This document shows positions 1-33,234 of a DNA stretch of 33,234 nt, piece after piece (positions within the stretch are counted from its first letter, which is position 1; each line of letters starts with the position of its first letter). The translations under genes and the position numbers were made by a program. The stretch spans positions 937,314-970,547 of the forward strand of contig JAMPBQ010000001.1 in NCBI GenBank assembly GCA_023666615.1, written 5' to 3'. Under the pieces are notes generated by a model. The model was given only the letters and a program-made list of their open reading frames with translations, searched no databases and was not told where the DNA came from. Origin of the DNA: Clostridium sp. (lineage in GTDB: Bacteria; Bacteroidota; Bacteroidia; Bacteroidales; Muribaculaceae).

Positions 1-1
1 G

Positions 2-637
2 GATGGCAGCGGGGCGGCAGGGCTGACCGGGGCCAGGACGGCGGGGCCGGTGATGTTTGACGTTTTCAACCTGTTGCCGCACAGTGGATGGTTTTGCGAG
101 CCGTCGGAAGGGGAAGAGGCAATAATTTGCACGCATTCAGGGCATCTTGCCGGGAAATATTGCGCAGAGACTGAGATCAGGATGGTGGCAAAGGCGGGGC
201 TAAACAGCGAGGCTTGCCCATATTGCCAGGAGCTGCCGGTGTCGATGGACGGAAGGAGGAGGGTGGAGAACGGATCGGAGCCGATGGAGATGAGGGCATA
301 TTTTACGCTGCCGCCGCTGATGAAATATTTTTACAAGCAGCATCACGCAGGCTACCTTGAACCGCCGGCCGGGCAGGGCGGGGAGGGGCAAATAAAGATC
401 ATCTATCCAGGGAACGGGGCGGTTGTGTCGATGCCTAAGGATGAGGAGAATGCGTTGGTATTCAAGGCAACGCACGCCAATGCCGGGGCGACGCTGTTTT
501 GGCATATGGATGATGACTTTGCCGGGGCGACCGGTGATTTGCACCAAATACAGGTGAATCCCGGGCCGGGGCCGCATAGGCTAGCAGTGGTGGATGAATC
601 CGGGGCGCAAGCTGTGGCGGAGTTTGTGGTAAGGTGA
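2..637 (+). CDS. pbpC: Penicillin-binding protein 1C, C-terminal part (5' truncated by window edge)
   Basis: The frame is open from base 2 with no upstream stop, so this is the end of a longer gene; a GTG at 50 is not taken as the start. PBP1C is a bifunctional inner-membrane glycosyltransferase/transpeptidase that builds periplasmic peptidoglycan. The first visible residues (DGSGAAGLTGARTAGP, then VMFDVFNLL) match the end of the transpeptidase domain, where the family has a GLTG..AAP..FD pattern. The last roughly 85 residues (IKIIYPGNGAVVSMP onward, with the WHMDDDF and GPHRLAVVD segments) match the BiPBP_C beta-sandwich that closes PBP1C proteins. A CxxC-like pair (ACPYC) lies between the domains. 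The catalytic parts lie outside the window. The family call is from the C-terminal signature only. The gene is followed by a gap of about 750 bp. Confidence 0.88.
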   Translation, partial: DGSGAAGLTGARTAGPVMFDVFNLLPHSGWFCEPSEGEEAIICTHSGHLAGKYCAETEIRMVAKAGLNSEACPYCQELPVSMDGRRRVENGSEPMEMRAYFTLPPLMKYFYKQHHAGYLEPPAGQGGEGQIKIIYPGNGAVVSMPKDEENALVFKATHANAGATLFWHMDDDFAGATGDLHQIQVNPGPGPHRLAVVDESGAQAVAEFVVR

Positions 638-708
638 AAATTCGCACAGCATTTGGGGAGGTTTGCACATTTTTTTCAAGATAATGGTGCGTTTGGGATT
701 TGGGGCTG

Positions 709-716
709 TAAATTTG
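709..716 (+). promoter_or_regulatory. Bacteroidetes -7 promoter box (TAAATTTG)
   Basis: TAAATTTG fits the Bacteroidetes TAnnTTTG consensus exactly. No good TTTG is seen 19-20 bp upstream; the nearest, at 692-695, is only 13 bp away, so this is a half-supported promoter. Transcription would begin near 722 and reach the terminator at 766-803. Confidence 0.4.
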
Positions 717-721
717 CAGCA

Positions 722-803
722 TGAAAATGACTCGTGATTTACGCTATGATTTGCACACAAGCTGTCCGAGGCGGGCGCTAGGCGCTTGCCTCGGGCATTT
801 TTG
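722..803 (+). ncRNA. Candidate small RNA of about 80 nt (promoter box plus terminator)
   Basis: A TAAATTTG box at 709-716 and a strong intrinsic terminator at 766-803 bracket about 80 nt with no convincing gene. A 44-codon ATG frame starts at 721 but runs straight through the terminator, so I do not call it coding. The alternative is that the hairpin only ends the pbpC transcript, whose stop lies about 130 bp upstream. Confidence 0.25.
766..803 (+). terminator. Strong rho-independent terminator
   Basis: Bases 766-778 pair with 782-794 over 13 positions without a mismatch (two G-U pairs at 773 and 774), closing a TAG triloop. The stem is followed by GCATTTTT. It could end pbpC or a small RNA starting near 722. 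Confidence 0.8.
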
Positions 804-937
804 GGGAAAAGGGACTCTGAAGAGGACATATCGGCATAACGAAATAACGAAATAACGAATTTTGGGGCGGATAAATTAGGACTTTGAAATTATGGAACAA
901 AAGCGGGGAACTTGGCGTTATTTTTTTAGCTTAAAAT

Positions 938-969
938 TTAGGAAATGAGAATTAAAATTTTTAACTTTG
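938..969 (+). promoter_or_regulatory. Bacteroidetes-type promoter (TTAG, 20 bp, TAACTTTG)
   Basis: TAACTTTG at 962-969 fits TAnnTTTG exactly. A TTAG, one base off the usual TTTG, lies at 938-941 with a 20-bp spacer, the same spacing as the better promoters at 11177, 18598, 26175 and 33130. It points toward the rluB-like gene 425 bp downstream or toward a separate RNA starting near 976. Confidence 0.5.
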
Positions 970-996
970 CAACGATATTAGGATTGAAAGAGCAAA

Positions 997-1069
997 ATAG
1001 TATCCAGCGGCCTGCGCGATTCAGGCCAATCTATGCCGGAAAACTGAATGGATAGAGGATTCCAACTAT
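997..1069 (+). other. Possible structured RNA / long leader element
   Basis: Three nested complementary pairs are visible: ATAGT 997-1001 with ACTAT 1065-1069, TATCCA 1001-1006 with TGGATA 1049-1054 (sharing base 1001 with the first), and GGCCTG 1009-1014 with CAGGCC 1022-1027 closing a 7-base loop. It begins about 20 bases after the expected start site of the 938-969 promoter. I recognise no known riboswitch or RNA family, and no terminator follows. Confidence 0.3.
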
Positions 1070-1090
1070 GTGCGATAGAGAGGTAAGATA

Positions 1091-1198
1091 ATAAGGCTTA
1101 TAAGATATATAAGGCATATAAGACATATAAGACATATAAGACATATAAGGCATATAAGACATATAAGGCATATAAGACATATAAGATTAATAAGATAG
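1091..1198. repeat. 9-bp tandem array, 12 copies (ATAAGACAT-like)
   Basis: Twelve consecutive 9-mers run without gaps. The core copies alternate ATAAGACAT and ATAAGGCAT; the end copies are degenerate (ATAAGGCTT and ATAAGATAT on the left, ATAAGATTA and ATAAGATAG on the right). There are no unique spacers between copies, so it is not a CRISPR array. No frame makes a plausible protein. Confidence 0.95.
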
Positions 1199-1393
1199 AC
1201 AGGATTTGTAAATTATAATGAATAACGGATAGAGCTTAAGCGTGGCGCAGCCGGGAGGCGCGCCAAAAACACTAAATGATAATTATCAACGAAACAGCAC
1301 CAATTGAGATTTACACAACGAAATAAGATTCAACTAAACTTTATACAACGGATTTTACATAAAGCTAACACATCAACACAGCCAAAATAAATT

Positions 1394-2914
1394 ATGGACA
1401 ATGACACAAGCATGCCTACCGGCGCTGCCCAGCAGCCGGGAGACAAGAAGCCGAAAAGGCCAAGAATCGGGCAAATGCGCCCGGTGAATAGGGAATCGGA
1501 CCCGACAGTGACACGATTCGACAACAGCGGGGCCGAGCGCCCTGAGGGGGAATATGGGCAATACCAGCGCAGGCCCTACCAGCAGCGCCAAGGGGGATAT
1601 GGCCAGCAGCGCCAGAGCAATTTCCCGCGCAGCCCTTACTATGCCCGCCAGCAGCAACAGATGTCGGAAGGGAGCCACGGCGAGCAGAATGGCACCGGCG
1701 AGGGCGGAGAGAACCAGCAACCGCGCTACCAGGGCTACCAGCAGCATCAGGGCGGCTATCAGCGCCAGGGAGGCTATAACAGCTACAACAACCGCCAGGG
1801 CGGCTACCAGCAGCGCCAGGGCGGATACAACAACAACCGCCAGGGCGGGTATGGCCAGCGCCAATACGGCGCGGGCGGCACGCAGCAGGACGAGAACGGC
1901 GGCTACCAGGGCGGTTATCAACGCGCCGAAGGCGGCTATCAGCGCACAGAGGGCGGATACAGCAACAATCGCCAGGGCGGGTACAACCGCCAAGGGCAGC
2001 AGCGCCAAGGCGGCTACAACAACAATCGCCAGGGCGGCTACAACAACCGCCAAGGGCAGCAGCGCCAGGGCGGCTACAACAACAATAGGAAGGGCGGATA
2101 CAACCGCCAGGGCGGGGGCATGTTCCCCGGAAAGGGGAAGAGCTTCGTGCCCAGGCCCAAGCAGATAGAATATGAAATGCCGATACCGGATCCAAATGAA
2201 ACGGTGCGCCTGAACAAATTCATGGCCAATGCCGGCATATGCTCACGCCGCGAGGCAGACGAATACATACAGCAAGGCTTGGTGAAGGTGAATGGACAGG
2301 TAGTGACCGAGCTCGGCACCAAGATCAAGCACAGCGACGTAGTTGAATACGATGAAAAGGTAGTGGCTCTGGAGAGAAAGTGCTACATACTCCTGAACAA
2401 GCCGAAGGACTGCGTGACGACAAGCGACGACCCGAACGGGCGCACCACCGTGATGGACCTGGTGAAGGGCGCATGCTCAGAGCGAATCTACCCGGTGGGC
2501 CGCCTTGACCGCAACACCACCGGCGTGCTCTTGCTGACGAACGACGGCGACTTGGCTTCGAAGCTGACGCATCCCAAATACACGAAGAAGAAGATTTACC
2601 ACGTGTGGACCGACCACGACATCGCGGAAGAAGACATGCAGCGGATAGCCGACGGCATCGAGCTTGAGGACGGCGAAATCCACGCAGACGCCATCAGCTA
2701 CGCCACTGAGACCGACCGCAACCAGGCGGGCATAGAGATCCACTCGGGCCGCAACCGCATCGTGCGCCGCATCTTCGAGGCGCTTGGCTACCACGTGACG
2801 AAGCTTGACCGCGTGTATTTCGCGGGGCTTACCAAGAAGAACCTGCCGCGCGGACGTTGGCGCTATCTCACGCAGGAAGAAGTGAACTATCTGAAGATGG
2901 GCAGCTTTGAGTGA
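1394..2914 (+). CDS. RsuA/RluB-family 23S/16S rRNA pseudouridine synthase with long disordered N-terminal tail
   Basis: The 506-residue protein has two halves. Residues about 55-250 are a low-complexity tail built of RQGGYNNN and QQRQGGY units, expected to be disordered. From about 271 an S4 RNA-binding domain (RLNKFMANAGICSRREAD) leads into the catalytic domain of the RsuA/RluB/RluE/RluF family. The catalytic Asp is D372 in GRLDRNTTG, followed by LLLTNDGDLA and the HSGRNRIVRR segment typical of the family. The family converts a specific uridine of rRNA to pseudouridine; RluB (23S U2605) is the closest guess, but the site cannot be read from the sequence. Catalytic-half length is normal; the tail roughly doubles the protein. 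Start is the ATG at 1394. asnS follows after 72 bp. Confidence 0.88.
   Translation: MDNDTSMPTGAAQQPGDKKPKRPRIGQMRPVNRESDPTVTRFDNSGAERPEGEYGQYQRRPYQQRQGGYGQQRQSNFPRSPYYARQQQQMSEGSHGEQNGTGEGGENQQPRYQGYQQHQGGYQRQGGYNSYNNRQGGYQQRQGGYNNNRQGGYGQRQYGAGGTQQDENGGYQGGYQRAEGGYQRTEGGYSNNRQGGYNRQGQQRQGGYNNNRQGGYNNRQGQQRQGGYNNNRKGGYNRQGGGMFPGKGKSFVPRPKQIEYEMPIPDPNETVRLNKFMANAGICSRREADEYIQQGLVKVNGQVVTELGTKIKHSDVVEYDEKVVALERKCYILLNKPKDCVTTSDDPNGRTTVMDLVKGACSERIYPVGRLDRNTTGVLLLTNDGDLASKLTHPKYTKKKIYHVWTDHDIAEEDMQRIADGIELEDGEIHADAISYATETDRNQAGIEIHSGRNRIVRRIFEALGYHVTKLDRVYFAGLTKKNLPRGRWRYLTQEEVNYLKMGSFE
1981..2100 (+). repeat. 60-bp tandem duplication inside the rluB-like tail
   Basis: Bases 1981-2040 and 2041-2100 align in register with about seven differences, giving two 20-residue repeats built of RQGQQRQGGYNNN units. 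Looser copies of the same CAG/GGC-rich words extend from about 1730 to 2130. This points to recent repeat expansion in the tail. Confidence 0.85.
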
Positions 2915-2950
2915 GGCGCGCCCGAATGCGCAATATAACGATATAGAAAC

Positions 2951-2974
2951 GGATGCACCAGGGTGCATCCCTAC
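2951..2974 (-). repeat. REP-like palindrome, copy 1 (upstream of asnS)
   Basis: On the minus strand it reads GTAG, then arm GGATGCACC, centre CT, arm GGTGCATCC. The GTAG head plus imperfect palindrome is the layout of REP sequences. It ends 12 bp before the asnS ATG, so its hairpin would form in the asnS leader. Identical copies lie at 30215-30238 and 30556-30579, both in the RAYT gene. Confidence 0.85.
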
Positions 2975-2986
2975 ACATATATATAA

Positions 2987-4375
2987 ATGAAGAGAATAAA
3001 GATAAAGGATATATTCACGATTGCGCCGGAAGGACAAGAAGTGGAGGTGAAGGGCTGGGTGCGCAGCCGCAGAGGCAACAAGTACGTGCAGTTTGTGGCG
3101 CTCAACGACGGCTCATGCATCAAGAATCTGCAGATAGTGTTTGACATGCAGAAATTCAAGGATGAAGACTTGAAGCTGATTACCACGGGGTCATCGCTGC
3201 GCGTGGCCGGCCTATTGGTGGAATCGCAGGGCAAGGGCCAGACCTGCGAGGTGCAGGCGTCGGAATTTGAGGTTTACGGCACGGCCGACCCCGAAGAATA
3301 CCCCTTGCAGAAGAAAGGGCACTCGCTGGAATTTCTGCGCGAAAAGGCTCACCTGCGCCCGCGCACCAACACGTTCTCGGCAGTGCTGAGAGTGCGTTCG
3401 GCCTTGGCTTTCGCAGTGCATAAATTTTTCCAAGAGAAAGGCTTTTACTACCTGAACACGCCGTTGATTACGGCCAGCGACTGCGAAGGCGCAGGCGCAA
3501 TGTTCCAGGTTACGACCCTCGACCTTGAGAACCTGCCGCGCACCGAGGAAGGGAAGGTAGACTACAGCCAGGACTTCTTCGGCAAGCCCACGGCATTGAC
3601 CGTTTCGGGGCAGCTGGAAGGCGAGCTTGGCGCAACGGCACTTGGCGAAATCTACACTTTCGGGCCTACCTTCCGCGCAGAGAACAGCAACACTCCGCGG
3701 CACTTGTCGGAATTCTGGATGATTGAGCCCGAGATGGCGTTCTATGACATCACCGACAACATGGACCTGGCCGAGGAGTTCATAAAATACTGCATAGCCT
3801 ATGCTCTTGAGCATTGCCGCGAGGACATAGAATTTTTGGCCGAGCACTATGACAAGGATTTGATCAAGACCCTTGAATTTGTGCTTCACAACGACTTTGT
3901 GCGGCTGACCTACACCGAGGGCGTGAAGATACTTGAAGAATCGGGCAAGAAATTTGAATTCCCCGTGCATTGGGGCACCGACCTACAGAGCGAGCATGAG
4001 CGCTATCTGGTGGAAGAGCACTTCAAGAAGCCGGTGATCCTGACTGACTATCCGAAGGAAATCAAGGCTTTCTACATGAAGCAGAACGAGGATGGCAAGA
4101 CCGTGCGGGCGATGGACGTGCTCTTCCCGAAGATTGGGGAAATCATCGGGGGATCGGAGCGTGAGGCGGACTATGATAAGCTGATGGCGAGGATCACCGA
4201 GTGCCAGATACCGATGAAGGACATGTGGTGGTACCTTGACACGCGCAAATTCGGCACGGTGCCGCACAGCGGTTTTGGCTTAGGGTTTGAGCGTCTGGTG
4301 CTGTTTGTGACCGGCATGGCCAACATCCGCGACGTGATAGCGTTCCCCCGCTATCCGAAGAACGCTGAATTCTAA
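2987..4375 (+). CDS. asnS: Asparagine--tRNA ligase
   Basis: At 462 residues it matches the usual class IIb AsnRS length. It activates asparagine with ATP and charges tRNA-Asn in the cytoplasm. An N-terminal OB-fold anticodon-binding domain ([25 protein letters not shown]) covers about residues 15-110. The class II catalytic core carries motif 2 ([21 protein letters not shown]) and motif 3 ([15 protein letters not shown], then [13 protein letters not shown]). The FRAE.S.T.RHL.EF form fits AsnRS. The start is the ATG at 2987, with no Shine-Dalgarno but an A+T-rich lead. A REP-like palindrome sits 12 bp upstream, which could affect initiation. rpoN starts 88 bp downstream, beyond a small 9-bp repeat array. 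Confidence 0.97.
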
Positions 4376-4394
4376 ATCTGCGCTAGGAATTAAC

Positions 4395-4430
4395 CACGGA
4401 TTTCACGGATTACACGGATTTTTTTGATTT
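4395..4430. repeat. 9-bp repeats (CACGGATTT-like) between asnS and rpoN
   Basis: CACGGATTT, CACGGATTA and CACGGATTT stand head to tail at 4395-4421, followed by the decayed TTTTGATTT. The rest of the 88-bp gap continues in GATTT-rich words. Confidence 0.85.
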
Positions 4431-4463
4431 GATTTTGATTTCGCGGATTCTTGAATTGTTAGG

Positions 4464-5921
4464 ATGAAGGAGTCGCTGAACATACACCAGCAGCAGCAGA
4501 CGACGCAGCGTTTATCGCCGCGCCAGGTGCAATTTGCGAGGTTACTAGAAATGACCGCCCCCGAGGTCGAGGAAGAGGTGCGCAGGCAGCTCGACGACAA
4601 CCCGGCCTTGGAGGCGGCCGATTCATTGGACGGCGACTACGAAGACGAGGCGGAAGAAGGGGCCGGCGAGAATGGCCTGGAAGGCATGGACTCGGATTAT
4701 GGGCAGGCAGACGCCGGCTATGAAGGCGACAAGGACGACGACCCGGCGGACTATTACCGGCCTTCGGGCGCGGCGTCCTACGACTGGGGCTCGGTGTCAG
4801 AGACTGCAGACCTATACACTTACCTATCCTCACAGCTTGGCCAGATAGAATTGGACGAGGACATACGCAAGATAGCGCTCTATATCATAGGCAACATAGA
4901 TGAGAACGGCTACATGACACGCGGGCTGCAGTCGATGGCTGACGATTTGGCCATTTCAGGAGAAATCGACGCCACGAAAGAGCAAATGCGCGAGGCCTTC
5001 GACGCGGTGCGCGGGTTAGACCCGGCCGGGGTTGGGGCCGTGGACCTTCGCGATTGCCTATTGCTGCAGCTAAGGCGGCGGCAGCCGTCAGACTTGACTT
5101 TGAGGATAGCGAAAGAGGTGGTGGGCGACTATTTCGACATGCTTTCGAAAAAGCATTATGACCGGATGCAGGCGCAGCTTGGGCTTGATGACCGGGAAGA
5201 GCTGCGGAAGGCCCTGGCGCTGATACGCAGCCTGAATCCCAAGCCCGGGTCGGCCATAGCCGTGAGCCCCACGGCGATGCGGACGTCGCACATCACCCCT
5301 GACGTGATAGTCGACGACCTTGGGGAGGGGCGTATGAGCGTATCGCTAGCGGGCAGGATACCGAAGCTGCAGCTGGAGCGGACATTCGCCCTGGACGGAG
5401 AGGGCGACAAGCCGCGCACGAAGGGCGAGCGCGAGGCACAAGCCTTCATCAAGCTCAAGCATGACGACGCGCAGGCCTTCATCGAGGCCATCAAGCAAAG
5501 GGGGGAGACCCTTCTGAATGTGGCGCAGGCGATAGTGAAAAGGCAGACGCCATTTTTCCAGAGCGGCGACATGGCGCAGTTGCGGCCAATGATACTGAAG
5601 GACATAGCTGCGGATACGGGATACGACATATCAGTGGTGTCACGCAGCACAGCGGGCAAATATTTGGCCACGGCCATGGGCGTCTACCCGATGAAAATGT
5701 TCTTTGGCGAAGCGCCTACGGAAGATGCCGATGCGTCGGCGCATGAATTGATGGACGCGATATCGCAAATCGTTGGGGCTGAGGACAAGCAACGGCCGCT
5801 TTCCGACCAAGCAATACTAGAAGAACTAGAAAAGAGAGGCTACAAGATGGCCAGGCGGACAATAACCAAGTACAGGGAAAAGCTGGGGCTGCCCGTGGCC
5901 AGGCTTCGCAAGGAAGATTGA
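4464..5921 (+). CDS. rpoN: RNA polymerase sigma-54 factor
   Basis: At 485 residues it is a full-length sigma-54. It recruits RNA polymerase to -24/-12 promoters and needs an AAA+ activator to open DNA. Region I is the Gln-rich start (IHQQQQTTQRLSPRQVQFARLLEMTAPE follows in two halves). An acidic region II linker (DGDYEDEAEEGAGE and on to about residue 110) follows, then the core-binding domain, which includes NIDENGYMT and LDPAGVGAVDLRDCLLLQL. The C-terminal DNA-binding part has the HTH (DIAADTGYDISVVSRSTAGKY) and the RpoN box ARRTITKYR at residues 463-471. No sigma-54 activator gene is seen in the window. The PAP2 gene begins 28 bp downstream. Confidence 0.96.
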   Translation: MKESLNIHQQQQTTQRLSPRQVQFARLLEMTAPEVEEEVRRQLDDNPALEAADSLDGDYEDEAEEGAGENGLEGMDSDYGQADAGYEGDKDDDPADYYRPSGAASYDWGSVSETADLYTYLSSQLGQIELDEDIRKIALYIIGNIDENGYMTRGLQSMADDLAISGEIDATKEQMREAFDAVRGLDPAGVGAVDLRDCLLLQLRRRQPSDLTLRIAKEVVGDYFDMLSKKHYDRMQAQLGLDDREELRKALALIRSLNPKPGSAIAVSPTAMRTSHITPDVIVDDLGEGRMSVSLAGRIPKLQLERTFALDGEGDKPRTKGEREAQAFIKLKHDDAQAFIEAIKQRGETLLNVAQAIVKRQTPFFQSGDMAQLRPMILKDIAADTGYDISVVSRSTAGKYLATAMGVYPMKMFFGEAPTEDADASAHELMDAISQIVGAEDKQRPLSDQAILEELEKRGYKMARRTITKYREKLGLPVARLRKED

Positions 5922-5949
5922 AGAGCTACAAATACGATAATAGAAAGAT

Positions 5950-6588
5950 ATGCAAGAAGAAGAGCAAGATAAGAAGGGAATAGTGAATACGGCATCGCTG
6001 GTGCTAAGCGGAGTTTTTTCGCCGCTGCTTGTGCCAACGTACGCCTGCGCCATAGCGCTGTGGATCACCCGGCTGTCGATACTGCCTGAGCGGACGAGGT
6101 TTTTGCTGTCGCTGATAGTGTTCATGGTGACGGCTGTTGTGCCGATGGCTGTTATAATCCTGATGATGCGGATGGGGAAGGTATCGGATACGGCGATAAG
6201 CGACAGGAAGCAGCGCGGGATACCGTTCATAGTCACGGCCCTATGCTATCTAGGAGTATTCTTCTTCATGAATCAGATCCACGCTCCGCATTGGTTGGCG
6301 ATGTTTTTCCTTGGCGCGTTTGCTTCTACGGCCGTGGCGATGGTGATCAACCTGTTTTGGAAGATCAGCGCGCACGGGATGGTGATGGGCGGACTTTGCG
6401 CGCTTGTGCTGTTCATAGCATACAAGGGCCTGGGGACAGTGTGGATGCTGCCGTGGATCACGGCCGCGGTGCTGTTGGCCGGTGCTGTTGGGTCGGCGCG
6501 GCTTTACCTTGGGAGGCATACTCCGGGGCAGGTCTACGCCGGGCTAGTGCTGGGGCTTGTGGTGGTATCTTTGGTGGTTTTGGCATGA
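5950..6588 (+). CDS. PAP2-family membrane phosphatase
   Basis: A 212-residue protein with about six hydrophobic segments and PAP2 phosphatase motifs. The C-terminal motif 3 is clear: SARLYLGRHTPGQV, where R and H would form the phosphoenzyme relay. A reduced motif 2 (KISAHG) supplies the second His. Motif 1 (KxxxxxxRP) is weak, seen only as SDRKQRGIP. The family removes phosphate from lipid phosphates such as undecaprenyl pyrophosphate, phosphatidic acid or lipid A. A role in recycling the undecaprenyl carrier would suit the window, but this is inference. The start is the ATG at 5950, 28 bp after rpoN. The weak motif 1 leaves catalytic activity slightly uncertain. Confidence 0.8.
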   Translation: MQEEEQDKKGIVNTASLVLSGVFSPLLVPTYACAIALWITRLSILPERTRFLLSLIVFMVTAVVPMAVIILMMRMGKVSDTAISDRKQRGIPFIVTALCYLGVFFFMNQIHAPHWLAMFFLGAFASTAVAMVINLFWKISAHGMVMGGLCALVLFIAYKGLGTVWMLPWITAAVLLAGAVGSARLYLGRHTPGQVYAGLVLGLVVVSLVVLA

Positions 6589-6600
6589 GGGGATTTTTTT

Positions 6601-6636
6601 AGGGATTTAATGGAATTAAGGGATTTAAGAGATTAA
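6601..6636. repeat. 9-bp repeats (AGGGATTTA-like) between PAP2 gene and purE
   Basis: AGGGATTTA, ATGGAATTA, AGGGATTTA and AGAGATTAA run head to tail; further decayed units reach the purE ATG at 6660. The array fills most of the 71-bp gap. Confidence 0.75.
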
Positions 6637-6659
6637 AATTTGGATTTAATAGATTTTTT

Positions 6660-7169
6660 ATGAAGGCGATTGTAAGTGTTATAATGGGGAGCACATCGGA
6701 TTTGCCGGTGCTCAAGAAGGCGGCTGAATTTTTGGAGCAGATGGAAGTGCCATTTGAAATGAACGCGCTGAGCGCGCATCGCACGCCCGCGCAAGTGGAA
6801 GAGTTTGCGGCCAAAGCGGCCTCGCGCGGCATCAAGGTTATTATCGCTGCCGCGGGGATGGCGGCGGCGCTGCCAGGCGTCATCGCGGCGCAGACGACAG
6901 TGCCTGTGATAGGAGTGCCCATCAACTCCAGCCTTGACGGGATGGACGCGCTGCTTTCGATAGTGCAGATGCCTCCGGGCATCCCCGTCGCCACGATGGG
7001 CATCAATGGGGCAATGAACGCGGCTGTGATGGCCGTATCGATATTGGCCATATCCGACCCGGAGCTGGCGGCTCGATACGCAGACTACAAAAAAGGGCTT
7101 GCAGGCAAGATAGTTAAGGCCAATGAAGAATTGGCTAAGATTGAGGGTTACAAATATCTGGTGAAATAA
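6660..7169 (+). CDS. purE: N5-carboxyaminoimidazole ribonucleotide mutase, PurE class I
   Basis: A 169-residue protein of normal class I PurE length. It moves the carboxyl group of N5-CAIR to make CAIR in purine synthesis. The motifs are plain: GSTSDLPVL (phosphate and Ser-Asp site), NALSAHRTP with the catalytic His, AAAGMAAALPGVIA, and VPINSSLDGMDALLSIVQMPPGIPVAT in two parts. PurK, its usual partner, is not in the window, while purH lies about 11 kb downstream. Its stop is 3 bp before ispG, so the two are very likely co-transcribed. Confidence 0.97.
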   Translation: MKAIVSVIMGSTSDLPVLKKAAEFLEQMEVPFEMNALSAHRTPAQVEEFAAKAASRGIKVIIAAAGMAAALPGVIAAQTTVPVIGVPINSSLDGMDALLSIVQMPPGIPVATMGINGAMNAAVMAVSILAISDPELAARYADYKKGLAGKIVKANEELAKIEGYKYLVK

Positions 7170-7172
7170 GAT

Positions 7173-8750
7173 ATGCCATTCGGATACAAACGCAGGAAAT
7201 CGACGCCGGTGAGAATCGGATGCGTCACGATTGGGGGTGACAACCCGATTGCGGCGCAGTCAATGACGAATACTCCGACACTGGACACCGAGGCATCGGC
7301 GGCGCAGATAGAGCGGATAGCCGCGGCGGGCGGCGATATAGTGCGTCTAACGGCGCAGAGCGTGAAGCATGCGCGAAACCTGGGCGCTATTTCCGCCCTT
7401 GTGAGGGAGCATGGATGCAATGTGCCGCTCGTTGCCGACATCCACTTTACCCCCGAGGCGGCGTTTGAGGCCGCGCTGCATGTGGAGAAAGTGCGTGTTA
7501 ACCCCGGCAATTTCGTAGACCCGGCGCGTACATTCCGCAGCCTTGAATATACAGACGAAGAATACGCGGCAGAGATAAAGAAGATAGAGGACAAGCTGGT
7601 GCCGCTGATAGAGCTTTGCAAGAGCCGCGGCGTGGCCATGCGCATAGGCGTGAACCACGGGTCGCTCTCCGACCGCATTATGAGCCGGTACGGCAACACT
7701 CCGGCGGGCATGACCGAATCTGCGATGGAATTTCTGCGGATCTGCAGGGCGCATGGCTACGACGAGGCGGTGATATCGATAAAGGCGTCGAATGTGGTCG
7801 TAATGACCGAGACCGTGCGCACACTTGTGAAGGCTATGGACGCTGAAGGCATGAGCTATCCGCTGCACCTTGGCGTGACCGAGGCCGGGGACGGCGAGGA
7901 CGGCAGAGTGAAGAGCGCAGTGGGCATAGGGTCGCTTCTGGCCGACGGCATCGGCGACACGATACGCGTATCGCTGAGCGAGGCGCCCGAGTCGGAGATA
8001 CCCGTGGCCCGAAAACTCATAGATCACATAACCGCAATGGCAGATGCTCCGACATTTGACGGGGAAGAGACGCCTGGATACAACAGCATAGCGCCGGAGC
8101 GCAGAAAGACGGCGTTTGAACTTGGCTATCCCGTGATAGGGCTAGACATGCAGGCGGAAGAGCTGTCGGAGGGAGTGAAAATCATAGAGGCCAAGACGGC
8201 TAACGCCCCGGCCGAAATCAAGGCGCAATTCCACAAGATGATGCAGAAGGGCGATGATGCTCCGGTTATAGTTAAGCTGAGCTACGGGCCCGAAAAGAGC
8301 TACGACGACATAGTGATAGAGGCGTCGGCCGACCTTGGGGCTGTGCTTTTGGCCGGTATCGGCGACGGAATATGGATTGAGGCCCCTCACATAGAAAAAG
8401 AAAAAATAAACTCGCTGGCTTTGGGCATACTGCAGGCGGTGCGCCTGCGCATAAGCCGCACCGAATACATAGCGTGCCCCAGCTGCGGGCGCACTCTCTT
8501 TGACCTTCAGGCGGAGCTGGCCAAGGTGCGCGAGGCGACAAAGCACTTGGCGGGGCTGAAGATAGCCGTGATGGGCTGCATCGTGAACGGCCCCGGGGAA
8601 ATGGCCGACGCCGACTATGGGTATGTAGGCGCGGGCGTAGGCAATGTCAGCCTCTACAAAGGCAAGGAGTGCAAGGTGAAGAACATACCGGCGGGCGAGG
8701 CGCTGCCGCTGCTGATAAAGCTGATAAAGGATTCGGGAGATTGGGCATAG
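7173..8750 (+). CDS. ispG: 4-hydroxy-3-methylbut-2-enyl diphosphate synthase (flavodoxin/ferredoxin), Bacteroidetes/plant-type
   Basis: The 525-residue enzyme performs the reductive ring opening of MEcPP to HMBPP in the MEP isoprenoid pathway, using a [4Fe-4S] cluster. The N-terminal TIM barrel (PLVADIHFTPEAAFEAA, VRVNPGNF) is followed by the middle insertion of the long IspG type, from about residue 290 to 420. The cluster-binding domain has C435 and C438 (ACPSCGRTLF) and C469 (GCIVNGPGE), with E476 as likely fourth ligand. At 525 residues it is shorter than many long-type members but keeps all ligands. It starts 3 bp after purE and its TAG stop begins a heptamer repeat array. Its product feeds UppS, encoded at 13486. 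Confidence 0.96.
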   Translation: MPFGYKRRKSTPVRIGCVTIGGDNPIAAQSMTNTPTLDTEASAAQIERIAAAGGDIVRLTAQSVKHARNLGAISALVREHGCNVPLVADIHFTPEAAFEAALHVEKVRVNPGNFVDPARTFRSLEYTDEEYAAEIKKIEDKLVPLIELCKSRGVAMRIGVNHGSLSDRIMSRYGNTPAGMTESAMEFLRICRAHGYDEAVISIKASNVVVMTETVRTLVKAMDAEGMSYPLHLGVTEAGDGEDGRVKSAVGIGSLLADGIGDTIRVSLSEAPESEIPVARKLIDHITAMADAPTFDGEETPGYNSIAPERRKTAFELGYPVIGLDMQAEELSEGVKIIEAKTANAPAEIKAQFHKMMQKGDDAPVIVKLSYGPEKSYDDIVIEASADLGAVLLAGIGDGIWIEAPHIEKEKINSLALGILQAVRLRISRTEYIACPSCGRTLFDLQAELAKVREATKHLAGLKIAVMGCIVNGPGEMADADYGYVGAGVGNVSLYKGKECKVKNIPAGEALPLLIKLIKDSGDWA

Positions 8751-8786
8751 TCTTTAGTTTTTAGTTTTTAGTCTTTAGTTGTTTAG
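8751..8786. repeat. 7-bp tandem array (TTTTTAG-like) between ispG and M16 gene
   Basis: TCTTTAG, TTTTTAG, TTTTTAG, TCTTTAG and the 8-base TTGTTTAG fill the gap from the ispG stop to 1 bp before the M16 ATG. The ispG TAG stop (8748-8750) is in register as the end of a preceding heptamer, GGCATAG. Confidence 0.85.
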
Positions 8787-8787
8787 G

Positions 8788-10035
8788 ATGTCGGCGAAAA
8801 AAAATATTGACGGAGAGGTGGTCAGGCTGTCTATGGGGCTGCTTTTGGCGTACAGGCGAGTGCCGGGCGCCGCGGTGGAATATTGCGGCATAGCCGTCAA
8901 GGCGGGGAGCCGCGATGACGCTCCGGGGCAAGAAGGGATGGCGCACTTTGTGGAGCATACGATATTCAAGGGCACAGAGCGGCGGACGCTGTGGCACATC
9001 AACAATAGAATGGAGAGAGTGGGGGGAGAAATCAACGCCTTCACCACAAAAGAAGAGACTGTGGTGTACACGGCGGCTCCCGCCGGCAACCTTCTGCGCG
9101 CCATGGACCTGATAGGCGACCTGGCTCTTCACTCGCGATTTCCGCAGCATGAGATAGACAAAGAGCGAGAGGTGGTGGCCGACGAAATCAACACCTACCT
9201 TGACATGCCCGGCGACGCCATATTTGATGACTTTGAGGACCTGATATTCGCCGGCACAAGCCTTGGGCACAACATACTGGGGAACACCGAGGCGCTTTCT
9301 CGGTTCAACTCGCCAGAGTGCATGGCATACCTGAGGAAATGGTACACGGCGCCCAACATCACAGTGTTCTACAGCGGACCGGCGTCGGCGGAGAGGGTGG
9401 CTAAGGCCGTTGAGAAATCCTTTTCCGGCATCAGCCTTGAGAATCCCCGGCCGGAAGGAAGGGCAGACGAGAGCGAGGCGATCAAAGGCGCGGGGATATT
9501 TGACATAGAGAAGCAAATCGGGTCGCACCAGGCGCACATCGTGATGGGGGCGGTCGCCTCCGGGCGTTACAGCCCTGACCGTTACTCGCTGAGCCTTCTA
9601 ACCAACATGCTTGGCGGCCCGGGCATGAACTCCATCCTGAACGTGCAGCTAAGGGAGAAGCGCGGGCTGGTGTACTCGGTAGAGGCCAACGCGTCATTTT
9701 TGAGCGACTGCGGGCTCTTCACGGTATATTTCGGATGCGACCCCGAGGACGCGGGCAAATGCCGCGAGCTCGTGGAGAGAAACATATCGGAGATGGCTGC
9801 CAAACCACTGTCTGCTATGGCGCTTGCGCAGGCCAAAAAGCAATTTCTGGGGCAGCTGGCCGTGGCATCAGACAACAGAGAAAACGCCGCCATATCAGAC
9901 GGGCGCGCCGCGCTATGGCACGGGACAATGCCCGACCGGCGGCAGGTGGCGGAGCGCATCAACGCGGTGACGGTTGAAGAGCTGCGCGCCTTGGCCGAAA
10001 AGATATCGCTGCTGTCCACGTTGACCTTCAGATAA
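8788..10035 (+). CDS. M16-family zinc metallopeptidase (pitrilysin / processing-peptidase type)
   Basis: A 415-residue single-unit M16 peptidase. The inverted zinc motif HxxEH is H53-FVE-H57, with third ligand E133 in VADEINTY, the usual distance. C-terminal features include GGPGMNSILNVQLREKRGLVYSVEA, the arginine/tyrosine-containing substrate-binding half of the family. Such short forms (compare bacterial homologues of mitochondrial processing peptidase) cut peptides inside a closed chamber; the substrate is unknown. There is no signal peptide, so it is probably cytoplasmic. I chose the ATG at 8788 over an in-frame TTG at 8779, which lies in the heptamer array. Its last codons run into an 18-bp repeat shared with the gap before ribD. 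Confidence 0.9.
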   Translation: MSAKKNIDGEVVRLSMGLLLAYRRVPGAAVEYCGIAVKAGSRDDAPGQEGMAHFVEHTIFKGTERRTLWHINNRMERVGGEINAFTTKEETVVYTAAPAGNLLRAMDLIGDLALHSRFPQHEIDKEREVVADEINTYLDMPGDAIFDDFEDLIFAGTSLGHNILGNTEALSRFNSPECMAYLRKWYTAPNITVFYSGPASAERVAKAVEKSFSGISLENPRPEGRADESEAIKGAGIFDIEKQIGSHQAHIVMGAVASGRYSPDRYSLSLLTNMLGGPGMNSILNVQLREKRGLVYSVEANASFLSDCGLFTVYFGCDPEDAGKCRELVERNISEMAAKPLSAMALAQAKKQFLGQLAVASDNRENAAISDGRAALWHGTMPDRRQVAERINAVTVEELRALAEKISLLSTLTFR

Positions 10036-10037
10036 AC

Positions 10038-10091
10038 GCCGGCATTCAAATAAAAGCCGGCATTTAGAAAAGAGCCGGCATTCAGATAAAA
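10038..10091. repeat. 18-bp tandem repeat, 3 copies, between M16 gene and ribD
   Basis: Three 18-bp units start at 10038, 10056 and 10074, each opening with GCCGGCATT and ending in an A-rich half (for example CAAATAAAA). The TTCAGATAAA that ends the M16 gene matches the tail of unit 3, suggesting a fourth partial unit that overlaps the stop codon. Confidence 0.85.
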
Positions 10092-10122
10092 ATAGACACA
10101 ACCATAAAGACAAAGCCCGAGC

Positions 10123-11142
10123 ATGGAAACAGAACGCAAATATATGGAACGCGCATTGAGGCTGGCGCGCCACGGAATGACATACGCGCATCCCAACCCG
10201 GTGGTGGGGGCCGTGATCGTAGGGCCCGACGGCAAGATACTTGGCGAAGGCTACCACCGCAAATGCGGAGAGGCGCATGCCGAGGTGAACGCGATCAACG
10301 CCGTTGCCGACAAGGAGGCGCTGAAAGACAGCACCATGTACGTTACGCTTGAGCCATGCTCGCACACCGGGAAGACCGGGCCATGCGCCGATTTGATAAT
10401 AAAGATGGGGATACCGCGGGTAGTGGTTGGCGTAAAGGATCCCTTTCCGGCAGTGGCCGGCCGAGGCATAGAGCGCATGCGCCAGGCCGGTATAGAAGTA
10501 GTGGAAGGGTTTATGGAAAAAGAATGCGCGGAGATGAACGCAATGTTCATCACGGCGCACAGCTTAGGCCGGCCCTACATTCTGCTGAAATGGGCGCAAA
10601 GCTCCGACGGGTTCATAGACGGGCGTCACGCGCCCGGGGAGCCTCCGACGCTTCTGTCGAGCCCGTTTACGCAGGTGCTGGTGCATAGGCTGAGGTCGCA
10701 TTTCGACGCAATACTTGTGGGGTCCGGCACGGTGCTGAGCGACGACCCCCACCTCTCCACCCGTTATTGGACAGGGCCGTCGCCGCGGCCCGTAGTGCTT
10801 GACCGGCGCGGCAGAGTGGGGGGAAACAGCTACATAATGAAGCGCAATCCGATAATTGTGAGGGAAGACCGGCCTTTGGAAGCCACCATGCGCGAGCTTT
10901 ATGAAAAATACGGCATCACCAACGTGATGGTAGAGGGCGGGGCGCAGGTGCTGCAGTCGTTCATCGATGAAGATCTATGGGACTTGGCGCGGGTAGAGAC
11001 CAGCCCGATAACGCTAGGCGACTACGGATCGGTTAAGGCTCCGGAAACACATTTCCAGATACCGGTGCTGACGCGAAACATCGATGGACACTATGTTAAT
11101 TATTATTCACACAACGCGCTCAATGACGCTAAAAACATATAA
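10123..11142 (+). CDS. ribD: Riboflavin biosynthesis bifunctional deaminase/reductase
   Basis: A 339-residue fusion of the two usual RibD domains. The N-terminal deaminase (about residues 1-145) removes the pyrimidine amino group and shows the zinc site H52-A-E54 plus C79 and C88 (EPCSHTGKTGPC). The C-terminal reductase (about 150-339) uses NADPH to reduce the ribose, with LKWAQSSDGFIDG, the VGSGTVLSDDPHLSTR segment and the VEGGAQVLQSF loop. It is slightly shorter than the E. coli enzyme, with no lost motif. Cytoplasmic; no other riboflavin gene is in the window. Start is the ATG at 10123 after the 18-bp repeats. The next gene has its own promoter, so ribD probably ends the series starting at purE. 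Confidence 0.96.
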   Translation: METERKYMERALRLARHGMTYAHPNPVVGAVIVGPDGKILGEGYHRKCGEAHAEVNAINAVADKEALKDSTMYVTLEPCSHTGKTGPCADLIIKMGIPRVVVGVKDPFPAVAGRGIERMRQAGIEVVEGFMEKECAEMNAMFITAHSLGRPYILLKWAQSSDGFIDGRHAPGEPPTLLSSPFTQVLVHRLRSHFDAILVGSGTVLSDDPHLSTRYWTGPSPRPVVLDRRGRVGGNSYIMKRNPIIVREDRPLEATMRELYEKYGITNVMVEGGAQVLQSFIDEDLWDLARVETSPITLGDYGSVKAPETHFQIPVLTRNIDGHYVNYYSHNALNDAKNI

Positions 11143-11176
11143 AAAGCGGCAAAAAAACGTGATTTAGCTTAAAGTC

Positions 11177-11208
11177 TTTGTAGATTTGGATTCTAAATCA
11201 TAATTTTG
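11177..11208 (+). promoter_or_regulatory. Bacteroidetes-type promoter of the DUF6242/porG/uppS/bamA cluster
   Basis: TTTG at 11177-11180 and TAATTTTG at 11201-11208 are separated by 20 bp, an exact fit to the Bacteroidetes consensus. Transcription should start near 11214, about 20 nt before the ATG at 11234. This argues against the upstream TTG at 11213 as start codon. Confidence 0.8.
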
Positions 11209-11233
11209 CAGTTTGAAAAATAATATCTCAAAA

Positions 11234-12754
11234 ATGATTAAAAAACTAATCCCGCTACTCACCATAAGCGCAATGGCCGGCATCAGCGCCTGCAACAGCG
11301 ATTCGCCGGATGAATACACCTACGAATCGTCCTCGTCGGTGCAGGTTACGGCATTTTCACTGAAGTCGGACAGCAAGGTGTTGGACAGCCTTCAGAATGT
11401 GTTTTTCTCCATAGACCTGGTGAAGGGCGAGATATTCAATGCAGACTCGCTGCCCTACGGCACAAACGTGAGCCGCCTAATCCCCGACATCACCACGCCG
11501 TCGACCGTATCGGCCGTGACCTTGACATACACCCGCGAGGGCAAGACTGACTCGATAGTGGACTATCTGAAGAATTCCACCGACTCCATCGACTTCTCGC
11601 GGGGCCCGGTATCGCTGAGCGTGACGTCGGAATCGGGCACGGTGAACCGCACATACAAGATATACGTGAACGTGCATACCGTTAAGCCTGACACATTGAT
11701 GTGGAAATCAATGGAGATGGCCCAGCTGCCAACAGCCATTGCCTCGCCGACGGCGCAGAAGGCCGTGGAATTTGGGGGCAAATACTACTGCCTGACCACA
11801 GACGGGACATCATATGGCCTTGCGAGCACCGACGACCCCTCCGACCCCGACTGGGCCACGGAGAGCCTGACACTGCCCTTTGCCGCGGACGTGAATACGC
11901 TGACTGCGGCTGAGAGCAAGCTTTACATGCTGTCAACCGCCGGAGAGCTCTACGAGGGGGCCGGCTTTGGCTCATGGCAGGCCACAGGGCAGAGCTGGAA
12001 GGGCATAACCGGAATCTACGAAGACCAGCTCATCGGCGTCAAGCAGAGCGGAGACGCATGGAAGATAGCCGCATATCCAAGCATGAAGGAATGGGACGCG
12101 CCGGAAGGATTCCCCGTGAGCGGAGCATCGGAAATGCTGACTTACACAATGCCGATTGGCGACGCGCCGCAGACGGTGCTAGTTGGCGGACGCGCGTCGG
12201 ACGGCACGCTATCGACGGCCGCGTGGTCGTTTGACGGCGAGAATTGGGCCAAGATCTCCAGGCCAGGCTATGGCCTTCCCGTAGGACTTGAGTATGTGAG
12301 CGTGGTGGAATATGACCTTTTCAAGGTGCCGTCCTCCACATGGAGCCCGGTGCAATATCCGGCCATCCTTCTCTTTGGCGGGCGCAACGACGAAGGAGCC
12401 ATCAACCGCACAGTGTACATGACTACTGACTTGGGAATAACCTGGCGCGAGGCGCCCGAGCTTTTGGCCCTGCCAGAAGACCTGCCGTCGAGCTACGGCG
12501 CAAGCGCCTTCGTATACACCACCACGATGCATGCCTCGCGCGTCGCAAGCAAATGGACCAACCTGCGCACACGGCCGCTGCCGCCCCACTGCACGCCGGA
12601 ATTGCCGACGGGACAGTCAAGGGTGTCGACGCTGATTGACGAATGGGAGTGCCCGGCCATCTACATGATAGGGGGCTACGACTACTACGGCAAGCCCATC
12701 AACCAGATGTGGAGAGGCGTGATTTTGAGATACACCTTCCGCCCCATCTGCTGA
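11234..12754 (+). CDS. DUF6242-type lipoprotein, beta-propeller-like
   Basis: A 506-residue lipoprotein. The signal peptide MIKKLIPLLTISAMAGISAC ends in the lipobox ISAC, with the lipidated Cys at residue 20. The next residues (NSDSPDEY) are acidic, like a Bacteroidetes lipoprotein export signal, so surface exposure is possible. Residues about 30-165 resemble the DUF6242 N-terminal domain (VQVTAFSLKSDS, IDLVKGEIFNADSLPYGTNV, then TYKIYVNVH). The rest holds repeated Trp/Gly-rich strands (ATESLTLPF, FGSWQATGQSWKGI, LLFGGRNDEGAINRTVY, MIGGYDYYGKPINQMWRG), as in Kelch or sialidase-like propellers. Function unknown. I start at ATG 11234 rather than TTG 11213 because the latter lies at the expected transcription start. 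It is first of the porG-uppS-bamA series. Confidence 0.8.
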   Translation: MIKKLIPLLTISAMAGISACNSDSPDEYTYESSSSVQVTAFSLKSDSKVLDSLQNVFFSIDLVKGEIFNADSLPYGTNVSRLIPDITTPSTVSAVTLTYTREGKTDSIVDYLKNSTDSIDFSRGPVSLSVTSESGTVNRTYKIYVNVHTVKPDTLMWKSMEMAQLPTAIASPTAQKAVEFGGKYYCLTTDGTSYGLASTDDPSDPDWATESLTLPFAADVNTLTAAESKLYMLSTAGELYEGAGFGSWQATGQSWKGITGIYEDQLIGVKQSGDAWKIAAYPSMKEWDAPEGFPVSGASEMLTYTMPIGDAPQTVLVGGRASDGTLSTAAWSFDGENWAKISRPGYGLPVGLEYVSVVEYDLFKVPSSTWSPVQYPAILLFGGRNDEGAINRTVYMTTDLGITWREAPELLALPEDLPSSYGASAFVYTTTMHASRVASKWTNLRTRPLPPHCTPELPTGQSRVSTLIDEWECPAIYMIGGYDYYGKPINQMWRGVILRYTFRPIC

Positions 12755-12788
12755 CAAACCGCAATCATTATCACCGAATAGACCTTAG

Positions 12789-13481
12789 ATGCAAGCCTTA
12801 TTACGCAGACTGACCATGCTGGCCGCCATAGCTATAACAGCTGTGGCGCTGGGCTTTTCACAGTCGGCTCCCTACAAATTTGATTTGGGGGGCGGCCTTG
12901 GCATGAGCGGCTATCTGGGCGACGCCAACGGGTCAACGGTGTTCAAGCATCCGGGCTTTAGCGTAGAGGCCGGGATGCGGTATTTGCCCAACGTCAGGTG
13001 GGCATTCCGCGGGCTGCTGGGGCTATCGACGCTCAGCGGCAACACGGCTGACATGGACAACGCGCTGCCGGGCGGGGCTCAATACTCATTCACGAGCAAG
13101 CTCGTGACCTTTGGGGCCAGGGCTGAATTCAACTTCTTGCCTTACGGCATAGGCGAGACCTACAAGAAGCTAAGCCGGTGGTCGCCTTACCTCGTGCTGG
13201 GCGTAGGCGTGAGCCTGGCCAGCTGCGACGGCGAGACCTCCTTCGCGCCGACCATCCCGATGGGAGCCGGCATAAAATACAAGCTCAAGCCGAGGCTAAA
13301 CCTCTCGCTGGAGTGGACTATGACGAAGGTGATAGGCGACAAGGCCGACGGGCCCAACCTGAGCGACCTTACCGGGATAAAGACCTCATTCATAAAAAAT
13401 ACAGACTGGTGCTCTCGCATCATGATAGGCCTTACCTATGAGTTTGGCGAGCGGTGCGAGACTTGCAATTATAAGGATTGA
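12789..13481 (+). CDS. PorG-like outer-membrane beta-barrel protein (DUF6089)
   Basis: A 230-residue protein with a signal peptide (about residues 1-26, MLAAIAITAVALGFSQS) followed by alternating strands that end in an aromatic-rich barrel closure (SRIMIGLTYEF). Features such as LGGGLGMSGYLGDANGS, FRGLLGLSTLSGN, EFNFLPYG and YLVLGVGVSL match the DUF6089 family. In Porphyromonas gingivalis the homologue in the same place before uppS-bamA-ompH-ompH is PorG, an outer-membrane part of the type IX secretion system. No other type IX genes are visible here, so the job may differ. Two late Cys (ERCETC) end the protein. The stop is 4 bp before the uppS ATG, so translation is probably coupled. Confidence 0.82.
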   Translation: MQALLRRLTMLAAIAITAVALGFSQSAPYKFDLGGGLGMSGYLGDANGSTVFKHPGFSVEAGMRYLPNVRWAFRGLLGLSTLSGNTADMDNALPGGAQYSFTSKLVTFGARAEFNFLPYGIGETYKKLSRWSPYLVLGVGVSLASCDGETSFAPTIPMGAGIKYKLKPRLNLSLEWTMTKVIGDKADGPNLSDLTGIKTSFIKNTDWCSRIMIGLTYEFGERCETCNYKD

Positions 13482-13485
13482 AGAA

Positions 13486-14238
13486 ATGGCGGAAAAAGTC
13501 AATGACATAAGCGTAAAGCCGGTGCCGGAGCACGTGGCCATCATCATGGATGGGAACGGGCGCTGGGCCAAGGAGCGCGGACTGGAACGCTCGGCGGGGC
13601 ACGTCGAGGGCGTCACGGCCGTACACCGCATAACGCAGGCGGCCTCCGACATGGGCGTAAAATACCTTACGCTCTACGCCTTCTCCACTGAGAATTGGAA
13701 TAGACCTCAGGCGGAAGTCGACGCGCTGATGCACCTTATATCCATAGCTTTAGAGCAAGAGACGCCCAGCCTGATAGCCAACAACGCCAAGCTTGAGATA
13801 ATAGGCGACGTAGACCGCATGCCCGCAGAGGCGCGGATGCGGCTGGACAAGAGCATGGCGGCTACCGCGCAATGCACGGGGCTGACGGTGGTGGTGGCGT
13901 TCAGCTACTCCTCGCGGTGGGAAATCACCAGGGCCTGCGCGCAGATAGCGCGCGAGGTGGCCGTAGGGGAATACAGCGCCGAGGACATCACCGCCGATAC
14001 CGTGAGCCAGCACCTGGCTACGGCCAAATATCCTGACCCCGACCTGCTGATACGCACAGGCGGCGACATGCGCGTGAGCAACTTCCTGCTTTGGCAGATA
14101 GCATATTCAGAAATATTCGTTACCCCTACATACTGGCCTGAATTTTCGACAGAAGAGTTTGAGGCCGCGATAGACAATTACCGCGGACGCGAACGCCGAT
14201 TCGGATTGACCAGCGAACAAATAAATCCCGCTCTATGA
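13486..14238 (+). CDS. uppS: Undecaprenyl diphosphate synthase (isoprenyl transferase)
   Basis: A 250-residue cis-prenyltransferase, the normal length. It condenses isopentenyl units onto farnesyl diphosphate to make the C55 carrier lipid for peptidoglycan and surface polysaccharide. Motifs are complete: HVAIIMDGNGRWA with catalytic D22, RSAGHVEG, TLYAFSTENWNRP, and DLLIRTGGDMRVSNFLLWQ followed by SEIFVTPTYWPEF. I use the ATG at 13486; an earlier in-frame ATG at 13438 lies inside the porG-like gene and would add 16 unconserved residues. The stop overlaps the bamA start by 4 bp (ATGA), indicating coupled translation. Confidence 0.97.
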   Translation: MAEKVNDISVKPVPEHVAIIMDGNGRWAKERGLERSAGHVEGVTAVHRITQAASDMGVKYLTLYAFSTENWNRPQAEVDALMHLISIALEQETPSLIANNAKLEIIGDVDRMPAEARMRLDKSMAATAQCTGLTVVVAFSYSSRWEITRACAQIAREVAVGEYSAEDITADTVSQHLATAKYPDPDLLIRTGGDMRVSNFLLWQIAYSEIFVTPTYWPEFSTEEFEAAIDNYRGRERRFGLTSEQINPAL

Positions 14239-16991
14239 AAAAATTGATACAGAAAGCAATACACCGCTCCAACATATTGGGAAGACTGACCACAGCCAGC
14301 AAGGCGCTGGCCCGTAGGGCCGTGCCGGCATGGATGGCGATAGCGGCATTTGCTTTTGCCGCGTCTTCGGCGCCCATGAGGGCCCAGTCGCTTGAGAGCA
14401 GCGTGGAGGCGCACCTCAACGATACGATCTACAATCCGAAGATGATATTCAATTCGTATCCGAAGAAGTACGTCATAGCCGGAATCCGCGTGACCGGCGC
14501 GCCGAATTATGACGACTTTATCATCATCGGCTACTCCGGCCTGAAGGTGGGAGAGACCGTTGCGATTCCCGGCCCGGAAATCACCGACGCCACCAAGAGG
14601 CTCATGAGGCAGGGGCTTTTCTCGCAGGCTCAGATCAAGGTGGAAAAGACCTATGGCGACGAGGCTTGGCTGGAGCTGGCTCTGCGCACGCAGCCGCGCA
14701 TCTCGGAGGTGAACTACATCGGCATGAAGAAGGGCGAGAAGAAGGATATTCAGGAGATGCTGCAGCTGCAGAAGGGCAACCAGATCACGCAGAACATCAT
14801 GAACCGCGCCATCAAGCTGATAGAGACATACTATTCGAAGAAGGGATTTGGCAACGCCGATGTGAAGATTAATCTGCGCGACGACCTCTCGAATCCGAAT
14901 GAGGTGTTTGTTGACATCATCGTGGACCGCCACGACAAGGTGAAGGTGCATAAGATTTATGTAGACGGCAACGAAGTGCTGCCCGACCGCCTGGTGAAGA
15001 GCGCGATGAAGAAGACGCGTGACCGCGGCTATTTCCGCAACCTGTGGAACATTTTCCGCGGGAGGAAATTCGTGGAGAGTGATTATGAGGACGACTTGAA
15101 CCGCATCATAGAGAAATACAACGAGCTGGGCTACCGCGACGCAGTGATAGTGAAGGACAGCGTGGCGAACTACGACGAAAACAAGGTAGACGTGTACATT
15201 ACCCTTGACGAGGGGCAGAAATATTACATCAGCGACATACAATGGGTGGGCAATACGGTGTACCCCAGCGAGGTGTTGTCGGAGGTGCTTGACATGCACC
15301 CGGGCGAGGTTTACAACCAAAAGCTGCTGAACAAGCGCCTGCAAGAGGACCAGGACGCCGTGTCGAACCTCTACCTTGACCAGGGCTACCTCTTCCTCAA
15401 CCTTGTGCCGATAGAGAAGGAAATCAAGGGCGATTCAGTGGCGCTGGAGATGCGCATGTACGAGGGCCAGCCGGCGCACATCAACCAAATCAACATCAAC
15501 GGCAACGACCGCCTGTACGAGAAGGTGATACGCCGCGAGCTGTTTGTAAGGCCGGGCGACCTGTTCTCCAAGACCCAGCTGCAGCGTTCGCTAATGGAAA
15601 TCGCCAACACGGGCCACTTCAACCCCGAGAACCTCAACCCGGACATCAAGCCCAATCCCGAGACCGGCACGGTGGACATCGACTTCAACCTTGAGTCGAA
15701 GGCCAATGACCAGATTGAATTTTCGATGGGCTGGGGACAGACCGGCATCATAGGCAAGCTATCGCTGAAGTTCACCAACTTCTCGATAAAGAACCTTCTT
15801 TATCCGAGCACTTACCGCGGCATCATACCGCAGGGCGAGGGACAGACGTTCACCGTATCGGCGCAAACCAATGCGCGGTATTTCCAGGCGTATTCGATAT
15901 CGTTCCTTGACCCGTGGTTTGGCGGGAAGAGGCCCAACTCGCTATCGGTGTCGGCCTTCTACAGCAGGCAGACGGGCATCAACCAGTCGTTCTACAGCAG
16001 CAACTATATGAATTACCTCTATAGCGGCATGAATTACGGGTATGGCTACGGATTGGGCAACTATGGATACAATTACGGTGACTACAACCAATATTCATAT
16101 GAAAGCGCATATGACCCAAACAAGCTTCTGCAGATGCTTGGCGTGAACGTGGGCTTCGGCAAGCGCCTGAAATGGCCCGACGACTACTTTACATTTACGG
16201 CCGAGCTGGGATATACCTGGTACTACCTGAAGAACTGGGAATACCTCTACTACATGAACAATGGCGCGAGCAACTCATTGGTTTTGGGCTTGACCCTTTC
16301 ACGCCAGTCGATCGACAGCCCGCTCTATACGAGGTCAGGCTCGATGTTCTCGCTCAACCTGCAGATGACGCCTCCGGCATCGCTGTTCGGAAAGAAGAAT
16401 TGGGCTAAGCTGGCTCAGGAGAACACCGAGGAGGCGAAGAAAGAGATGTACAGGTGGATTGAGTATTGGAAGCTGCGCTTCAAGAGCCGCACCTACACTC
16501 CGCTGGCAAGCATGGAGAGCAAATGGACGCCCGTGCTCATGACACGCGCTGACTTCGGCCTTCTGGGCAGCTACAACAAGCACTTGAAATCGCCGTTTGA
16601 GACCTTCTACGTAGGCGGCGACGGCATGAGCGGCAGCTACACTACGGCCACCGAGACCATTGCCCTTCGCGGCTACGACAACGGCTCGCTGACGCCATGG
16701 GGCCGCGAGGGCTACGCCTACACCCGCTTTGGCCTTGAGCTGCACTTCCCGCTGATGCTGCAGGCCAGCACCACCATCTACGCCCTCGGATTCGTGGAAG
16801 GTGGCAACGCGTGGACTTCGGTAGGGCAGTTCAACCCCTTCCAGATGAAGAGGAGCGCCGGCGCCGGCGTGCGCATCTTCCTGCCGATGGTGGGCATGAT
16901 GGGCATTGACTGGGCATATGGCTTCGACACCGACGCCTACGGCGAGAAGGGCGGCAGCCACTTCCACTTTATCCTGGGCCAGGAATTCTGA
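14235..16991 (+). CDS. bamA: Outer-membrane protein assembly factor BamA
   Basis: A 918-residue Omp85 protein. It inserts folded beta-barrels into the outer membrane. The signal sequence is long (about 50 residues, ending near SSAPMRAQS). Several POTRA domains follow to about residue 480 (for example VHKIYVDGNEVLPDRLVKSAM, cut here by context, and YYISDIQWVGNTVYPSEVL), then DQIEFSMGWGQTG opens the 16-strand barrel. The conserved RGY lid motif is seen in ALRGYDNG, and the end ...HFHFILGQEF has the C-terminal aromatic. Residues about 588-630 are an unusual Tyr/Gly/Asn-rich loop (NYGYGYGLGNYGYNYG). It overlaps uppS by 4 bp. A hairpin and heptamer array separate it from ompH. Confidence 0.95.
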   Translation: MKKLIQKAIHRSNILGRLTTASKALARRAVPAWMAIAAFAFAASSAPMRAQSLESSVEAHLNDTIYNPKMIFNSYPKKYVIAGIRVTGAPNYDDFIIIGYSGLKVGETVAIPGPEITDATKRLMRQGLFSQAQIKVEKTYGDEAWLELALRTQPRISEVNYIGMKKGEKKDIQEMLQLQKGNQITQNIMNRAIKLIETYYSKKGFGNADVKINLRDDLSNPNEVFVDIIVDRHDKVKVHKIYVDGNEVLPDRLVKSAMKKTRDRGYFRNLWNIFRGRKFVESDYEDDLNRIIEKYNELGYRDAVIVKDSVANYDENKVDVYITLDEGQKYYISDIQWVGNTVYPSEVLSEVLDMHPGEVYNQKLLNKRLQEDQDAVSNLYLDQGYLFLNLVPIEKEIKGDSVALEMRMYEGQPAHINQININGNDRLYEKVIRRELFVRPGDLFSKTQLQRSLMEIANTGHFNPENLNPDIKPNPETGTVDIDFNLESKANDQIEFSMGWGQTGIIGKLSLKFTNFSIKNLLYPSTYRGIIPQGEGQTFTVSAQTNARYFQAYSISFLDPWFGGKRPNSLSVSAFYSRQTGINQSFYSSNYMNYLYSGMNYGYGYGLGNYGYNYGDYNQYSYESAYDPNKLLQMLGVNVGFGKRLKWPDDYFTFTAELGYTWYYLKNWEYLYYMNNGASNSLVLGLTLSRQSIDSPLYTRSGSMFSLNLQMTPPASLFGKKNWAKLAQENTEEAKKEMYRWIEYWKLRFKSRTYTPLASMESKWTPVLMTRADFGLLGSYNKHLKSPFETFYVGGDGMSGSYTTATETIALRGYDNGSLTPWGREGYAYTRFGLELHFPLMLQASTTIYALGFVEGGNAWTSVGQFNPFQMKRSAGAGVRIFLPMVGMMGIDWAYGFDTDAYGEKGGSHFHFILGQEF

Positions 16992-17018
16992 TATCCAAAG
17001 GCTAGAAGCCTTTGGATA
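16992..17018 (+). other. Perfect 11-bp hairpin after bamA, no T-tract
   Basis: TATCCAAAGGC (16992-17002) pairs fully with GCCTTTGGATA (17008-17018) around the loop TAGAA, starting 1 bp after the bamA stop. No run of T follows, so it is not a standard terminator. It could shield bamA mRNA from 3' decay. Its right arm is also the start of the heptamer array. Confidence 0.75.
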
Positions 17019-17077
17019 AAGGATGAAAAATAAAGTATAAAGGATAAAGGATAAAGGATGAAGTATTAAGGCTTTAG
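17015..17077. repeat. 7-bp tandem array, 9 units (GATAAAG-like) between bamA and ompH
   Basis: Nine gapless heptamers: GATAAAG, GATGAAA, AATAAAG, TATAAAG, GATAAAG, GATAAAG, GATGAAG, TATTAAG, GCTTTAG. The last two are the units that dominate two other arrays in the window, at 29157 and 17672. Confidence 0.85.
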
Positions 17078-17155
17078 CGGAAAAATTGCATTAAGAATAA
17101 ACTATTTGGGCGTTTGATTGTCTTAAATAATAGTTACACTCAAATACGGAAAATA

Positions 17156-17671
17156 ATGAAGCGTATAGCACTGATAATTTGCGTGGCTGTGGCCGGCGCG
17201 ATTGGGGCGATGGCACAGAAATTCGCCATGGTGGATATGGAGTATGTGCTCAAGAACATCCCCGCATACGAAATGGCAAATGAGCAGCTGGACCAGTTGT
17301 CACAGCGTTGGCAGAAAGAGGTTGACGCCATGGCTGCCGAGGCTCAGACCATGTACCAAAACTTTTTGTCGGACAAGGTGTTCTTGACCGACGAGCAGGC
17401 AAAGAAGCGCGAGCAGGAAATCGTGGCCAAGGAGAAGGAGGCGACAGAGCTGAGGTACAAATACTTTGGCCCGGACGGCGAGCTCTACCAAAAGCGCCAG
17501 ACATTGCTTAAGCCCATTCAGGATGATATCTACAACGCCATCAAGAAGGTGGCTGAGGAGAGGGGCTATCAGGCCATTTTCGACCGCGCGTCTTCGAGCG
17601 ACATCATTTATGCGTCGCCTCGCATCGACGTAAGCAACGAGGTGCTCGGAAAGATGGGATATGGGAATTAG
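17156..17671 (+). CDS. OmpH/Skp-family periplasmic chaperone, first copy
   Basis: A 171-residue OmpH/Skp family protein that escorts unfolded outer-membrane proteins through the periplasm toward BamA. A signal peptide (MKRIALIICVAVAGAIGAMAQ, cleaved near residue 21) is followed by the family start FAMVDMEYVLKNIPAY and a long charged helical arm (KKREQEIVAKEKEATELRY), then IYNAIKKVAEERGYQAIFDRASS. I chose the ATG at 17156; an upstream in-frame TTG at 17114 would put unrelated residues before the signal peptide. A paralogue follows 236 bp away. Its TAG stop is in register with the heptamer array that follows. Confidence 0.92.
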   Translation: MKRIALIICVAVAGAIGAMAQKFAMVDMEYVLKNIPAYEMANEQLDQLSQRWQKEVDAMAAEAQTMYQNFLSDKVFLTDEQAKKREQEIVAKEKEATELRYKYFGPDGELYQKRQTLLKPIQDDIYNAIKKVAEERGYQAIFDRASSSDIIYASPRIDVSNEVLGKMGYGN

Positions 17672-17713
17672 TTTTTAGTTTTTAGGCTTTAGTTTTTAGG
17701 CTTTAGGCTTTTG
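17672..17713. repeat. 7-bp tandem array, 6 units (TTTTTAG/GCTTTAG) after ompH copy 1
   Basis: TTTTTAG, TTTTTAG, GCTTTAG, TTTTTAG, GCTTTAG and GCTTTTG run head to tail immediately after the TAG stop at 17669-17671. The stop ends the heptamer GAATTAG in the same register. The remaining 190 bp of the gap is A+T-rich and holds the next promoter. Confidence 0.88.
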
Positions 17714-17825
17714 AGCAAGCTCAAACACTCAACGAAACATTTTAGATTATAGGCAATTTGATATGCAAATTGGCAAAAAATCGCTTTAATGGCATAAAGA
17801 TAGGCGAAAATGCAAATTTTATTCT

Positions 17826-17833
17826 TATCTTTG
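17826..17833 (+). promoter_or_regulatory. Promoter -7 box for ompH copy 2 (TATCTTTG)
   Basis: TATCTTTG fits TAnnTTTG. The -33 region 20 bp upstream is only TAGG, so support is partial. The expected start near 17840 leaves a leader of about 70 nt before the ATG at 17908. It would let this copy be expressed apart from the bamA series. Confidence 0.55.
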
Positions 17834-17907
17834 CGCTAATGGTGCCAAACCAGGCGCCTTGATAGGATAAACATAATAGGAAAGAAAATATAAATCAATC
17901 AAAAATC

Positions 17908-18444
17908 ATGAATAAGAGAACAATTTTGGCGCTACTCATCGCGCTGCCCATGAGCATCTTCGCTCAGAAGTTCGGCGTAATCGACTTCAACTCCATCATT
18001 CAAGGCATGCCTGAGTTCACGGCAATGCAGACCCAAATCGCCGAGGCCTCAAAGAAGTATGAGGACGAGTATGGCAAGCTGAGGGAAGAGTTTGAGAAGA
18101 AGCTCACCGAATACCAGCAGCTTGAGCAGGACGCAAATACCCCCCAAGCCATCAAGGAGCGCCGCATGCAGGAAATGAACGACCTTGACCAGAAGGCTCA
18201 GCAGTTCATCAACAACGCGCAGCAGGATCTGCAGCGCATGCAGGTGCAGCAGCTCAACCCCATCCAGCAGAAGGTGCTGGAGGCAACCAAGGCCATTGGC
18301 CAGGAAGGCGGATATGTGTTCATCTTCCCCGCAGACTTGGCTGTCTATGAGGGCGCTATGGTGGAGGACGTCACTAATATCGTGGCAAAGCGCCTGGGCG
18401 TGACTCCGGTGACCAACGCAGCCGCAGCTCCTGCCGGAAATTGA
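17908..18444 (+). CDS. OmpH/Skp-family periplasmic chaperone, second copy
   Basis: A 178-residue paralogue of the upstream gene. The signal peptide (MNKRTILALLIALPMSIFAQ) is followed by KFGVIDFNSIIQGMPEF, then a long charged coiled-coil segment (about residues 45-115, rich in E, K and Q) and NPIQQKVLEATKAIGQEGGYVFIFP. The C-terminal Ala/Pro stretch ends in AAAPAGN. As with Skp, the coiled arms would form a trimer that cages unfolded barrel proteins in the periplasm. It has its own promoter box and a strong terminator directly downstream, so it can be a single-gene unit. Paired ompH genes after bamA are usual in Bacteroidales. Confidence 0.93.
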   Translation: MNKRTILALLIALPMSIFAQKFGVIDFNSIIQGMPEFTAMQTQIAEASKKYEDEYGKLREEFEKKLTEYQQLEQDANTPQAIKERRMQEMNDLDQKAQQFINNAQQDLQRMQVQQLNPIQQKVLEATKAIGQEGGYVFIFPADLAVYEGAMVEDVTNIVAKRLGVTPVTNAAAAPAGN

Positions 18445-18485
18445 CAGGCCGCCAGCAGGCCAGCCATTTGGCAAAAGACATATGG

Positions 18486-18515
18486 GCCGCGCCTTTCGGG
18501 GCGCGGCTTTTTTTT
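18486..18515 (+). terminator. Rho-independent terminator after ompH copy 2
   Basis: GCCGCGCC (18486-18493) pairs with GGCGCGGC (18500-18507), closing a 6-base loop, and eight T residues follow (18508-18515). It closes the envelope block before purH. Confidence 0.93.
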
Positions 18516-18597
18516 GCATGCGCTAGGAGCGGTTCCTGCAGGGTTAGGCGGGCAACGTTAAAATTTTGGAAAAACAGAATAAAAGAGTGGGATGAAA

Positions 18598-18629
18598 TTT
18601 GTGCGGTGCGGGATTATTTTGTAAATTTG
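18598..18629 (+). promoter_or_regulatory. Promoter of purH
   Basis: TTTG at 18598-18601 and TAAATTTG at 18622-18629 are spaced by 20 bp, a full match to the Bacteroidetes consensus. The expected start near 18636 gives a leader of about 30 nt to the ATG at 18665, with no obvious purine riboswitch. Confidence 0.82.
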
Positions 18630-18664
18630 CACTTTGATAAAAATAGCTATTTAAGATTTCCAGT

Positions 18665-20194
18665 ATGTCAGATCTGAAAAAGATTACCACCGCTCTTGTG
18701 TCTGTCTACCATAAAGACGGACTTGACGTAATTCTCCGTATGCTCCACGACGGGGGCGTTCGCTTCCTGTCGACCGGCGGCACACGCAAATTCATAGAAA
18801 GCCTTGGCTATGAGTGCGACGCCGTAGAAGACCTCACCGGCTACCCTTCAATACTTGGGGGACGCGTGAAGACTCTGCATCCCAAAGTGTTTGGCGGCAT
18901 TCTCAACCGCCGCGGACATGAGGGCGACCAGGCTGAGACCGCGCAATATGAGATACCGGCCATTGACCTCGTAATCGTAGACCTTTATCCCTTCGTAGAC
19001 ACTGTGGCTTCCGGCGCGTCGCAGGAAGACATCATCGAGAAAATCGACATAGGCGGCATATCGCTGATACGCGCGGCCGCAAAGAACTTCAACGACGTGG
19101 CCATCGTGGCGTCGAAAGGCCAATACGCGGCTCTTGCGGGCATGCTCGACAAGAATGGAGCGGCAACCAGCCTGGCCGAGCGCCGGTGGCTGGCCAAAGA
19201 GGCGTTCGCCGTGTCATCGGCCTACGATTCAGCCATATTCGGATACTTTGACTCTCTGACTGAGCAGCCTTCGGCAATGCGCGTTGCCATCGACGGATGC
19301 AAGGCGATGCGCTACGGCGAGAATCCCCACCAGCAGGGATATTTCTTCGGAGAATTCAACGCTATGTTTGACCAGCTGCACGGAAAGGAAATCTCTTACA
19401 ATAACCTTCTTGACATCGACGCCGCGGTGAACCTGATGGCCGAATTCGCGGAGCCGACGTTCGCAATACTCAAGCATAACAACGCATGCGGCGTGGCCAC
19501 ACGCGGCACATTGGCGCAGGCATGGGCCGATGCCTTGGCCGGCGACCCTGTGTCGGCATTCGGCGGCATCCTCATCGCCAACCGCGAGGTAGACGCCGTG
19601 ACGGCGCAGGAGATGCACAAAATCTTCTTTGAGGTGTGCATCGCGCCCTCATACACAGAGGACGCCCTTGCAATCCTTACGCAGAAGAAGAACCGCATCA
19701 TCCTCGTGCAGAAGGCCGGCATCGAGGGCAAGCGATCATTCCGCTCATGCCTTAACGGCGCGCTGATGCAAGAGCGCGACCTGAAGACCGAGACTCCCGA
19801 GGATTTGAGGGTGGTGACGAAGGAAGCGCCCACGGCCCAGCAGGTAGAGGACATGCTTTTCGCCAACAAGATTGTGAAGCAGTCGAAGAGCAACTCGATA
19901 GTGCTAGCCAAGAACGGGATGCTTTGCGCAAGCGGCGTGGGCCAGACCTCACGCGTGGACGCGCTGAAGCAGGCAATAGAGAAGGCCCACAGCTTCAATA
20001 TCGACCTTGAAGGGGCCGTAATGGCGTCGGACGCCTTCTTCCCCTTCGCCGACTGCGTGGAGATAGCCGACAAGGCCGGCATCAAGGCCGTGATTCACCC
20101 AGGGGGCTCAATCCGTGACAACGAATCGATTGAATATTGCGACGCCCACGGCATGGCGATGGTGATGACCGGCTTCCGCCATTTCAAGCATTGA
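18665..20194 (+). CDS. purH: Bifunctional AICAR transformylase / IMP cyclohydrolase
   Basis: The 509-residue cytoplasmic enzyme carries out the last two steps of IMP synthesis. The N-terminal MGS-like cyclohydrolase domain (about residues 1-195) has ALVSVYHKDGLDVI, FLSTGGTRKFIESLG, GRVKTLHPKVFGGIL and NLYPF-like DLYPFVDTV. The transformylase domain follows with MRYGENPHQQGYF, the KHNNACGVA site (catalytic Lys-His), SAFGGILIANREVD, FADCVEIADKAGIKAVIHPGGS in two parts, and a closing TGFRHFKH. The length is normal. It is transcribed alone from the promoter at 18598, between a terminator and an 8-bp repeat array. Confidence 0.98.
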   Translation: MSDLKKITTALVSVYHKDGLDVILRMLHDGGVRFLSTGGTRKFIESLGYECDAVEDLTGYPSILGGRVKTLHPKVFGGILNRRGHEGDQAETAQYEIPAIDLVIVDLYPFVDTVASGASQEDIIEKIDIGGISLIRAAAKNFNDVAIVASKGQYAALAGMLDKNGAATSLAERRWLAKEAFAVSSAYDSAIFGYFDSLTEQPSAMRVAIDGCKAMRYGENPHQQGYFFGEFNAMFDQLHGKEISYNNLLDIDAAVNLMAEFAEPTFAILKHNNACGVATRGTLAQAWADALAGDPVSAFGGILIANREVDAVTAQEMHKIFFEVCIAPSYTEDALAILTQKKNRIILVQKAGIEGKRSFRSCLNGALMQERDLKTETPEDLRVVTKEAPTAQQVEDMLFANKIVKQSKSNSIVLAKNGMLCASGVGQTSRVDALKQAIEKAHSFNIDLEGAVMASDAFFPFADCVEIADKAGIKAVIHPGGSIRDNESIEYCDAHGMAMVMTGFRHFKH

Positions 20195-20219
20195 TGGAGA
20201 AATTTTCGATTTGACATTT

Positions 20220-20283
20220 TGTCAAAATGACAAAATGACAAATTGACAAAATGACAAGATGACAAATTGACAAGATGTCAAAA
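20220..20283. repeat. 8-bp tandem array, 8 units (TGACAAAA-like) between purH and mreB
   Basis: Eight gapless 8-mers: TGTCAAAA, TGACAAAA, TGACAAAT, TGACAAAA, TGACAAGA, TGACAAAT, TGACAAGA, TGTCAAAA. The sequence just before (TTGACATTTTG) is nearly the reverse complement of the first units, so the left end could fold. No promoter box is recognised in this 131-bp gap. Confidence 0.88.
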
Positions 20284-20325
20284 TTAATAGATTAGACAAA
20301 CAGCAAAATACATTCAATAACCAAA

Positions 20326-21345
20326 ATGCGATTCTTCTCTTTCACAAAGGAAATTGCCATTGACCTTGGCACCGCCAACACGGTGATTCTCCACAACGAC
20401 AAGATCGTGGTGGACGAGCCTTCAATCGTGGCAATCGACAAAAAGACAGAAAAGCTCATTGCCGTGGGCAAAGAGGCCCAGCAGATGCAAGGCAAGGAGC
20501 ATGAGCATATACGCACCGTTCGCCCCCTGCGCAAGGGCGTGATCGCCGATTTCCAGGCTGCCGAGCTGATGATACGCGGCTTGGTGAAGAAGGCCAGCGC
20601 CAGGAACAATTGGTTCGCCCCGTCGCTGCGCATGGTGATAGGCATCCCTTCAGGCTCGACCGAGGTTGAGACCCGCGCCGTGCGCGATTCGTCGGAGCAC
20701 GCAGGCAGCCGAGACACATACATGATCTACGAGCCCATGGCCGCGGCCCTTGGCATTGGCCTTGACGTGACTGCCCCCGAGGGCAACATGATTGTGGACA
20801 TCGGCGGCGGCACCACGGAAATCGCCGTAATCTCTCTTGGCGGCATCGTGAGCAACAAGAGCATCCAGATAGCGGGCGACGACCTCACCGACGATATCCA
20901 AAATCATATGCGCCGGGCGCACAACGTGAAGGTGGGCGAGCGCACCGCTGAGCTCATCAAGATCAATGTGGGCGCGGCCCTTACGGAAATCGACAATCCG
21001 CCGGAGGACTTCGTAGTGCATGGCCCCAACCAAATGACGGCTCTGCCAATGGAGGTGCCCGTGTCCTATCAGGAAATCAGCCACTGCATCGAGAAGTCAA
21101 TTTCGAAGATTGAGGCCGCCGTGCTCAGCGCCCTTGAGCAGACGCCCCCCGAACTATACGCCGACATCGTGCGCAACGGCATCTGGCTGGCAGGCGGCGG
21201 CGCCATGCTGCGCGGCCTTGACAAGCGCCTGACCGACAAGATCGGCATAAAATTCCACATAGCCGAGGATCCCCTCCTGGCAGTGGCCCGCGGCACGGGC
21301 GTGGCCCTGAAGAATATCGACAAATTCCAATTCCTAATACGATAA
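20326..21345 (+). CDS. mreB: Rod-shape-determining protein MreB
   Basis: A 339-residue bacterial actin homologue that forms membrane-bound filaments steering cell-wall elongation. The actin-like ATPase motifs are clear: IAIDLGTANTVI (phosphate 1), IVDIGGGTTEIAVISLGGIV in two parts (phosphate 2), and IWLAGGGAMLRGLDKRL (adenosine). RPLRKGVIADFQAAELMI and GIPSGSTEVETRAVRDS are also typical. The length is normal. It opens the block mreB-mreC-mreD-mrdA-rodA, whose products form the elongation complex; the mreC start is 4 bp after its stop. Confidence 0.98.
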   Translation: MRFFSFTKEIAIDLGTANTVILHNDKIVVDEPSIVAIDKKTEKLIAVGKEAQQMQGKEHEHIRTVRPLRKGVIADFQAAELMIRGLVKKASARNNWFAPSLRMVIGIPSGSTEVETRAVRDSSEHAGSRDTYMIYEPMAAALGIGLDVTAPEGNMIVDIGGGTTEIAVISLGGIVSNKSIQIAGDDLTDDIQNHMRRAHNVKVGERTAELIKINVGAALTEIDNPPEDFVVHGPNQMTALPMEVPVSYQEISHCIEKSISKIEAAVLSALEQTPPELYADIVRNGIWLAGGGAMLRGLDKRLTDKIGIKFHIAEDPLLAVARGTGVALKNIDKFQFLIR

Positions 21346-21349
21346 AGAA

Positions 21350-22204
21350 TTGAGGGAATTAATCTCATTTTTCGTCCGCAACAGCAAGTGGTTCTTCTTC
21401 CTGCTGTATGCAGCCTTGAGTTGCGCGCTCCTTTTCAGCCGCAACCCATACCAGCATCACGTGTACCTCACCACCGCCAATTCGGCGGTGGCGACGGTGT
21501 ACGGCGCGGCGAATGAGGTGTATTCCTACTTCAACCTCCGCCAGGCCAACAATGACCTGAACGAGCGCAACGCCATGCTGCAGGCCGAGCTGATAAGCCT
21601 GCAGAAGGAGGTGTTGCGCATGAGGGAGGATACCCTGGTGAAGGACACAACCCTGATGCCCGCCGGGGCGCGGCAATTCGATTTTGTTGTGGCCCACGTG
21701 GTCAGCAACTCTGTGGCCATGCCGTACAACTACATAACGCTCAACAAGGGCGAGCTCGACGGAGTAAGGCCGGAGATGGGCGTGGTGGACCAGAATGGCG
21801 TGGTGGGCATAGTGAATGTGGTTGGTCCGCACTATTCCAGGGTCATATCCCTCCTTAATCCCAACCTGAAGCTTTCGTGCAAGATTAAGGGCAATTCCAA
21901 CTTCGGTTCGCTTTCATGGACCGGCTCTGACCCGCGCTTCGCCACTCTTGAAGAGCTGCCAAAGCACACGGTGTTCCATCCCGGCGACACGGTGGTGACC
22001 AGCGGCTATTCGGCGGTGTTCCCCGAGGGATTGCCTGTGGGGGTGGTGGAGGAAGGCTCTGACGGCAAGAATGACAATTTCTTTACGCTGAAGGTGAAGC
22101 TTTTCACGGATTTCGCCACGCTTAGCAATGCGCAGGTTGTGATAAACAACGACATTGACGAGCTCAATAAGCTGAAGGAGGCGGACTACAAGCCGGCAAG
22201 GTAG
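21350..22204 (+). CDS. mreC: Rod-shape-determining protein MreC
   Basis: A 284-residue inner-membrane protein with one N-terminal transmembrane helix (about residues 14-30), a coiled coil (NDLNERNAMLQAELISLQKE) and two periplasmic beta domains (YNYITLNKGELDGVRPEMGV, FHPGDTVVTSGYSAVFPEGLPVGVV). It links MreB to the periplasmic PBP2/RodA machinery. The start is TTG at 21350: no ATG is near the conserved N-terminus and the gene lies 4 bp after mreB, so a rare start codon is likely genuine and may limit translation. The 93-bp gap to mreD is filled largely by a 9-bp repeat. Confidence 0.93.
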   Translation: MRELISFFVRNSKWFFFLLYAALSCALLFSRNPYQHHVYLTTANSAVATVYGAANEVYSYFNLRQANNDLNERNAMLQAELISLQKEVLRMREDTLVKDTTLMPAGARQFDFVVAHVVSNSVAMPYNYITLNKGELDGVRPEMGVVDQNGVVGIVNVVGPHYSRVISLLNPNLKLSCKIKGNSNFGSLSWTGSDPRFATLEELPKHTVFHPGDTVVTSGYSAVFPEGLPVGVVEEGSDGKNDNFFTLKVKLFTDFATLSNAQVVINNDIDELNKLKEADYKPAR

Positions 22205-22216
22205 AAATCATTTGAG

Positions 22217-22270
22217 GATTCAGAGCCATCAGAGAACTCAGAGAACTCCGATGCCTCTGAGAGCTCTGAG
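22217..22270. repeat. 9-bp tandem array, 6 units (NNNTCNGAG) between mreC and mreD
   Basis: Six gapless 9-mers: GATTCAGAG, CCATCAGAG, AACTCAGAG, AACTCCGAT, GCCTCTGAG, AGCTCTGAG. Because CTCAGAG and CTCTGAG are complementary, the transcript could form a hairpin with arms at 22237-22243 and 22264-22270. Confidence 0.85.
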
Positions 22271-22297
22271 AAAAAACAAGAAATCAACTTAAAAAAG

Positions 22298-22807
22298 ATG
22301 TCAAAGATAGCGTTTAATTTTTTCATCAAGGTGGTGCTCCTGGTGCTGGCGCAGGCTGTGATATTCAACAACCTCGTGCTATTCGGCGTGGCTGTGCCCC
22401 TGGTGTTTATTTACGCTATCATCTCCATGCCCATCACCTGGCCCACAAACCTTTCGGTCACCATAGGCTTTTTGCTCGGACTGATAGTGGATGTGTTCAG
22501 CAACACATACGGGGTGAACGCTTTGGCATGCACCACGTTGGCCTTCGCGCGCAAGCCGATATTCCACCTTTACGTGCAGCGCGACGACGACCTGGCCGGC
22601 CTAAAGCCCAGCCAAAGGTCGATGGGGTCGGGCGCCTTCCTGAAATACATGGTGACCATGACGCTGGCCTACTGCGCATTGGCCATAACGGTGGACGCCT
22701 TCGCGGTGTTCAATTTTTGGAAAATACTATTGCAAATCTTATCCAGCGCAGCCTTTACGTCAATTTTAATCTATGCTCTTGACTCTATATTCACACGCCA
22801 ACAATGA
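22298..22807 (+). CDS. mreD: Rod-shape-determining protein MreD
   Basis: A 169-residue, highly hydrophobic protein with about five membrane helices (for example VVLLVLAQAVIFNNLVLFGV, LSVTIGFLLGLIVDVFSN). It is the polytopic partner of MreC in the elongation complex. The sequence FxNTYGVNALACTTLAFARKPIF fits the family's conserved GL..D.f....G.ha...l pattern. MreD is poorly conserved, so the call also rests on position between mreC and mrdA. Its TGA stop overlaps the mrdA ATG by 4 bp. Confidence 0.93.
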   Translation: MSKIAFNFFIKVVLLVLAQAVIFNNLVLFGVAVPLVFIYAIISMPITWPTNLSVTIGFLLGLIVDVFSNTYGVNALACTTLAFARKPIFHLYVQRDDDLAGLKPSQRSMGSGAFLKYMVTMTLAYCALAITVDAFAVFNFWKILLQILSSAAFTSILIYALDSIFTRQQ

Positions 22808-24666
22808 GAAAAGACTATAATCTGGAAAAACGCAAATACGTAATCTGCGGGTTTATCATACTCATAGCCCTTATCTACGGCATACGCTTGTTCAATCTGC
22901 AGATTGCCGACGCAAAATACAAGAGGTCGGCGGATTCCAACGCGTTTCTTCGCAAGACCATCTATCCCTCCCGCGGCTTGATCTACGACCGCAAGGGCGA
23001 GCTAGTGGTGTTCAACCAGCCGGCCTACGATGTGATGCTCATACCGCGCGATGTGCAGGAATTTGACACCGTGAGCTTCTGCAACGCCCTGAACATGACC
23101 AAGGAAGAGCTGATGAAGAGGATGGCCGACATGAAGGACCCGCGCCTCAACCCCGGCTATTCATCCTATACGCCGCAAAGGCTAGTAAGCCACCTGTCGG
23201 CCCAGGATTACGGCCGCCTGCAGGAGAAGCTTTACCGCTTTCCGGGATTCTTCATACAGAAAAGGATATTGAGGCAGTACGCCGGCACCTCCGGAGCGAA
23301 CGTGCTTGGCAATATCCGCGAGGCCTCGCAGGCCGACATCCAGGCCGACGATTACTATGCGCCGGGCGACTACACCGGTGACCTTGGCATTGAGAAGAGC
23401 TATGAAAAAGAGCTTCGCGGCATCAAGGGAGTGGAGATTCTGATACGCGACGCCCACGGGCGCATCCAGGGACGATACGAGGACGGCGCGCACGACGTGC
23501 CGCCGATAGCGGGGCGCGACCTAACGCTTAGCATCGACATAAAGCTGCAGGAATACGCCGAAAGCCTTATGGTGGGCAAGCGCGGCGCCGTGGTGGCCAT
23601 CGAGCCCGAGACCGGCGAAGTGCTCTGCCTCGTGTCCTCGCCCAACTATGACCCCAACCTCCTCGTGGGCCGCAAGCGCGGAGAGAATTACCGCAAGCTC
23701 GTTAACGCCCCCGACTGGCCTCTATTCGACCGCGCCATTATGGCCGGCTATCCGCCCGGCTCCACCTTTAAGCCCACGCAGGGCCTGATATTCCTTGAGG
23801 AAGGGATAATCACGCCCAGCACTATGTTCCCCTGCTCGCACGGCTATATCAACGGCGGCCTGCGAGTGGGTTGCCACGGTCATGGCTCCCCCTTGGCTCT
23901 GCTGCCGGCCCTGCAGACGTCATGCAACGCCTATTTTTGCTGGGGCTTCAAATCCATGATCGACAGGCGCGGAAAGTACGGGTCGCCCGACAAGGCGTTT
24001 GAGGTGTGGAAAAACCACCTTGTTTCGATGGGCTACGGCTACAAGCTGGGCATCGACCTGCCTGGCGAGCGGCGCGGATTCATACCCAATTCGGCATACT
24101 ACGACAAGAACTATGGCGCCACCCACTGGAGCGCCAACACTATCATATCCGTCGCCATCGGGCAGGGCGAGGTGTTGGCCACGCCCCTGCAGATCGCCAA
24201 CCTTTGCGCCACCATCGCAAACCGCGGGTATTTCTATACCCCGCATGTGGTGAAGGGAGTGCAGGACACTGTGATCAGCGACGAATACCGGCAAAAGCGC
24301 ATTCCCACCATTAATCCGGATTTCTATACCGACATAGCCACGGGCATGCGCATGGCCGTGACCGGCGGCACGTGCCGCAAGGCCGCGATCCCCGGCATAG
24401 ACGTGGCGGGCAAGACCGGCACCGCGCAGAACCCGCATGGCAAGGACCACTCGGCGTTCATGGGATTCGCGCCATTCGACAAGCCAAAGATCGCCGTGTG
24501 CGCGTACGTGGAGAACGCGGGCTTCGGCGCCACCTTCGGCGTGCCTATCGGCGGCCTGGTGATGGAGAAATACCTTACCGATTCCATCCACCCCAGCCGC
24601 AAATACCTAGAGGACTTCCTGCTCTCGACCAGCGTATATTACGAACCGCCCAAAAGCAAGAAATAA
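22804..24666 (+). CDS. mrdA: Penicillin-binding protein 2, peptidoglycan transpeptidase
   Basis: A 620-residue class B PBP that crosslinks new peptidoglycan during cell elongation. One N-terminal membrane helix (YVICGFIILIALIYGIRLF) anchors it. The pedestal domain includes SRGLIYDRKGELVV. The transpeptidase domain carries all three active-site motifs: S320-TFK (GYPPGSTFKP), S373-CN, and K537-TG (AGKTGTAQNPHGKDHSAF). Its partner glycosyltransferase RodA is encoded 9 bp downstream. The extra loop typical of PBP2 (GHGSPLALLPALQTSCNAYF region, with a CxxxxxC pair) is present. No missing residues were seen. Confidence 0.97.
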   Translation: MRKDYNLEKRKYVICGFIILIALIYGIRLFNLQIADAKYKRSADSNAFLRKTIYPSRGLIYDRKGELVVFNQPAYDVMLIPRDVQEFDTVSFCNALNMTKEELMKRMADMKDPRLNPGYSSYTPQRLVSHLSAQDYGRLQEKLYRFPGFFIQKRILRQYAGTSGANVLGNIREASQADIQADDYYAPGDYTGDLGIEKSYEKELRGIKGVEILIRDAHGRIQGRYEDGAHDVPPIAGRDLTLSIDIKLQEYAESLMVGKRGAVVAIEPETGEVLCLVSSPNYDPNLLVGRKRGENYRKLVNAPDWPLFDRAIMAGYPPGSTFKPTQGLIFLEEGIITPSTMFPCSHGYINGGLRVGCHGHGSPLALLPALQTSCNAYFCWGFKSMIDRRGKYGSPDKAFEVWKNHLVSMGYGYKLGIDLPGERRGFIPNSAYYDKNYGATHWSANTIISVAIGQGEVLATPLQIANLCATIANRGYFYTPHVVKGVQDTVISDEYRQKRIPTINPDFYTDIATGMRMAVTGGTCRKAAIPGIDVAGKTGTAQNPHGKDHSAFMGFAPFDKPKIAVCAYVENAGFGATFGVPIGGLVMEKYLTDSIHPSRKYLEDFLLSTSVYYEPPKSKK

Positions 24667-24675
24667 ACCGCGAAG

Positions 24676-26145
24676 ATGAGCCAATTGCGCAACGGCCAGA
24701 CATCGATATTCAGCCAAATCGACTGGTACACAATCATTCTTTATTTAATCATGGTGCTTTGCGGCGCCGTGAGCATCTATGCGGCCTGCTATGACTATGA
24801 CGAGGCGAACCTATTCTCATTCGACGAGTTTTCCGGCAAGCAAATGCGGTGGATAGCCCTGTCGCTTGTGATCGGCCTTACACTGCTGCTGGTGGAGACG
24901 CGGGTGTACGAGACTTACGCCTACGTGATATACGGGGCCATGATGGCGCTATTGTTCATTACGCCATTCCTGGCCCCTGACATCAAGGGCTCGCGCTCTT
25001 GGCTCGTGCTCGGCCCGATGAGCCTTCAGCCGGCGGAACTGGCCAAATTCGCCACGGCCTTGGCCATGGCGAGGCTTTTCAGCGGATACAACTTCCGACT
25101 GAACGCAAAGGCGTCCAACTATGCCAAGGCCCTTCTCTTGATATTTATGCCTATCGTGCTGATACTCCTGCAGAATGAGACGGGGTCGGCCCTGGTGTAC
25201 ATGTCGCTCTTCTTTGTGCTTTACCGCGAGGGCATGTCGGGCCTGGTGCTCTTTGCAGCCCTTTTCTCTGTGGTGATATTCGTTGTGGCCATAAAGTTCA
25301 CCGAATCGCAGATTCTCGGCCTTGAAGCCGGTCAATTCTGGATACTTGTGCTCGTGATGGTGATAACGGCCGCCATGAGCGTAATCTACGGCAAGCGCAA
25401 CATTGAGGTAGCGCGCAATGTGCTCCTGTGGTATCTCCTGTGCGGCCTGTCGATGTGGGGGCTGGCCACATTCACCGACATCATTCTTCCCGGCCGCGCG
25501 GCGATGCTCTTCGCCATAGGCGTGGCATGCGTTTACCTCGCATTTGAAAGCGTACGCATGCGCATGCGCAAGCTCCTCATCCCCATAGCCACGGCGGTGC
25601 TGTCGGTGGGCTTTCTGTTCACCGTCGAGGCCGCCTTCGACAAGCTCATGCCCCACCAGCAGCTGCGCATCAAGGTGGTGCTCGGCATTGAGGAGGACCT
25701 GCGCGGCGCGGGTTATAACGTCAACCAGTCGAAGATTGCCATCGGTTCGGGCGGTATTATGGGCAAGGGGTTCCTGGAGGGCACGCAGACCAAGCTGAAA
25801 TACGTGCCTGAGCAGCATACCGACTTCATCTTCTGCACCATAGGCGAAGAGGAAGGCTTTTGGGGCTCTGTGGGCGTGGAGATTCTGTTCCTGGCCATGA
25901 TATTGAGGATAATACAGATTGCCGAGAGGCAGCACAGCACATTCGGGCGTGTCTACGCCTATTGCGTGGCCTCTTACCTTATCTTCCACTTCTGCATCAA
26001 CATAGGCATGGTGATAGGCCTCTGTCCCGTCATAGGCATCCCTCTGCCGTTCTTCAGCTATGGAGGCTCCTCGCTTTGGGGCTTCACCATTCTTCTATTC
26101 ATCCTTCTGCGCATCGACGCCTCCAGGAAAAGCCGGCTTTTCTGA
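24676..26145 (+). CDS. rodA: Rod-shape-determining protein RodA, SEDS peptidoglycan polymerase
   Basis: A 489-residue SEDS protein that polymerises lipid II into glycan strands with PBP2. Family motifs are present: DIKGSRSWLVLGPMSLQPAELAK, QNETGSALVY, VNQSKIAIGSGGIMGKGFLEG in two parts, VPEQHTDFIFCTIGEEEGFWG and the closing FFSYGGSSLWGF. Ten or so membrane helices are visible. It is about 100 residues longer than E. coli RodA, the extra part lying in the middle (about residues 215-330), as is common in Bacteroidetes. It ends the rod-shape block. Confidence 0.96.
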   Translation: MSQLRNGQTSIFSQIDWYTIILYLIMVLCGAVSIYAACYDYDEANLFSFDEFSGKQMRWIALSLVIGLTLLLVETRVYETYAYVIYGAMMALLFITPFLAPDIKGSRSWLVLGPMSLQPAELAKFATALAMARLFSGYNFRLNAKASNYAKALLLIFMPIVLILLQNETGSALVYMSLFFVLYREGMSGLVLFAALFSVVIFVVAIKFTESQILGLEAGQFWILVLVMVITAAMSVIYGKRNIEVARNVLLWYLLCGLSMWGLATFTDIILPGRAAMLFAIGVACVYLAFESVRMRMRKLLIPIATAVLSVGFLFTVEAAFDKLMPHQQLRIKVVLGIEEDLRGAGYNVNQSKIAIGSGGIMGKGFLEGTQTKLKYVPEQHTDFIFCTIGEEEGFWGSVGVEILFLAMILRIIQIAERQHSTFGRVYAYCVASYLIFHFCINIGMVIGLCPVIGIPLPFFSYGGSSLWGFTILLFILLRIDASRKSRLF

Positions 26146-26174
26146 TTGGCTCGCAAAAAAATAGCCGAAAAAGC

Positions 26175-26205
26175 TTGGTGGATCGGGGAAAAATCGTTAC
26201 CTTTG
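26175..26205 (+). promoter_or_regulatory. Promoter of rplU-rpmA
   Basis: TTG at 26175-26177 and TACCTTTG at 26198-26205 are spaced by 20 bp. The expected start near 26212 leaves a leader of about 80 nt with a G+C-rich patch (around 26245-26264). That leader could host ribosomal-protein feedback, but no known L21 leader structure is recognised. Confidence 0.75.
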
Positions 26206-26290
26206 CATGCAATTTTTCCGTAACGGGCACAGAGAAAGAGGCGCGTGACGTCCGCCCGGCGGGTTAACCAATTTAAATTTACGCATTTAA

Positions 26291-26608
26291 ATGTACGTTA
26301 TCGTAGAAATCCAGGGACAGCAGTTCAAGGCTGAGAAAGACCGCTACCTGTATGTCCAGCACATCGACGGCGCAGAAGAGGGCCAGACCATTGAGTTCGA
26401 CCGCGTGCTTCTCGCAGACAATGATGGCGAAGTGAAGATTGGCATGCCTGTAGTAGAGGGCGCCAAGGTGGTATGCGAGGTGGAAATGCCCCTCGTGAAA
26501 GGTGACAAAGTGATCGTTTTCAAGAAGAAGCGTCGCAAGGGCTATCGCCGCAAGAACGGCCATCGCCAGCAGTTCACCAAGGTTGTGATCAAGGACATTG
26601 TAGCTTAA
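26291..26608 (+). CDS. rplU: 50S ribosomal protein L21
   Basis: The 105-residue protein has the normal L21 length and sequence: [20 protein letters not shown] at the start, [20 protein letters not shown] in the centre, and [21 protein letters not shown], the basic rRNA-binding patch, near the end. It binds 23S rRNA domain VI in the large subunit. rpmA follows 20 bp downstream, the near-universal L21-L27 pairing. Confidence 0.99.
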
Positions 26609-26628
26609 CCCTTTAAAACCGTAAAGAA

Positions 26629-26892
26629 ATGGCACATAAAAAAGGTGTAGGTAGCTCTAAGAACGGTCGTGAATCAGAAAGCAAACGACTCGGCATTAAG
26701 CTCTTCGGCGGACAATTCGCCAAGGCTGGCAACATCATCAAGCGCCAGCGCGGCACTCAGCATCACCCCGGCCTCAACGTAGGCATCGGCCGTGACCACA
26801 CTCTCTACGCTCTCGTTGACGGTACAGTAGTCTTCACCGTAGGCAAAGAGGGCCGCAAATTCGTGAACGTAACCCCCATCGCTGAGGCATAA
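26629..26892 (+). CDS. rpmA: 50S ribosomal protein L27
   Basis: The 87-residue protein matches L27 throughout. The N-terminal arm [21 protein letters not shown] reaches the peptidyl-transferase centre, and it starts directly at MAHKK with no Firmicutes-type cleavable extension. [19 protein letters not shown] and [20 protein letters not shown] follow. It is co-transcribed with rplU and closed by the terminator at 26913. Confidence 0.99.
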
Positions 26893-26912
26893 ACCTCAAA
26901 CTTTTACGAAAT

Positions 26913-26956
26913 ATCCGCGCGCAAAGGCCTTGGCCTTTGCGCGCGGATTTGTTTTT
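26913..26956 (+). terminator. Very strong hairpin terminator after rpmA, between converging genes
   Basis: Bases 26913-26929 pair perfectly with 26932-26948 (17 bp, centre TT), then a T-rich run TTTGTTTTT follows. The minus-strand side offers only a short ATATTT, so it may act weakly in the other direction for the acyltransferase gene. The word GGCCTTTGCGC recurs at 26957, just outside the hairpin. Confidence 0.93.
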
Positions 26957-26972
26957 GGCCTTTGCGCACCGG

Positions 26973-28001
26973 CTAGTATCGCCCCCCGGCAATAAAGGCC
27001 AAAAATCGAGGTGCAAGCTTATGCAGGAGCGCGTAGGTGATATATCCCAGCGCCACGAGGGTGGCAAATGTTAGCGCGTATGCTGCGATCGGGCCGATTA
27101 GGGCGGAATGTCCGAAAATCGAGGCATAGAATTTCCTTGCGATCGTGCAATAGCACTGGTGCGTGGCATAGATCATGAATGTGGCTGGCATCAATTTTCG
27201 CATAATGTGGCATTTGCCGATGAGGGAGCCAAGCAGATAGGTGAGCCAAAGGCCTGACAGCACCTTTATCGCAAAGCATGCGCTATGAAAAACAGCGTTG
27301 CCGGCCACAGCGTCAATGCAGGCGCATCCCCAAAACGCAACCGACGCTATTGCCGCTAAGCCTTTCGAGCCGGGCTTGAGCCTGTCGATATTCCATTTTT
27401 GGAGAGAAAGCGCGGCGCCTAGGGCGAACCATTGCGCGCCGAAAAGGTCAATGCCGACGCAAATGTAAGTCAGAAACAGGGCTGCCAGCAACAGCCGGCT
27501 TTTTGAGACAGCGTATATCAGCGGGGAAATTGCGCAAAATGCCATAAGGTTTCTAATGAACCAAAATGCAAAGGCGTAAGGGTAATTTCCTGCCTCTTGG
27601 ATGCAGATGAATCCTTTGAGGAGGTTGGCGGTATCTATTTTGCCGTTGTCAAGGAATATGCCCAGGCCCGGCATGTGGAAGCATGCATGCTTGACGTAAA
27701 GCAGTAGGCAGCAAAACGCGCACCAAAACAGATAGGGAATCAGCAGGCTGTGGAGTCTGCGCCTGAGCTTGGAGAGATAGATCGATGCTGAAAATGTCTT
27801 TATCCCCCTGAAAAACAGGAATCCTGAAATTATGAAAAAGGACGGCACGCAAATTTGGCATACGTTTGAGGAAATAAAGTTGCATATCTCCACTCCCGGG
27901 CTATATGGCCGTGAATAATCATCAGCGATATTGCAGTGGATCAGCACTACTCCCAGGATAAGGAGCAATTTCATTTCGCCGATATTCCGCAATTTCCGCA
28001 T
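26973..28001 (-). CDS. Acyltransferase-3 family integral membrane protein
   Basis: A 342-residue membrane protein with about ten hydrophobic segments. It starts with the acyltransferase-3 hallmark MKLLLILGVVLIHCNI, including the His after the first helix, then CQICVPSFFIISGFLFFRG and a positively charged loop (KLRRRLHSLLIPYLFWCAF). The family moves acetyl or other acyl groups onto sugars, glycans or lipids at the membrane; the acceptor here is unknown. The sequence TFMIYATHQC near residue 290 fits the late conserved helix. The start is taken at 28001; M10 is an alternative. It lies 23 bp downstream of nspC on the same strand, so the two may share a transcript. Its base composition is a little less G+C-rich than the core genes. 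Confidence 0.85.
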   Translation of the reverse strand: MRKLRNIGEMKLLLILGVVLIHCNIADDYSRPYSPGVEICNFISSNVCQICVPSFFIISGFLFFRGIKTFSASIYLSKLRRRLHSLLIPYLFWCAFCCLLLYVKHACFHMPGLGIFLDNGKIDTANLLKGFICIQEAGNYPYAFAFWFIRNLMAFCAISPLIYAVSKSRLLLAALFLTYICVGIDLFGAQWFALGAALSLQKWNIDRLKPGSKGLAAIASVAFWGCACIDAVAGNAVFHSACFAIKVLSGLWLTYLLGSLIGKCHIMRKLMPATFMIYATHQCYCTIARKFYASIFGHSALIGPIAAYALTFATLVALGYITYALLHKLAPRFLAFIAGGRY

Positions 28002-28024
28002 GCTTTATGCTTTTGGGGTGGGGG

Positions 28025-29134
28025 TCAGCTCATGCGGTGCTTGTAGTCTTCGTAGGTGAAGCGGCGGAGGTATTCAGCCGTGCCGTCGGAATGAATTAGG
28101 GCTATGTCGGGGTGTTGGATGCCATTGAACATGGTTGTTTTCACCGTGGTGTAGTGGTTCATGTCCTCCAGAGTGAGGCGTTGCCCCGGCTTTAGCGGTT
28201 CGGCGAAATGCCACGGGCCGCAGAAATCGCCGCTCAGGCATGAATTGCCGCCAAGCCGGTAGGGGATGCCCGCGTCCGAAGCCTCGGTGATGATGGGCTG
28301 GTAAGGCATCTCCAGGGTGTCGGGCATGTGGCAGGCGAATGAGGCGTCAATGATAGCCGTGCGTATGCCGTCATTTTCCATAACGTCTACCACGGTTGTC
28401 TGCAGATCGCCGGTGCGCCAGGTGAACGCGCTGCCTGGCTCAAGTATCACCTCAATCCATGGATAGCGCGAGCGGAAATCCTGAAGCAGACGCACCAGGT
28501 GGTCGGTGTCGTACCCTTCGCGCGTCATAAGGTGGCCGCCGCCCATGTTGACCCACTTCACTTGCGGCAGAAGATGCCCGAATTGCGATTCAAACGCCGC
28601 AAGCACCTTCTCCAGGTCGTAGCTAGTGCTCTCGCACAGGGCGTGGAAATGCAGGCCTTCAAGGCCGGCAGGCAGCCTGTCGCCTATGTCTTCCGCAGAT
28701 ACGCCGAAGCGCGAGCCGGGCAGGGCGGGATTGTAAATGTCTGTCTCAATCACCGAGCACTTTGGGTTGACGCGCACCCCGCACGAAACGCCCTTCACGC
28801 GCGCCTTTTCGGCGAAGCGGGAGTATTGGCTGAGTGAATTGAAGGTGATGTGCGAGCTTCCGCCAAGGTATTCGTCGATGGTCGCGTCGGTGTATGCCGG
28901 GCAATAGGAGTGGGCCTTGTCGGCCAAAAATTCCAGGCCAAGGCGCATCTCGTTGAGCGAACTTGCCGTAAATCCGATGCCGTACTCCTTGAAAATGTGG
29001 AATGTGCGCCAAAGCGCATTGGCCTTGAATGCCATTATGATTTTAGCCTCGGACCGGGCGTTGACGTCGGAAATAAGGTCGAGATTCTTGCGGAGCTTAT
29101 CTTCGTAAATTACGTATACAGGAGTAGGAAGCAT
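28025..29134 (-). CDS. nspC: Carboxynorspermidine decarboxylase
   Basis: A 369-residue PLP enzyme of the alanine-racemase fold. It decarboxylates carboxyspermidine or carboxynorspermidine, the last step of the alternative polyamine pathway common in Bacteroidetes. K37 in MAFKANALWR is the expected Schiff-base lysine. GLHFH-like HFHALCESTSYDLE, NMGGGHLMTREGYD, LEPGSAFTWRTG and GNSCLSGDFCGPW follow the NspC pattern. The dehydrogenase partner is not in the window. Its start faces a gap made almost wholly of heptamer arrays, with no recognised promoter box. Confidence 0.95.
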   Translation of the reverse strand: MLPTPVYVIYEDKLRKNLDLISDVNARSEAKIIMAFKANALWRTFHIFKEYGIGFTASSLNEMRLGLEFLADKAHSYCPAYTDATIDEYLGGSSHITFNSLSQYSRFAEKARVKGVSCGVRVNPKCSVIETDIYNPALPGSRFGVSAEDIGDRLPAGLEGLHFHALCESTSYDLEKVLAAFESQFGHLLPQVKWVNMGGGHLMTREGYDTDHLVRLLQDFRSRYPWIEVILEPGSAFTWRTGDLQTTVVDVMENDGIRTAIIDASFACHMPDTLEMPYQPIITEASDAGIPYRLGGNSCLSGDFCGPWHFAEPLKPGQRLTLEDMNHYTTVKTTMFNGIQHPDIALIHSDGTAEYLRRFTYEDYKHRMS

Positions 29135-29156
29135 GATTTTGAAAAAAAGGATAAGG

Positions 29157-29253
29157 TATTAAGTATTAAGTATTAAGTATTAAGTATTAAGTATTAAGTA
29201 TTAAGTATTAAGTATAAAGTATTAAGTATAAAGTATAAAGTATAAGTGTTAAG
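29157..29253. repeat. 7-bp tandem array, about 13-14 units (TATTAAG/TATAAAG)
   Basis: Eight perfect TATTAAG units from 29157, then TATAAAG, TATTAAG, TATAAAG, TATAAAG and decayed units ending TGTTAAG at 29253. This is the purest array in the window, which suggests recent expansion. It lies upstream of nspC, between nspC and the end of radC. Confidence 0.95.
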
Positions 29254-29256
29254 TTA

Positions 29257-29312
29257 TGATTATGAATTATGCATTATGAATTGAGCATTATGCATTGATC
29301 ATTATGAATTGT
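29257..29312. repeat. Second 7-bp array, 8 units (GCATTAT/GAATTAT), abutting radC stop
   Basis: TGATTAT, GAATTAT, GCATTAT, GAATTGA, GCATTAT, GCATTGA, TCATTAT and GAATTGT run head to tail. The last base touches the radC stop codon complement (29312-29314). It differs in unit from the adjacent TATTAAG array but keeps the 7-bp period. Confidence 0.88.
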
Positions 29313-30001
29313 CACAGCTTTCCATGATCATTATATGAGTAGTAGCCTGCGTCAGTGGCTATTATGTGGTCATACACCCTCACGTCGATGATCTTGGCGC
29401 CTTCAGCGATGCGTCGCGTAAGGCTGTCATCCTCGCCGCTGGGGCGAAGCTGTCCTGAGGGGTGGTTGTGGAAAAGCAGCATGCCCGAGGCCAGGCATTG
29501 AATGGCTTTGCGCAAGATAATCTTTATGTCAACCACCGTGGCCGTGGTGCCGCCCTGCGATATCCGCTCGCGGCGTATTTCGTGGCCGGCGCGATTGATG
29601 AAAAGCACCCAAAATTCCTCATGCTTTAGGCCGATGAAATGTGGCTTCATCATCTTGTAGGCCGATTCTGAGCTCGTCACCACCGGCGTGTTCAAGGCCT
29701 GGGCGTCGGCCACTGAGCGCGCGCCCAATTCGAGGGCCGCTAGAAGGGTGACGGCCTTTGCCGGCCCAATGCCGGGATATTTGGCGGAAAGCTCCTGCGG
29801 GGTGTATTTCGTGACCAGCGATAGGTGGTTGGCGTTGTCGCGCAGTATTTCGTCAGAGAGCTCAATTACGGACTTTCCCTTAATGCCCGTGGCGAAGAGC
29901 AGGGCCATGAGCTCGGCGTTGGAAAGCTCCTTGATTCTGCCGTCCAGCACCTTCTCCCTGGGCCGCTCGCTGGCGTCGAGGTCCTTTATCAATTTATTCA
30001 T
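29312..30001 (-). CDS. radC: RadC-family JAB-domain (MPN/JAMM) protein
   Basis: A 229-residue RadC protein. An N-terminal helix-hairpin-helix region (ELSAKYPGIGPAKAVTLLAALELG) comes before the JAMM metalloprotease-like domain. The metal motif HxHPSGxxxPSxxD is intact: H178-N-H180, PSG and D191. RadC was once linked to DNA repair; its real role is unsettled and DNA-repair function has been questioned, so no reaction is assigned. The start is the ATG at 30001. It lies 11 bp downstream of the RAYT gene on the same strand. Confidence 0.95.
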   Translation of the reverse strand: MNKLIKDLDASERPREKVLDGRIKELSNAELMALLFATGIKGKSVIELSDEILRDNANHLSLVTKYTPQELSAKYPGIGPAKAVTLLAALELGARSVADAQALNTPVVTSSESAYKMMKPHFIGLKHEEFWVLFINRAGHEIRRERISQGGTTATVVDIKIILRKAIQCLASGMLLFHNHPSGQLRPSGEDDSLTRRIAEGAKIIDVRVYDHIIATDAGYYSYNDHGKL

Positions 30002-30012
30002 TTCATCTCTTT

Positions 30013-30606
30013 CTATTTGAGATTAAAACAATCAGTGCTCCATTTCGCCACATTGGTTTCTATGTATTCTGCAATGTGATTGCCATCATGAACGTTTCTA
30101 ATGATATGGTCATGAAATCGTTTTTGCCAGCCAAAATCTATGTCATTGCGCCTAGCGTGCATTGTGACAGATTGTTTGAAGCCACCTATCACAACACCTA
30201 ATGCGGGTCGAATTGTAGGGATGCACCCTGGTGCATCCGTTGGCTGGCAAATGGAAATAATCGCATGTATATGATTGGGCATAACAATAAATAAAGGCAC
30301 CTCAATATAGGGATAGTGACTAGGCAAAGTTTTCAGAGCTTCATTTGCGAATATGCCTATTGGAGATAAATGCATAATATTATTTCTTATTTCTCCGAAG
30401 TAGTGTGTTTTATCACGGGTGCAAATTGTCACAAAATAGTCACCGCCAGAATAATTGTGAAATGGAGCCCTAATATTTTTTCTAGTTGGAAGATTTGTCT
30501 CTACGTCGGATGCGGCAGAGTGTGTCCCAGCAGTTTGCGGGTTTGGTTCTGTGGCGGATGCACCAGGGTGCATCCCTACAGTTTTGATATTGTCAACCAT
30601 TAGCAT
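30013..30606 (-). CDS. REP-associated tyrosine transposase (RAYT, Y1_Tnp / TnpA_REP family) with embedded REPs
   Basis: A 197-residue single-strand DNA nuclease/transposase. The core begins at about residue 41 (TRKNIRAPFHNYSGGDYFVTICT). The HUH motif is H112-I-H114 in MPNHIHAI and the catalytic Tyr is probably Y181 in AEYIETNVAKW; WQKRFHDHIIRN is also typical. Two perfect copies of the 24-bp palindrome lie in the frame: residues about 10-17 (VGMHPGAS) and 123-131 (TDAPGCIPT). A third, decayed copy encodes AGTHSAAS at about 26-33. The first REP even supplies an ATG (codon 12), so the real start may lie within it. The gene is clearly more A+T-rich than its neighbours, which suggests transfer. 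Reading frame intact; activity not proven. Confidence 0.88.
   Translation of the reverse strand: MLMVDNIKTVGMHPGASATEPNPQTAGTHSAASDVETNLPTRKNIRAPFHNYSGGDYFVTICTRDKTHYFGEIRNNIMHLSPIGIFANEALKTLPSHYPYIEVPLFIVMPNHIHAIISICQPTDAPGCIPTIRPALGVVIGGFKQSVTMHARRNDIDFGWQKRFHDHIIRNVHDGNHIAEYIETNVAKWSTDCFNLK
30215..30238 (+). repeat. REP-like palindrome, copy 2 (inside RAYT, central region)
   Basis: On the plus strand it reads GTAG, GGATGCACC, CT, GGTGCATCC, the same 24 bases as copies 1 and 3. It lies antisense to the RAYT gene and opposite in direction to the copy at 30556. It fills the variable segment between the HUH motif and the VVIGGFKQSV helix. Confidence 0.88.
30508..30528 (-). repeat. Decayed REP-like palindrome in RAYT N-terminus
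   Basis: On the minus strand GGGACACACTCTGCCGCATCC (split as GGGACACACTC and TGCCGCATCC) matches the intact REP at 16 of 21 positions by my count. It lies 48 bp, 16 codons, from the intact copy at 30556 and in the same frame. Confidence 0.4.
30556..30579 (-). repeat. REP-like palindrome, copy 3 (inside RAYT, 5' end)
   Basis: On the minus strand it reads GTAG, GGATGCACC, CT, GGTGCATCC. It overlaps codons 10-17 of the RAYT gene. Together with copy 2 it forms an inverted pair about 320 bp apart. Confidence 0.88.
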
Positions 30607-30622
30607 GATGATTTTAGCTTGT

Positions 30623-31624
30623 CTATTTCCCTTTGCGGATTGCGATTTCTTCGGCTTGGTCGCGGCCGCGGCCGAGAATTATTTTCAGGAAAAACGCCTT
30701 TATGAAACCGCAGCCGTAGCCCCAAAGCTGTATCAGCGACGACGGCACGGCCAGGGCCGCAATCTTCAGGCTGCGAGTCGTGGCGAGCGCGGCTGTGAAC
30801 ACAGCCAAAATGTAGGCCGCCAGCGGCAGGATAAACCACCATTTCACGAAAATGGCCAGCAAGATGAGCGCTATGCTGCCCAGCGTGAAAAGAGCCGGCA
30901 GCGTATGCACGGCCTTGAGCGAGCCCGGGTAGAGCAGCTTCAGGGTGATGCGCGACATGCCAAAAACGTACACCTGCCGCAGGAATTTCCTGAAGTCGAT
31001 GCGTCGCTTGTGCCAAACAGGCGCCTCGCGGATCAGTCCGATTGAGAAGCCCGCCAGGCGTATGCGGGTGCTCATGTCGATGTCCTCGGAGAACATCTCG
31101 CGGAATCCGCCCACCTTTTCATGCACTTTGCGCGAAAAGCCCATGTTGAATGTGCGGGGCGTGAACTTCTCCAGGCTTACCTTGCCTCCGCGTATGCCGC
31201 CCGTGGTGAGGAAGGATGTCATGGAGTAGTTTATGGCCTTCTGCACATCAGAGAATGACTCATGGGCGGCGTCGGGCCCTCCGAAGCAATCCAGCCCGCG
31301 CTCATCCAGCGCCTTCGAAATCGTGGCGAAATATTCGGGAGGAATCACGCAGTCGGAGTCAAAGAATATGAAATATTCGCCTTCGGCTCTCTCCATGCCG
31401 TAATTGCGTGCTATCGAGCGGCCCTCATTTTCCTTGTAGTAATACTTCACGTCCAGGCGGTCGGCATATTTGGCCGCCTCTTCGCCGCAGGGTTGAGTTG
31501 AGCCGTCCTCCACAAGGATCGCTTCAAAATTCCGGCATGTCTGCGCCGCCAGGCTCTCGAGCAGGTCATGGACTTCTCCGACGCGGTTGTAGACAGGGAC
31601 TATTATGGAAAATCGTTTTGACAT
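30623..31624 (-). CDS. Family 2 glycosyltransferase with C-terminal membrane helices
   Basis: A 333-residue GT-A enzyme. MSKRFSIIVPVYNR opens the fold; VEDGST and the DxD metal-sugar motif D89-S-D91 (FFDSDC) follow, then MGFSRKVHEKVGGFREMFSEDIDMSTRIRL, where the ED is the likely base region. Residues about 242-315 form two or three membrane helices, so it works at the inner membrane. It would add sugar to a lipid-linked or surface glycan; donor and acceptor are unknown. I use the ATG at 31624: the longer frame from 31750 would overlap the aminotransferase and adds unrelated residues. It is 19 bp downstream of the aminotransferase gene. Confidence 0.9.
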   Translation of the reverse strand: MSKRFSIIVPVYNRVGEVHDLLESLAAQTCRNFEAILVEDGSTQPCGEEAAKYADRLDVKYYYKENEGRSIARNYGMERAEGEYFIFFDSDCVIPPEYFATISKALDERGLDCFGGPDAAHESFSDVQKAINYSMTSFLTTGGIRGGKVSLEKFTPRTFNMGFSRKVHEKVGGFREMFSEDIDMSTRIRLAGFSIGLIREAPVWHKRRIDFRKFLRQVYVFGMSRITLKLLYPGSLKAVHTLPALFTLGSIALILLAIFVKWWFILPLAAYILAVFTAALATTRSLKIAALAVPSSLIQLWGYGCGFIKAFFLKIILGRGRDQAEEIAIRKGK

Positions 31625-31643
31625 AGGCGGAAATTTGTGCGGG

Positions 31644-32840
31644 CTATGATTTGGAGGCGTATGCTTCCAAGGCGGCGCGCAGCACCTCCAGGGCCTTGCG
31701 CAGGTCCTCCTTGTTGAGCACGTAGGCCACGCGCACCTCGTTGCGCCCAAGCTCGGGGTTGGAGTAGAATCCGGCGCCCGGCGCCATCATCACCGTGGCC
31801 CCTTCGTATTGGAAATCCCGCAGGCACCACTCGCAGAAGGCCTCGGCGTCGTCCACCGGTAGGCGCGCCACGGTGTAGAACGCGCCCATTGGGATGGGGG
31901 AATATACGCCGGGGATGAGGTTGAGGCCGTCGATCAGGCATTTGCGCCGCTCGAGGTATTCCTCGTACACCTCCCTGCGGTATTCCTCAGGGGCGTCGAT
32001 GCTGGCCTCGGCCACGATTTGGCCTATGAGGGGAGGGGAGAGGCGCGCTTGGCAGAATTTCAGCACGGTCTGCCTCACAAGGGCGTTCTTGGTGCAGAGG
32101 GCGCCGATGCGGATGCCGCATTCGCTGTAGCGCTTCGACACGGAATCTATCAGTATCACATTCTGCCCTATCCCCTCCAGGTGGCATGCGCTGATGTAGG
32201 GCGACCCCGTATAGATAAATTCGCGGTACACCTCGTCGCTGAACAGGTAGAGGTCATGCTTGAGCACGAGCTGGCGTATGGCCTCCATCTCGCGGCGTGT
32301 GTAGAGGTAGCCCGTCGGATTGTTGGGGTTGCATATGAGAATGGCGCGGGTGCGCTCGTTGATCAATTCTTCAAACTTCTCCACCGGAGGCAGTGCGAAG
32401 CCGTCGTCGATCGTCGATACCACGGGGCGGATCACCGCGCCGGCGCTGATTGCGAAGGCCATATAGTTGGCATAGGCGGGCTCGGGCACGATTATCTCGT
32501 CGCCGGGGTTGAGGCAGCTCAGGAAGGCGAACAGCACGGCCTCGCTGCCGCCGTTGGTTACGATAATCTCTTCGGGCGAGAGGTCGATGCCATAAGTGGC
32601 GTAGTATTGCGAAAGCTTTTTCCGCAGGCTGAGGAATCCCTGGCTGGGGCTGTACTCCAGCACTTTGCGGTCGATATGCTTCAGGGCGTCGAGCGCGCAC
32701 TGCGGGGTGGGGAGGTCGGGCTGGCCTATGTTCAGTCGGTACACCTTTATCCCTCTTTCCTCCGCCTCGTAAGCCAGCGGCGCGAGCTTGCGTATGGGGG
32801 ATTGCGGCATCTGCGCGCCGCGGATTGATATTTCGGGCAT
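31644..32840 (-). CDS. Class I/II pyridoxal-phosphate aminotransferase (aspartate-type)
   Basis: A 398-residue fold-type I aminotransferase, the usual length. The motifs are INIGQPDLPTP-like (LNIGQPDLPTP), VTNGGSEA, CNPNNPTG, SDEVYREF with D202 holding the pyridine nitrogen, and K236 in DSVSKRYSECGIRIG, the Schiff-base lysine. The late R of EVRVAYVL binds the substrate carboxylate. It most resembles aspartate or aromatic aminotransferases of subgroup I gamma; the exact substrate is unknown. I use the ATG at 32840; the longer frame from 32891 begins at the promoter box and adds an unrelated head. The glycosyltransferase lies 19 bp downstream, probably in the same transcript. Confidence 0.92.
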   Translation of the reverse strand: MPEISIRGAQMPQSPIRKLAPLAYEAEERGIKVYRLNIGQPDLPTPQCALDALKHIDRKVLEYSPSQGFLSLRKKLSQYYATYGIDLSPEEIIVTNGGSEAVLFAFLSCLNPGDEIIVPEPAYANYMAFAISAGAVIRPVVSTIDDGFALPPVEKFEELINERTRAILICNPNNPTGYLYTRREMEAIRQLVLKHDLYLFSDEVYREFIYTGSPYISACHLEGIGQNVILIDSVSKRYSECGIRIGALCTKNALVRQTVLKFCQARLSPPLIGQIVAEASIDAPEEYRREVYEEYLERRKCLIDGLNLIPGVYSPIPMGAFYTVARLPVDDAEAFCEWCLRDFQYEGATVMMAPGAGFYSNPELGRNEVRVAYVLNKEDLRKALEVLRAALEAYASKS

Positions 32841-32893
32841 GTGTTGAAACGTATTAAAATATTTGTCGATAGAAATATAACAAATATCCATGG

Positions 32894-32901
32894 CAAAGTT
32901 A
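32894..32901 (-). promoter_or_regulatory. Promoter -7 box of the aminotransferase gene (TAACTTTG on minus strand)
   Basis: CAAAGTTA on the plus strand is TAACTTTG on the minus strand, an exact TAnnTTTG. No clear TTTG lies 20 bp further upstream. The expected start near 32888 gives a leader of about 47 nt to the ATG at 32840, which supports that start. Confidence 0.6.
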
Positions 32902-33068
32902 CGGATTATAAATTTAAGATTAAGGGATAAAATCCATTTTTAGGCAAAACTATGCAAAAATGCAGGATGTCATTTAAACCTACAATGTGAAACGTGGTCA
33001 TAATTACAGTAAGCAACTTTTTCGTTTTCCAATTTATAATCAAAATCGATTAAGATTATATGATATTT

Positions 33069-33109
33069 CGCCGCAAGGCTCGCGAGAGCTCCCTGCGGCG
33101 ATTTTTTTT
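33069..33109 (+). terminator. Intrinsic terminator with no plus-strand gene upstream
   Basis: CGCCGCA (33069-33075) pairs with TGCGGCG (33094-33100), an inner CTC/GAG pair closes a GCGA loop, and eight T residues follow (33102-33109). No plus-strand protein gene precedes it in this gap, so it may end a small RNA, or it may shield the tRNA from antisense transcription. Confidence 0.7.
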
Positions 33110-33129
33110 CGGAAATTTTTCACAAAAAA

Positions 33130-33161
33130 TTTGGTGGAACGGAAAATATGCCTTAACTTTG
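33130..33161 (+). promoter_or_regulatory. Promoter of tRNA-Arg
   Basis: TTTG at 33130-33133 and TAACTTTG at 33154-33161, spaced by 20 bp, are a full consensus match. Transcription should start near 33168, about 16 nt before the mature tRNA. Confidence 0.82.
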
Positions 33162-33183
33162 CAGTCGAAATCCAACAAAGGAT

Positions 33184-33234
33184 GGTTCGCTAGCTCAACT
33201 GAATAGAGCATCTGACTACGGATCAGAAGGTTAC
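33184..33234 (+). tRNA. tRNA-Arg(ACG), 3' truncated by window edge
   Basis: From 33184 the acceptor arm GGTTCGC, TA, D stem GCTC/GAGC and the anticodon stem-loop TCTGA, CTACGGA, TCAGA are in place, giving anticodon ACG (Arg, read as ICG after deamination). The variable loop AGGTT follows and the T arm is cut off. The D loop reads AACTGAATA, where most tRNAs have GG at the position of GA. Confidence 0.9.

Follow-up and report, generated by a model that had tools for sequence, protein, structure and literature searches.

Whereas REPs multiply, the genes of RAYTs mostly remain low in number. The closest described systems are the tnpAREP genes of TnpAY1 subclass 2.4, in which REPs inserted in frame, as a rule between HuH and Y, are reported in the accessible part of Quentin et al. 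(2018; PMC6006769). The region of these insertions was modelled there as a peripheral loop, with little impact expected. RAYT group 4 of Bertels et al. (2017) belongs to this subclass, and the REP types found with the subclass are either canonical long, with three G:C pairs at the foot, or double-foot, which describes the subclass and does not define it (PMC6006769, same part). REPs inside many other genes were described by Di Nocera et al. (2013; PMC3733652, in part).

In the window, i.e. the whole stretch of 33,234 nucleotides analysed here, a RAYT-like gene (30013-30606, minus strand) holds REPs in its own frame. Because in-frame REPs between HuH and the tyrosine have already been published (PMC6006769, in part), the arrangement is of a known kind. 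The preliminary description of this DNA had assumed that REPs normally lie outside the gene; this needs correction, as in-gene REPs were reported for this type of RAYT in 2018. Likened to subclass 2.4 by its features, not by its place on the tree of that subclass, the gene shares the REP in frame between HuH and Y (30215-30238). The subclass in turn, in the accessible part of its description, has Bacteroidetes among its hosts and a GT[AG]G foot. Unlike in that description, both exact REPs of the window gene lie inside the ORF, with gaps of only 16 and 11 bp outside it, and the distance from HUH to the tyrosine is about 67 aa compared to a median of 88. The window REP has a single foot and a stem starting with G:C, G:C, A:T, whereas the long type of subclass 2.4 has three G:C pairs.

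The protein resembles the TnpAREP of E. coli (PDB 4er8), the sequence profile placing it in the Y1 HUH family. At the GTAG-reading positions, whose roles are taken from PMC6006769 (in part), it carries W, Q, H and R, and D replaces E100. In E. coli the REPs flank the gene, and activity depends on a bulge in their stems (PMC8266576, in part), whereas the REPs of the window sit within the gene and have a regular stem. Intragenic GTAG/CGTC REPs and the Rickettsia palindromic elements (PMC3733652, in part) are likewise short in-frame coding palindromes, but they occur in unrelated genes such as uvrA and not in the gene for the enzyme presumed to mobilise them. What looks new here is that the loop hairpin seems to be preserved as DNA and that relatives of the gene are prone to losing one of their halves there. 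Conservation of a loop REP as DNA, half-genes bounded by REPs and REPs confined to the RAYT were not met in the accessible parts of PMC6006769, PMC3733652, PMC2817692, PMC8266576 and PMC12306157, subscription literature lying mostly outside this scope.

The gene, its palindromes and its site

By its sequence, the ORF of 197 aa at 30013-30606 (-) is a RAYT/TnpAREP-type Y1 transposase, as had been proposed from the letters of the window. The HUH motif PNHIH (residues 110-114; 30265-30279, -) and the presumed catalytic Tyr181 (codon 30064-30066, -) provide the HUH and single tyrosine typical of RAYT/TnpAREP; H112, H114 and Y181 are invariant in 24 aligned sequences. The GTAG-reading residues W, Q, E/D, H and R are present, the protein containing the stretch WQKRFHDHIIR, and in the same alignment W160 and Q161 are invariant and R170 nearly so. 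NCBIfam REP_Tyr_transpos matched with 8.3e-14 and 51.7 bits. This score lies below the curated cut-off of 80 for the equivalog NF047646 (REP-associated tyrosine transposase), so that the label rests on the motifs and the association with REPs and not on membership in NF047646. Pfam Y1_Tnp gave an E-value of 0.094. With a profile of 24 relatives (A2), a single match was obtained among PDB sequences at E up to 0.01, namely 4er8, TnpArep. A second close copy was not found in the own genome, where three other matches had E-values of 2e-4 to 0.08; a Pfam search detected three more distant Y1 transposases there.

The 24-mer GTAGGGATGCACCCTGGTGCATCC occurs in three exact copies in the window, each consisting of a GTAG head and a 20-bp palindrome with 9-bp arms and a 2-bp centre. 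REP 1 (30556-30579, -; head at 30576-30579) lies in frame in the N-terminal tail, encodes VGMHPGAS (residues 10-17) and has its 9-bp stem about 27 nt downstream of the ATG. REP 2 (30215-30238, +) is inverted relative to REP 1, lies in frame in the post-HUH loop and encodes TDAPGCIPT (residues 123-131). The two perfect in-frame palindromes of opposite direction, as first described, are thus confirmed. The third exact copy (2951-2974, -) is located between the ORFs 1394-2914 and 2987-4375. The decayed copy that had also been claimed within the gene is real: at 30508-30528 (-), in the direction of REP 1, 5 of 21 positions differ from the 21-base REP core, and none of 400 resampled genes contains so good a match. 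Chance palindromes were rejected as an explanation. The 24-mer was absent from 100 shuffles of the window, the reversed genome gave no hit, and any perfect palindrome with arms of 9 was present in only 9 of 400 resampled genes, compared to two in the window RAYT.

The position of REP 1 is also occupied in L023 and, with other stems, in L024, L209, L211 and L212; the nucleotide position of REP 2 is common to ten orthologues. Both the N-terminus and the post-HUH loop, earlier suggested to have been built from REP insertions, do hold REP-derived sequence, in relatives as well. A REP origin of the in-gene palindromes is firmly established. Several related genes carry more than single copies. The N-terminal tail of L024 (G010) contains several in-frame copies of the paired variant GTAGGGCTGCACCCCGGTGCAGCC, while its loop REP is decayed. 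In-frame tandem arrays of REPs or REP heads precede the RAYT core in L030 and L053/L213 (VGTHA repeats; VGTHPGAS, RTHRGASLQ), and the loops of L099 and L116 contain tandem in-frame repeats (TDAINR x4; ASPLH repeats), as if pieces of REPs had been duplicated.

The gene occupies the junction between a gene at 30623-31750 (-; start uncertain), which we take to be glycosyltransferase-like, and one at 29312-30001 (-), presumably radC-like. The gaps are 16 bp before the RAYT start (30607-30622) and 11 bp after its stop (30002-30012). A radC match was found in 44 of 49 genomes. In all 29 other genus loci fetched, radC directly follows the glycosyltransferase-like gene and no RAYT match lies between them; the acquired unit is little more than the RAYT ORF. 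Within 27 kb on the window's side, the only exact REPs are those inside the RAYT. L170:700-1700, from the nearest radC relative (G102), shows a tandem duplication of about 560 bp that takes in the end of the glycosyltransferase-like gene together with the radC start; it is either real or an assembly artefact.

REPs in the genome, in the family and around other RAYT genes

The REP core was detected at 31 places of the own genome (2.87 Mb, 91 contigs) with up to two mismatches, and a GTAG-anchored pattern at 34 places, 15 of them exact by our own count; the reversed control gave 0 in both cases. The 24-mer is therefore present elsewhere in the genome, where its absence would have spoken against the first description, and dispersed cognate GTAG palindromes are a further mark of RAYT/TnpAREP. 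From the fetched loci 34 distinct copies were recovered, two of which sit in the RAYT itself. The ORFs over these copies were judged by eye alone. In L144 a REP lies in frame in an Ala/Pro-rich stretch of a 209-aa ORF (VGTHPGASP) and in L208 behind a hydrophobic stretch of a 300-aa ORF (VGSHPGATV); the remaining copies look intergenic or lie within unlikely ORFs.

In the family, 47 of 198 genomes contain the REP core, one paired position of which may be C or T. The first reading had made the gene a source as well as a target of REPs. The source half of this idea is a weak one: RAYT loci are the only places at which the in-gene stem is listed in G161, G120 and G058, and an origin of the dispersed copies from the gene REP was not borne out in these genomes. 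In G120 and G058 the dispersed copies more often have another stem. The pattern detects two REPs in G161 (95% complete), both within the RAYT, and a third about 40 bp beyond the gene if two mismatches are allowed. REPs of the gene's type thus lie only in or beside the RAYT of G161, a REP unit without progeny. G007 and G149, with 83 and 173 REP-core matches, are not among the 86 genomes listed with a RAYT match; their REPs could persist without this RAYT or may use another enzyme. The loop REP is absent in the close relatives L026, L028, L030, L032, L033, L034, L053, L149, L214, L216 and L217, and it can be absent despite many genomic REPs (G070: 148 matches). The stems of the 5' and the loop REP, compared by eye, are alike in 7 of 14 family loci and differ in the other 7, and full concert of the two was rejected.

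A wider set was examined with 130 RAYT genes extracted from the window and the fetched loci, of which 123 were kept below 90% identity. The genes were found via peptide patterns outside the loop REP or via whole-protein similarity, and in three rows (L076, L081, L120) the script put the HUH motif too early. Tagged palindromes, i.e. perfect ones with a GTAG/CTAC tag and arms of 9 or more, occur at 3.39 per kb in the post-HUH loop (48 genes), compared to 0.04 in the core before HUH and 0.19 in the core after the loop. Their density is 1.83 in the 300 bp upstream, N-terminal tails included, 1.40 in the 300 bp downstream, 0.16 between 300 and 1000 bp upstream and 0.05 farther downstream. From first-order resampled sequence, the expected total of tagged palindromes in a region does not exceed 0.15. 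The loop is dense in REPs but not alone in this, since densities of up to 3.8 per kb on the upstream and 2.5 on the downstream side are attained in the 50-bp bins that lie closest outside the core. With a relaxed scan (one mismatch, score 8 or more), 74 of 123 loops were positive, compared to 6 of 123 core segments of equal length and a mean of 2.6 for codon-shuffled loops; the wider collection contributed 57 of 75 (including the family member L053) and the family set 17 of 48.

In the 27 loci with tagged REPs in both loop and flank, likeness is 0.73 within a locus and 0.07 between loci. This own-locus likeness was reached by 0 of 10,000 permutations, and the own flank was best or tied in 21 loci. 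Where the nearest upstream REP and the loop REP are both single-footed, they are opposite in 10 of 10 pairs, five of which come from the window's family. A further 21 genes have tagged REPs in the loop only, 30 in the flank only and 45 in neither, and these counts do not support in-gene REPs as stand-ins for flanking ones. A generic double-foot pattern had between 2 and 87 places in 20 genomes from other groups, compared to 0 to 3 in the reversed control. Double-foot palindromes are dispersed there, though often few and of several stems. Clean steps of loop length by REP-sized blocks, for which the preliminary description had proposed to look, were not evident; the median from HUH to W is 69.5 aa with a tagged loop REP and 64 aa without.

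An alternative is mere tolerance. REPs may land near RAYT genes, where tail and loop tolerate them, and their likeness may arise by fresh insertion or conversion from the REP pool, with neither benefit nor self-targeting. The published view of subclass 2.4, a peripheral loop with little impact expected (PMC6006769, in part), agrees with it, as do the REPs in linkers of two other proteins of the own genome and the flanking bins, with densities near that of the loop. The peptides encoded by loop REPs also vary among loci and two reading frames are in use. We regard this explanation as a serious one, somewhat short of an even chance. Two observations fit it poorly: G161 keeps intact paired REPs without other copies to convert from, and silent sites are conserved at one fixed nucleotide position, whereas the other third positions of the gene have diverged.

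Conservation of the loop hairpin

The latter was seen in ten orthologues that align without gaps over the loop (window, L023, L024, L025, L027, L209-L212, L215). The nine REP codons have a third-position identity of 0.775, compared to 0.543 at HUH and 0.36-0.40 in other regions; at the amino-acid level, by contrast, the identity at HUH (0.88) exceeds that of the loop REP (0.79). Among the 8 distinct loop sequences 95.8% of the cells pair (shuffled mean 90.8), and changes on both sides were found in 3 of 9 stem pairs. The covariation score was reached by 0 of 500 shuffles, a control that ignores kinship although the rows share descent; the number of further pair types was no higher than in shuffles (281/500). 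The loop hairpin is conserved as DNA beyond the needs of the protein, with paired changes.

Ordinary protein conservation, which could have accounted for the palindromes, does not explain them: the palindrome is kept in the DNA and residues change with it. It was rejected as their cause by the silent-site and pairing results. Selection on amino acids for a REP-encoded peptide at work in the enzyme would agree with the fairly high identity of 0.79. It is nevertheless highly improbable, because third positions are more similar in the REP than at the better conserved HUH motif, paired substitutions in the DNA lead to other residues, some changes replacing I by V or A by T, and other peptides as well as another frame fill the loop across loci. 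Control at the RNA level, with hairpins near the start codon or in mid-gene lowering translation or stability of the RAYT message, is conceivable from the position of the REP 1 stem close to the ATG and from two departures in the loop alignment which are G-U pairs in message sense. Such control seems unlikely; the GTAG/CTAC foot, the mark of REPs as DNA sites, is kept together with the stem, and many relatives have flank or loop REPs and none near the start. A role of the in-gene REP at the DNA level is likely, though not separated from homogenisation. Retention under selection and repeated conversion both fit the conservation of the loop REP.

Half-genes at the loop REP and the preferred reading

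Six one-sided RAYT pieces inside contigs were inspected among the matches listed, all in draft assemblies. In five of them the break coincides with the loop REP or lies no more than about 10 nt away from it; if this zone is taken as one eighth of the gene, the chance is about 1.6e-4, calculated by hand and post hoc. For two deletions, an intact sister locus that has the same neighbours is available for comparison. In L153 (G055), compared with L210 (G294), the left flank of the N-terminal inverted REP of L210 is followed by one REP copy and then by the tyrosine half; the HUH half, which lies between two same-direction REPs in L210, is missing. Slippage suffices for this deletion because the joined REPs are in direct orientation. 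L199 (G058) and L025 (G120) are 96% identical in the downstream flank. In L199 the HUH half stops at the loop REP and the sequence resumes after about 13 bp inside the 3' REP of L025, so that the tyrosine half, located between two inverted REPs in L025, is missing. In three further cases the tyrosine half starts within about 10 nt of the loop-REP position, with the REP partly decayed (L201, G032), lost (L222, G329) or represented by its left part, to which the half-gene is fused (L223, G205). The exception is L224 (G265), a HUH half whose break, at MPN, precedes a REP by about 80 nt. Left out of the count were L200 (contig edge), G347:C104 (near a contig edge), L225 (upstream N run), L202, L227 and L228 (both halves matched), L226 (one full-length match), L203 (match from HUH to the end) and L204 and L206 (short C-terminal matches of more distant RAYTs). 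The view of the gene as a target of its enzyme thus stands in part: half-genes end at the loop REP, which fits cutting or recombination, but L153 needs only recombination between direct repeats.

With a probability of roughly 0.6, we suggest that the RAYT's own REP family has lodged in frame at two tolerant places, that the gene thereby carries its cognate substrate and that the occasional loss of half a gene is the price. The N-terminal tail and the post-HUH loop would be these places, with REPs in inverted orientation, reached presumably by the same process that spreads REPs. By analogy to TnpAREP and ordinary REPs, the RAYT may recognise the in-gene hairpins when single-stranded, and because of this recognition the gene would carry its substrate wherever it goes. 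The half-gene between the loop REP and the next REP would occasionally be lost, via cutting or via recombination of REP copies. Self-targeting, self-cutting and self-limitation are plausible.

A stronger version appears doubtful to us, namely that DNA-level selection keeps the in-gene hairpin as a self-recognition site. The enzyme would then act on its own gene, a self-contained REP unit with a built-in fuse, and the gene would be limited because action at the site deletes half-genes bounded by REPs.

A RAYT with cognate REPs in its coding frame offers a test in cis of the action of the enzyme on its own gene. The case bears on how REPs spread and why RAYTs stay few. Given the silent-site conservation and the half-gene deletions from REP to REP, the in-gene hairpin may be more than the tolerated insert as which it has been described so far.
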